A stretch of 64,000 nucleotides of DNA, taken from Polytrichum commune. Lineage: Eukaryota; Streptophyta; Polytrichopsida; Polytrichales; Polytrichaceae. This document shows positions 1 through 64,000 of the stretch, piece after piece; the stretch's first letter is position 1; each line of letters starts with the position of its first letter. The notes below the pieces were generated by a model, which saw only the letters and a list, made by a program, of their open reading frames with translations, was not told the DNA's origin and searched no databases. Position numbers and translations under genes: made by a program. The DNA lies in NCBI GenBank assembly GCA_950295325.1, contig OX485807.1:9143001-9207000 (forward strand), in the 5' to 3' direction.

Positions 1-3000
1 CTCATGATTGAAAATACATTAGACAACTTAAAGAATTTCGAGTATGTATACTGTATTTTCTCTGTAAGCAACATAAACCCATCATTGTAGGTAAGCCTAT
101 TTTTTCTTATAATGATTGCGTCTTCAAACATACATTTATACGATTGCATCATAAACTCCATCATATTCTTCTTAAACAAATAAATCACCTCGTAAATTTT
201 TTTAACGATTTTACTAGAAATTTATGAGTTTGAGGTTCTTACCTAATCAATTTTGTACTATGAACTGAAGACAAAGGGTTGAAGTTGGCCTCGATAAATT
301 CTCTCAAATTCTGCCCATTCCTTCCAAAAAGGTCTGGCTGCAACTTCAAATTTTCTCCTTACATCTGCTAATGTGCACATAGATAGAGTTGGATGGCTAG
401 TCAACTTGATCAAAACACTCTTCTTGCATGATAGGGTACTTCTCGTTTCTCTGCATTTGATCAAGGTCTTTGTAATGGACTGAAATTCTGATGGCTAATG
501 TGCATGAACATAAATGATTGTGTTTTCCAACTCTTTTACTGCCATCCAAAAGGAGGTGTTGTGTTTAGCCTCTACAGCAGATAGGTGATGAAAACTTTTG
601 GTGTGAGATTCTCTCCTTCCCAATGTTGTGTAGTAACCCTCTTTTGCTTTCAACCATGTTTCTGCGAGTTGGTCGAAGATGTCTTCATGGTAGACTATAT
701 TGTCATTAATTGGGCTTGTCAAATCAATGGGTTGTGTAGATGAGTTTGGTACATATGATATGCTGGATGAGGAGTTAATGAGGAGTTGGAGCTGGACTCC
801 AACTGAGTTGCAGCTGTGGAACAAGAGGTGGAGTGTGTTGAGCTGCAGTAAGGGTTGGAGCATCAATGGATAGATTCAATGACATACTCCTGATGGTGCT
901 ACTTTGTCCAACCTATAACCTCCGCATGTAAGTGTCTACTGTCCCTTGTGGAAGTACAGTAGAGTCAGGGCAATAAACTAAATTTGTATTTGCTGGGAGT
1001 TTCCAAACCAAACCCCTTTCACCCTAAAATAGGGCTCGAGGTAGTATCATCTCTCACTTTTCATTCCCTTTCTTTTCTTGGTCCTCTTATGGAATAGACC
1101 TACATATAAATTTGTTGTAGATTGTGCGAAGGCCTTTGCAAATGCCATTGCAATTCCATGCTCTACTGAATATGTGGGGAAGGGATGTACTAATCATTCC
1201 CACTTTGTTGTATCTGGCAACGAAACAAACACACTAGAAGAATCCACTGGCCAAGACTCTACAAAAGGAAGTGTATCTCCTCCTTTGTCAATTCATATTG
1301 TATCATGTGGTAGTTTGTAGATTGACCTTGTGATACTAGGTCGTGAACTTGATGTTGATGGAGGTTGAACACTTATGCTAGATGAATTTCTCCCATGCTT
1401 TGGTGTTCCACGACCTAGTGCTCAAAATCTGTGATTGTATGTAAAATCTTGGGCATTGCTTACAATGGGCATGGGAGAGACTGTCGTGCGGATCCTTGTA
1501 GTTGGCTCTTCATGAGGTTCCATTGGTGTGAAATTTTGTATATATCTAATTTGAGTACCAACAAACTCATTATATTATATACGAAATTGTTTAAAGTTGT
1601 TGAAGTTTCTTTGATCTTTGTTTGCTTGTGTTGAAATACATGATCATATTCGATTACTACACAACGGAAGCAGCAACATTACATCGGAACAACTCAACCA
1701 TGGATATGAGAATTGTCTTGCAGGTGAGGGTTGTCCATGTTTTGAAATGCTTTCTTATTATTATGTGTTTTGTTTAGACACGTGCAAGATTAAAATGTCA
1801 TGCGGTGGCTAAAATCCTGATATGCTAACCTCTTGAGGTTTACACTGTTCATGTGACTCGTGGAATACACAATGGTACTCCTAGTTCATAGGTTCAATTT
1901 TTAGTATGCACTGAACTCCTGCGTAATTACCGGGACAAGACTCATTCAAGTTTTTGGCACCTGACCAAATAGCTCTTAGGGTTAATGCTGATATTGTAGG
2001 ACAATTGTCCAAGGAGGTTCATCAAGACTACTTGATGGTTTCGAATTCAAGACTCTAACACTGGTATCATGACAATACCATCATAAATTTTTGGAGGTAA
2101 ACTATCATGCTATATTATTCAAGTATTGAAATAACATCACAAACTATGAATCCATGTCATGTTAATTGTCTTTTTATTCCATTTTCGTATGTATATGTCA
2201 CATTATGCTTTAGATAGATACTAAATAGATATATTGGAAACGTACTTGCCAACTCCAAATAACTTCAACGTGCACAGACTCGTGTTTTTCATATATTTCA
2301 TGTAATGAATATCAACCTAGATGGATGTAAGCACAACTTTGGACTCTCAACCAAAATCTTGTCAAAAATTTCAGAATGGAGACTTACCACCAATAGATGG
2401 TAGGAAATCATGTGATTAACGGTTCTTCATGACATGGATATATCCAGTAGACACTTTCGGCCCCCGGGAGCTGCTTGCATTAGAAAGCGTGTTCAAATGG
2501 TACCCGTCTGCATTGTTGTACCTACAAGAATATAAAATGTGTGGTGGTGAATGTGTGCAAGAATACTTGTGACAGAGTCAGCCTTTCATCATTGCATTTG
2601 TTTCCGGAGCAGTTTCATCTCTTTGACTCTATGTTCACAATATTAGTTAACATTATAATTACATTATATTGGGGTTCCATCACTTCGAAACTCTCCAACT
2701 CACCCCCATCTCTCTATCATTTTTTCACACCTCCTATGACACAAGCCATCGCAAACGTCACAACTGAAATGCAACCTTTTAATCAAGGACTTGTCTTCTT
2801 TCAGATATTTCGTTGCCCCAGATCTGGACCCACAACTTTGTGAGCCCAAAATTGATGCCCACATTGGTTGTTAATACTTGTAAAACATTACAAGTGGTGT
2901 TTTGGTAATTTATGATTATTCACAAAAATATAAAAAGAGTGAAGCTTGAAGAAAGCTTAGTTTGAATCATTAGGCTTTTGTGGAGTGGATTTAAGTAGGA

Positions 3001-3481
3001 GAAGGACAAACCTTGGTAAAGTGTGGTAGGTAGAAAGCCAAGGTTAGTTAAATGTTTGAATTAGGATCCTTGTTGATCATTTGAGGGAGGAAGGCTTAGG
3101 AGATAGGATAAGAGCCTACAAAGTAGGAGGAAATCTTGAGGGCTTATCGTGAGCCTTGAGGGTGCTCACCCCCTCAAACTCACTATATAATCCCTCATTC
3201 TTCCCTTATTCATCATCTCTTTCCTTCGTGCTCCTTGGCACTCAACGTGTTATAAGTGTGGGTGCGTGGGAAGCAAGATAGGAGCACGTGTGTGTGCATG
3301 GATGTAAGGTTAGGAGCCAAGGCTAGTTGGCCTTGAAGAGGGTTTGACCTCTTGTTAGTAATAGTTGGGCATGAATGATTTAAAGTTCAATTTATGGCTT
3401 TGTTTGAATACTTGGATTTACATTGATTAGCCTTATACTTATGCGGATGTGCAAAGTCTCTTATTCGAGCATTTAGTTTTG
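1..3481. other. AT-rich region without a recognised gene
   Basis: No recognisable gene is seen in this stretch. Two short minus-strand open frames (495-866, 123 codons, and 258-464, 68 codons) lie next to each other and could be remnants of one broken coding region. The second contains a basic and aromatic patch around RPFWKEWAEFERIY, but I cannot assign either to a family. A plus-strand frame at 1078-1320 is similarly anonymous. From 1321 to 3481 only short frames and AT-rich sequence are visible. There is no RNA gene or clear terminal repeat. Confidence 0.4.
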
Positions 3482-3926
3482 TTGGACTTTATATGAATTT
3501 TTTAGAACCAAAAAAACCGAGACTATGTCCAAACTTCCAAAAACTAGTGAAAAAATATAGATTCAAAGGGAACAGCGTAGAATTGCGACCATATACTTTG
3601 TGGCAGTAGAAATATTATTGCATATTCATGTAGAGGACTTCATTACCTATCCATGGATACCAAGAACTCATTTTTTGGACTTCATATGAATTTTTGAGAG
3701 CCAAAAAACCGAGACTATGTCCAAACTTCCAAAAACTAATGAAAAAATGTAGGTTCAAAGGGAACAGCGTAGAATTGCGACCATATACTTTGTGGCAGTA
3801 GAAATATTATTGCATATTCATGTAGAGGATTTCATTACCTATCCATGGATACCAAGAACTCATTTTTTGGACTTCATATGAATTTTTGAGAGCCAAAAAA
3901 CCGAGACTATGTCCAAACTTTCAAAC
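3482..3926. repeat. 193-bp tandem repeat, about 2.3 copies
   Basis: The segment starting TTGGACTT at 3482 recurs at 3675 and again, truncated, at 3867, giving a period of 192-193 bp. The copies share long near-identical blocks, such as the run around CCGAGACTATGTCCAAAC and the run around GGGAACAGCGTAGAATTG. Near identity means recent duplication. No coding capacity is evident. Confidence 0.9.
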
Positions 3927-3994
3927 TTCGAGATTAAGGAGTGTAAGAAGACATAGTATAGACTTGGCTAAGTTGCGTATATTCCAACGATAGA

Positions 3995-4462
3995 TTGGAA
4001 TCATACATTGTGTTACAAAGAGAGAAATCTCTACATGTCATTATAAACTTCTCCATTCGGGCTAGGACGAAATTGAAGGGTGGAGGTTTTTTGGTGACAA
4101 ACTTCCATGACGATTCCCTAGACACTGAAAAGACTTACTCCCGCTCACAGATCATAATAATGCCCATCAAGGTTCAGGTGAACGATGTATATATATTCGA
4201 TCTTGTGTCTTATGATCAGGAAGAACTCACTAGGTGCACTTTAGGCCCAGCTCAGCTGTTCAATTCTTGTTGGGGTTTGGTGGATTTTGAGTTCACAGTA
4301 TTTTACAGAAATCTTTTCGCTCATGAATTCATTTTTGGATTCGGTGGTTGGCTTGAGAATGCAGACGAAGGAGGAGTTGGGAATCGGGGATTTGGTAATT
4401 TGAGCAGACGGGCATACAAAAAAAAATGGTATAAAAATACCCGTATATGTATTCAATCCTGA
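3995..4462 (+). other. Unrecognised 155-codon open frame
   Basis: This frame begins just after the 193-bp tandem repeat. It encodes a mixed hydrophobic and polar sequence with a Gly-rich, acidic segment near the C-terminus (FGGWLENADEGGVGN). I see no domain, signal peptide or splice structure that names it. It could be an exon, a transposon remnant or a chance frame. I list it only because it is the longest open frame in the first 5 kb. Confidence 0.2.
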
Positions 4463-4489
4463 TACGCTTTAATATCCGCCAAGTGTACC

Positions 4490-4740
4490 GGGTCGAGCTC
4501 GGGGTATAGGGAATCTTCCTCGGGGTACCATGTTCTACAGAACATGGCCTTTTTGGTACACCCTACCTTCCTCCCCCCTTCCCCCTACCCCTAGCCTAGG
4601 TACTACCTATCCCCCCTAGCCTAGGTTAGTACCCCTAACCCCCTAGCCTAGGTTAGCCTAGGTTAGACCCCTAGGTACCCCTACCCCTAGCCTAGGTTAG
4701 CCCCTACCCCTAGGTTTATGATCCCCCCAGTTGACTTTTC
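4490..4740. repeat. CCTAGG-rich minisatellite
   Basis: The interval is built of reiterated short blocks such as CCCCTAGCCTAGGTTAG and TACCCCTA. It resembles a C-rich minisatellite rather than the plant telomere repeat, because the unit is CCTAGCCTAGG and not CCCTAAA. It is followed by a poly-C run near 4759 and a short TA run near 4798-4816. Confidence 0.7.
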
Positions 4741-5912
4741 CCCACTTTCTCGTGGTCCCCCCCCCACACACTGCGGTAGCAATTGCAGAGGGGGTGATAT
4801 ATATATATATATATAATTGTTTTTGTTTTTTTTTCTTAACCCCGTACTTAAAAAGGTTAATTAAGAAGAAAAACAAAAACAAAAACAAAACAAATGCAAA
4901 TCAAAGGTGTTCATTGGAGAGGCATCCAATACAAATTTGGCAAAAATTTTGCCAAGAATATTTTCATTGATCAAGAATGAAAATACGGAGAATTGGGACA
5001 ATCCGATGCCACCATTCATAAGTGCCTTATGAGAAATTAAGGTATTTGAGTACCAATTCAAAAATTGGCAAATATCGTGGGAGGAGTTCGTGGGGGCATC
5101 TAGGAACACGCGGAAGGCGTGGGATTGCGGTGCACGTGCAAGTGGCTTATTTATCCTCCGCATCAATTTAGACGAGGTACTTAGCATCGAAGGGTGTTTT
5201 TTTTTTTTTTTGGGGGGGGTTCAAAGAAACATAGGAGTATTTTTAAATTCTTTGGGGGGCAAGTTTTAGGCGTTGGAATTTATTTGGGAGTTGTTTAGGG
5301 ATTTCCGAAAGGTTCAAAAAATTGGCATATAGAATCACATTCGACTTAACAAGATAATTGTTAAGGACGAATTGTATTTAACAACACATATTTCATGGAT
5401 TTTGGGGAGGAGAGGATTATTATGTTGTAGCGGGAGATGAGAGATGTGCATAGGTGCCATTTTCTTTTCATGGCAACAAAAAACCCTCATTTTGTACTAT
5501 CAATCACAGGCGGGTGCCGGTTGGATGCGGTCAATTTCAATTTCTACTTAAGTATTGTTTAGAGAAGATGATATGGTTATGAAAATTGCATTGTTTTCTA
5601 TCTTTTGTTTTAGTATCTTCCTCCGTGGCGGGCTGTATTGCTGGTAGTTGTCAGCATTGCTCATTTCATGTTGTATTAGTTTGTGATAGGGTTTTGTGGG
5701 GGTGAGGTCGGAGTAATGACCGACGGGACCCTTGTGTGTGCACCAAGTGAGTGGTGTTTGTATTCCCTTATGGTGAGGCTGGATTGATGACCAGTAGACC
5801 ATAAGTTTGGTGGTGTTTGCAGGTGCATGTTGTGTTTCACCTTTTGACCATTTACCTTGACACTACATTAATTTAGGTTGTTGGCTCCAGTGACCGAATT
5901 CATTGCGGGTTC
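4741..5912. other. Low-complexity and leader region before the retroelement Gag start
   Basis: The stretch has a TA microsatellite (about 4798-4816), A-rich and T/G homopolymer runs (about 5199-5219) and otherwise anonymous sequence. A 5' LTR and primer binding site of the downstream Ty3 element should lie here. I could not find a matching direct repeat downstream of the element, so no LTR boundary is claimed. Confidence 0.4.
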
Positions 5913-6039
5913 ATGGTTACAACTCGGAGCCAACATTATCGTTCTCCGTCTCCGGCATCATCGGAAGGTCAATCCTCAGACCTCTTGGATGTTAAACTAG
6001 TGGTAGCACCCAACGAGGCTTTTCAGCCTACTTCGGCGT
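5913..6039 (+). pseudogene. Gag N-terminus, interrupted
   Basis: The ATG at 5913 opens a frame beginning MVTTRSQHYRSPSPASSEG, a basic, Ser/Pro-rich start typical of plant Ty3/gypsy Gag. The frame is cut at about 6040 by the first LTR-like insertion, and the rest of Gag resumes after it. It belongs to the retroelement and is not a host gene. Confidence 0.65.
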
Positions 6040-6990
6040 TGTCGCAACCCTTGCTAGCCCCCTTGACCATCTTGCCAATTTTCATTCCTAGCAAAGGTTA
6101 CGAGTGCTAACCCTTCGCATTCCGCCATGCTAATGGTTAGCTCTTCCTACCCCGGACCTATAGTTCATAGGAGGGAACCATCCCTCCTACTTTGCTTTCG
6201 AAACTCACCCCTTAATCGGTAACCCATTTCCCCAATGTGGACTTCCATCCATGGAAGTCCAATCCTATGTTGATCATCGCATTGCCGGAGCAACACTACA
6301 ACAACCCGAAGCGTACTAGGCAATTATGGCCTCACAATGGCCCAAAGCCCATGGAGGCCTTGCTGTTCGGCCTCGGGTGGGTGAGGCCACACCACCTCAC
6401 CCATATAAGCCTCTAGGACTCTACGCGGGGCCCCTTCCCCACCGTCAAGAGACCTCTTGTCTCTCCACCAAGAATTGGGGCCAAGTAGACATTTTCCCTT
6501 AGCTGCTGGGCCTAGAAGCCCCCAGCAAGTTCAGACCATCATAACTTCCTTGTATGATGTTTGATTCCAACAACCAACCACTCCATCTCCATCTACGCAA
6601 CACGTAGATGCCGATGGACTCCTCTTTTGCCCCATTCAGGCAAGTATTGAGGAAGTTAGGCCTGTTAGAACCTTGGCAATCCCGGGAATCACTCCCAGAC
6701 ACTGCTGCACCAGGGCGCTGTCCCGGAACAATGCCCCACTCAAATTGCCATAACTCCTAGCTCACACCTCCGATTGAGGTGTTCTTGAGCAATCTAGAAT
6801 CACCACACCATGAGCTACGCATAGCTTATGGCCTTACCCTTGTGACTCCTAGTCTTCGTGGGTGGGAGACGTTCCCAACGCTCGGGGCCCTCACCCACAC
6901 TAGGATCACTTGGACCCTCTCACCAACGGCGCCACAAGTCCCGGGTGTCACTCCGGGGTCCCCCTTGTGCCCATGGTGTTTTGGGCATTG
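6040..6990 (-). mobile_element. LTR-like insertion in Gag, inverted relative to the second copy
   Basis: The sequence from TGTCGCAACCC at 6040 to about 6990 is the reverse complement, with scattered mismatches, of 13603-14575. The similarity stops abruptly at 6040: the sequence before it (ending CTTCGGCGT) does not match the flank of the other copy. Orientation is given relative to that copy. The far end is eroded beyond GGGCA near 6978, so no target duplication can be shown. Short frames inside are not coding, because the same frame exists in both copies only through sequence identity. Confidence 0.75.
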
Positions 6991-7659
6991 TCATGCATGA
7001 AAATTTAATAGGTAATAGGTTACTAGTAGATCGTTTAAGCCTCAAGAAGCCATGGCGAAATGCCCATACTATAGGCATGATCAAGCAACGGTTCATTGGT
7101 GGTTAGGTGAGTGAGTAGTCTTCTTGGAAACACTTCTTGTTCTTGGACCTCATGCACATGGGCCGGTTCTTGGAGGCGAGATGAATAAAGGGGGAGATAG
7201 CGAGTTCATTTGGGGGTGAGAGTTGAATGAGAGACGCAAACATGTTGGAGTGGGGACTTTGTTTGGCGTAATAAAGTTAGTGAAGAAATTATGAGAATCG
7301 TATTTTGTTCAATGTTGGCCCGAGTATGTAAGTGATTTTTATGGAAAGGTCAAGAGTTGAGAATGATAATGAATGGTGTTTGAATTTCTATGAAGTCCTT
7401 AGTGTTATGGCGCTTAGTGCATAAGTAATCCCGGCGAAATCTTCCGGTATTTCATCACTCCTCATGGAGAGGTGCGCGACAGGCGTGGAGGACTGTCACT
7501 CAGTCTCACGTCCTTTGACGAGATGGAGAAGGAGACGCAAGGCGGCATCCGGGACTGATTTTCCGGTCGAGCGGGGACCAATTCCCTACAAGATTTGAAA
7601 ATTCGGTTCAGGACATGGATGAGGAAGAAACGTCAACACAGTCGCAGTTTCAATAACTG

Positions 7660-8870
7660 ATATGCATTCGAGTTATTACCCCAACATTTGGAGTACAAGG
7701 CGCTCCAGATTTATGAGCAATGGAGGGATGCTCATTGGATGGAGCTACGCCAGGTGGAGCAGTATTGGGAAACTCCGGTGGAGTTGGTTTCCGCATTAAA
7801 TGAAGGCGCAACTTCCAGTTTATTTGCCGCTCCTGTAGTGAAGCCGGAGTAAGCCGAGGGCATCGTTGTGGTCGATGTGGAGGGAAGTTTTCCCAGTGGG
7901 CTTAAAGATTAGGCTTCCGCGTCTACGAGTACGTCGAGTCCGAGTCTTCTACTCTCTCGGTATGCCCAGGCTACCCATACGGCATTAGCCTCTTTAGGGG
8001 CTCCGCGTGATTTTGATCCTATGCAGGAATTCTAATTCCATTTGGAGGAGGAATATGGAGGTTTCCACCGATATCAAATGCAACGGATCCAAGGTTTATG
8101 ACGGGAGAAAGATGATACACCTCGTACCATGTACACGAGGTTGGCGAGGTTTTCCAGGGAATATGGAGATGTTTTCGTAGGTAGTCAGTTGGTGAAGGTC
8201 TTTTTGTCAAAGATTGACAAACGCCTCATTGACTTAAGGCTGCCCATGATCATCATGGATTATAGTGGCCGGACGACACTTGCAGAGGCTTTTGCCATTG
8301 TTGAGCAGTCTGATCGTGTCTTCTGTCAGCACGATGCCACTAACTTGGTGTCTATGTTAGTGGATTCTAGCAAATCCCGGAAGGTTTCGGTTGCGGCTGC
8401 GGGTTTTGCGGAGGCAGAGGTGGACAAGACCTTGTATTGTTGGTCTTGTGGGAGGCGGGCGACGCTAAGAAGGATTGTCCTTCGAAGCAAAGATAAGCCC
8501 AAACCATTGGTAATCCAAAGCGAAAACCATTTGTTCCCGCTAAGGATTCGACAAAGGGGCGGGTAAACAATTACCCAAGCAATTGAAGTGTTCTCATTGT
8601 GGGCGGAACAATCATGCGGTGGAGAACTGCTCCGCTCTCCATCCAGAGAAACGTCATTCTTCCGATCGGAAAAAGGCGTTGGAGGCGAAGATTGGAGCAT
8701 TGGAGAAAATGTTCAAAATTTTGGCGTCATCCGGCCAAATCTTAGACTCGCCGTCCTCATCTAGTGCTAAGGCTAGTTCTTCCACTCCAGATTATTATAT
8801 GTTCGGAGCCTCGGGGGAGGTGGTGAGTTCCGCAGTCATGACAAGTGCTCAATCTGTGTCATGAGCCATG
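7660..8870 (+). pseudogene. Gag capsid and CCHC zinc-knuckle region
   Basis: A degraded Gag can be read mainly in one frame from about 7660, with a capsid-like helical part near 8129-8430 (RTMYTRLARFSREYGD, VKVFLSKIDKRLIDLRLP). Two nucleic-acid-binding knuckles follow. The first (about 8437-8485, CWSC then AKKDC in another frame) is broken by a frameshift. The second, at 8586-8630, is intact as C-x2-C-x4-H-x4-C (CSHCGRNNHAVENC). Several in-frame stops break the capsid, for example just before 7860, 7910 and 8100. In an active element this protein would form the particle and package RNA. The two knuckles just before protease fix its identity as Gag. Confidence 0.8.
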
Positions 8871-9239
8871 CCCTCTACTACAGGGAGTTTGTGGATAGCT
8901 TACGAGCTTGAGAAAATGGTCCTGCAGATCATATTGGTCAGGCATGTATGCCATTGTCTTTTGGATTGGCGGATGCGGTCCAATCTGTCAGTAGTCGTCA
9001 TTCGAACTTGGAGGCTTCGAATCCGGCAACTGATGTGGTACACATTTCGGGATCCAAAGTGTTGCACACCCCTTTGTTCACAGTGATGGAGTGGTTGTCG
9101 CCAGAGTTCCAACCTGCTAAGGTTTTCCACTTAGCGGGTAGGATTTTTAGAAGGGAAGATATCCTCATCTTTTCTGACCATGACTTAAACCACCACGGAC
9201 TTCATTGCTTCTGAAGATCCCGAGGAAGTGGCCAAACGG

Positions 9240-9782
9240 TGAGCGAGACTTGCCGCAGAGACCATTGCGTCTTTTGACGCACACACCTCATATGATAAGG
9301 GGCCGACGAGGTCTTATGACTCACGAGAATCCGCGGGAAAAGCTTATCTATCTGATTTAGTTGCTAGACCTGCTTGCGAACGCCGCGGCATTCAACCCGG
9401 CTTCGTGCGTATGGTGAATGATACCAAAATTTTGGTGGTCAGTTGGATTGGGGGCAATGCCACTCGGGTTGTCCCCTGTTGTGTGATGATGGATTCAGGG
9501 GCACAACCGGTTATGATCGGCAAGAGGTTTGCCCAGGAGTTGGAGTTGGCGGCCGAAGATTTGGCTCCATGTCTATTCATCATTGTCACATCCATTGGTC
9601 ACGTGGAGCGGGCCACAAGTTATACGCGGGAGCCATTACAGCTTAGCTTCCGCGTGAAGCCCGGAGATCCACCCGTACCTTTTTTTCTTAGGTGTGCGGT
9701 GACGGATACAACCAACTATGACATTTTAGTTGGTCAGCAAGCACTTTTATTCCCTTGGTTTTGGTTTGGACAACTGGATTGA
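9240..9782 (+). pseudogene. Retroelement aspartic protease
   Basis: The frame at 9405-9782 contains the retropepsin active-site signature MDSGAQPVMIG (Asp-Ser-Gly) near 9489. It is followed by the hydrophobic strand region and the closing motif YDILVGQQAL, which matches the flap and Ile-Leu-Gly parts of Ty3-type proteases. Upstream sequence from about 9240 in a neighbouring frame joins Gag to protease. The frame shifts near 9750, where the continuation (LDNWIEEAW) is read in another frame. It would have cleaved the Gag-Pol polyprotein. Confidence 0.8.
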
Positions 9783-10039
9783 GGAGGCTTGGATCTGACT
9801 GGGTTGGTCGGCTGAAGACGGTAGCATGGAATTTATTCTTGTGGCATTCGCGGCGGCCACGACCATAGCACCATTATCCATGGGTTTTGGATGTGCTGCT
9901 ATTGTGGACACATTGCCTTATGGTTCCGCATTGTTGAAGGAATCATTAGCATTCATGGGAAGTATAGACGATCAGCGGGATATAGCACCTAAGGGTACAT
10001 TGGTGCGTCATCCCAAGAATTCCCTTCTTCCCTAGCACG

Positions 10040-11119
10040 ATTTCGCCGAACTATTCCGGAGGTGTGAAGACATTGTCCTCTCTCACACTCCTAGTCATAC
10101 GGGATGCCCCATCGGCATTGGCACATCCCATTTTGTGGCGGCCGCCAAACGCGGGGATTACTTTGGTGGAATTGTTTGGGGGCATCGGGATGGAATTGGC
10201 GGCCGTGTTGAAAGTTGGATTCACCGTTCGATAGTACATCTATGTCAACAACAGTCCTATCTCCACCCGTGTGGCGTGTCACCATTTACACCAGTTGATG
10301 GTATTGTACCCAGAGCAGCTTCATCCGATTGCCATCCGTGGGTGCTTTGGACGTCTTCCTTGTGATGTTACACTTATCAGCGAGAAGGACTTGCGAAGGT
10401 TGGGCCTCGTTGATCTGGTGATTGCGGGATGGCCATGCCAGGGCCATTCACGTGCTGGAGCAGGCCGAGGTCTAGAGGATCCCAAGTCTAGTCTATTTTG
10501 GGACCTCATCCGCCTCATGCAGTGGTGGTTTTCCCACCAACCTTTCCCTCTAGGGTATATCTTCGAGAATGTACCTTTGTTGGGAGACTCTCGGGACAAG
10601 GTGTTGGAAGGCGGTTATTATATTCGTCAACACCTTGGACATTTCATTTTTATGTATGCCGCGACCATTGGTTCTTATGCCTACTGACCTTGGTAGATTT
10701 GGACCAATCTTGCACGGTCATCTTCTTTAGCTGCAACATTTTCTGCAGTGCCTCTACCTTTTGATCAGAAGGTGGATGACATCTTGGATCCAAACCGGAC
10801 CTCTTTACCGGTTGTTCGAGATGATTTACCCCTGTTGGCATTGGTCAACAAAGTGGAGGCACCACGGAGGGCCTTTCCCACCTTTATGACGTTTCCACAG
10901 TCATTCGCATTCCGCGATCGGGGGCCGGGTATGGTGTGGGATGCTCATACCAAAACCCACACCGAACCATTGGCTGACGAACGGGAACGTGCCATGGGAT
11001 TCCGCACTGGCACCACCGCAACTCCTAGCCTTACTGAGGGGCAACGATGCTTCGTGTTGGGCCAAACCATAGATCTTCATACCATGGTGTGGACTGTTGG
11101 TTTATGCCTTGCATTGTAA
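10040..11119 (+). pseudogene. DNMT3-like cytosine-C5 DNA methyltransferase domain of the retroelement
   Basis: A single frame, broken only by stops, holds the ordered motifs of a C5 methyltransferase. These are motif I at 10166-10191 (VELFGGIG, AdoMet binding), motif IV with the catalytic Cys (IAGWPCQGHSRAG), motif VI (IFENV), and a decayed motif equivalent to RxRxxW in DNMT3 near 10685-10705 (IWTNL). A C-terminal ERERAMGF box at about 10979-11000 and a final GQTIDLHTMVW helix follow. Order and spacing resemble DNMT3 more than DNMT1 or the circularly permuted DRM type. The catalytic Pro-Cys and the motif VI Glu are intact. Stops lie at 10232 (TAG), 10685 (TGA) and 10694 (TAG). The domain sits between protease and reverse transcriptase in the same strand and context, so it belongs to the element rather than being a host gene. 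It cannot make a full protein here. Confidence 0.88.
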
Positions 11120-11410
11120 CGACATCATGGTGACCAGTTGTTGTCTCTGGAGGCAGAGGATTTGGTCAGGGGGCACATCGTTCCACATCCATGGAGGAAG
11201 GAATTGAGGTCACGGTTGGAGAAGCCGAACGAATCTTTTGATTCGAGCAGCAGGTCATGGAGGAGCTTTTATACTGCTTTGGCTTCTTCACCTCCGGTGG
11301 TGGCTTCATCATCACATATTGGTAGTGATGAAAAAATGATGAACTCTATTGCTAGCACGGAGGTTGGGGGCATGGTTAATGCCCCTTCCTCTCAGTAGTA
11401 GTTAGAGTCC
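11120..11410 (+). pseudogene. Linker between methyltransferase and reverse transcriptase
   Basis: A polyprotein linker continues in the retroelement from the methyltransferase to the RT. It has a basic Arg/Glu-rich part (about 11170-11235) and a Ser-rich low-complexity part (about 11240-11390, with SSSRSW and ASSPPVVASSS). No catalytic motif is seen. It probably separates the two enzymatic domains and ends with stops at 11396-11401. Confidence 0.5.
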
Positions 11411-11869
11411 ATGCCAGCACTAGGTGGCTCCCCTTTGGTGGAGAGGGAGACCACAACGTTTGATGATTGGCCATTGGAATTGGGCCCTCATCTCACTGGT
11501 GCTGAGGCACGGAAACTAAGAGCATTTATTCGCTCATACCATAGGTGTTTTGCTTTTAGCCTCCAAGATCTTGAAGGTTATAAAGAAAAATCCATCCACA
11601 TTGATAACGTGATCATTTTCAGCAAGACATTACAGGAGCATGTAAGACATTTTCAAGCCGTTTTTGAGCGGTTACGGCAGTGGAGATTGCATTTGCATCA
11701 TGGCAAGTGTAAGTTTTTCCATGACCGACTAGCATATCTAGGCCATATAATTATTCTAGGAGGTCTTGGAGTGCAGCAAGCTAAGGTGGACGCCTTGCAA
11801 AAGATTCCGGCACCGGTCGATGTGCCGAGACTTCGTGCTTTATTGGGCTTGGCGAATTACTATCGTTGA
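11411..11869 (+). pseudogene. Reverse transcriptase with its catalytic core deleted
   Basis: The start (HLTGAEARKLRAFIRSYHRCFAF) matches the segment just before Ty3/gypsy RT. About 60 residues in, it jumps from SLQDLEGYKEKSI directly to HIDNVIIFSK, the region around the YIDD box. The conserved fingers and palm, with the first catalytic Asp, are missing. The remaining part (FHDRLAYLGH, QAKVDALQKIPAP, LRALLGLANYYR) is the thumb and connection of Ty3 RT. In the YIDD box the sequence is HIDN, so a second catalytic Asp is changed. The frame ends at a TGA (11867) where the next residues continue as FVKNFSLIAKPLT in the same frame. The enzyme could not work. Confidence 0.88.
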
Positions 11870-12465
11870 TTCGTTAAAAACTTTAGCTTGATTGCCAAGC
11901 CTCTCACCATTCTCACGAGCAAGGACCAACCTTGGATTTGGGGTCGTGAGCAACAATATGCATTTGAGACATTGAAGCAGAAACTGGGTACGGCTCTAGT
12001 GCTTCGACGTCCAGATGTCTCCAAATCTTTCCAGTTGCATATGGGCTGGAGCTCATTGGGTTTGGAAGCAGTTGTCACTCAGAATGATGACTTTGGTCGG
12101 GAGCATGTTGTTGCTTATGCGTCGCAAAGCAACAACACGGCGGAGGCCAATTATTCGTCTTATGAGAAAGAAACATTGGCGCGGTGTGGACTATTGCCCA
12201 TTTCCGGCCAAATATTTATGATCAGCGTTTTACTTTGGTGACTGACCATCAACCGTTACGGTGGCTCATGGAGTCGGATAAGCTTACTGGCAAGCTCGTC
12301 AGATGGGCTTTGTTGCTCCAGGAGTATGACTTTGAGGTGGTGCACCGTGTTGGAATTACCAACCTGAATGCAGATGGACTTTCACGCAATCCAAGTCCTT
12401 CGGATGAGGACTTTACCCGGGCCAGGTGGCCTGGAGATTGTGATCGAGAGGCGGTTCCAGGTTGA
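11870..12465 (+). pseudogene. Retroelement RNase H domain
   Basis: After the stop at 11867 the frame continues with the RT-RNase H connection (SLIAKPLTILTSKDQPW) and RNase H. The first catalytic Asp region, normally T-D-x-S, reads HMGWSSLGLEAVVTQ, so the Asp is replaced by Gly. Later parts are YASQSNN and the NYSSYEKE block with its Glu. A frameshift near 12175 moves to the next frame, where TDHQPLRWLM and LLQEYDFEVVHR continue, ending with DGLSRNPS. The frame stops at 12463. This is Ty3-type RNase H, which would remove the RNA template. Confidence 0.85.
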
Positions 12466-13665
12466 CACGCGACTAGTTACCTCACCTTATTTTCTGGTGC
12501 GGTTGTTGAGGTTCCGATACAGAGCTCGGATGATGAGACTGATCGACCTCAAAGTATTGCGGATATATGGGAAGATCTTCCCGTACTGTATAAGCTTCAT
12601 CAGGGGACCTTTCTTTCGTCTACATCGACAATGGAAAGGGACAAAATTAGACATCAAATAACAAAGTTCCGTTGGGAGAACAGTTTTTTATTTCGATTAT
12701 GGTCGGATGGGACAAGGCATATTGTCCCTAGACCGGATCAAAGGGCCTCCTTGGTGCGACAAGTGCACGAGGAACTTGGCCATTTTGGCATACGCAAGAC
12801 ACATTCAATGTTGCATGGCCAATATTCGTGGATTGGCATGTATCAACAGGTAGTTGCTTATGTCGGGAGGTGTGAAGTTTGTGACCTAGTCATGTCTAGC
12901 TTTAACACCTTGTCACCTCAGTTACAGTCCTTACCTATCATGGAATTGGGCTACTGTTGGTCGTTGGACTTTGCGGGACCGTTGGTTGTTACGTCACGTG
13001 GAGCAAAGTATGTGTTGGTGATGGTGGAGCATTTTAGCAAGTGGATTAAGCTTGTTGTTTTACCCCAAAACTCTACAGAGTTGGCCGCGGCCGCCTTTCT
13101 GGATCGTGTGTTGGCATGTTTTGGAGCATTGGCTAAGGTATTGACGGACCAAGGGAGGGAGTTCCTCGGTGCTTTTGAGGAGTTGTGGAGTAAGGCGCTC
13201 ATAGATCACCGCACCACCTCTCGGGATCATCCGGAGGCGGATGGCTTGGCTGAACGGGTTGTTCAGACAACCAAACGTGGCTTGAGGAAATATGAATTAC
13301 TTCGGGGGAGCCATCGGGATTAGGACCTTATGTTGCCTTGGATTGCTATGGACTATCGATTTAGTAGGCAAGCCTCTTTGACGTCCTACAGCCCGTATCA
13401 ATTGTTGTATGGACGTGAGCCTATACTCCCGAGTTCTATTCGGGAAAAGCTAGCTCATGTTGTGAACTTGGATGATCCAAACATTTGGACAGAGTGTTTG
13501 CAAGATTGGGCTCAATTCTTCCAGAGGGCCATACCTATGGCCATGGAGAATCTGTCCATTGCTCAGCACCGTGACACATTGCGTTATGCACGCATTCGTA
13601 GTTGTGCGCACCTCTCCATGAGGAGTGCCCGAAACACCATGGGCACAAGGGGGACCCCGGAGTGA
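12466..13665 (+). pseudogene. Retroelement integrase, interrupted at its C-terminus
   Basis: An HHCC zinc-binding domain (VHEELGHFGIRKTHS, then CEVCD) precedes the catalytic core. The three acidic residues are visible: Asp in WSLDFAGP (12967), Asp in LTDQGREF (13147) and Glu in ADGLAERVV (13252). A spacing of about 35 residues between the last two fits the integrase fold. A TAG at 13321 (in the run HRD-stop-DLMLPW) splits the frame. The C-terminal part (SYSPYQLLYGREP) is typical of Ty3 integrases. At 13603 the reading frame is cut by the second LTR-like insertion and resumes at about 14581 with YQPQLRRFRQG. Confidence 0.9.
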
Positions 13666-14575
13666 CACCCGGGACTTGTGGCGCCGTTGGTGAGAGGGCC
13701 CAAGTGATCCTAGTGTGGGTGAGGGCCCCGGACGTTGGGAATGCCTCCCACCCACGGAGACTAGGAGGCACAAGGGTAAGGCCATGAGCTATGCGTAGCT
13801 CATGGCGTGGTGATTCTAGAATGCTCAAGAACACCTCAATCGGAGGTGTGAGCTAGGAGTTATGGCCATTTGAGTGGGGCGCTGTCCCGGGACAGCGCCC
13901 TGGTGCAGCAGTGCCTGGGAGTGACTCCCGGGACTGCCAAGGTTCAAAGAGGCATAACGTCCTCATAAATTGCCCAAATGGGGCAAGTGAGGAGTCCATT
14001 GGCATCTACGTGAAACGTAGATGAAGATGGAGTGGTTGGTTGCTAGCCTCGGACATCATACAAGGAAGTTATGATGCTCTGAAGGTGCTAGAGGCTTCTT
14101 AGCCCAGCGGCTAAGGGAGAATGTCCACTTGGCCCCAACTCTTGGTGGAGAGACAAGAGGTTGGTTGACGGTGGGGTAGGGGCCCCGTATAGAGTCCTAG
14201 AGGCTTATATGGGTGAGGTGGTGTGGCCTCACCCACCCGAGGCCGAACGGCACGGCCTCCATGGGCATTGGCCCAATGTGAGGCCATAGTTGCCTAGTAT
14301 GGTTCAGGTTGTTGTAGTGTTGCTCCGGCAATGCGATGATCAACATAGGATTGGACTTCCATGGATGGAAGTCCACATTTGGGAATTGGTTACCGATTAA
14401 GGGGTGAGTCCCGAAAGTAAAGTAGGAGGGTTGGTTCCCCTCCTATGAACTATATGGTCCGGGGTAGGAGGAGCTAACCATTAGCATGGCGGAATGCGAA
14501 TGGTTAGCGCTCGTAACCTTTGCTAGAATTGAAAATTGGCAAGATTGTCAAAGGGGACTAGCAAGGGTTGCGACA
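13603..14575 (+). mobile_element. Solo LTR inserted in the integrase region, with 5-bp target duplication
   Basis: A 973-bp segment runs from TGTGCGCACC to GGTTGCGACA, that is, TG...CA termini. It is flanked on both sides by GTAGT (13598-13602 and 14576-14580). The polyprotein reads RYARIRS before it and TYQPQLRRFRQG after it, so the segment interrupts one coding region. No internal region is present, so it is a solo LTR or a very short LTR-like insertion. It is the same sequence as 6040-6990 in the other orientation. No LTR of the host element matches it, so it probably belongs to another family. Confidence 0.85.
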
Positions 14576-14580
14576 GTAGT

Positions 14581-15015
14581 GGTACTTACCAACCTCAATT
14601 GCGGAGATTTCGGCAGGGGAATTATGTTTATCTCCAACGTGAGGCGCCTACGACATTGGATGTTAGGGCGGGACGCATTATCCTTCGGATGAAGGGGGTG
14701 TTGTTGAGTGATTTGTTGTTGTTGGAAGGCAAAGATGGCAGGGAATGTCGCGAGCATTCCAAAAACTGTGCCCCATGTGATCTACCCATTGAGGGTACAG
14801 TTCATTCTGAACTGGTTGTCGTGCCAGAGGGTCTTCCATGTTTTGTGTATGGAGAGAAGAAAGGAGCGGCCACTATGCTCTTGTGTAATCAGTGTCAATA
14901 TGGTTGGCACATGACATGCTTGAGGCCACCCTTAACTTCTCTATCATCTGGACAGTGGAGTTGTCCTCGTTGTCGAGGATCTTCGGTACTTGGTATTTCC
15001 ACCAATCGTACTTGA
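14581..15015 (+). pseudogene. C-terminal Pol extension with PHD finger
   Basis: The integrase tail resumes (LRRFRQGNYVYLQREAP) and continues into a Cys/His-rich module. From about 14839 the sequence gives C-F-V-Y, then LLCNQC, GWHMTC and WSCPRC, the C4HC3 layout of a PHD finger with the typical Trp before the last pair. The second Cys of the first pair is Tyr (codon 14848-14850). A TGT-to-TAT change would explain it, and it would weaken the first zinc site in this copy. PHD fingers bind histone H3 tails. In chromoviruses a chromodomain occupies this place, so the module may steer integration to certain chromatin; that role is inferred. The frame ends at a TGA at 15013-15015. Confidence 0.82.
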
Positions 15016-15149
15016 TGATCATGTGTGGTTTTCATCATCTTGTGCTTGTCCAAGTAGAAAATGAGGAGTTATGGCTTAGAGACGCAATCAACATAAGGCG
15101 GTGGAATTAATTCTTTGGAATCTGATGGCCAAACATCAGAGGCGATTAA

Positions 15150-15739
15150 CCCCTAAAGGACCGGGGGTGTTTTAGCTTAGGTCATGTTTTCTTTATTAGC
15201 TCTTGTAGCAAGCTCAATTTCTTATTAATGTGGGGTGATTTTCACAATCGGCACCGTTGAAACTAAAGAAAACTTACATAGCTTATTTATGAAAAACAAG
15301 ATCAACAAGATCGCACAATTTCTGAGAAATTGCCACCGTTGAGAAGATTGATGGAAATTGTTCGGGCAGGGGGTACTTCGTACTTATGCTAGAATTAGAT
15401 TGCTTAGAAGTGCTCCAAAACATTTGAAATTTTTACAACATGTAAAAAACATTATGACCCTCATGTGGAATTTTTTTCGTCAAATTTTGAGGTGTGGAAA
15501 AAAAGATATGGAACTCTGAAGTCTCCAAGCAATGACATTGGGCCCAAAAACTGAGAACTCAGAATTCGCCAAAAATCCAATCCTTCATCATTTTCTGATC
15601 GGAAAAGACCATTGGATCCATCTCGCAAAAACAGCCAGGGTCCTCTCCCCGCAAATTTGGGCTTCTTTGGAACAATCTCATCCAATTTGCACTTTTCTAC
15701 AATCAAAAGCCCCTTGGGGGCCTTACGGTCCTTTAGGGG
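15150..15739. mobile_element. piggyBac-like MITE P1, flanked by TTAA
   Basis: The element begins CCCCTAAAGGACC (15150-15162) and ends with its exact reverse complement GGTCCTTTAGGGG (15727-15739). TTAA lies directly outside both ends (15146-15149 and 15740-15743). TTAA duplication with CCC-starting inverted ends is the signature of the piggyBac superfamily. No transposase is visible in the 590 bp, so it is non-autonomous. It lies just downstream of the Ty3 element and may have separated it from a lost 3' LTR. Confidence 0.8.
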
Positions 15740-15743
15740 TTAA

Positions 15744-18645
15744 GGATGGGGCTCACATTGCACCCAACCTACATTTCCTTCGAATGACATTTACCACACT
15801 AGTTAGTTACGGAGCAATCTTTCATTATCCATGCCCTTTGGATTGGCATTGGTCCTAGCTGCTTGGCATGACTCCATAGTCAGTTGAGGGGGGGGGGGCA
15901 TGTCGAGGTGTGTTGTTTATGTCTAACTTTGTGTATGTTAGTGGTGGTTGGTATTCGAGCTGCAGTGACATACGATCGCTATTTACACGACAAAATGTTA
16001 CATTGACGATGCTTTTGAAATATGAAGCGGTCCAAAATCATTATTACGAGAATTCTAGGATTTATCTATATCATAAGTCATATAACTGCGGATATTTTAG
16101 GTATTATCAAAGGTGATGACTTTGACCACACATAGAGGTTTTCTACTAGAGACCACCAAAAAAACCATAATAAATATCTATATTTACGTTGGTCTTCATG
16201 ATATCCATATCACTAGAAGAAAATCTTTCTCGTCGGCGAGTTACAAAGATACGCACTACACGATAACACTAACTAATATTTTAATCAAATACGCCTTTTA
16301 TTCTATAATAAACTAAGAGCCCGAGGTAACCTGACAACATTTATACGACAATGCTTTAAATAAATCATTTATGGTTTGAAATCAACTATATTTCAATAAT
16401 AAAACAAACGCATCGTGAGGAATATACGGACCCTTCTCGTCCTTAAGCTCGACTACTCATCGTACACCCGAGCCTTAGACCCGGGGGCTCTCCTAAATTC
16501 TAAATTTAGCATGTTTTTACAACAAGTTCATGAATTAAGGTTTCTACCCCGCCCAATAATATATTGACGGAACTCTAGAAACCTCTAAAGCTTAAATTTA
16601 GTTAAAACTCTCAATAGTTTGAGCTTTGGATAAAAGTTTATCAACTCCAAGTATCGAACTTTTCAAAATTGCAAGTTTGAGCTCTCAACTCAAGCACTAA
16701 GGTAGATGAAGCTAATGGAGACACTCCAACTTTGTGAAATCATCCAGCCGATGGATTCAAGCATTAAAAGCTTAAGCATATTCGCAATTATGAATTATGA
16801 CCAAAGAATTTTAAATTGTTGAAATCAGAGTTCAGGAAGGTGTTGATTTAGGCTTTGGAATCAAAGATCTGTACTTCCCAGTGTCGTGTCATAGAGGGGA
16901 ACTCTTTTATCATTCAATATGGTGTAAGTGGACAACATCATCGGCAATGAAAACCAAGTTTAATGCCAATATTAGATGAATCATGTTTTCTAAAGTGGTC
17001 ACATGTAAAATAATATGTTCTCAAATTGTTTTTTCAATATCAAATACTTACAATACAAGTTGGTTTGCACCTCACAACCACATACCGCCTCCAAATTTGC
17101 TCACCTCACGTACAAAAATCAAGCGTGTTATAGCGAGACGGATAACACTCCTCATTATGGAGGATGATGGGTGTAGTTTGACTTTTGTGAGGGCACCTAA
17201 CTCGAATATCATCAAGGCGGGGGCTAAATTGCCATGTATTACACACCTATAATATTAAATCAACTGTACCGCTAATTAGAACCCTAAATTAGAGGTCCAA
17301 TTAAGGAAGGTCTCCTAATTAGCATGATCTCCTTTAGTATTAAGGGAGCCTAAGATTCAGCTTAATCAATTTTTTGCCAAAAAGAGTCTCACCTAAGAAT
17401 GTTGTGAAGGTAGTGGGCATGATCAGGTTGCCAACCACAACAAGCATTGTAGTGAAAAGATCAGAGTGCACAACCAGGTGCATGCATATAGAATACAAAT
17501 TCATTGTGGTCTCATCCGTAATTTGTTTGATCACTCGAATGACCATCATTTTGGCTACCTCCAAAGTTTAAACTATGCTTATTTCATCTATCAATACAGC
17601 TTATAACTGTAATTTAATTTGTAGTTTCATTCATTGAAAATGTGGAATTTCAGATAGAATATTTCATCACAAAAACAGACAATTTGGTGATTATTTTAAA
17701 CAAAAAATGCTGTCTACGAATAATTATCATATTCTGAGCACAATCTCTCTTCGACTATTATATATATTGTGTTCTTTCTTAAATCCCATGTTACCTGAGG
17801 TGAAATGTAACACATAAATTACTTGCAGTAGCTGATTGAACTCTAGATTAGCATTAGAGACCCTTGAATAAGTCCGGAGGGTTGCTATTAGGATGACCAC
17901 ATGCCACAAATCTGTTGTTTGAAACTTGTGAGACGTTAATGTGGCACAAAAATAATTTACTACTTGACATACAAAGGTCTTGAAACAGCCTGGCGTGGTA
18001 CAACGGTACTTTAGTAGTCCATATCAAAAATAGAGGTAAGTGTCCAGGGTTCGGACGGGGGTCACCAAAACCCAACTGATCAGCAACTCCGTAAACTAAT
18101 CTTAGATTTTGGAACATACAAAACCTCAAGAACAAGATTGTTTGATACTGTTCTTTGAGTCAAGAGCAGACACAATCAGCATCTCCCCTAAACATATCAC
18201 ACCAAGAGCTTGGGAAGAAAATGTTGAGAACTGATTCATGCAAAACTGGTGACAATAACTATACAAGTTGGACAAAATGATACTAAATCCTAATCTTGCT
18301 GCACGAGCACAGGTGGGTGTCTCAATCCAGTGAGAAATGTGGGCGTCTATGTTACGGGGTGGATAAGGAGTCTGCAAAAGAGAGCAACTAAAGCAAATGA
18401 TATAGCTTCAGAATGTCACACTTGTTGTGATTTGCACTTGCTCACCGGCCAGCTAGCTATTCGAGAGGGCTGTATACCTCAATAGAAAAATGTTCACCTC
18501 CACCACATTATGCCTCCACAAAAAGCGTGCAGGGGAGTAGATTAATCCATGTATAGCAGATGCTATAATGGCCAATGTATATCCATTCTCCCTGACTCTC
18601 ATTTGGTGTGTACAAGACTAGGGTCATGTTATTCCATGTCATACT
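15744..18645. other. Intergenic AT-rich DNA 3' of FAS1
   Basis: I find no supported gene here. A poly-G run occurs at about 15888-15898. Short frames (for example 16983-17252) show no domain. If FAS1 had further C-terminal exons they would be read on the minus strand from this region, but I could not recognise a winged-helix sequence. Confidence 0.4.
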
Positions 18646-18650
18646 GGCAA

Positions 18651-18863
18651 CAGCTCAAGCAACTATGGCATTGGAAGCAGGCTGCAATGGTGATCCTTCC
18701 TCTTGTACTTCTTCACTTGTATCAGTGTCTTCATAAATTCGGTATTGATCCTGGGAACAGTTCAAGCAACTATGGCAATGGAAGCAGCCTGCAATGGTGC
18801 CTCCTTTCTCTTGTACTTCTTCACTTGTTTTGGTGTCTTCTTCATTTCGGTATTGATCGTCAC
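18651..18863. repeat. Tandem duplication (~106 bp) at the FAS1 3' end
   Basis: Two adjacent copies, about 18651-18756 and 18757-18863, share blocks such as CAAGCAACTATGGCA and CTTGTACTTCTTCACTTGT. The right-hand copy is the last coding part of the final FAS1 exon; the left-hand copy lies directly past the stop. The duplication may have created the present stop context or an alternative 3' end. Confidence 0.85.
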
Positions 18864-21489
18864 TGCTTCAGGCAGGTCAATAACAAGATCTGGAGCTACA
18901 GCCCGCATGCTCAGGGCTTGCAGACATAGCCGCTCAGTGCGGTTCACAGGGAGTCCACCCTTAGCGTCCTTGCTCTTATGGAGATAAGCAGTTACAAGAA
19001 GAGGCCTATTCCGTTGCAAAGCGTGGGTAGTAGCATCATCAAGAAGTTTCACCAAGCGTTGGAATGTCTGATTCTCATTCTCTTTCCCAACGATCAGAGG
19101 TTCAGAAGGACTTCTTGATATCAGTTGGGTGTTGCATAAGCTTTCAAGTGCTTCTGCATCCTCGCATCCAGGGTCTTCCAAGTGTACACCCTACAATGAT
19201 TTTTTTTTTAAAAAAAATTGTGAGAAGGGGATAAGACGAAATTAACATTTATTATTAGACTACACATGCACATAAAATCCTGCAAACCTAGGGTTCAACC
19301 TTCCAAAACAACTACATATCACCTTCTCATGTCCTTCTATTGTCCAGAAATAAATCTAGGCTCCTCGCTGATGAATACGCAACCCATTAGAACTGGGTAA
19401 AAGTACACTAGTGAGTGCTTTAGAACTGGATCCATACCTCAGAGTCAGAAAGATATCCATCAGGGACAACAAAGCCATCAGCACTGTCCTCATCACCTTC
19501 ATTGTCAATTTTGTCCAGATCATCCTCCTTGTCTTCACAATCTGACAGACTTTCCCCAGGATCCTCCTGCAATTGCAATTACCTTAGCATGAATATTCAA
19601 GTAGGCATTAGCATTACTCACAAACATATGGGATTCCATGTTTTAAATCACTCAGCTTCTAATGTCATAATGAGAACACAAAACCTTGGTGAAAAAAAGG
19701 TACCTCTTCCCACTCTTCATCACTGTCCACCTCGTAATCCAGTGAAGGATCTTTCTTTAGTGGGCACCGTGGTCCAATAGTTGCACTGCATTCACACCAC
19801 ACTTGATAAAGTCAGTAAGTTGCAATTGAAAATTATTTACACTTTCTGAAACTCACTGAATCTTTTCAATGAGTCGACTATTAATTGGCATAAACTAGAA
19901 AACCATGATACAGGAGCACACCCTTCACCTGACACACAACTGTGCATATTCAGAGAATCAATGTAGCAGTGTCAAACCTCTGTTTTGAAAAAGTCCCATA
20001 ATATGCTGGTCTGTGGCTTTTGTCGAATTGCAGGAGTTTCCATGGTCTGTTACAGAGCTTCTTTCTTGGGGGAGCCATAAGGTCTTCATCGTTTGCGATA
20101 CCAATCTCTTCCCTGTCCAAGTCTTCCTCAAACTCAAGCCGCATTCTCTTGAGCGAAGGTGTCCCACATGAGGTAATACTTTTTGTTACTGAAGACTTTT
20201 GTACAGACTCCGGGCCTGCACCTTGCAGCCGGAGCTCTGTGTACAAGGCAGTTTTAGGCTTCCTGCGGAGACCCCACCTGAGAAAGTTCTCAGAAGCCCT
20301 TGCCTTCCGTTGCTCCCTCCATGATGCAGTGTGCGACCTATCGCCAACAGTATGGCCCCAAAGTCAGAAAATCATCCTATGAAATCCACTGCCACCACAC
20401 AGTACTCCACGAAGGATACCAAAAATTAACTACGCCTGCTTAGTAATCATCCTGTGAGCGCATGAGCAGTAATTCAAGATCATGATAGAACTCAATGCAG
20501 GATGTACACAATACCTGAATATCATATCCGCATTCAAGTCCGTGGTATCAGTAAGTTCTACATCCATTCGAGCTATGATTTCCTCATACACAGGATTGGC
20601 ACAGCCCGCCAGACTGCTTTGATCTGACACGTTCTGGGGCAATTCTGACCTTTGCTCCTCCGGTGGAGTCTCTGGCTCCTTAGGCCGAAGGAACCTGTTG
20701 ATATTGGAAAAATGTATCATGAGCAAGTGAACTTGGTAACGAGTAGGTCTACATAGTGATCTGACTTCATGCCACAAGGCAAGTCTTGGAATTCTGTACT
20801 TGGACGACCAGAGCCCAAACAGAACCAAAGAATAGTAATGACTCAGTCTAACCTTTTCATCATAGACGCCTGTTTTAGGAGGACGAGCTGCTGTTTCTTC
20901 TCAGCAGCCTCTCTAGCCTGTCTCCTCTGTTCTTTCTCGGCATCAACTTGTTGCCTCTTCATCTCCCTCTCTTTCCTCTTCTCTTCCTTCTGTGCCTCCT
21001 CCTGTTGCTTCTTCTCCTCCTTTTCCTTTTTCTTCATCTCTTCCTGCACCCGCTTAATATCTCTCTCCTGCAAAAACTCAAAATGCTAAGTGTCTGGATA
21101 CGACAGAGCGATGCAAATATGATCCGCATCCTAAATTACTTACAGAAATCTCCAGCATACGATACAATTGCCACCTATAATGTCACAAATGCATAAGTAC
21201 TATGTGAGACGCACTTGTCGTGTTGCCTCCTTCAGCGCGCGAGCTTGCTCTTTCAAGGCATTTTTCTTTGTCTTCCACTCCTCTTTATCAGGGGTTGCAA
21301 TTTGTGCCCCCTGCATCCCAGACACATTGTCTATCAATACCTCCGGAAAACAGTCAACGTTCTATACAACATCAGAGTCACCGCTTGATCCGAAAGAGAA
21401 GATTAGCGTCTCACCTTGTGGATGTTTTCTTTGTTCGGTGCGTGCGAATTGCTCTCCTTCGTAATCGGTGTGATCTTCATCTTTGCCAT
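18762..21489 (-). CDS. Chromatin assembly factor 1 large subunit, FAS1-like
   Basis: This is the large subunit of CAF-1, which deposits H3-H4 on newly replicated DNA in the nucleus. Proposed exons, read 3' to 5' on the plus coordinates: 21415-21489, 21215-21361, 20853-21067, 20515-20694, 19978-20337, 19704-19785, 19438-19566 and 18762-19190. Phases agree at every junction, giving about 538 residues. The third exon is the highly charged KER region (EKEEKKQQEEAQKEEKRKE). Family landmarks follow: QASMMKRFLRP, SWREQRKAR, LLQFDKSHRPAYYG (the histone-binding core) and DYEVDSDEEWEE with an acidic tail and VPDGYLSD. A small possible extra exon (21144-21174) breaks the frame and is left out. The protein is shorter than Arabidopsis FAS1 (about 815 residues): the N-terminal extension is short and no C-terminal winged-helix domain was found before the stop. 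The start at 21489 is the first ATG of the first exon. Confidence 0.88.
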
Positions 21490-22420
21490 CTCTTCACCTT
21501 GTCTCCAATAGTCGTCTAATCGAGTGCACCCTAGGTTTCCTCTCCAAAATCACTGATAGAATAACAAGATTTTCCTCCCGGATGCTCTGCACCTCTGTTC
21601 ACAGATCACAGTATCAGCTATGCAAGGTATCGTATGCAGCAAATTCAATACAGAAATCCTCCACAAGAATCAATGAGCGAAACCTACAGCAAAAACCTCG
21701 CAATCCAGAAGCCCGAGCTATACTATCTATGCAAACCAAAAGGAGAGCCGTTGAAGAAACTCTGGCTTCTTCAGATTGCAAAGCTATTAAAGCGTGTACA
21801 AGCTTCCAGCAAAATTTAAAGCTCTCGGTTCAAAGACCATTGGAATCGAATCCTGGGTTGTGCTACATATCAACAATGGAGAGACGTTGAAGAAACTCTG
21901 GCTTCAGATTGTAAACCTAGGGCGCCCAAGCTTCCAACAATTCGAAGCTCTCTAATCACAAGAGCCTTCGATGAAGGTGAATCCCGGGCTGTGCAGACTA
22001 TCGAAAACAGAGAGCCGTGCAAGAACTCTACCTTCTCCAGATTACAAAGCTAGGTGGACAAGTTCGAAGCAAATTGGAGTGGTTTGTGCAGAGAAGCTTA
22101 CAGTGGAGAGCCTGCTGTGGAGCTCAGAAGGGACGCGAGCCAAGAACTTCGGAATCCGAGGAATGAGCGGTGGAATTGCAGAGCTAGGGCAGATTGCACA
22201 AGCAGAGCAGCGGGCTGGCTATTGCGGCGCATTGAAACGCTCTGTGGAGAATTGGGCCCGGTGAGTTGGCGGGGGCTGGCGGGAGGGGGAAGGGCAGCAA
22301 TTCCTTCCCGCTCTAGTTCAATTGAAATAGCCTTAACTGGTAGATATGAGCCCTGAAATCTACATGTCGCGAAGAGTGCGAAACGCGAGTAGCCACTCCC
22401 GCCAGTTTACAAACGACGGG
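21490..22420 (-). promoter_or_regulatory. FAS1 5' flank with degenerate 130-bp repeats and E2F-like sites
   Basis: Upstream of the FAS1 ATG, a unit with GTTGAAGAAACTCTGGCTTC recurs at about 21748, 21884 and, more diverged, 22014, a period of about 130-136 bp. Further out, G/C-rich boxes of the type TTCCCGC or CTCCCGCC occur near 22283, 22305 and 22399, similar to the E2F consensus. FAS1 is an E2F-controlled S-phase gene in Arabidopsis, so control by E2F is plausible here. The transcription start is not known. Confidence 0.35.
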
Positions 22421-24261
22421 GGCAAAGGGTGGCCTATCATCTCCTCCCTCCACTTGATTCAAACCCTCAGATTAGGTGGATGAAACAGATTTCATCCTCC
22501 TTCATCCAACGCCTTTGTAGAGATTGGAGCCTGTTCAAGGGTTTGGGTTCGAAGCCAGGCTAGCCCTGGTTTGGCAACCACCTGGTTAAACTGGGCCCTA
22601 TTTAATACATAAAGACCTGGCCGTAATTTATGTTTGTTATTACAGTGCACTTAACATTGCATAATCTCGTTTTCTCATAGGGCACTCAGATTTCCAATAT
22701 GGTTTTTATGATTTTCTATCATGTGTGGAAGCATCTAGAAATTATGGCTAGGTCTTTACGTGTAGTGAGGCCCTTGAGATAGGACATCATCATAAATTAG
22801 TCCCCCTGTTCACGCTCCTGTCCTTAGGGGGCCCTTAATTCCAATAATGCCTTGTTTCTCACGCCCCACTTATTAGATAATGCATTCGGGGGAGTGCCTT
22901 ATGTAAAAAAAAGGACATTGTGCGAGGTAGTAGCCGAGCATAGGTATTTGTGTTCCCCGAATTGATAGATAAATAGAAACACCGGCCTTGATTGAGGGCA
23001 AGCGTGAATGGAGAGTTATTTCGCTCACGGGCTTATTGCCACCCTTCAATGGTGGACTCTATCTAACGAACCAGGTCAAACATTGCTAGTAACTTTCCCA
23101 TTTGGGGATCGAGTTCCTCGTAATGCACTCCCCTGAATGCATTACCAAATGTCAAGATCCAAGGATGGATTTCAACAACTATGATTAGTTGGAGAAACAT
23201 AATACCTTGCCTAGAAACGTGATACACTCCGAAATATGTCCTAGGGTACCACATAATGCAAAGGGAAATTTGACTTGGATCTTCACTTAATTGATAAGAC
23301 CCCAACCCAAGGGCCTTCTTGAGCGTAAAGCTTTCCAACAAAATTTGAATTGCATGATTGAGGATCTAATCAATGACTCAACATTGGTTATATAAGATGT
23401 CCATCATGTTTTGACTTTGGGCCCTTACATGGTGTATAACACCATTTACACTTATAGTTTTGTTGGAGGCTTATGTACATTGAAAGGTAGAGCTTTGCTA
23501 AGAATTTTGTTGTGTATTTGGCAAGCGCCTTATATTGGACTTCATGTGTAATCTTCATGGGAGCCATTGATTATGTTATAGACCTAATATTTTGAAATTT
23601 TTAGAAAGACTTTACAATCGATAAGGTCCTTGGGCCACGGCCTTATGTGAATACATGTCAACCCTCAGGTTGGGCCCTTAATCATGTTATCGATTACTTA
23701 AGGGCCATTTTACATTATAGGCAAAGGACCTTGGTATTTGAGTAATATGTGGTTAGGTGTGGATCTACGAACAAACATCAAAAAGACATGTGGTTAAAAT
23801 AAATTTGACATTAGGTGTTCAAAATATGTTAACCTTTATAGGCTTCATAGTTGACACATAAGTGGAGGAACCTATAGGACCATTTAACGACCATGAGAGT
23901 ATTCACTTTGATAATCATGAATAAGGTAGTCATTTGAACTCCACATTTTACGAGGTAAATGGTTACAACTGTGATACCTCAATTTGGATGTTATTTGGAT
24001 ACATTTCTCTTTGCACCCACTTCTCTTAGGATAAGAAACACACAACTTATTGCGAGATAATTAGCAACATGGGCCTACCTTAGATCACTCTCAAAATATT
24101 GATGTAGTAGAAACACAACATTCATTAAAATGAGAGTTTTCCAGTGAATTGAGAGTACATAAAGAAAACTATTAATCCAAGAATGAAATGAAAACCACTG
24201 GAAAGTTGTAGAGTACAAGTAAAAAAATAACAGTTGATTTTCCGCCGTAAATTCCGCCGTA
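22421..24261. other. Intergenic region, no gene seen
   Basis: This stretch is AT-rich with only short frames. A block near 23990-24060 (CTCTTTGCACCCACTTCTC) is shared with 26285 and, inverted, with about 60100, so part of a dispersed repeat ends here. Confidence 0.4.
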
Positions 24262-24496
24262 GTTTCCATTAAAATGAGAGTATGTTAAGCTGGGAAATCG
24301 ACTCATTTAGGTCAACTCATCCTAAATTGACAACATATTGTCCTCATTTAGGTCGACTCAACCTAAATTGACTAACATATTGTCCTCATTTAGGTCGACT
24401 CGACCTAAATTGACTAACATAATTGTCCTCATTTAGGTTGACTCAACCTAAATGAGTCAATTTCCGAGCTTAACGTACTCTCATTTTAATGGAAAC
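24262..24496. mobile_element. Palindromic MITE flanked by TA
   Basis: The ends GTTTCCATTAAAATGAGAGT and its reverse complement form inverted repeats that extend about 55 bp inward (to GACTCATTTAGGT). TA lies outside both ends (24260-24261 and 24497-24498). Inside, a roughly 55-bp unit with CTCATTTAGGTCGACTC and CCTAAATTGACTAACATA repeats about three times. TA duplication and length fit a Tc1/mariner-type MITE. There is no coding capacity. Confidence 0.7.
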
Positions 24497-25170
24497 TACA
24501 CGTCTGAAGTATAATCTAGTATATATCAACCTAACATGACTTTTAGGTGTCCAAATGGCCAATATTATTTTGAGAGGATCCCACTCTCTCAAAATATTGA
24601 ATATCGTGTTTAGAGAGCATTCAGTGTGCTAGTCAAAGATTCGGAAGCAGATCATCGTTTTCACAGACGATTCTATATCGAGATTGACACATATTCCGCA
24701 GATTAAAAATAAAAATAAAAAACGTAAATTTCCATATCAAGATCGACCATCTGCTCTGTAAACACCTACTTACGTACTGCTTCGATCATACACTTGTAGT
24801 TTGCACCTCATTTTGTTTAGGCTTGCCTTTGATTTGATAATCTTGGAGAATGCACAGGTTGCATGACAGATAGATAAATTAGCCCGAGGTCTTCCATCGA
24901 AGTTGACAAACTGTTTCCCGTGTGCTTCATGCATCCGCAGTCATTGAACAGAGTCTACGTCCTTGAAGTTGTGATTCATGTCTGGAGATTTCTTTAGAAG
25001 ACTGCAAATCGGAAATCTTGGTGACATTTTGACTCATCTCATCAACACACAGTGACTGACTGTGTGCGAAGGCCATTTCTGTGTTACTTTCTTTTGGTGA
25101 GTGTACCAATGAACAGATCGATCGAGTGTCATTACAGATCGAATGTCATTACAGATCGATCGAGTGTAAG

Positions 25171-25348
25171 AAACAACCGGTTCAAATTCAAGACTTCAGA
25201 AAGAACTCCAATCCGATTAGAGAGAGAGATTTACAGAGAATTCCTTGATTAAATCAAGAAAAACCGAAAGATGTCAACATGTGATCGGTTGATCTTGGAA
25301 ACACTGGGATCTCGACGGATTATGTCCAAAAATCTTCCTGGACACTAG
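25171..25348 (-). repeat. Dispersed AACCGGTT repeat, copy R5 (reverse)
   Basis: Read on the minus strand, this segment matches the other R copies: the GGACA start, GATCTCGACGGA-like block, TGTTGACATCTTTCGGTTTT, the CTCTAAA-rich centre and the AACCGGTT end (AACAACCGGTTC here). It is the most diverged copy. Confidence 0.6.
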
Positions 25349-26640
25349 AGCGTACTGATCAGTATGCTCACCAAAATGAGCCTTATATACCAGTGTTGGT
25401 GTGGTGGATCATCCTTTCCTTCTTCTGCCACTCGGGTACCTATGATGAGGATTACCATTTTTTTGATACCACAACGTGTTGGTAATTGACAGTAGCTTTG
25501 TTTTCAATACCATTCAAGTCTGTATGCCATGCAAGATGCTTCATGTCCTATGTAAAATTGTCCTTGTATCTATATGGATTAGAATGGTATTGACCCAAAT
25601 AATAACTCGTATATACAACGAGTCTCTCACTTTGACATATCCACCAAAATATCAATAGGTGACTGGTTTTATAATTTCGATACCCACGGGTAAGTTCTCT
25701 AATCTAATCTACCATCATTGATGTTGAATATTGATGCCATGCATTCACCTATACACCAGACCAACATTTGTCTATGCCATGTCCCTCGTCTATATGCCTT
25801 ATTTGGCAATGCCGGGCTTCCTTTCCAATCAATTGTTTCTAGATCACTTCTAAAACCTCTAACAAACCGATTATTTCTTATAGATAAAAGAGGAGCAACA
25901 TGGTTGGAAAGAGGGGATAGAGAGGAATCCATTGATGCCATCCGTTTTCTTTTTAATAAAAGAGGTTTAAGAGATTTTCATGGTTTGTTTGTAGAATTAA
26001 TTAGAAGCAGTTTTTTCAGAGCAGGTGTCATCGAGCTTCCAGACACTCTAGGTATTTACTTTCACTTAAGTTTTCTTAGAACGAGTTGTTACAGTGTCAA
26101 ACACAATGCTTATAATGCGAGAGCAGCTCTACAAATGTCTTAGCATCTGCAAACAAGTTCTAAAGATGCCACCCATGTGGGTGCTATGTACATAGTGTTG
26201 CCACCTCCAACTCTACGATCAAGGATTCTCTATGTTTCATATTGTGGTCCATAGTAAGGTAAGACGCTCAAAAACAAACACTTTTTCTCTTTGCACCCAC
26301 TTCTCATGAGATGCGAAACACGCAGTTAGTGTGAGATGATTAGCAAATTCAAATTGTATCCATAGCCACTTTTCTCATAATTTTTGGAGCTCGTACAAAT
26401 ATCCTAGCCATTGTCAAAGTGAAGATTATCATAATTGTTAAATGATCGTAGAGGTCCCCCCCCTCCAATTATATAGGTTTATTATTGCGTCTATAATGGC
26501 TAACAAATTTTTAACATGTCATCCCAATCTCTTTTCATCACATGTCTTCTTGGTGTCCGTTCTCAAATTCATACTCAACCATACACCATGTAAATAGAGG
26601 TGTATGTTTAAGATCAAATATTGGATTACACACATCTACC
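25349..26640. other. Intergenic DNA with an anonymous 141-codon frame
   Basis: An open frame at 25718-26143 (plus) has no recognised domain; it may be a relic, since its segment RGATWLERGDREESIDAI looks protein-like. From 26275 to 26440 lies a repeat that returns in inverted form at 59945-60110. Nothing else is supported. Confidence 0.3.
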
Positions 26641-26644
26641 TTAA

Positions 26645-27534
26645 CCCTTAAAGGGCCAAGCATAAAATTGCACAATTTCAAGGAAAAATTAAACACTTTC
26701 GTGTATGAGATGGTGTGTTGCATATGGCAAACATTAATTGGTGTTCAACTTTATGGGTTGGATGTTACCTTCCATAGGTGCCCTAGTTTTAGATAACCCA
26801 TACCCTATGTCTACATTTAGTCTATTGAGATTGATGTGCATCTCTGTAATCTGTTAAGATTGGACAGTTGCCTGTACTTCAAGATACTGTTTCAATGAGG
26901 CCGTGGTTTACTGTGATGTTTTTTGGGTGTCATATCCATTATTGTGGAGTTCATGACACGTCACTAGTGAAAAAGCTTTATTTGGTTTTATTTTATGTGG
27001 TCCAGGGGCCTTGTTCTATGCGTGACTACAAAGGACTCCAACTTATAGCGTTTGCATACACATAGCAAATGCTTGTGAAAATTTAGGAATCCAAATGGTA
27101 AATCTTTGCCTAATATATATATATAGAGAAATCTAGTATTGTGATACATTTGTGGAATTTTTATATCTTATAAAATGGTGTATGGGTCAGTAGGTGTTGT
27201 CCCTATCCCTACCTAGACGCCCTACTATGTGCTTTGGTATGGCTAGCCAAACCCATCCCATCCTCGTTGCCCACCCTTTATCATGGTCACTTTCCTATTA
27301 GCCCATGAGAAGCCTTCTAGGCATGGATGAAGCCAAATTAAAAAGATGTCACCATATTTTTGTCCCTTAAAAAAAGCCGGATTAAATTCTAAAACTACCC
27401 ATTTTGGGACAACATAAACAATTGCAGCACAAACCTCGCGCACTTTACCTTGTCCAATTTGACAATGATCTCAACTTTGTGGCCCTCTTCAAATTCTTGA
27501 AAAGGCCAAATATGGCCTCCTGGTCCTTTAGGGG
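26645..27534. mobile_element. piggyBac-like element P2, flanked by TTAA
   Basis: The left end reads CCCTTAAAGGGCC after TTAA (26641-26644). The right end is GGTCCTTTAGGGG before TTAA (27535-27538). The right end equals both ends of P1 and the left end differs at a few bases. Short internal matches to P1 (CAAATTGGA near the right end, GCACAATTTC near the left) support a common family. The 890-bp element has no recognised transposase. Confidence 0.7.
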
Positions 27535-28170
27535 TTAATAACAATTCATTTCATGGTTTTCTTGGCTCTTCCTACACAAAAATACATGAGAGATTTCGCC
27601 AACCCATGGTTGGCATGAATGATGAGAGACACTTCACACTCATCAAAGTCACAAACTCAAATGTAAGCTCGGGGTTTGGTGGACCTTTTATTCTTTGGAT
27701 ATCTAGGATCGTTAATTTTGCGAGCCTCCATATTCATCCATGGATCATTTTCATTTTGGACCTTGAAGAAACTTGACATATACCCTAGAGGGTGAATGAA
27801 TTAAAGGTTGCTACCTATTTAGGCCAACCTCAATCTTTAGCATGTCAAATCTACCACAATTGTTCTTTCATTGACGCATGTTGATTGTCTAGAACTCATA
27901 TGTTGGTAGTGTAAACATACTTAAATATGGTGGAGAATTTATGTTTTCAATTGACATGCAAACATAATAACCGCTTTGTGCTTGAAGTATGCAATTCTTA
28001 TGAAATACTATTCCCCCCCCCCCCCCAAACAAATGATGGAACAACTTGCTTGAGTCAGTGGACAGACAACAAGGTCAAGTGTAGCATGTTGGACTAATGG
28101 TTAGGGGATGGCTAGACACATCAATTCATATGCATAGGTGCAGGATTATGCAACAAGGTAGCCATACCCT

Positions 28171-28760
28171 CCCGGGTACGCAACTCCCATATTGCATGCA
28201 AGGGGCATTGGATCATGAACTACTTAGAAGACGGCTTTTGTAAAAATTATATCAAATTATATAAAAACAAAAGGACCAAAAAGTTGGATGAAGACCAAAT
28301 TAAATTAAATAAGATATAGAAAAAGTTGGGTTGCATATTTATCTATTTTTTGTAAATTCCACAACATATATAAAAAATATAATACCTATTTTGTTCTAAC
28401 CTATGCCTATGCTTAATTTTAAAAGATCCACATGAGTAGTTGCCTCCAATTAAAATTAAAGGTCATTGGCAATGTTTTCTTTATTTTAAAAAAATATTAA
28501 AAATTTATCAAAAAGCCCAAAAAGTTGGGTAGCTTGGCCTATGGTACCTATATTTAAAAACATATAAATAGATTTTTAATGCAATTATATGCTTCAAGGA
28601 ATATTCATTCCCTATATATAGTTATATATTTTGGGTTCCTTGTTAGAAAGGCTACAAGAGTTTCCTACATTAAAACGAATTATATCACTCGAGATTGAAC
28701 TAAAATGCATTGTGAGTGATTATAATCAAGGCCATATAATACGGGAGTTGTGTACCCGGG
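28171..28760 (+). mobile_element. CCCGGG-terminal MITE, copy A, 8-bp target duplication
   Basis: The ends are CCCGGGTACGCAACTCCCAT and its imperfect reverse complement (GGGAGTTGTGTACCCGGG). CATACCCT flanks both sides (28163-28170 and 28761-28768). The interior is AT-rich and non-coding. An 8-bp duplication is typical of hAT elements, although the CCCGGG end is not the usual CAGGG. Copy B is in the expansin gene in the opposite orientation. Confidence 0.88.
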
Positions 28761-28768
28761 CATACCCT

Positions 28769-29832
28769 AAACCAATACGTAGCCTAAAACCAACAATACA
28801 AGATATGACATATGATCGCTAGACATTCGATCGTTTGGACTTGTGCCGTCCCGACCTGCTGTACCCATGCATGTGAATTAATGTCCCAGTCCGTCCCTGC
28901 ACCATCTGCTCAACATGTTGTTGTTGATAGCTGACAATATTAAAACTTTGGAACAACAATTGCGTCACCACTTATTTGTAGTCTATTGTATAATAGGTGG
29001 ATGGTACATAATGTGCTACATACCTAGTGTTGGTTTTTTGGGGCATGTGTAGATTATCAACATTGACCATGGAGAGCAAAATGTTGTATTGATTAGTAAT
29101 TCAATCTCCCATGAAATGAACCGGAGAGAGAGTCTCTGAGCCTCCTATTCAACACGAGAGGTCAAGAATTTGATATGGATGGTTTTCAATTGCCTCTCTA
29201 TTGTAAGTAGACCGGCTGTGCACACATGAACATTTGAGGTCAGCTTCCCTTATGGAAAATGTGACTCGGAAAACCTGAACCTTCTCTCATAATTTGAAGA
29301 CACTGATCACATGATGAAAGTTACGATGCTATAATTCCTTCGTATCTTCATAATTTTGTTCTTGCAGAGACTCTTTTGTGTTCACTTCATAACGGAAATC
29401 CCTCTATAGAATGACGTATTTAAGACTTTTGTGCTCACTCTTCTTGATTAAACGTCTCTATATGAGTGGGACTTGACAAGGTCTGTAGTCAAGAATGGAC
29501 ACCAAAGACAAGTGTTACGTTTTGATAATTGACACATTCAGGAGGGTCTATGTGATCGTTTCAAGAGAAAGATCGCTTCACCTTGACCTCTTATAACTCT
29601 TTTTGTAATCTCGACTCTGATTCTGCAACTTGAAATGACTATTTTTGTAATTTGCAACTCCTATATATCTGGATGAGACAAATTCATGATCCGATCTGAT
29701 AACTTACATCCTAATTAGCCACAATTCTTTTGACGAAATCTTTTGATCACAATTTCCATTGTTTGCAGATGAGTTGACTGGAACCGTGCTCCATTTGGAA
29801 GCTTGAAGCAAATTGTTTCATGATCATCAGCC
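28769..29832. other. Upstream region of the Dpy-30 gene
   Basis: No gene is seen. A block at about 29570-29665 (GAACTTGAAATGA-like, AATTTGCAA) recurs at 52668-52748 and 58434-58508, so part of it is a dispersed repeat. The promoter of the gene that starts at 29833 must lie here, but I cannot define a TATA box or start. Confidence 0.35.
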
Positions 29833-32800
29833 ATGGCACCCAAAAAGCCGAGTGTTAGAGGAACAGACAAGCCTCCAGAACTAGGTTACCCATTTGATTC
29901 TCATTTGAATTGAATTTTCTCACATTTCCAACTCTTGATGTTGTCAGTATCATTAACTTTCCCACAAACCTTTAAGTTTATCGATCTAAACAGACGGCAT
30001 TGATTTCTCATTGATTCAATCAAATCTAATGACAACATTGATGAATCAATGTCTACCAAATATAGCTGTTGCCATTTTAACCTAATTTTGTTCCCATGGT
30101 TTAGAGTTGCAAGACCTAAAAGGTTGGACTTTGAGTTGCATGAATGATGTATGAATCAAATTTTATTAATTGTGAGTTAGCATTGAGAAGGTAATAAAAC
30201 CTAAGGGCATGTGCCAACACTAACTCAACGTTGAATGGTGTCCACATGTATTTTGAGGTGTAAAAAATTGAATGCAAAATAATCATACCCTAATATATAC
30301 TACCCACCATTTCCAGCATGCACATATAGGTCCGTTGACTCAATTTATTGATTGCTTTTGAAAATGTTGCTTCCACAACACATCAGTGCAAAGCTCCAAA
30401 ATTGAACTCGGACAATGGATGTAGTTGCCATGATAATGTCACCAACCTCTAAATTCATATGATATCAACATCGATTTCACATCGATCATGACATCCCCTA
30501 CATTGTTGAATCAATGCCTATGAGATTTACAAGAGTTGCAAGACTTAAAAGGTTGAATTATGAATTGAATCAATTTTGAGCAAGTCATTAGCTTAAATGC
30601 CAATTTAGCACTGAAAAGATAAAAAGGAAGTGTAAATCTTGGAGGAATACATGTATCAACACAAACTAAAATTAAATTGTTGGTCACTTGCATTTTGAGA
30701 TGAATGTATTAGAATGTCTTGATGAATTTTGCACATTTGTCTTCCCATATTCTTTAAGTTGTAGAGGAATTATGATTTCAATCTCTATTTCTTAAACAAA
30801 ATGATGGCGTGCCGGCCAATATGTTAATTTAACAATGTGTACTTTTCATGTTGCAGTGGTGGAACCTCCACTACCAGATCCATTTTATCATAAGCACCCG
30901 GACGCGAAGCCCACATTTGATGAGCAATGGTTTGATGATCCAGTCGATGTATGCCTAAGTTGAAATTTTGCACTCAAATAAAGGTGTCCATATTATTGTT
31001 GTGTTTGATTTTGGCACATCTACCTTCGTTTGGAATTTGTTCTCTCTTTTACAAAGAGAACAAAAGTGTAGGCATTGACTAATGTTATGATGTAGGAAGT
31101 AGAGGTTATAAGTCTTATCCAAGGTGTGGGTGTGTTTATTTGCCATCAATATATAATCATCCTGTTGATATGTGTTTTCATTTTATTCCAAGCCTCAAGT
31201 TTCTTGAAATCTCTAAGTTTGTTGTTGTTGTTGTTGGAATCCATGATCCAATTTGCCCCCAACTTGTGACCATCACTAGAAAATTCTCCATGTACATCGT
31301 GATGAAGACTCCGATGTTGCCACTTGCATGAATTAGGGTGTTACTTCATCTTCGAGTTGGTCTAATTCTTTATAAAATCCCGAACCGAACATCACAAAAA
31401 CTAGAGGGACTTTGAAGAGTATTGTTGTCTATCATAACATGTATATACGATTGTTGGCAATGGACTTCTCAGGGAGAGGAAGCAATAAGGTTGGCCGTGG
31501 CTTTGCATAAGAAAATCGAAGAGAAAGCAGTGCCAATCAGGACATGGTTGGTATGTCACTCATGACAACAAGCTAGTCTTAACTACATTGATTATCCCAA
31601 TTAGTGTGTTTTACCATTCGGAGTTACGCAATGCAATAGCATCTCACTCAGGCGTTCAATTTTTACTAACGAAAGTTTAATAGGTTCCTCGGACATTATA
31701 ACATTAATATACTCGTTGCTTGGTATAATATTGCATTCTCATTAAATAATCATAGCAGTGTGTAACCAAGAATAGTAACACACACTAATGGGGATAATCA
31801 GTGTAGACAATAGCTTGCCTTCATTTTCAACAAAAATACTTTTTCATATTCATATATATTGTCATGTATTCTTTCCCCCCAACACATTGTTTGTGACATG
31901 GCTCTTAGATGCAAAAGAGGATTCTAGTCCATTTTTTCCAATTCGTTGATCAAATGATGACATGCTCTAACTCTTATGTTTGCATTTTTGTCTCCAATTA
32001 TGCAATATGAGAACCCAAATTTTGCTATGACACCCTATTCACAATGGTTTGCAAGCAACTCTAGAGGGGTGTGGTTTCACTATGGGAATTGCGGTTCCTT
32101 TCCACTGGATGGTTTCATGATCTAATACCATAGTAGATTTCCAGTCCTCGTTTATGGATTGCAAACCATTTAGTGGACGAGAACTAAGGGCAAGGAACAA
32201 CAAGTCCAGTAGTGTTTGAGGATGGCTAGCTCCCCACTGACCCTTTTGGATCTAAGACTCCTACCACAAATTATGTTGGTTGTTTTCCCATGGGTTGAGA
32301 TGTTGGGATGTTGGGATGGAGAGGAGGATTTGCTGAGTATTGTGAACCTACCTCTTATTCATCTAGGTTTAGAAATATAACCCTTATATGCTATGGTGAT
32401 TAATTGTAGATATGTCTTACTAGACTAATTTTGAGACTTTGAAGCTAATTTCAATGTCATCCTATCCTTGAAAACAAATCTCAAAACCACATACTATTCA
32501 TAGTGTTTTTTTTTTTTTGTTCTAGTCAATGTATGATAGTCTCCTAGTTCTTGGAACCTATGAACCACAACAATTTTAGCATTTTCAAGTGAAGTTCCAA
32601 CAATTCAATTAACATCTGATGTAGAATGTCAACCACTTCATAGTTGACAAAAAACCAAAAACATGTTGTTCACGCTACTCCATTGTGAAAATATGTTGTC
32701 TCATTGTTCCTTTATTGAAAGAACAACACATGTTGATGCAATTATTCTGAGAAAGTATTGTTTTGATTTGTGCATATTGTAGGAGAGAAATATAGTGCCA

Positions 32801-33691
32801 CTTTTGTTGCAAGCATTGACAGCACTTGTGGCTAAAAGGTTGGTGTTGTGGGCTTTACGTCTCAGCCTTGTGTCATGTACTTATTGGCGCCAAACCATGC
32901 CTTCTTCCAATTCCGTATGCAAAAAAAAATTCAAAAATTCAAAGTTTTATTGGTTATAGGTGGCTGTAAACCAACACATCAAACTTGACATATAGAAATG
33001 ATGGACAGTTTCAAAATCTATAAGTACTTGTTGCGCTCGATTTCTGAGTGTTAAGATCGGATCTAACGCCCTCTAACTTTGAATCATGAAGTTTTGAAAA
33101 TGAGAATGCAGATCTCACATTTTACCTCTATGCTAGTATATAAATCTATGAAAAAGTTATATTTAGTGTGATTGCAAAGATCTGAAAGGATGCAATCTTA
33201 GATGAGCTTATGTTTCATAATCGTCAACTACATGTTGAGTTAGCACTAGAAAACGCATCGAATCATGAATGTATATACAACGACACTGATCAACATTAAA
33301 TGTTGGGCGTTGTGGACGTAGACCAAGCAATCCTTGTGAGTTTATGGCTGCACATCTCCTGAAATACAATCCACTGAAGGACAAGTATCCCGAAGATGAA
33401 CCCAAACCACCAAAAGTTATTGAAGAAGTATGTGAAGAATCTGAGGATGACGATGATCCATGTGGATGCAAGCAATTCTTGGAGAAGGAATGTGCTGATG
33501 AGAAAGCGGCTACAGCGGCTGCTGCCACCGCTGCCGCTGAGCAGAAGGCAAAAGAAACAGCCGACCGGGATCTCAAGCAACTTGCGAAGAAATCTACTAT
33601 TGCAGCAGATGCGAGAAAGAGCGTAACAGTTCCAGATGCAGCGAGGGAGTCTATGGTGAAAGCACTCTCGAAAAAGAAATCGATCAAGTGA
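29833..33691 (+). CDS. Dpy-30-motif protein (DPY30-like), five exons
   Basis: Exons 29833-29884, 30857-30948, 31473-31550, 32783-32838 and 33322-33691 join with GT-AG borders and consistent phases into 215 residues. The first part is basic (MAPKKPSVRG), then Pro-rich (VVEPPLPDPFYHKHPDAKP). Residues about 72-112 carry the Dpy-30 motif: VPIRTWLERNIVPLLLQALT, AKRPSNPCEFMAAHLLKYNP, two helices for dimerisation. An acidic stretch (EESEDDDDPC), an Ala/Lys helix and a basic C-terminus follow. Dpy-30 motifs form docking dimers in COMPASS H3K4 methyltransferase complexes and in axonemal radial-spoke proteins. The long charged tail is unlike the ~100-residue core DPY30, so a flagellar or specialised scaffold role is possible if the plant has swimming sperm. 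That is inference. The start is the first ATG of exon 1; upstream non-coding exons are possible. Confidence 0.85.
29950..30730. repeat. Diverged duplication inside intron 1 of the Dpy-30 gene
   Basis: A segment containing GAGTTGCAAGACCTAAAAGG near 30105 recurs with changes near 30530 (GAGTTGCAAGACTTAAAAGG). Preceding blocks with TTGATGAATCAATG and TTGTTGAATCAATG match as well. The period is about 420 bp. It lies between exons 1 and 2 and does not affect coding. Confidence 0.6.
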
Positions 33692-35299
33692 ACCCTAGTT
33701 TGTGTTACGATGCGTTTTGCGAATCTGGAGGAGTTTATGTGGCATGACGAACCACCCCACCATGAGCTATGGAGAGGAGTCGGCTTGAGAGCAACGTTTT
33801 ATGAATGGATAACCTCTCGCTCCACTCCTCTCCTCTCCGATTTCAATACCTTCTTCACCTCAAGGACTTTCTCAACTATGAATGTGAATCGTACTTGAAG
33901 TAATCGTTGACACCACCCCAACACAAAAGAATTGTGGTTTTCCGCATCTCGAGTCATACTGGACTCACCATTGATTTTGGCCAGCGGTTGACTATCCCAA
34001 TCTCTGGAGATAATGAATTATGTCACTTTTGCTCTTACAACATGGTTGAAATCGAGGCACACTTTGTGTTGCAATGGACTCTCCTCTACGCCCCCATTGG
34101 AGATAGGTTCCCTTCCCTGTTTCAAAGTTTAGTACTAGGCAAACTCGAATTAGTCTTTCCAATTGGAACATCAAGTTGATATCAACCTTTGTCCCACAAA
34201 CGCCATTGCACTCTGTTACTACAGGGAATTAGCCTTTGACACCATTTTGATGTACTTTTAGTCTCATAAGTCTATTGACTTTTCCTAGACGTTATGATCA
34301 ACTTTCATTCTTTTCTATACCTCCTCCCGTGCCTCAGAATACTATGGTTCCATGTATACAACTTTCCTCCATCATACAAAATGCGCACAGAACCTTGCAT
34401 ATTACGTGTGTTTTTATGGGCTTTACCCTAAGGGAAAAGATCTATCATGGTAGTCTCTAAAATGGGCCAAAGTTTGGCAACCAACCAGAACCGGCCACAT
34501 ATTGTGTTGTGATTCTATGTGTTACGATTCAAATGAAGTCCAATTGTCCATAAGTGAGTGTTAATTGTCCATAAAGTGGCCTCTCTACAATGAGCCAAGG
34601 TTTGGCCTTTGTCAAACAACCGACTGAAATTAGCCACGTGTGTAAGATAATAATAGGGCAGAGCACTCTTGCAACTAGTTGCTTGTTTTGAAGAGTAGAG
34701 TTCTAGTATAGTTGATTAGAGTTGTTAAGCATGTGGTCCCTTCCACGGAACTTACACGATACACATGAGTAGGTGCAATGTTGTGAAGGAGGGTCATTCC
34801 GCACCCACATTTCATTTCTCACATAGAGCCTCTCACAAATATTGTAGCTCTAACGGTGCGCCACGAAGATCAACTTTCCACTCAACTTGTTCCTCATTGA
34901 AGCAGATCTAGAGTCCACACCTCCCAAAGCTCCGATCAAGATGGCTTCAGGATTTTGTTGTGTCCCAAATAGGTGTAGCTTGATACTGGCACAAATTGTA
35001 GTTGTTCTCTGGGCCAAGGGAGTTGGTAATATTACTTCCTAAACAGTTTTTATTTTTTATTTTTTATTTTTTTATGAATAAGACAGTCCTGTGTCACTAT
35101 GGGAGTTGGTAATATTAAGGTAGAGGGTGCATAAACCAACACTTTAAGTGATTTAGCCTATTTTTTGGAGTCAGTTTTGATTAGTGGTTTGCATGATTTG
35201 GCTCAGCAAATTGGCTTAGACATGGTAGAAACAAAAATAAATAAATTACATGTCATTTGAATGTACTACAAATTTTTGTAGTCACTTACCCCTAGCTTC
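33692..35299. other. 3' flank and intergenic DNA
   Basis: The Dpy-30 transcript presumably ends in the first few hundred bases. Short frames (33907-34179) show no domain. From about 34440 to 34660 there are near-repeated phrases (GGGCCAAAGTTTGGC and GAGCCAAGGTTTGGC). No gene or RNA is supported. Confidence 0.35.
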
Positions 35300-35650
35300 C
35301 TAAATCCATCCCTAGGTTTTCATTTTTTCCACTGCAAATGGCGCCCAAAACTGTCCCAGCACTTGTCCAAAATGCTCTTATTTTTCACCCAAAAACTAAG
35401 TACCTTGTTCTCTTTTCAAACTGCCCCTGCACTAAAACCAACTTTCCACCCAATAAGGAAAGTAAGGTCGTATAACTTTTGCATGTGGGATCTTGATAAA
35501 TATATATAAGTGAGCCACCCCTAGATATGTTCCGATTTTTGCTCCACTCCAATCCCACTTTTGCCCAGAACCAACCCCACATTTTTCACAAACACCCCGC
35601 TTTTCACCCAAATCTGCCTCCACTTTGTGTCAGAGACATTCATGTGGATT
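35300..35650 (+). repeat. Dispersed repeat S, copy 1
   Basis: This C-rich, gene-free segment is similar to 47140-47490 in the same orientation. Shared phrases include TCCACTGCAAA, CCAATCCCACTTTT and AGACATTCA. Length and low conservation suggest an old transposon or LTR fragment. Confidence 0.6.
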
Positions 35651-37200
35651 TGGAGACATTTATAGGTGTTTCTTTTGGGTGGGTCGCTGGACATAGCACC
35701 CTCTGCCTTACTTCCTAAACAAGTTTATGAATATGACAATTTTGTGTTTCTATGGGTGTTGGTAATATTACCTCCTAACCAATTCTATAGATAAGACAAT
35801 TTTGTGTCTCCAGGGCTATTGTGAGCATGTCCAACTATACAAACTAGTGCGACCAATTAGATCTCACTTGGTTAGCAATTGCGAACCACACAAGAGCGCA
35901 CATAATATACACAAACTATCATCTCGGGATCATAATCATAATTGGGATACTAAAATTATAAGAAGTCAAAGTGGAGATTCTCGTTCTTTTCAATTTATCA
36001 CATGGGTCCTCTCAACTATGTTTGATATTGAACGTGTAATGGTTAGTATATTATGAGCACATAGTCCAATCTTATAGTGACACATGTCGCTTGGTGTATG
36101 TTTTTAACTTCCAAGTCTTGCCATATAGGTGCACTCAAATATTGGTGTCCACTTTAAAAAAAGTGACCATATAAGGCCCACACACCATAGGGCCACTTTA
36201 CACAACACTAAATATTGTATGTAGTGTCATAACATGGTATGTTATGTCATTGCGGTAACTTTTTTTTTTAATGACACTTCTTATGATTGTTTGCAAATGT
36301 TGTCATCCCAACTTACTTATTGTTCATCCATTTTTGGTATATTTTGCATCCTAGTATTTCTGTGATGAAATATTGTCATAGCCTTGGTTGATATTTGGAT
36401 GAAAAATTACTTAGTAAATGATAGTTATTGCAACATTGAAATCTATAATGCCAATTTTTTAATTAAGGAATGACACATGATGTTAGGTGTACATTTAGTG
36501 CCGGTGACACTACACATGCAAATTCTAACCAATTCTATTTGTCTTTCATGTGTAGTGTCTTTTTGGTGGTCCTAATGCAATAGTTGGCAGACCATGAAAC
36601 GTTACCCTCGTTGTTGTCATGTAGGATGTCATCTAGAATTTCGTTTCTCTGGAGTTTTTATGGTCCCTTTGGCCTTCAAAGTCTAATGTGAAGTGGACTT
36701 AGACCCATCACGTGAGCTTCTTGAGTCTCGACCCATCACATAGTTTGTATCTCACATGATATGGGCCCTCAAGCTCTACACTAAATATTGTATCTAGGGT
36801 CACGGTCCCCCAACATGGGTCAGCTTCACTTTACACAAAGCTTGAGAACCCGTTGATTACAAAATTGGATTTCTATTTCCCACGGTACGGCCGTTGCATG
36901 ATTTTCAAGGGCCCATAGATGAGTTTGGTCACGGTTCTTGGTCCATGTATAAAGCGGCCCTTAGTCCCACTTGTGACGTATCAGGCAATCTCTGTCACTA
37001 GGACTGTGGCATGGTCGGTTGTTGAGAGGGATGGTTGACCTATAATATAAGGTCATATATGTTATAGCACGATTTTAATGGTTTTATTGCACCGGCAACA
37101 ACAGACGATTTACTCTTTATCAAATAAGTGGTTGTGACTACACTCTCACGTACGTGATAACTATCCAACTTGGCCTTCCATGTCAATAGGCCCAAAATTA
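35651..37200. other. Intergenic AT-rich DNA
   Basis: No gene is seen. The phrase GTTGGTAATATTA recurs near 35024, 35106 and 35757. The frame at 35802-36056 has no recognised domain. Confidence 0.3.
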
Positions 37201-37213
37201 TTAAAAATAGACC

Positions 37214-37262
<49 letters not shown>

Positions 37263-37263
37263 T
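37201..37263. repeat. TA/CA compound microsatellite
   Basis: A run of about 20 TA units is followed by CA units, ending at about 37263. Confidence 0.9.
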
Positions 37264-37439
37264 TTGCGACATAAAAAGTGCTTTATCTCAATGTTAAGGA
37301 AAATCATACAAGGCGACATGGATGTGAAACAAAGAGAGGGGCAACTCTCTAGGGTGCACATGTTGGAAGCACATAATAATCCTAAGAAGAGTCTACTGTC
37401 ATTGGCTTGCATTTAAGAACAAACACCAAATACACATGT

Positions 37440-37840
37440 GTCACGATCCGCGCGGGGAGGGGGTCACCATTCCTACCACATACAAAACTAAGTTTGTGAG
37501 TGTAAAAAGGGGCATATTCGAGGCTTTAGGATGCATAGTATACATAAGGGAAGGAGGTGGTATTGTTTTTCTCTAGTGCGTACAAATGGGGATCCTAAAG
37601 TTATGGATGAAAAGTTCCTTAAAAACTTATAGAAACTGCTAGTGAAAGTGGATTATATGCATAACAACATTTTATCATTATTTATATGTTGTGTGTAGTG
37701 GAGGCATCTATCACGTTAGATTGAAAACCTTAGAATAAATACATGAGTCCATTTTCTAGTGGACCATTTAGTATGTATACCTTTGTTTACCTCTTGAAAT
37801 TTCTAATATAAAGGGGGGGGGTGATTTCATACTCACCCAT
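37440..37840 (+). repeat. Dispersed repeat T, copy 1
   Basis: The sequence matches 48110-48755 in the same orientation: GTGTAAAAAGGGGCAT with GTGTAAGAAGGGGTAT, TTTTTCTCTAGTGCGTAC with TTTTTCTCTAGTATGTAC, and TAGTGGAGGCATCTATCAC with TAGTGGAGGCATTTATCAC. No coding frame is shared. Confidence 0.65.
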
Positions 37841-38177
37841 GCACGTCATTTAAAGTTCCAATGAAGAATGGTGTTCCCCCGGGTGTTATGATGAGACTGG
37901 ATTATGTGCTCAAATTCTAGACAATAATTATAATTTTCTGTCTTCAACATTATTGGAAGTCAATAGGACTAGAAATGAGATTGCACAAGCATATATACAT
38001 ACACAAAGGCATATGAACAATGTTTGGAGTGAGATGATCTCATGCTCTTCTTGCTTTGCTTTTCATTGCTTTTCTTCTTTTCATTGGTTCATACAAATAA
38101 TATGGGATAATTGTTATCCCTCTTCGGACTAGCGTTGTGGCCTTATTCTAACCTTGTGGTTTCTCATGCCTCTTTCA

Positions 38178-38530
38178 TCACATTTCTATGATGCCTATCC
38201 TTTGCAAGTTGCCTAAGCCAAACTGCTTCCTTCGTGCAATGGCTAGCGGCCATGTTCTCCGCCTATCATAGACAATGCAAATTGATTGTTTCTTGCATTT
38301 CCACAAAATGACTCCAAAGCCAACAAAAAACACGTACCCCGCAGTGGATCGCCAGTCATTTGCATCTCCCACCCAATTCACATCGCAAAATCCTCTCAAG
38401 GCAATATCCTTGCTTCCGAGGCATAATTTGAAGTCCAAAGTGCCCTTCAAATATCTCATGATGCATTTCACAGCCATCCAATGTGATGGACCGGCCTTTG
38501 ACATGAATTGGCTCTTATGTTATTTTCCAC
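38178..38530 (-). pseudogene. Ty1/copia RNase H fragment
   Basis: The minus-strand frame reads WMAVKCIMRYLKGTLDFKL, then GFCDVNWVGD, WRSTAGYVFFVG and WKCKKQS. These are the well-known signature of the copia RNase H domain, in which the first Asp sits in the C-D-x-x-W block. The end, where a Glu-rich TEAEY motif is expected, is not recognisable. No integrase or RT lies nearby, so it is an isolated remnant. Confidence 0.88.
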
Positions 38531-38867
38531 TAATAACATAATGTGCATGCAACTAAAAAATGCTACAACAAAAAGATGCAATCTACACCTAAATTAATGC
38601 GTAAGTATAAATTCAGTTAAACCCTAGTTCGGGCCTAGTTCGTACCCAAATAAGTAGAGTTTTGGTTTTTCAATCCGATTTTCGTCGATGCTTTATCTTG
38701 AGATTCCTAATGCAATACAAGTTTCAAGATAGACAAATAGAAAGCTGGAGAGCCCCGGGGTGGCAACTAGTGCAAAAAAATTTGTAACAAATAATCCATC
38801 CACATTATCCTTGTACATTTATACCAAAGACCAATTTTACGAAACTTAAAATGGAGTGATGTAGTGC

Positions 38868-39960
38868 CAGGGTTGTCTATTGTGTCGTGACGGAGGGTAA
38901 TCCCGGCATAATGTCGTGCCATCACGACACGTATCCGTCACGACATTATGCCGGATGCTGTCTTTATCCTGACGGACTTGAATTTTACCGATTTTTTTGT
39001 GTAATTACATTAACCCAATTCGGACACGTAGGATTTACAATGTCCACGTGTGATGACATGTCAACAAAGTAAAGGTAAAGTGGGGAAAAAATTACTAGAG
39101 CCCGTCCGCCCCTATTCCCGACCCCGTCCGCTCCGTTCCCAACCCCGTACGCCCCGTTCCCCCCCGTCCGCGCCCCATTCCCCCCCCCCCCCCCCGTCCG
39201 CCCCTCCGTCCGCTCCCCCGTCCGCCCCAGTTTTTTGTTTTTTGTTTTTTTTTTGTTTTTTTTTTCCTTCCCCGTCTGCCCCATTTTTTTTTTTTTTTAA
39301 ATTCCCCCCCCCTCCGTCCGCCCCCGTTCCCGACCCCGTCCGCTCCGTTCCCAACCCCGTACGCCCCCCCCCGTTCCCGACCCCGTCCGCTCCGTTCCCA
39401 ACCCCGTACGCCCCCCCCCCCCCCCCGTCCGCCCCTCCGTCCGCTCCCCCGTCCGCCCTAGTTTTCCCCCCCCCCCTTCCTTCCCCGTCCGCTCCGTTCC
39501 CAACCCCGTACGCCCCGTTCCCCCCCGTCCGCTCCCCCGTCCGCCCCAGGTTCCCCCCCCCCTTCCCCGTCCGCCCCCGTTCCCAACCCCGTCCGCTCCG
39601 TTCCCCCCCTGTTCCCGCCCCCGTTCCCGACCCCGTCCGCTCCGTTCCACCCCCACCCCCGTCCGCCCCACCCTCGTCCCCCGTCCGCCCCACACCCTCC
39701 TTAGTCGTTTTTTACTACTTTGATTTTAACAAAATGGTAAACAAAATGGCAAAATGATTTACCTGGCGCTAGGCATATCCACGACCACGTCGGCGTTTTC
39801 TGCCACATAGGACGCCACCTTGGCAAGAAGGTAAGTATTTTACCCACCCTAGTCCGTTCCCCCTATGTTGACCCTACGTGGACCCTATTGTGTCGTGACG
39901 GAGGGGTCCGTCACGACATGACGGCACGACACCGTCATGACGTCGCGATAGACAACCCTG
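38868..39960. mobile_element. hAT-like non-autonomous element with C-rich minisatellite
   Basis: The ends are CAGGGTTGTCTAT and its complement (ATAGACAACCCTG). TGTAGTGC stands on both sides (38860-38867 and 39961-39968). An 8-bp duplication and CAGGG ends are hallmarks of hAT elements. Near the left end an inner hairpin pairs CCGGCATAATGTCGTG (38903-38918) with its complement (38939-38954). The centre (about 39105-39700) is almost pure CCCCGTCCGC and CGTTCCC repeat. The Pro-rich reading frames through it on either strand are artefacts of the repeat. No transposase is seen. Confidence 0.92.
39105..39700. repeat. C-rich (G-rich on the minus strand) minisatellite
   Basis: Reiterated units such as CCCCGTCCGCCCC and GTTCCCAACCCCGTACGC alternate with poly-C and poly-T runs. 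One strand is nearly free of G outside CG pairs. The minus strand has many runs of three or more G, suitable for quadruplexes. It lies wholly inside the hAT-like element. Confidence 0.95.
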
Positions 39961-40925
39961 TGTAGTGCACATTGAGACCATCATTAATACGTAGTATTTT
40001 TTCTTTATTTGAACATGTCTATGTATTATAACACATGAATGATTTGAGAATCATATGGACTTTCTCTTGGACAGACAAGGGGGCTCGTCCATAATTTGGT
40101 CTCCATTATACCTAATTAGAGTTTACATAATCTACAAAAATTTGAAGATAGTCTAGATTCTTTTGGCTTGTGAGCCCTAACTCTCTTTCCGACTTCTCTT
40201 GGTGGCCTCTCTCCCACTTCTCTTTTGAAACTCTTGATACCAAATAATTTGAAACATGATCTAGATTATATGTACGATTATGTGTACATAATCTATGCCT
40301 TTGTGAAATTTTTGGATGAGCCCCCCTGTAATTATTTGTTTGAGTTGCCACCCCGGGTGGAGAAGAAGAACAACAAATTGGGAAAACACCCATATATCAT
40401 ATCTAGATACACCACACTACGTTGAGTGCACGAAGGAGGGTCCCAGGGTGACCACCCAAACAAACAAATACAAAGGGCTCGTCCAAAAATTTCACAAAGG
40501 CATAGATTATGTACACATAATCGTACATATAATCTAGATTAGGTTTAAAAATATCTGGATTCAAGAGTTTCAAAAGAGAAGGGGGAGAGAAGCCACCGAG
40601 AGAAGTCGGGAAGAGAGCTAGGGTTAGGACTTACAAGCCAAAACAACCTAGATTATCTTCAAAATATTGTAGATCATCTAAATCATAATTAGGTGTGATG
40701 GAGACCAAATTACGGACGAACCCCCCTATATCTCCAAGAGAAAGTCCACATTACTTTCAAATCATTCATGTATTATAATACATAGACACATATTATGGAC
40801 GGTCTCAATGTGCACTACATCACTCCATTCTGAGTTTTGTAAGATTGTTCTTTGGTATGAATGTACAAGGATAATATGAATGATTTATCTGTTGCAAATT
40901 ATTTTGCACTAGTTGCCACCCCGGG

Positions 40926-41200
40926 AGGAGGGTATGGCCGTCGCATGTGTCAACCAACCTGCTCATCTGCTGGCAGCTTCACAAAACGGATGCTCCCCAG
41001 CCAACTGACCTTCACCAACTTTCCATGGCACCTTTGTGAACTGGTTGGGGAACACCGTCCCTTTTCCCCTCCAACGCAGAAAGCAATGAACGGTGAGAAG
41101 CCCAACTGCTGGTTACGATACGAACCTGTTGAGATTGCGAAACGACTGGCTGAAGTTCGAGAACTCACCCATCATTTTAGAGGAATCCACTGAGTCTACT
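40926..41200 (+). other. Anonymous frame next to the fold-back element
   Basis: The frame 40861-41193 starts in the right arm and then enters unique sequence with protein-like composition (FPWHLCELVGEHRPFSPP, WLRYEPVEIAKRLAEVREL). I do not recognise it. It may be an exon of an unidentified gene, because the unique part is better balanced in codons than the surrounding DNA. It ends just before a tandem repeat. Confidence 0.3.
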
Positions 41201-41802
41201 TCAAATAATTAAAGAAAGAAAGAAAGGAAAAAAAAAAACACCGAAAGCTCACAACATGCAACTCGATCGACTTGGAAGCATCAGGTTAATTTTTGACCGA
41301 TCGATCGTTCACGCCCGCCCCAGAAATCTCTGCAGAGAGACACGGGTAGGAAAGAGAAGCTGATGGGAATCATTATGCTTCATTAAAAGATGATTCCAGT
41401 TATCAAATAATTAAAGAAAGAAAGAAAGAAAGAAAGAAAAACACCGAAAGATCACAACATGCAACCAGATCGACTTGGAATCATCAGGTAAATTTTTGAC
41501 CGATCGATCGTTCATGCCCGCCCCATAAATCTCCGCGGAGAGACACGGGTAGGAAAGAGATGCTGATGGGAATCATTATGCTTCATAAAAGATGATTCCA
41601 GTTATCAAATAATTAAAGAAAGAAAGACACCGAAAGATCACAACATGCAACCAGATCGATTTGGAAGCATCAGGTTAATTTTTGACCAATCGATTGATCG
41701 ATCGATCATGCCCGCCCCATAAATCTCCGCGGAGAGACACGGGTAGGAAAGAGAGGCTGATGGGAATCATTATGCTTCATTAAAAGATGATTCCAGTTAT
41801 CT
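41201..41802. repeat. Three tandem ~200-bp repeats
   Basis: Copies start with TCAAATAATTAAAGAAAG at 41201, 41403 and 41605 and end with GATTCCAGTTATC. They share CACCGAAAG, CATGCAACCAGATCGA, a GATCGATC cluster and GAGAGACACGGGTAGGAAAGA. A GAAA microsatellite varies in length among copies. Very low divergence suggests recent amplification. Confidence 0.95.
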
Positions 41803-42178
41803 TCTCCAGCTTTTCGCGATTCCCTTCCTGCAGTGGTGATCGACTGTGACTAGATAAACTCTGCAGCTTGTCCCCCCTTTTGGACCCAAATTGCAGGCTG
41901 AGGTGTCAGGAGGCCACATGACTGCTCGAATGCACCTCATCAGTGGTCAGAGCAGCAGACCAATTATTAGGGAAAGAATCCCTACAATTTTACAAGCCAA
42001 CGGCGTAGGTAGTAATCACGGAAGGAGGATTAATAATTATTTGGCTCCTCTGCTGAAAAGTGGTGACGAATACGGCGGTTTGTGAAGAAAGTGTAAGTTA
42101 GGAATAATGCAGCACGTGCATGACGTGACTGAAGAATGTGATTGTCGACCTGTGTCTTCATGTGGAAGGAGGCTAGTA
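41803..42178 (+). other. Unassigned stretch with a possible exon
   Basis: A TTGCAG acceptor-like site precedes 41897, and the open frame continues to 42085 (MTARMHLISGQSSRPIIRER, then LAPLLKSGDEYGGL). No family is recognised. Without neighbouring exons I cannot tell a real gene from chance. Confidence 0.2.
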
Positions 42179-42420
42179 CAGCGTCCGGGGAGATTTTTGC
42201 TGCTCATCGGCGGTCAAAATCCAATCCCAGTGTTTCCAATGGCAACCGGGTTACATGCATATTTATGATCTTCGGTTTTTCTTTCATTATTTTAAGGTAT
42301 ATATTCCATGAATTCTTCTAAAACGATCGGTAAGTTTCCTGAAGACTTCAACTGCAACCGGTTATTTCTCAAACTCAACCGGTTCGTCTGTAACACAGCG
42401 GTCGATTCTCCCTGTTCATT
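42179..42420 (+). repeat. Dispersed AACCGGTT repeat, copy R1
   Basis: This ~240-bp unit recurs at 50105-50347, 50354-50783, 53831-54055 and, inverted, 25171-25348. Conserved parts are the TCCGGGGAG start, the ATCTTCGGTTTT block, CCTCTAAAACGATCGG and two AACCGGTT palindromes about 16 bp apart around TTTCTCAAACTC. Confidence 0.85.
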
Positions 42421-45400
42421 GAACTAGTAGTGTAGCTGTTTTTTGAAGAACTCAGCTGTTACAATAGAATCATGTGACATGACCGTGCATTTTGGTACAC
42501 AGATGCATCAAGGTTTGGGGTAAAGTTTCAATCGAGAGGGAATTATTGCATGCGAGTGTACCGACCTCTCATTCATCCAATATAAAAGTTTCCGAAATAG
42601 CATGCAACGTTTAACCCGGAGTTTGTGTTTTTGTTTTTGTTTTTTTTTTAAAAAATTAATTAGTTAATTTGACATCAAAATTGGTTTAATATTTGAGATG
42701 AATTGGCAACAAACCTGCAGGGGGTTAGGTTTTTACATTGGATGGACGAGAGGTATGATTGTGTATGTACGATAATTCTCTCTTGTCAAAGTTTTAGTGC
42801 AACTACCATGGGAGAGGGGGAAACTCCTAGAAACACAGGATAAAGATTGGACATCACAGTCTTAGGAGACAACTTGTTCACCACAACTACCAATGCAACC
42901 ATGCATTGTGATTGAATTGTACATTTTGTGGCAGATTCGACTATGGGTGTTTGGAGATGTGCTGATATCCTTTGCTTGCAAGGGTAGGCAATGCTCAACC
43001 ACATTGGTGGCATCCATACATGATGATAGCCTAACAAGCAAACTCAATTACATCTCAATGCGGTTTGGGAGCAACTTGCATGTAGATCTTTATTTTAGTT
43101 GAATTTAGATTTAGATTTAAATTGATTTTCGAACTTGGGATTTGATTGAGTGTGTCCCGTTTGGAATGAATTAACAACTAACATGGGAGGGGTAGGTTTT
43201 TATGGCGCCCCACCATGGTAGCCACCATGACTTGGCTATTTTGGATTGCATGCAATTAAGTAATTGTTAGTAAGAATGGACATATCCTTTGCAACATGGG
43301 GATTATATAGGATCAAACGCTCTAACTCCTTCGTGCTGACAAGGACATTTCAATCCACAATCCATCAACCGTCCCATAGATCTTGCTAAAAGAAATACTT
43401 GATCCTATGGAAATCGTCTATGTTGAAGATCTTAATCATGAGGTTTCATTCACGGTTATCATCTATACATCATAAAGCACTCAATTCTCAAGAGACAATA
43501 TGAAAGCTCGATCACTCTAAGATCATATTATAATTCGAGCTTGCAACTTTTTGACACAAATCATGTAGAATTTGTGATGTCAAACAATTAAATTAAGCTT
43601 CTCAACAAAAATAGAAGGATTTGTGATTTTTCTTTAGTCTTTACCAATTTGGTTTTAAAAACCACTCTAAGAGATTTAAAAGTATATTATGTGTTTTTAA
43701 CTAGTATAGTTTCGGTCCTTTTAGTACTAGTAAGGGGGGGGGTATTAACGTTGACGGCGTTAAAAAATACACCATAAGACATTTGATCCAATGCTTCACA
43801 AATTCTCTTGTTAAATAGTTCTAGAGAAACAATTGAAATGGCTATTTTACAACACATGCTCATAAAATATTTACCCCTCAAATGCATTTTGAGCCCCATG
43901 TAGGGGTTAACGTTCCTTTAACTGCATGCTTCGGGCCCTAGCCTCATGTATTTCCACTGTCTACAAATAACGTCATGTTTTAGAGTACATCCATTTTGAT
44001 ATGCATTGTTGGACCTTGGTTGCATCTAAGTATAGTTGTCATCACTTCAAGCTAAAGCTACACTAGACTCTAATTTCTACTACTATATAAAATTCAGTTT
44101 TCTACCACTTCAAGAATTAGTTGGCACCCGCTTGGCACTTTGACCCTTCTAATTAACTTGTATCCAACCAATAACTCCACATATAAACTCGAAGGTTAAA
44201 GGTTGGGACAATTATGATCCTCTACACAACCCCTACTTGCATGCTTTCTTTGGGAATGTTCGTAAAGATGTTTTTTTCTTCCTTTCTTGAGCGCGTTGTT
44301 TCACTATTTGTTGTGATTGGGCAAAGTGTGTTAATAGGCAATTGCAATATGTACCCTAGGGGGGAAAGAAAGATGATTCAACAATTGGACTAGTTTTGAA
44401 ATTTTTGAACCGTTGTAAAGTTAGTACTAATGCCATATAGGTTGTAACCCTTGCAAATTTCACAACTGTATGCAAGGTTTATCGAAGTGGGATGTGCACA
44501 TCATGTGATCACAAGGCCTAAAAGTCCCTCAAGGGTGAACCCTTACTCCTTATCATCCCCAAAGTTTTGTATGTTTTCGAGATCAATTGTAAAGTGAGTT
44601 TTGCAAGCTTGCTTCATGAAAGCAAAATTGTTGATACAAAATATAAGAACATATATGTACAATTCAACCTTCTATATAAGGTCGTGAGCTCATATATGCA
44701 TTTTCAAAGCTAAAACCGTTCAGTAGTTGGGTGCGTGGCCATGAGCTCAATGAAACACCATAAATACTACGATGAATCCAAATCCATTTGTGATTCCATC
44801 CCCCCCCCCCCCTCCCTCCTTAAGGCATTAGATAGGGCGTATAATGGCTCTTAGACCTTCAAAAGTTAAGCTATTCTAGGGAAAATATTTGTATTTCGGT
44901 TAAGATGGCATGGCCATAAGTAGCTCACCTAGGTTAAAATTTTGGCTTCAATGAAAAGTTGAGTAAAGGCCCGGTGGAAAAGTATGCATGTAAGTTTGAC
45001 ATTTAGCAATGTTGTCATACATCATTTCAAGCTTGGCAAGCTCCATGTGCAACCCCACCAACCTTGGACAAGGTCTAAGGGTTTAATGAAACTTATATGG
45101 TTGGGTGTTTCGTTGTTGCCGATTGCCATTTGAAAGTGTTGGAGGAAAGAGATGTCAAGTGAAAGTGGCAAAAAAAACCCTTGGTAGGTGGGTGTTAACT
45201 CTGGTGATGATGTGGGTTAGTTGTCTTTAGTTGGTTGGTTTGTTTTCTCGATCTGTAGATTCTTTGTAAGCAACGGTGTGACAACTTTAGGGGGCCATGT
45301 CTCCCTTCAACCTTCCAAGTGGGTGTGACTTCATTTGGCATTGGCTTTGTAATTTTTCTCTCAAAAGGGAGGCCAATGAAAGGAAAGAATAAGACAATTG

Positions 45401-47139
45401 AGTGCAAATGAGTGCAAATGAATGCAAAATACAACATTGGCAAAGTTATCAATTTTTGTTGTTTGACCAACTAGCAAGATTGAGGACAAAGATAAATTTG
45501 ACTAATTTTTGTTGTCATGGACTATATAGGATACTTAGCTATTTAGAATTTAACACAAAACTATTTGGAAATTCCTTCAAGGTTTGCTTAATTTGGATTT
45601 GAACACTAACTTCTTAAATTGTATACCATAGACCTGGAAGGTTCACTCTTTACTAAAATCATACATCACATGCATGCATCATTTTCATTTCAATCCCCCC
45701 ATTCCATCCCTATGTAAAAAAACATTGGTAGACAAAAAGGGGGATGCTTATAAAGTGATAGATGAGAAATAGCTAATTGTCATTATATGATACAAATGTC
45801 CTATGCATATAATCAAGAAAAACTTGCAATAAATAGGCCTTCAATATTTGTGTGGAGAAATACTTAATTAGTGCTTAGTGAAGTCATGGAAGACTCTTTC
45901 ATTTTATGTTAAATGTAATTCTTAGAAATTGGATCCTACCATGAATGACATTATAGCCAGTGCCGTTACCGTTTAAAGTCTATGATGTGGTCGGTCAAAT
46001 CATAAGTCCACATTAAGCCACTTGAGTCTTTATTATTGATATATGTATAACCCTATGTCCATATTGGAAGGTCGGTTTCATGAGGTCTACTGGATCTTTA
46101 TATTGTACTACCCTATTTGCTATCTGTTGGTGAATCCTCTATGCCCTCCCAAGACACCAACTCTTGGTGACTAATGGCTTTGGTGATTTGTGATGATGAT
46201 GGATGATCCATCTGTAGATTGGATGAAATATGGAGATCTTATCCACGATTATCTCTAGCTTAAGGCCTAATTTTCTACAATCTCCTATATAATGTATGTC
46301 ATTGTTGTACACTTACGTACAAATTTAATATTCCATAAAGCATAATATACCCATAACATATCTACATTTATGTGGAAAAAACCCCTAGCCCTATGCATAT
46401 TTCGTGAACTTTGTTAAGGTTAATACCCTTTTGTGCATCCACATGCTACATATGAATAATTGCAGTGTGTAACCCCCTAGGACCATATACAAATATTCAA
46501 AGTCTAGCACATATGTTTCCTTAAGCCATGAGAAATTGCATTTTTATTTTTTATTTTTTTCCATTTTATTAAAGAAAGTATATTCTCGCATGGAGTTTTA
46601 AATTTGTTCACATTTAGGACACCAAAACCTTTGAAGGACATGTGTGCAAAGAGGACCATGCTAGAGAATTCCAAATTTTATTATGGTCTTCATATGTCAA
46701 ACTAGCAGTTCTCGTAAACATAGTTAAGTAGGATTAGGTCTACATCTACGAAAACCTTTGGTATGAATAATTACCATGAAGGGCTATCTATGTCATTTGT
46801 GTTGGAATGTAGTTTCCACGTGGGATACAAGTGGGTCTAGCAATTGTGAGCATGACACGTGGCAACATTTGAGGGGGGGATAATTATTTTATGTTGGAGT
46901 AGAGAGCTCTCTATGGACAATGGTAGTCAAACATGCTTTATTTATTTTTGGAAGTAGCCATTTATTATATAGCCATATGCCACATGTGGTTTCTTTTGTA
47001 AATTGATGTGATTTCCACAAAATAGTGTGAAAAAATGGATATATGATTCAAATGATCATGGTTTACATTCAAATCAAGCCTTCAATGTAGAGATTATTGT
47101 TGGTTTGGTGTCATCGTTTTTTTTATACCCCTATAACAA
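42421..47139. other. Long intergenic region, no gene seen
   Basis: This stretch is AT-rich with poly-C runs (about 44802-44813) and only short unassigned frames (for example 42786-43037 minus, 45195-45470 minus). I see no intact element ends, RNA gene or domain. Confidence 0.4.
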
Positions 47140-47490
47140 AGTCCATCCCTAGACTTGCACTGTTTCCACTGCAAACGGCTTCCCAACCTGTCATGACCTT
47201 GCCAAAATCATCCTCATTTTTAAGCCAAAATCAACTATGCTTTCTTCCAAAACCGCCCCGCCTTTTGCCCGAGTGGCTCCACACAAATTAAGGATTTTGA
47301 GTTCTTATAAGTAATCAAGAAGAATGCAAGGTCTTAATAAAAACATATGTGTAACCCACCTCTAGCTATGTTCTGGCACTTGCCCCCAAACCAATCCCAC
47401 TTTTCTCTGAAACCAACCTTGCATTCTCTTGAAATATTCTCACCTTTCACCCAAACCGATCCATGCTTTGAGCCGAAGACATTCAGATGA
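47140..47490 (+). repeat. Dispersed repeat S, copy 2
   Basis: The partner of 35300-35650, in the same orientation. It keeps TCCACTGCAAA, the CCAATCCCACTTTTCTC block and the AGACATTCAGATG end. Confidence 0.6.
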
Positions 47491-48109
47491 GTTATGGTTA
47501 TGGGATTAGGACGCAATTAGGAAGGAATTGGAATTAGCACCCTCTGCTTTAGACGTGTTACAATCATATTTGGTCTCGGGGGGTTCACTCCCTCTTATAT
47601 TTTGCATACACATGCGTTCGGGACCTATTTGTTGGGGGGGTTATTTACCTTGCAGAAAAGATTATAAGGTGATGGTATTTTACATGTAAAAAGCCTGAAA
47701 ATATTATATGTGATGGTATTTTACATGTAAACATGTTTCACTGTTTTAAAACCCCCTATTTTACATGTACACTTTTTACAAAATTTATCTACAATGAATA
47801 CATTGGACCCTATTTTTTATCGCACGTTGTTCTACGATTTTCGCCAGTGAACCCCCCGAGTATTTGTTATGTTGACCGTTGTACAAAGGAAGTCCATAAT
47901 GGACCTCTCTACCAATATTGGTTACATATATAAGTGAATGCAATGTATTAAAGGACCTACCCATAGACATCATAATCGTTATACCAATAAAATATTGATA
48001 TAACTAACATTTAAGTATATTTGGACAAACCACATGTCCAAAAATAATAACGGATGTGCATTTGTGGGGACAAAAACATCAAACGACAACATCAAAAGCA
48101 ACAACACAA

Positions 48110-48755
48110 CAACCGGAACTTGGGGGTGGTCTCTGCATACCATATACGAACTAACTTGAGTGTAAGAAGGGGTATTGTTTGAGGCTTTCGTGTACTTAAT
48201 ACACATAAGAGAGAGGTATAATTTTTCTCTAGTATGTACTTTGAAAAAGGGCATTAAGAATTTTGAAGTTCACGTGGATGTACAAAATGGGCCCCTAAGG
48301 TTTAGAGGAACAATTGACAATGAATGTATTAGTTTCATCCAACTCATGTTTTCGTCCATTATTGTCACTTGGTAATAGTCCACAATAACTACCATGTCCA
48401 TTCTTGTTAGGGTTTGCTTTTGGGTTCTAAGTTACAAATTGGAGACTTTTGGACAATTCATAGGCTCCCTTGAGTATTGCACTTTAAAATATGCCTAAGT
48501 TATTATGCTCTAGTCTTTGTTTGCTTGATGCAATTGTTAAGTTACATGCTATGGATGAAAAAATGATCAATGTGGTATTCATATGTAATAAGGGCCTAAT
48601 TAAATCCATGTTTATATTTTTTACAGGTAGTGGAGGCATTTATCACATCCAAATGAAAAGCTAAGTATATATACATGAATCCGATTTCTAGCCAACTATT
48701 AGTACGTATACATTTTTTTCTCAATAAAGTTCCCATATATAGGGGGTTTAATTTC
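48110..48755 (+). repeat. Dispersed repeat T, copy 2
   Basis: The partner of 37440-37840 with extra sequence in the middle (about 48240-48625). The flanking parts remain collinear with the first copy, so one copy has gained or lost an internal segment. Confidence 0.6.
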
Positions 48756-49178
48756 ATAGTGACCCATGCACGTCATATCTTCCTGGCCGAATTCAGAGAA
48801 CTTCCCATATAATTATATGCTCTCAAGCTTACTACGGGCTTACAACAATGGCTTGCCCACCTATCCCCCTCTTGGCTAGTCAATAAAACAACCTCACTAT
48901 CCCAACACATGCTTATACAAGGATTTAACACTTGGTACAAATTGACAACCCATTGGACGACATCATGGGGTTCATCACTATTTGAAAACGTAGTCCCAGA
49001 GAGCCTCAAGTCTTTCTTTCAATTAGACCAACAAGTTCACGTTAGCCTCTATCTCACAGAGGCTACCGCACTCCACCACTCTAGAGAATTAACTATTTTG
49101 AAACCATCCTAATGCACTGTCAGTCACATTAGCCTTTTTGGCTTCCCGGGCTTTTAAAATCAATTTTATTTCATATCT

Positions 49179-49235
49179 TTGGGCCGAAATAGTAATGGGA
49201 TGGGTGACCTCCCGGGAAGTCGCGGTGCTGCATCC
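49179..49235 (+). rRNA. 5S rRNA 3'-half fragment
   Basis: The sequence TTGGGCCGAAATAGTAATGG, then GATGGGTGACCTCCCGGGAA and the ending GCTGCATCC match the 3' half of plant 5S rRNA, including the intermediate element and box C of its internal promoter. The 5' half is missing and several bases differ, so it is a relic: either a dispersed 5S pseudogene or the head of a 5S-derived SINE. Confidence 0.8.
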
Positions 49236-50104
49236 ATTTCGTTTAACTCCTTCATCCATCCATCCCCCTTTCAAAGTCCACCCCCGGGGAACCACAATTT
49301 TGAACGTTTGTATACCTTATTTGCCAACCACCATATAATTTTGTGTAGTAATGCGATCTAGTACATCACATTGGTAGTTGGAATTGTCCAAAATTCATGC
49401 ATAAATCCAAATCACACTTAAATCTTAACTACATTTGGTGGGTATGTCAAGGGGAAAAAACATATGTTATACCCAAGTTATTATTCAGATCAATACCATT
49501 TCAATAGCACTCGACGAATTCGCCTAGGTATGAAGATTCTCGCATGGTCTATAGATTCAAATGGCATTGAAAAAGAAACACTATCAAGTTCTCATACCCT
49601 ATTATTAAATATCCATATTTGTGTAATCCTCGTTATAGGGGCAAATCAAGTGAATTTTTTTCTACCACGACTAAATCCAACTTGCTAAGCCAACCATACA
49701 TACCACTCATGTAAATGGGCTCCCAAATTAGGTTAATGTAGCCAAAGGGTTGGTTAAAGCACCCTCTATCTTAATCATTTTAGGATGCAAATAACGTGGG
49801 TCAACAATTGTACATTGGTAACTGCTTTAGAAAGGGTGTCCGTACTCAGCCTCTACATACACTACACTACGTTAACAGACATGGAGCCTTGGCGACGCAA
49901 ATTAAGAGAAGAATTCAAGGCAATCATGAGAGTATTGAAACAGATTGGGTGTCAGTGCAATGTAAGGAAATCTGCTTATATTCTATAAGCAACCAGTCAG
50001 TGAGCATGCATTCGGAATAATGAAGGAATGACGTTGTATTGTATTGTATTCGCTTATTTGTTCCGGAGTTGGATTTTGATTCTCGGAGACTTACAAGTTA
50101 CAAA

Positions 50105-50347
50105 CCAGTGACCAGGGAGATTTTTGGGCATAATTGGTCAAGATTCTAGCTAGTGTTTGCAAGTCCCAACCGGTTAAGTTACATGTTGATGACACCCTTC
50201 GGTTTTCCTTTATTAAATCGGGGTATATTCTTCAAATTCCTCTAAAATGATCGGTACTTTTCCTGCAGTCTTGATGAACTTCAACCGGTTATTTCTCAAA
50301 CTCAACCGGTTTATCTGTAACTAACCGCCGGTTCTCCCCCATCATGG
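50105..50347 (+). repeat. Dispersed AACCGGTT repeat, copy R2
   Basis: This copy lies head-to-tail with the next one (R3); each is preceded by GTTACAAACCAGTG. The two AACCGGTT motifs and the CCTCTAAAATGATCGG block are retained. Confidence 0.85.
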
Positions 50348-50353
50348 TTACAA

Positions 50354-50783
50354 ACCAGTGCCCGGGAAGTGTTTGGGCATGTAGAGTTGGTCGAGATCCG
50401 AGTGATTCTAAATCCTACCAGTTAGGTCCGAGATGACCTTAAACTACCGGATGATGGTGGCGAGATACCCAAATCTCAAGGAAGAGGTTGGCGGTTCGAA
50501 TCCCGGCTGTGAAATCTCCTCTCTACTTGACGGAAAACTTGCCAGGTGGTCAACTGCCTCCTGTGCTTTGGCGTTAGCCTGTCGGCCTTCTGTCTCAAAA
50601 AAAAGAAGAGAATCCAGCCAGTTACATGTTGACATCTTCCGGTTTTGCTTTCATTTCATTTGAGATATATTCTTCTATAGATTCCTCTAAAACAATCAGT
50701 AATTCTTCTGAAGTCTTCAACTTCAACCGGTTATTTCTCAAACTAAACCGGTTCATCCGTAACTAACTGCCGGTTCTTCCCGG
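50354..50783 (+). repeat. Dispersed AACCGGTT repeat, copy R3, split by a SINE
   Basis: The copy starts GTGCCCGGGAAG and ends GCCGGTTCTTCC. The SINE at 50425-50610 interrupts it after CCAGTTA; without the SINE its length agrees with the other copies. Confidence 0.85.
50425..50610 (+). mobile_element. tRNA-derived SINE with A-rich tail
   Basis: A 186-bp insertion has a tRNA-type box B (GGTTCGAATCC, 50493-50503) and a box A-like stretch upstream (TGGTGGCGAGATACC). It ends in an A-rich tail (AAAAAAAAG). It is flanked by a 14-bp duplication, AATCCTACCAGTTA at 50411-50424 and AATCCAGCCAGTTA at 50611-50624, with two differences. Uninterrupted R copies show the empty site. It is transcribed by RNA polymerase III if active. 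Confidence 0.85.
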
Positions 50784-52231
50784 ACATAGGTACAAACTGC
50801 AGCTAACTTTAATAAGTAAGGTAAGTGGGTTATGTGGTCACTCATTTTGGTGGTATATCGCATGGCTTGCAGTTAACAACAGACTCGAAAAAGTGGTGTG
50901 TCACAGTAAAATTGTACTATGGATTCAGAATAAGTGGGACCTGTTCAAGGGGGGGGGGAAGAGGAAGGCTAGACATATTTAGGGGGTAAAAAATTGGGGC
51001 TAAGTTTCATTCATTCACCAATTTAAGCTAGGGTGGCCACCTCCAGTATGTGGCAGGGGACGTGGATGTTGGGTGGGATGTGGGTCCATGTAGCTCTGGG
51101 ACTAGTAGTGTCGTAGGCAAGGCTGGCACCACACGGTTTTTACAGTTGGATTCTGCATACATTAGTTTAAAAATAATAATATAAAAACTCAATCATTTGA
51201 GATCTAGCAAAATCTGGGTTTACGTGGTTCTATTGCAGATGAGTTGAGATTATAGGATAGAGGACCCAATGTCCGCCAATGGTGGTGTTGATTGCCAAAT
51301 GCTGAGTGCTCGAATAAAACCATGATTTAATTCGCAGAGATCGGATTTTTTTGCATCAAAACCCAAAACCCAATACATCGACCGAAAAAAGTTGGGTTTT
51401 TCCCACCCTTGGTCGTAGGAAAGTGACGGGTCAGAGATCCATTTGGCTTAGGTTTTAGACGCTCGCAGATACGCAAGACAGGAATTGCATGTAGCCTTGC
51501 TTCGGAGACTGGCAAATTGTGCCGGTGTTAAAAAAAAATTAATTTTTTGCATAGTCAGGGAGGTTGTGAGCCTTGTTGTGGTGCCATGCTGGTGTGTAAT
51601 GTTTTTTTAAACAATCTGTGTGATTGCTAGTGTTTGTTAGGACACCTTCGAGAGTTGAAGTTGTATCGTAGTCAACCCTAACGGTTTTATAAGTTGCCAA
51701 AGCTCTCATGCAGGTTCTATCTATTTCACCCACCAAATCTCTGGAGCAACATGAGTCCTCGTAACAAATCATGAACTCCCTTTGTAAATGTGCTGGAAGA
51801 AATGTGATGGATGAGAACAAATTGCTTTATGTTCGAATAAAACTCTAGTCAATTGCCTATCTAAAATCTATTGTATCCTAATTGTCAAGCTTGTTACAAA
51901 TGCTATAATACATGATTGGTACATTACTTGATGGTTGTGGTATGTGCTTTTGCTTGGGTTTCTTAGATGGGAGCTACAATATGCATAAATGGGGTAAAAT
52001 GAGATGAGTTTCACTTGGTTGTCTGAGGCGGAGGTTTGCGCGCTTTGTGTCTATGAGAACATGCTTATTGCAACGGTATTGCGGAGTGAGAGCACGGGTG
52101 TCTAAGCCTCAACTCTTTTTTTTTGAAAAACTAAATTATGTACATTTGTACAAGATGATATGTCTTTTTTTGGTGCTGTCTTCTACAAATGTGTTTTGGG
52201 TGGTGCATACTTATTAATAGAAATGCCTTCA

Positions 52232-52267
<36 letters not shown>

Positions 52268-53830
52268 CTAAGTTCAATCATCAACACACTTTGAAGGGCC
52301 TATGTGGTTGTTTAAATAAAAAAAGAATCTTCACTTCTATTTTGGTTGGAATTAAATGGCATTTTCTATAAAAGTATTACAACTACATTGCACAAGACAA
52401 TTCATGAACCTCGAGCATGGCCCAAGAGAGCAGCAAGGAGAAGACCCACAACACGATCAAACCTAAGATTGTACAAATTGACATACAAACAACACATTAT
52501 CAAAGTCCCATCGATCCAAGCAACACAAATCTTGAAAGGTCACATGTCGCAATGGCTAGAGCCACCGGCTCGAGTCCCTCTCAACGCGATTGGAGGCACC
52601 AATTGTAAAGGCAATTTGTTCAATCATGTCACTCCACACCATAACTAGTCAATTGTACCTTCATGAAGGATCTTCACTTTAGAGTCTCATGTATCTTTAC
52701 TCCGATTCTAGAACTTAAAATAACAATGTTCGTGAATTTGCAATTACAAACCGGAGTAGACAATGCCCCAATGAGATCCAACCAAATCAAAGGAAAAAAT
52801 TATCACTTAAGGCATCCTCTTTGATGATAGAGTTGTGCTAATAGAGTGTGTTGAGTGATAGATTTCAATGAGAGTTGTTACTTGTTTTGGTTTGCAATTT
52901 GTATTCTATTTTAAAATACCTACATTTTATTAGTATACTAACGTTGTGATTGTGACGGTCAACGATCATGGCATTAGGGTTCCTCCCCCTAGGAATGTAG
53001 CTCACAATCCAATTAGTATGGAACATGATTAGTCTAATTATATTACTATGACCAATGTTAGTGTGTTGGGTGATCGTATGTGACTCGATAATATCGACCC
53101 TAAGGACATGTCGGTTAATAGCCCTTCAGAGGATCATGATGTGTAAGGTGTTAGTAGCTCCCCTTTAGATTCAATTACAATGTTTCTGAAATACTCTAAT
53201 ATCCTTGTCTTCCTCACTGGCATACACTTTGACGAGGAGAGGATATGACATAATTATGTTGAAACTCCTCATTATCCCTAACCCTAATACCTATTGGCTA
53301 GACCAATAATTGGTCATGTTGGTTGTCTAGCTATGGAGGAGGTAAGAGTCAAGGATCACAAGCACGTTGATAATAATTTGGCTTCACATTATCTTAAATC
53401 TTATAGTTGTGAAAGTCTACACAGGTGAGGAAGATGAGGATAGAGAGTAGAAACATTGAAAATCAAATCATAAGGCGTTCTGTAAGCCAATTGCAACTCC
53501 ATGCTCCCCAAATCTGTGATTTAGTTCACAATCAGTTATAGGTATTGTATGGCATGAGCACTTACAACTACTTCAGGGCACGGGAGCTCGCTCCAGGATG
53601 CACGTGCAAATCTCGTATCAATACCGGACGTAGCCAGAAGATTCATGGGACATGTCGGACTGGTTAATGACCTAGCTAGTGTGGTAGCTGGTGCTACTTG
53701 ATCATACCTTCTTGGTACAGAGGGGGGTGGGCTAGCTAGGGGGGTGTGTATGAGGCTTGCTGTGACCAGTCGAGATTGACACGTCAGTGAGACCTATCCC
53801 AAAATTGGCTATTGGGATCCCACAATCTGA
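50784..53830. other. Intergenic DNA with a TA microsatellite
   Basis: No gene is seen. A TA run lies at about 52234-52262. A block at 52668-52748 is shared with 29570-29665 and 58434-58508. The frame at 52346-52648 is Arg-rich at its start but unassigned. Confidence 0.4.
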
Positions 53831-54055
53831 AGCAGTGTCCGGGGAGAGTTTGGGTGAAATTGGTCGAGATCCAAGTGTTTCCAAGTCCAACCGGTTACAG
53901 GTTGATAATTTTCAGGTTTACTTTAACGATTTAAAAGTTTATTGTAGACATTCCTCTAAAACGAACATTGATTTGACTTAAGCCTTGAACTTGAACCGGT
54001 TATTTCTCAAACCCAACCTGCTCATCTGTGACGAGCAGTTGGATCTCCCTGTTCG
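53831..54055 (+). repeat. Dispersed AACCGGTT repeat, copy R4
   Basis: The GTGTCCGGGGAGAG start, ATTCCTCTAAAACGA centre and GAACCGGTTATTTCTCAAAC end match the other copies. One of the two palindromes is changed to AACCTGCT. Confidence 0.8.
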
Positions 54056-54599
54056 TAATTCTGAAGGACTAGAAAAGTTAAAGTTGCATGGGATGATCAC
54101 AACTAAGGGCACGGAAGTGCCAGGATGGGTGCAAATCCCCTAGGATGTGTTGAGCTGGTTAATGACCCGCAATACCAGGTAGTCATGGATTTCTACCCGA
54201 TACGTACCTTCCTGGGTCGAGGGCGTTGGTTAGGGGACAATTAACTTAGGCGTCTGTCCTCTGAGAAAATCGTTACTCATGGACGATATGTCCCAAAATT
54301 GGCCACGTAGTAGGTACGAATTGGATTTGACATTGAAGTCAAAGTCGCGGTGAGATCAAAACTCACTCAATGATGACATTATTATTGTTTGTTACCACTT
54401 GAGGACCTTGGAAACACCCTCAAAAATGCTTTTTGGGCGATGGAGTGATCATCATGGGCTGCTCATTTGTTCTTATAAGTTAAAAGGGGCAGGCCTCCGC
54501 ACCCTCCTGCCACACCAGTACTGTGACGCCGTCACCACTTTCTTACACTGATTGCGCCGCAAGTCACGCTCATTCGGTGCCGCCCCTCCTCCTCCTTCT

Positions 54600-55860
54600 T
54601 CAGTTGCTCAGAAATCTAAATTCCACATCTTCATCTTGTTGCAGATCATCATCTTCTCTTTAATTCATTCCTTGCACCAGCCTCATAAGGCATTCTGACT
54701 TCAAGTCTAGTAGAACCGGCAAGTGGGGTTATGCCTAGCTATTGTGGTGCTCTGCATTTCGGTGGGGTTTTGGGCCGTCTGGCTAGATCATGAAGTAGTA
54801 CTCTAGCCGCTAATTAAGTTATTTACCATCGTTGACATAAGCTGCAGATGAACCATCAGAGTATAAACTGACTTGATCGACAGACCCCATGTCCAGATTA
54901 AGTAGTCGTGCATCAATCCAGAATGATATATAGTGTTCATCTCTTCTACATTCCAACATTTCCAAACACCAGGTTCATAAATCGTTAATCTTCAAGTCTG
55001 GCCAAGAGGAGTATGCCTGTTGTGGTGCGTTGCATTTCGGTGGAGTTTGGGCCGTCTGCCGAAATCATGAAGTAGTACTCTAGCCGCTAATTAAGTTAGG
55101 CCACAGTCGATCGACATGAGCTCCAAATCAACCATCACTATAAATTGACTTCATCGACCTGAGACCCCATCTGAAGATTAAGTAGTAGTGCATCGATCGA
55201 GAGTGTACTTGTTGTGATCATCCCAGCTTCTACATTCCAGCATTTCCTTTCTGCAGATCTTTTCTTAATTCCTTGCTGCTGCACTTTCATAAATCAGTAT
55301 TCAAGGCTGCAGGCCAAGTGGGCGTAGCCTGGAATGCCTACTGTGATGCTTTGCATTTCGGTGGGGTTTGGGTCGTCTGGCTAGATCATGAAGTAGTACT
55401 CTAGCAGCTAGCCATCTCGATACCATCTGAGCTTTAGAATCATCAGTATAAATTGACTTGATCGACAGACCCATCTGCAGATCATTAGTATAATCCTAGT
55501 GCATCATCCCTATTGCATCAAGAGTACTGTGGTAGCGATCATCTCTACATTCCAGCAATTCCTTGCTGCAGGTGGTTTCTGACTGAGATCCTTGCAGCAG
55601 GTTCACAAATCATTCTTCAGGTGTGGCCAAGTGGGAACCACTTTGCATTCGGGTGGGGTTTGGGTCTGGCTTATAGAAGTCTATATAGTGGGTAAGTCAT
55701 ACAGTTCACGTGAGCTCCGGAATCATCAGAATAAAGTTGACTTGATCGACACACCCAGCTGCAGATTATTAGTAGTGCATCAAGAGTGTTGAAGTGGTCA
55801 TCTCTACATTCCAGCATTTCGTTGGAGCTGCTGCAGCTATAATTAGTCGATGGGAAAGTA
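54600..55860 (+). repeat. Four diverged ~300-bp tandem units upstream of the expansin gene
   Basis: A unit with GCATTTCGGTGGGGTTT recurs at 54754, 55033, 55353 and (as GCATTCGGGTGGGGTTT) 55645. Each is accompanied by TGAAGTAGTACTCTAG, GACTTGATCGACAGAC, a TAGTGCATC block and CTACATTCCAGCATTTC. The array ends about 270 bp before the expansin ATG, so it may be part of its upstream control region. Confidence 0.85.
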
Positions 55861-56132
55861 TACAAGCATGTCTACTGCGCCAGGACTTGATGCTGATGAT
55901 GCTTATGTTGCAGCACCAGCTCAGCTAGTGCCGTCCAGGTGATTTTAGAAATCTCCAGCTCAATTTCTCCTAAGACTTTGATTTTTTCCATTTAATATGA
56001 TGCTGGTCGATCAATGTCTCATCACAAGAATAAAATCTTAGTTTGGGTAGTTTCCTTGATCAAGTTAGATGAGGGAGTGATTGTTTTTGACAGCTATATA
56101 TATACGATTGCGTTGGTGGTGATCTGTGTAGA

Positions 56133-59034
56133 ATGAGGAAGTTGTCAGGCACATGGATTCTCCTTCTAGTTCTCACCGTCCAACTTCTTGGTCAAGTGTC
56201 GGCACAATCAGGCATTGCCCATGCCACCTTCTATGGCGGTGCGGACGCAACAGGCACAAATGGTATTGTGCTTCTTCACAACTTACATCTGTATTGCAGA
56301 GTTTATGTCATGACGTTCGAAGGAAATTATAGCTTTGTTCCTTTGATGCTCTCAATTGGGAAATCAAAAACTGATCACAAACTAGGTAGGCTTCAACTGA
56401 CTGGCAACACCAATGTGGGCTGATGCCAACATAAAGTATTAAGACATTAAGAAATACCTCCCAGCCAAGGGCAAGGTTACGCTCTAGGAGCTTCTCACAT
56501 TGTGTGTTCGGAGAGAGGTACATCATGCCTTAAATTTAGCATTGTGGTAGACTTGCATATTTTTTAGTGACGTAGACCAAGTTTCTAGTGATACAAGTTA
56601 TTGTTTAGGACTCATATGCTTGTACTGTTTAGAACCGTCCCTTGCTTACTTATGCCATTTCTTATGCTCTTTTGAAGTGTTGTTCCAAGTTTCCTAGGCT
56701 TCTTTGATGGCAGTAGCATGTAGGCCTAAATTTGTCAAGTGGTCCCCATTCAACCTCCTTTGGTCTTTATGTAACTTCCCTAGTACTTTTCACGAGCTCT
56801 ACATTATTACTCACCTATTCAGAGAATTTTTATTTGTATTGTTATTGTAACTGATTCAAAGTAGGTGAAAATCCTGAACAATAATATTTTTATTTTGATA
56901 AAAAAAACATTAACGAATTGAGTCCTTGAATCTTTGCAGATGGAGCTTGTGGCTATGCAAATGTTTTCAGCCTGGGTTATGGAACCATGACGGCTGCCTT
57001 GAGCGCCCCCCTCTTCAATGCTGGCATGACTTGCGGTGCATGCTTTGAGTTGCAGTGTGTGAATTCCGAAGCCTGCTATCCTGGGAACCCCAAGCTCATT
57101 GTCACAGCTACCAACCTCTGCCCACAAGGGAGCAATGGTGGATGGTGTGATGCGCCTAAATACCACTTTGACTTAGCTCAACCTGCATTTGCAACAATTG
57201 CCCAGACCAAAAATGGGTGGTTCCCAGTCCAATTTCAGAGGTGAGCATCACTTTCAACATCTCTCTTGTGCTTTGCAAAGATCATTTCATCTATAACCAT
57301 TTCGCGCATGAGGTGGCATATTGGGATCGGGGAAGAGGGTACCTTGCATAGAGCATATCCCTCTCTTCCCCATGCCCTCAACCTAGCTAGGCTGCCGATC
57401 CCCATGATGGGAGAGTCCAGAGTAGAGGGCACCAAAATGATTATGTCTAGTAATCCCTCTTGGCCAAGGTTTACCAAGGTTGTTTCATAACCTTGGGCTT
57501 TTATACATGGCGGACCAATTATGTCCCATAACCAATGTTAGTAGGTGGATGGTTCACTTCTACCGCGAGTCATCATCCACTCCCGGGTACGCAACTCCCA
57601 TATTATATGGTCCTGATTATAATCACTTATAATGCGTTTTAGTCCAATATTGAGTGATACAATTTGTTTTAATGTAGGAAACCCTTGTAGCCCTTCTAAC
57701 AAGGAATCCAAAAATGTAATTATATATAGGAAATGAATATATTTTGAAGCATATAATTGCAATAAAAACCTAATTATATGATTTTTTTTAATACAAGTAC
57801 CATAGGTCAAACTACCCAACTTTTTGGACTTTTTAATAAAATTTTAACATTGTGAATGAATTATAATTTTAATGGGAGGCTTAATAAATATGCAACCTAA
57901 CTTTTTTTTCATCTCATTTTGATATAATTTGATATTATTTTTACAAAAGCCGTCCTCTAAGCTGTTTTAAGTACGATGCCCCCTGCATATAATATGGGAG
58001 TTGCGTACCCGGGCATCCACTCTCCTCTCCGTGGACATGTAGTTCATAAACCCTTGCTCACTCAATGAAGTTGAGTGCAAACCTCTCATTTCAAATCCAG
58101 TCATGTACTTACATCATAGAGAGTGTCCGGTGAGGTGAATGTATAACACTCAAGCTAGTATTGTACCCAAGTAAGTTAGGTAGGTATGTGGGCCTTATGT
58201 GGTCACTCTTCGTAATTGGGACACCCCATTTTCAAGTGGTACGTGACAACGCTTGTACGTAATTAAGAACAAACACTAAAACAATGAGACATATACAATG
58301 TTTTTAACGTGATTAAGAACTAACACTAAAACTTCAAGATGATGACATGAAACAATGAGACATGTATGTATGCATAAAGTGTAGACACCATTTCAAGTTC
58401 AGGAGTGAGAGGGTCCATGTAGTAATAAGAGAGCCTTTTCACATTCACCTCTTATGAAATATTGCATCCGAACTCCAATTTTGAAACTTGAAATGATTTG
58501 CAATTGCTAACCGGACGAGGCGATACTTGATGAGTCGATCCAGCGGCCAGAACTGTGTGAGAAGTTGGAAGTGCTCACAAGAGGGTCAAGACATAGCGTG
58601 GTCACAATCTCCTCTTTCAAAAATGGAGAGGAATCGTGGCAGGAAAACAGGCTTAGATAGGATTGGAAAACCAAGTTTAGCTTGATTGAAGGAACTTACA
58701 ATTCTGATGATTAAACTTTGCGTGTGACAGGGTGAAGTGTATGAAGACAGGAGGCATCAAATTCAACATCAATGGTCACCAGTTCTTCAACTTGGTGCTC
58801 ATTTACAACGTGGGTGGAGCTGGAGATGTGATGGGCGTCAAAATCAAGGGTTCCAATGGAGGGTGGCGTGCGATGAATCGAAACTGGGGCCAGAATTGGG
58901 CCGATATGTCTGACTTGAATGGCCAAGCCCTTTCATTCATGGTCACCGCCTCCGATGGCACCACTCTTGTTGCCAACAATGTTGCCCCAGCTGACTGGAG
59001 GTTTGGCCAAACATTTGAGGGTCCCAACTTCTAG
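56133..59034 (+). CDS. Alpha-expansin, three exons
   Basis: Exons 56133-56262, 56940-57240 and 58731-59034 join with GT-AG borders into 244 residues. Residues 1-24 form a signal peptide (hydrophobic [11 protein letters not shown], cut after VSA). The mature protein has the GH45-like domain with [19 protein letters not shown], a series of Cys, and the HFD motif in [11 protein letters not shown]. The C-terminal CBM63 domain follows ([51 protein letters not shown]). The [13 protein letters not shown] insertion is characteristic of EXPA rather than EXPB. Expansins are secreted and loosen cellulose-xyloglucan contacts during growth. Length and all key residues are normal, so the gene looks functional. 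Intron 2 is long (1.49 kb) because of an inserted MITE. Confidence 0.96.
57582..58013 (-). mobile_element. CCCGGG-terminal MITE, copy B, in expansin intron 2
   Basis: The ends CCCGGGTACGCAACTCCCAT and GAGTTGCGTACCCGGG are inverted repeats. CATCCACT lies on both sides (57574-57581 and 58014-58021). The interior matches copy A (28171-28760) in reverse orientation, for example the ACGGCTTTTGT block near one end and the ATTATAATCA block near the other. It is shorter than copy A by about 160 bp. Confidence 0.92.
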
Positions 59035-61494
59035 TTTAGTGATTCTAATTTCAAGTTGAGTCGAATCATACTTACAAGGGCGCAGTATTTTATCTTCACT
59101 AGTGCCGGATTGTAGATTCCACGTCCGTTTCAAGATGGTCTCAGCCAACGTAGGAACGACACCTGGCAGGCTTTGAAGAGAAAATAATGAGTTTTTGCAA
59201 TCCGAATAGGATAAGGAGCCCTTACGGATGCATGCAGCTTTACTTACTATGTATATGCTGACTCTCAAGAGAGTACTACACCTTCAATTTTGCTGAATGC
59301 AATCATGTGTGTGAGCGAGGTGTCGAACTTTAAGCCGCCCGCAAGCAGATTACAGTTTTTAAGATTAAATGTAGGCAGTGGATTTGTATCATATACAGAG
59401 ACATCAAAGTACTAATTTCCCTTTTCTACCTTCCTTCAAGCACATAGTCCTCCGTGGCAATAACTGTATGGAACAAATCAAAGTTTTTCTGTTATTAAGA
59501 GGATATTATGATGAAAAAGACACAGGAGGAAAATTTGCATGATATTTATGAGTGATAATCCAATAAGAAAAGGTTTGCTAATTTGTGGGTTCAGGAGTTG
59601 TGGCGGACCTTCACCAGATTTGTTCATGACACATTGCCATTCAAGGATTCACATCATAGGATCATTAATGAGGCATTCCACTATAAGTGCATATATGTAT
59701 AGGCTAATGCCAAAACGCATCGAGACTCCATGGCGACCTTGTTGATCCTTTTCTTTCTAAGGTACATGTGCCTGATTCGGAGTCTGATCTTAAACCGAGA
59801 CCCGTATTTGAGTGGTATGATTCGGTTTGAATCTTAAGGATGGACACCAAAACCAGATGTGTTGAAAAGAGATAGGACTACATGCTCAAAATTTGTTAAG
59901 CATTCTAGAAGCAACATAATGAAGGGGACCTATATAATTTTTACAGAACTCAGAGAATTCTCACTTTGACAATGAATAGGATATTCATTCGAGCTTATTA
60001 TGAGGAAAATTTATGAAGAAAGTGAACTCGGCCACAGTTTGGATTTGCTAATCATCTCGCACCAATTGAGTGTTTTATATCCTACGAGAAGTGGGTGCAG
60101 AGAGTAGAGTGTCTGTTTAAGACCCTCTTGCCTTAATTCCTTCAACAGAAATGAGCAAAACTGGAAATGTACACAGAAAAAGCTCCAGATTAGTTGAAAG
60201 TTCCTGCCCCACTTACCTTAATTGGTCACTTTGCTGGTAGCCCAATAACCTGCCGGATGTAATTGTGCCTCAACAATTTCTCACGCACTTGCTCATGCAG
60301 ACCACAACTTCTGATTGAGTTACCTCTGAGGGTGCAGACAGTGAAAATCTCAAATCGAAGAAGTTTTTAAATTTAAGTTAGCCCTGCAGGAATCGGGGAA
60401 AGGAAAATGATACCATAGGTTTCTCGACGAACATCATTACAAGGTGGCCATTCCTCAACCTGTAATTCTAGAATTGGCAAATCATGTCATTTAGTTTGAG
60501 TTTGGTTTTGTTCATAGCAAAGGTTTATGGACAGCTAAAATAGGCACATAATCGAATCTCAAAGTCTCGTCTGTCATCAACTGAGTTACTCCTTTGCGAC
60601 CACACTGATTATAAGTTAGTTGGCATGATAGCTCGTTTAGCTTACAGGGCCCAACGACGTCAGTGCGAATCTCCATAAATTGTAGAATCATGGATGCTCA
60701 TTGCTAATTTCTGTCTACTTTTGTGATGTCGTTGTACTTAAGGAAATTTTAGGCTATTTGCTTGCTGTTTTAGAATGTGTTGATCATCAGAGGGTTAGCA
60801 ATCTTTGAAAGTTCTACTTACTTACCGTAGAGTATCCCGGACAGTGATTGCTCCAGTATTGGGCAGATGGCTCCTCATGCATTGGAAAAGCAACGGTCGG
60901 GGACTCTGCAAGTTTCCATTTCAGTTTAAGGTCACACAAGTGGCAACAACTGCTTATGCTTGACATCCTTTCTGTGGGAAGCAGATTCACTCCACGCGCG
61001 GTACCGAAGGCAAGCAGCTGCCTGCCGGCAGATTAATGAGCACCACCACTTTGGGAAAGTGGAATTCAAAGAAGTAGAAACAACTCCTACATTGCAGCCT
61101 CCTGTGGTTGCCAGAACTCACGCAGCTCAAAATGCACACCATCCAACACGTCCCGGATGCAGTTTTCCTGACCGATGTCGTAGTGCCAATTCAGTGCACA
61201 CATGGCCAGGCAATGCATCCACCGCGTTCAGAAATTTCCTCCAACAACCAAATTCCCTTAGATCACAAACCCCTACATAATCCCAATCAAAATTCTTACA
61301 TTCCAAATATCATCACTGACTGCCAGTACAAATCCCTACTCTCACCAAGGAGATACAGAATCACATACTACTTACCCAAGAACACAGAATTGATTCAAAC
61401 ATAAGCTACTGGACATTCCTTGACAGTTGAGCACATCCACTGCAGCTATAACTAGTTTTGCAGTTTTCCCCTTGCAAAGATCGACAACTACAAC
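59035..61494. other. Intergenic region between expansin and ELIP relic
   Basis: The expansin 3' UTR probably occupies the first few hundred bases. A segment at about 59945-60110 is the inverted partner of 26275-26440 (shared TTGACAATG, GGATAT and TTTGCTAATCATCTC blocks). Frames at 60848-61404 are unassigned. No RNA gene is seen. Confidence 0.4.
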
Positions 61495-62118
61495 ATGGCA
61501 GCTTCTTCCACACTCATACCGCAGATGGCAAGCAGTATAAGGGGGCTAAGCTGGGAGGACTTAGGCTTCAAGAAAAGCCAAATTGAAGCAGTCAATCTCC
61601 AATTCCAAGGTGCGTTGCGATGGTGGAGTGAGCAGATTGAAGAAAGCCATCGACAATGCCACCAAGAAGACCATCACCAAAGACCAGGAACACAACGAAT
61701 CTTAGAAGAGATCCCTGGAGCATTGTACCCTCGCCCGGAGGTCGAAAGGAGGCCTTAGACGGGAAACAGGGGTTTCGTGAGTGTGTTCTCCTTTGATGGA
61801 GCGGCTCCGGAGACTAACAATGGTCGCTTGGCTATGTTAGGGATGGTGTGGGCCTTTGTTGTGGAGAAGGTCATGGGCTTAACTGTGTTCGAGCAACTGT
61901 ACATGCCTGGCGTGATAGAGTTGGTGAACTTCGTTGGTGCGGTGCAGTTGTTCACGTATGCGTCCTTGGTGCCAATTGCGAATGGCAAGTCTACCGATGC
62001 CCGGAGCTTCGGTCCCTTCACAGTGCAGTCGGAGAGGTGGAATGGACTTTTAGCCATGATCGGCTTCTTCTCTCTCGTTGTTACGGAATCGTTCCGCCAT
62101 GCTCCAGTCTTCCACTAA
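61495..62118 (+). pseudogene. Early light-induced protein (ELIP) pseudogene
   Basis: ELIPs are thylakoid proteins of the light-harvesting superfamily that bind pigments and protect against light stress. The C-terminal part (61777-62118) is well kept: FDGAAPETNNGRLAMLGMVW forms the first chlorophyll-binding helix, QLFTYASLVPIA the second, and ERWNGLLAMIGFFSLVVTE the third, ending in VFH. The N-terminal part begins with a plastid transit-like MAASSTLIPQMASSIRGLSW. The frame then moves: near 61610 the family-like segment VRCDGGVSRLKKAIDNATKK is read in another frame, and near 61690 the first frame returns. A TAG at 61756-61758 stands in RRP-stop-TGNRG. Two shifts and a stop make a full protein impossible unless splicing removes them, which I could not show. 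Confidence 0.82.
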
Positions 62119-64000
62119 GTGATCATTCAAAGAGCCGGCAGAGTTACTTTTCACAAACCTGCACATGCTTCACATGATTAGTCCAAGACTTGTGCAGAGT
62201 GGTTCTTAACATATATATTCAGGCCTCTCAAGAATTCATGCTCAGGCCGCTGGATCGAGCTAGCTGCACCTGTGTACATAGATACATATGTGGGTACTAC
62301 AAAGAAGTTAGAATTTGTGTTTCCAAGATTGATGAGGTTAAGGTTAGTTATCTTATGATTTGACAGTAAAGAACTAGCAGAGATTCACAGAAATTTTCAC
62401 TTTATTGATGATTGTGATCATGTTGAAAATTTTGAACGTTTTTGAGGATGTTGCAACAAGTTACCGGCATTTCTCATGCGAGTACGTGTGATGTCAGCTG
62501 CAGTTGGTGAACAGAATACATGTCTCTGAGTCAAACATTGAGAGAAATGATTTATAGTCCGGTTAATTCCTATGCTTTGTCCTGTGTGGCACGGTGGTTT
62601 TGAAGCTAGCTCATGTTGCAAGATGTGTGTCGTGTACAGTGTGTGTCAGAACTTTTGCGAACATAGTGAATGTAAATGGTGGCATCTGGGTACAGCGGAT
62701 GCAGTCAGAGTGAAGGATTGACGAAGGCTTTTGTAGAGATATATGTTTCGATTTGAGACCATAAAATCAATGTGCATTTTCTTTTGTGCAACCACCACCT
62801 TCTGCACTGATACCATGCAATGCAAAGAGCAAGCACCGATTAACCCGAGCACCTTCAAACAGGACTGCTCACATCCCTATTACTTTTCCAAGCAATTTGC
62901 CTCAGCCTCGCCCAAAGAATGATGATCCATCTTTTCCTCTGGGTAAGTCATGCCAACTTATCTTGACCTGCAGAATTCCATCGCTTCAGACAAATTTTCA
63001 GCGTCCTTTCTTTGGAACAATTGACACTAGTTTCTGAAACACCGCAAATCTCTCTTTGTGGCAGAGGGAACTCTTGGGGTACTCTGGGAACACCTTGGGT
63101 ACTTTGCGTCTCCTGGGAAGAAGTGTCTCTCCTCTTCCTCTCTTCAATTCCTTTCGCCAAGGGTAATGCCCTTTCCACCGTTATCGACTCCCATGGCTTC
63201 TAATTTGGGCGCCACTTCTAACTTTCTGACTCGCCATTCTACAATTTCTCTTTTTACCACCGACGAACCAAGAGTGCCATCATTTGGCTCACTTTCGAAC
63301 CAGAAAGAACGACGGTCCTAAAGACATCGTGTCATCATCATCATTTGCCTATTTTTGAACCAACGTGCAATAGGCAGGTTCAAGTCGTAATTGGTAAGTG
63401 GGAGGGTTTTGAAAATTAGCAGATGATTTGGAATTTTGAGTGTATGTCAGTGTATGTCGGTTGAATTTCAGAAGAGTTGAAGATCCTCATCCTCTGCAGG
63501 TAATCCTGTGCCCTGTTGCTCAAGAGAGATTTTTACAAAGTTGTGCCGTTTAATTAATGCAGGAAAGGGTGCATTTCAAGATTCATTTCATGCAATTGTC
63601 ATCACAGCTAAGTTGATGTACATGATGGAGCATCATTGGCAACGCTGTTGTCTCGGTGGAGACTCTCCTTTACATGCTCTTGGTGGTCGCTTGGAGCTTT
63701 TGTTTGCATTCTCAAAGCAGGACATCAAGAAGCGTGGAAAATGACATCCAGAGCAATGCCTCCTCGGTTCCCTCACTGGAAAATTGGAGCATAATTGATG
63801 GAGACAAGTAATCTGCGAGGCAGCTTTAAATGTGAATAGATGTGAAGAAGACACTGTAGTTGTTTCTTTTTTGTTTGATATCCCTTGACCTACATCTCTT
63901 CCGTGTTCTGCTCCAGTTGAAGCTGGTTGTTGCTTCTTAAGCATCTCTATCCGATGGCTATGCAGTCAGAAATTAGAGATTGCTACTTAGGACCTTCTCA
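62119..64000 (+). other. Right-end region with possible exons
   Basis: After the ELIP relic the sequence becomes less AT-rich. Possible acceptor sites (TTTGTGGCAG before 63064, TTAATGCAG before 63564) lead into frames that look coding. One is 63564-63744 (GKGAFQDSFHAIVITAKLMY, then LFAFSKQDIKKRGK). Another is 63064-63320. I do not recognise the product, and a gene extending beyond the window is possible. Confidence 0.25.

What the first reader, a model, noticed from the sequence alone, without database searches (positions are those of the whole stretch)
10040..11119. Retroelement carrying its own DNMT3-like cytosine methyltransferase
Seen: motif I (VELFGGIG), motif IV (GWPCQGHS), motif VI (FENV) and a C-terminal ERERAMGF box in one frame, sandwiched between protease and RT of a Ty3 element. 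Known: captured methyltransferases in retroelements are reported, to my knowledge, from dinoflagellates and Klebsormidium. Inference: an element that could methylate its own or host DNA, perhaps to persist in silent chromatin or to limit damage to the host. A land-plant lineage of such elements would be notable.
Basis: partly seen in the sequence, partly recalled or inferred. Interest (0 to 1): 0.92.

Follow-up and report, generated by a model that had tools for sequence, protein, structure and literature searches.

The report
Plant retrotransposon with built-in DNA methyltransferase
A jumping gene in a plant genome carries its own DNA-methylating enzyme, and relatives with the same enzyme occur in a liverwort, in peat moss and in green algae, so genomic parasites of plants have kept a host-type epigenetic enzyme as standard equipment.

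Summary
Window 10151-11116 encodes a C5 cytosine methyltransferase (MTase; PF00145, E 3.8e-12) closest to DNMT3, between protease and reverse transcriptase of a Ty3/Gypsy-type element. This copy is dead: stops, lost motif VIII, a gap in RT, nested insertions. The family is not: 19 of 19 element loci read have gag-PR-MTase-RT-RNaseH-IN, 17 with a PHD finger, and 20 of 20 further copies picked by another site carry the MTase. Both long frames are open in 7 of the 19. The MTase ends the first frame, before an in-frame amber stop in TMV-type leaky context: TAG at 139 of 140 sites, TAA at one. The ends are split direct repeats with 4-bp target duplications, 13 of 13. Proteins named Marchantia, Sphagnum and Closterium share the order; Haematococcus and Monoraphidium elements carry a related MTase between RNase H and integrase. 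The kind is known (KnitGypsy-Dnmt3, 2018), but a 2019 paper says that land plants, "such as tracheophytes", lack it. Most likely role, inferred: the enzyme, made with Gag, methylates the element's own DNA. Activity, readthrough and host species remain untested.

The parts
5371..6039 (+). 5' part of the element (leader and first codons of ORF1); the 5' repeat B1 was not found
   Evidence: 79% identical to L017 1444-2109; ORF1 residues 3-49 at 5901-6041
6040..7481 (.). Insertion that splits ORF1; it holds 6058-6987, an inverted copy of the solo LTR at 13603-14575
   Evidence: Break in the alignment to L017 at 2105-2109; inverted repeats 6224-6987/13626-14389 and 6058-6158/14456-14556
7482..8864 (+). 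gag-like region (decayed)
   Evidence: tblastn with an open ORF1; a zinc knuckle is only weakly matched in one open copy, E 0.0038, below the cut-off
9243..9782 (+). Aspartic protease region
   Evidence: Asp_protease_2 E 0.006, below the curated cut-off; tblastn
10151..11116 (+). DNMT3-like C5 cytosine methyltransferase domain, interrupted by stops at 10232, 10685 and 10694 and followed by one at 11117
   Evidence: PF00145 E 3.8e-12 on 10235-10684; motifs
11396..11398 (+). Position of the conserved in-frame amber codon between ORF1 and ORF2; in this copy the next codon is a stop too
   Evidence: compared with other copies
11402..11869 (+). Reverse transcriptase remnant; about 500 bp present in L017 are missing near 11600
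   Evidence: RVT_1 E 9.1e-10; L017 6269 to 6769 absent
11870..12465 (+). RNase H region, with a frameshift
   Evidence: RT_RNaseH_2 E 1.8e-21; frames
12466..13602 (+). Integrase: H2C2 zinc finger and DDE-type core
   Evidence: Integrase_H2C2 E 1.5e-14, rve E 1.5e-11
13603..14575 (.). Nested solo LTR of another element, TG...CA, with GTAGT at 13598-13602 and 14576-14580
   Evidence: Read; inverted copy on the left; alignment break with 10 shared bases
14576..15015 (+). Integrase C-terminal region and PHD finger (14854-14973)
   Evidence: PF00628 E 2.5e-8; 88% identical to an open ORF2
15901..15992 (+). 3' terminal repeat A; the element ends in TTTACACGACA at 15992, with no B2-A2 behind it here
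   Evidence: the same end in other copies

Best explanation
This is a decayed copy of a young, multi-copy Ty3/Gypsy-type retrotransposon family in a plant. Its first reading frame is gag-protease-MTase and its second is RT-RNase H-integrase-PHD. An in-frame amber codon in a leaky context separates them, so the DNMT3-like enzyme would be made in Gag-like amounts and RT/IN in smaller amounts. The protease would release it inside the particle, where it de novo methylates the element's cDNA, so that the DNA that integrates already carries the host's mark. Shown: anatomy, copy number, conservation of the domain, its catalytic residues and the amber context, purifying selection in one subfamily, target-site duplications. 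Inferred: readthrough, packaging, enzyme activity, cDNA as substrate, and the advantage (not being seen as foreign, or quick entry into tolerated silent chromatin).
For: Domain order in 19 of 19 element loci; MTase in 20 of 20 copies picked by the amber site (19 with 355 or more residues aligned, one with 178). 123 PF00145 matches scored of 353 candidates genome-wide, a lower bound, at least one of them a host DRM gene. TAG at 91 of 92 sites and 48 of 48. DNMT3A is the best solved relative of the MTase profile (E 7e-20; DRM 8e-13, bacterial 2e-7, DNMT2 1e-6, chains called DNMT1 about 2). The AlphaFold2 model (mean pLDDT 78.9) matches DNMT3 entries best. The catalytic Cys is present in 134 of 138 relatives, the other 4 being gapped there. 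MTase pN/pS 0.29-0.31, bootstrap 95% 0.19-0.47, in three A-subfamily pairs that share copies and so are not independent. Repeat pairs are 94.6-100% identical, 9 of 10 above 99%. SymbioDIRS-Dnmt3 enzymes methylate CG in yeast (PMC5890265).
Against: No activity is shown here; the Klebsormidium enzyme gave no methylation in yeast, which its authors call inconclusive. Selection on the MTase is weaker than on RT (pN/pS 0.07 in the A pair, 0.09 between subfamilies), and among young B copies it cannot be told from neutrality (0.53-0.71, intervals reaching above 1). Non-DNMT retrotransposons move in the same kinds of genome (authors' remark). Chlorophyte members carry the MTase between RNase H and integrase, so Gag-level dosage is not universal. 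The amber codon is only inferred to be leaky.
Confidence: 0.5

Rival explanations
1. The enzyme acts on host chromatin after or around integration: with the PHD finger reading histone tails, the element methylates its insertion site and limits its own expression and damage.
For: A PHD finger ends ORF2 in 17 of 19 loci and is found in many algal relatives. Against a young copy the window shows more C-to-T than T-to-C change (13% of CG, 16% of CHG, 11% of CHH sites; ratios 1.5, 2.3, 1.7), while a pair of copies with long open frames (L017, L010) shows ratios of 0.8-1.1; this is expected of methylated silent DNA.
Against: Host enzymes explain such methylation without the element's MTase. The asymmetry is modest and compares single pairs. 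Nothing is known of the protein's localisation.
Confidence: 0.22
2. The domain methylates or binds RNA (genomic RNA or primer) during packaging or priming.
For: DNMT2-like enzymes of the same fold act on tRNA (known); de Mendoza et al. raise RNA as a substrate for the LINE enzyme.
Against: The profile ranks DNMT3 (7e-20) far above DNMT2 (1e-6).
Confidence: 0.08
3. The enzyme defends host and element against DNA viruses or rival elements (the idea of Morozov et al. 2019, PMC6338049).
For: Proposed in that paper for methylase-bearing retroelements (passages).
Against: The same passage argues that such elements were lost in land plants for want of DNA viruses; the Marchantia and Sphagnum proteins do not fit that for bryophytes. 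No data link the enzyme to viruses.
Confidence: 0.05
4. A host methyltransferase fragment landed by chance in one old element.
For: Only that this copy is decayed.
Against: Same place in 39 of 39 copies examined, in Marchantia and Sphagnum proteins, and under purifying selection in the A subfamily. The one host gene met, L026, is DRM-like and not a near relative.
Confidence: 0.005

Closest known systems
KnitGypsy-Dnmt3 of Klebsormidium nitens (de Mendoza et al. 2018, PMC5890265)
   Same: Gypsy-type domains, DNMT3-like enzyme inside the coding region, purifying selection and, in the authors' words, a repeat structure as in DIRS with Gypsy domains.
   Different: Described there within the Pol polyprotein of an alga, in fewer copies than in Symbiodinium. 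Here it is on the Gag side of an amber codon, in over a hundred copies, in a plant element that groups with Marchantia. No sequence named Klebsormidium was among my hits, so kinship was not measured.
SymbioDIRS-Dnmt3 and SymbioLINE-Dnmt of dinoflagellates (same paper)
   Same: DNMT carried by a retroelement; the DIRS enzyme is active on CG in yeast.
   Different: Other element classes (DIRS, LINE); independent capture according to the authors.
DNMT3A/DNMT3B
   Same: Best sequence and fold matches; motif order I-IV-VI-VIII-X, not rearranged; AHRxR motif VIII.
   Different: About 24% identity to DNMT3A in the structural alignment; no PWWP or ADD domain at E 0.01 in four ORFs; part of a polyprotein.
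TMV-type leaky UAG-CARYYA stop codons
   Same: In-frame TAG followed by CAATTA or CAATCA between the two frames.
   Different: Here a retroelement MTase lies upstream of the stop; readthrough was not measured.

Membership tests
C5 cytosine methyltransferase (PF00145) | Profile match above the curated cut-off | tested here: met
   46.7 bits against 22 in the window; 46.1 and 45.5 in two open copies
C5 cytosine methyltransferase (PF00145) | Catalytic PCQ Cys and ENV Glu | tested here: met
   Present in the window and in 14 of 14 ORF1 copies aligned; across relatives Cys 134 of 138 with 4 gaps, Glu 137 of 138
C5 cytosine methyltransferase (PF00145) | Intact motif VIII in this copy | tested here: not met
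   Window has stops and replacements there; 13 of 14 other copies keep AHRPR
DNMT3 subfamily | DNMT3 scores best among solved families | tested here: met
DNMT3 subfamily | Groups with plant and animal DNMT3 in a tree with MET1, CMT, DRM | not tested
   No plant DNMT3, MET1 or CMT sequence was in hand; only a human DNMT3A fragment served as outgroup; the search for a host DNMT3 did not complete
Ty3/Gypsy (Metaviridae) | PR-RT-RNaseH-IN order with rve (DDE) integrase | tested here: met
   PR only weakly matched by Pfam
Ty3/Gypsy (Metaviridae) | Plain long terminal repeats at both ends | tested here: not met
   B1 - coding - A1-GC-B2-A2 instead
Ty3/Gypsy (Metaviridae) | Short target-site duplication | tested here: met
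   Perfect 4 bp in 13 of 13 copies with both ends read (L011; ten; L018 and L025); in the other 6 of 19 loci one or both ends were not found in the stretch
DIRS (tyrosine recombinase) retroelements | Tyrosine recombinase, no target-site duplication | tested here: not met
   rve and no tyrosine recombinase at E 0.01 in four ORFs of two copies; duplications present
KnitGypsy-Dnmt3 lineage | DNMT3 in Gypsy coding region with DIRS-like repeats | tested here: met
   Anatomy compared with the text of PMC5890265
KnitGypsy-Dnmt3 lineage | Common descent of RT and MTase with the Klebsormidium element | not tested
   No hit named Klebsormidium
TMV-type leaky stop | UAG followed by CARYYA | tested here: met
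   TAG CAA TTA and TAG CAA TCA; motif from PMC4132726
TMV-type leaky stop | Measured readthrough | not testable with these tools
   Needs a reporter assay or proteomics

The most novel reading that the evidence does not exclude
One retroelement lineage captured a DNMT3-type enzyme before chlorophytes and streptophytes parted and has kept it ever since as a working part of its particle. The enzyme changed place once (before RT in streptophyte-type elements, between RNase H and integrase in chlorophyte-type ones). In bryophytes the element makes it at Gag level through a leaky amber codon to pre-methylate its own cDNA.
Probability: 0.25. Interest if true: 0.86.

Novelty: new variant of a known kind. 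Interest (0 to 1): 0.72.

Why it matters
Cytosine methylation is a main host weapon against transposons. An element family that carries, preserves and multiplies a de novo type methyltransferase is the reverse of what is expected. Finding it in proteins named Marchantia polymorpha and Sphagnum puts the question into land plants, one of them a genetic model, although a 2019 paper says that land plants, such as tracheophytes, lack such elements (PMC6338049). The two domain arrangements, each one side of both the RT and the MTase tree, suggest an old association and not a rare accident. The amber codon is a concrete, testable clue that the enzyme acts in the particle.

Tried and rejected
Rejected: chance insertion of a host fragment; DRM or CMT origin (ranking; motif order not rearranged); DIRS membership (rve integrase and target duplications).

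Led nowhere: Rfam scan of the window, 0 matches. The only primary report of such elements that I saw is de Mendoza 2018 (abstract and sections 9-11 read). I saw passages of PMC12344493, PMC6338049, PMC6453930, PMC9033089, PMC9477723, PMC9915684, PMC5410703, PMC4132726 and PMC2754532, and a find without hits in PMC7264820; the other papers were seen in listings only. Absence in print is claimed only for these searches of this open-licence library; Repbase and subscription papers were not seen.

The plastid contig C8 holds matK, chlN- and chlL-like genes and rbcL-trnR(CCG)-accD, and L026 is a DRM gene. From recall of plastid gene content this fits a streptophyte that is not a flowering plant; a bryophyte is likely because the element groups with Marchantia. 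A moss with seven chromosomes is a guess from seven large contigs.

Results against my reading: young B copies give MTase pN/pS not different from 1; between the subfamilies synonymous sites are saturated; both trees are 'quick' trees with long rows. Rooted on the DNMT3A fragment, the RT-MT rows form a clade nested among the MT-RT rows, but the root branch is very long. Of 17 MT-RT proteins 12 passed the length filter; of the RT-MT proteins 26 were used (4 named, 22 drawn at random from those with a long RT match), plus two copies of this genome. The amber pattern required exact flanks, so it counts mostly young copies.

Full report
1. Observation. Pfam gives PF00145 with E 3.8e-12 for the open piece 10235-10684. 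The flanks hold a weakly recognised aspartic protease (9243-9782), RVT_1, RNase H, integrase zinc finger and core, and a PHD finger at 14854-14973.

2. State of this copy. From 9986 to 11869 one frame holds stops at 10232, 10685, 10694, 11117, 11396 (the amber site), 11399 and 11867. Motif VIII is lost. About 500 bp of RT are missing near 11600. The element is split by an insertion at 6040-7481 and by a solo LTR at 13603-14575 with GTAGT on both sides; the two share 764 bp in inverted orientation at 91%. Against the young copy L017 the window shows more C-to-T than T-to-C change in CG, CHG and CHH (ratios 1.5, 2.3, 1.7), while L017 against L010 shows 0.8-1.1, so decay by deamination of methylated cytosine is plausible. 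It is a fossil.

3. The family in the same genome. The genome (407.8 Mb, 64 contigs) gave 123 scored PF00145 matches from 353 candidates, a stated lower bound. I read 20 loci of 10 kb. One, L026, is a host DRM gene (DRM2 E 5.6e-52). The other 19 have gag-PR-MTase-RT-RNaseH-IN in that order, 17 with the PHD finger. In seven of these (L015, L017, L019, L020, L021, L022, L024) a first frame of 1356-1386 codons is followed by a second of 1047-1048. Because these loci were chosen through the MTase, I took 20 further copies from amber sites that had no scored MTase match; 20 of 20 carry the MTase in the expected 1.1 kb, 19 with at least 355 aligned residues and one with 178. Two subfamilies exist: A, to which the window belongs (79-92% DNA identity to L017), and B (67-74% over the longer pieces).

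4. The amber codon. The two frames are in the same phase and separated by one TAG followed by CAATTA (A) or CAATCA (B). With the three stop bases left free, the genome has for B 92 sites, 91 TAG and 1 TAA, and for A 48 of 48 TAG; no sense codon was seen. Flanks had to match exactly, so these are mostly young copies. More telling is that the same context is kept in both subfamilies although their synonymous sites are saturated. UAG-CARYYA is the TMV-type leaky signal (PMC4132726, passages); in a plant transient assay the TMV sequence gave 32% readthrough (PMC2754532, passages). Fifteen database relatives of 1228-1451 residues (P0054-P0068) end 29-121 residues after the MTase match with no RT match, and five Marchantia models (P0070, P0071, P0072, P0076, P0077) end 66-81 residues after it. 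This fits the same arrangement; their DNA was not seen.

5. Ends. Copies begin TGTC and end GACA. The order is B1 - coding region - A1 - GC - B2 - A2, with A about 106 bp and B 334 bp (A subfamily) or about 438 bp (B subfamily). Eleven copies of this form have perfect 4-bp target duplications (L011, ten), and so do two copies that end after A1 (L018, L025): 13 of 13 with both ends read; in the other six loci one or both ends were not found. The window copy also ends after A1. These are split direct repeats as in DIRS-type elements, but with an rve integrase and target duplications; de Mendoza et al. describe the Klebsormidium element in like terms. B1 and B2 are 94.6-100% identical in ten copies, nine above 99%, so the family moved recently.

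7. Relatives elsewhere. Protein searches found the same order in entries named Marchantia polymorpha (P0073, P0075, P0078, P0081 with RT in the same model) and Sphagnum fallax (P0087), a protease-MTase protein of Sphagnum troendelagicum (P0039), and MTase-RT-IN in Closterium sp. NIES-53 (P0135), a zygnematophyte. Proteins named Haematococcus lacustris and Monoraphidium neglectum, both chlorophytes, and many unnamed metagenome proteins carry a related MTase between RNase H and integrase. Pfam misses this MTase in the one Haematococcus protein scanned (P0142) and leaves it below the cut-off in Monoraphidium (P0154), which may be why it has been overlooked. Of 91 proteins with both MTase and RT, 16 have MTase wholly before RT (17 by start order). 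In 40 element rows the RT tree and the MTase tree both split cleanly by arrangement (SH-aLRT 99), and in both the two subfamilies of this genome group with Marchantia (98). The catalytic Cys is present in 73 of 73 RT-MT rows, 12 of 14 MT-RT rows (2 gaps) and 49 of 51 rows without RT (2 gaps). Congruent splits suggest long joint inheritance; the relation to host DNMT3 was not tested.

8. What it most likely does. The anatomy puts the enzyme on the Gag side of a leaky-type stop, behind the protease. The simplest reading is that it is made in Gag-like amounts, enters the particle and methylates the element's cDNA before integration. De Mendoza et al. suggested cDNA methylation for the DIRS enzymes and showed CG activity in yeast for them, not for the Klebsormidium enzyme. 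For this family all functional steps are inference.

9. Novelty. The kind is known since 2018. New relative to the papers that I saw: a bryophyte and chlorophyte distribution, high copy number with recent activity, the Gag-side amber arrangement, and two domain orders. Morozov et al. [quoted passage not shown] my finding concerns bryophytes and leaves tracheophytes open. [quoted passage not shown]

10. Host. The plastid contig carries matK, chlN- and chlL-like genes, and trnR(CCG) between rbcL and accD; L026 is a DRM gene. From general knowledge this points to a streptophyte that is not a flowering plant, probably a bryophyte. It was not identified.

Noticed in passing
P0130, P0142, P0154, P0168 and many metagenome proteins of P0090-P0172: Chlorophyte-type elements carry the MTase between RNase H and integrase; motif IV reads WECQDL in 45 of 73 such rows instead of WPCQG.
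   Followed up: partly
window 6058-6987 and 13603-14575: Two copies of one LTR family in inverted orientation sit inside the MTase element; the right one is a solo LTR with a GTAGT duplication.
   Followed up: partly
L017 9497-10044 and ten other loci: The inner A1-GC-B2 junction joins the two element ends with two extra bases, like a circle junction; how such split repeats are copied by an element with an rve integrase is unexplained.
   Followed up: partly
L018, L025 and the window copy: Some copies end after A1 without B2-A2; two of them still have 4-bp duplications, so they are either a second integrated form or the product of recombination between A1 and A2.
   Followed up: partly
ORF1 against ORF2, subfamilies A and B: Gag, PR and MTase differ three to four times more in amino acids between subfamilies than RT, RNase H and IN (pN 0.24-0.25 against 0.06-0.08).
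   Followed up: no
window 50115-50789, 42299-42385, 53866-54025: Stretches about 69-75% identical to the 5' leader of the element (L017 1053-1270), without coding matches; possibly relics of related leaders.
   Followed up: no
window 3499-3882: Direct tandem repeat of 192 bp, two copies, 95% identical.
   Followed up: no
L030-L033: matK-like stretches in the large contigs C1, C2, C3 and C5, two of them full of stops; probably plastid DNA transfers.
   Followed up: no
P0154 2352-2407: The Monoraphidium polyprotein has a Tudor-like match (PF21743, below the cut-off) behind its PHD finger: a second possible chromatin reader.
   Followed up: no
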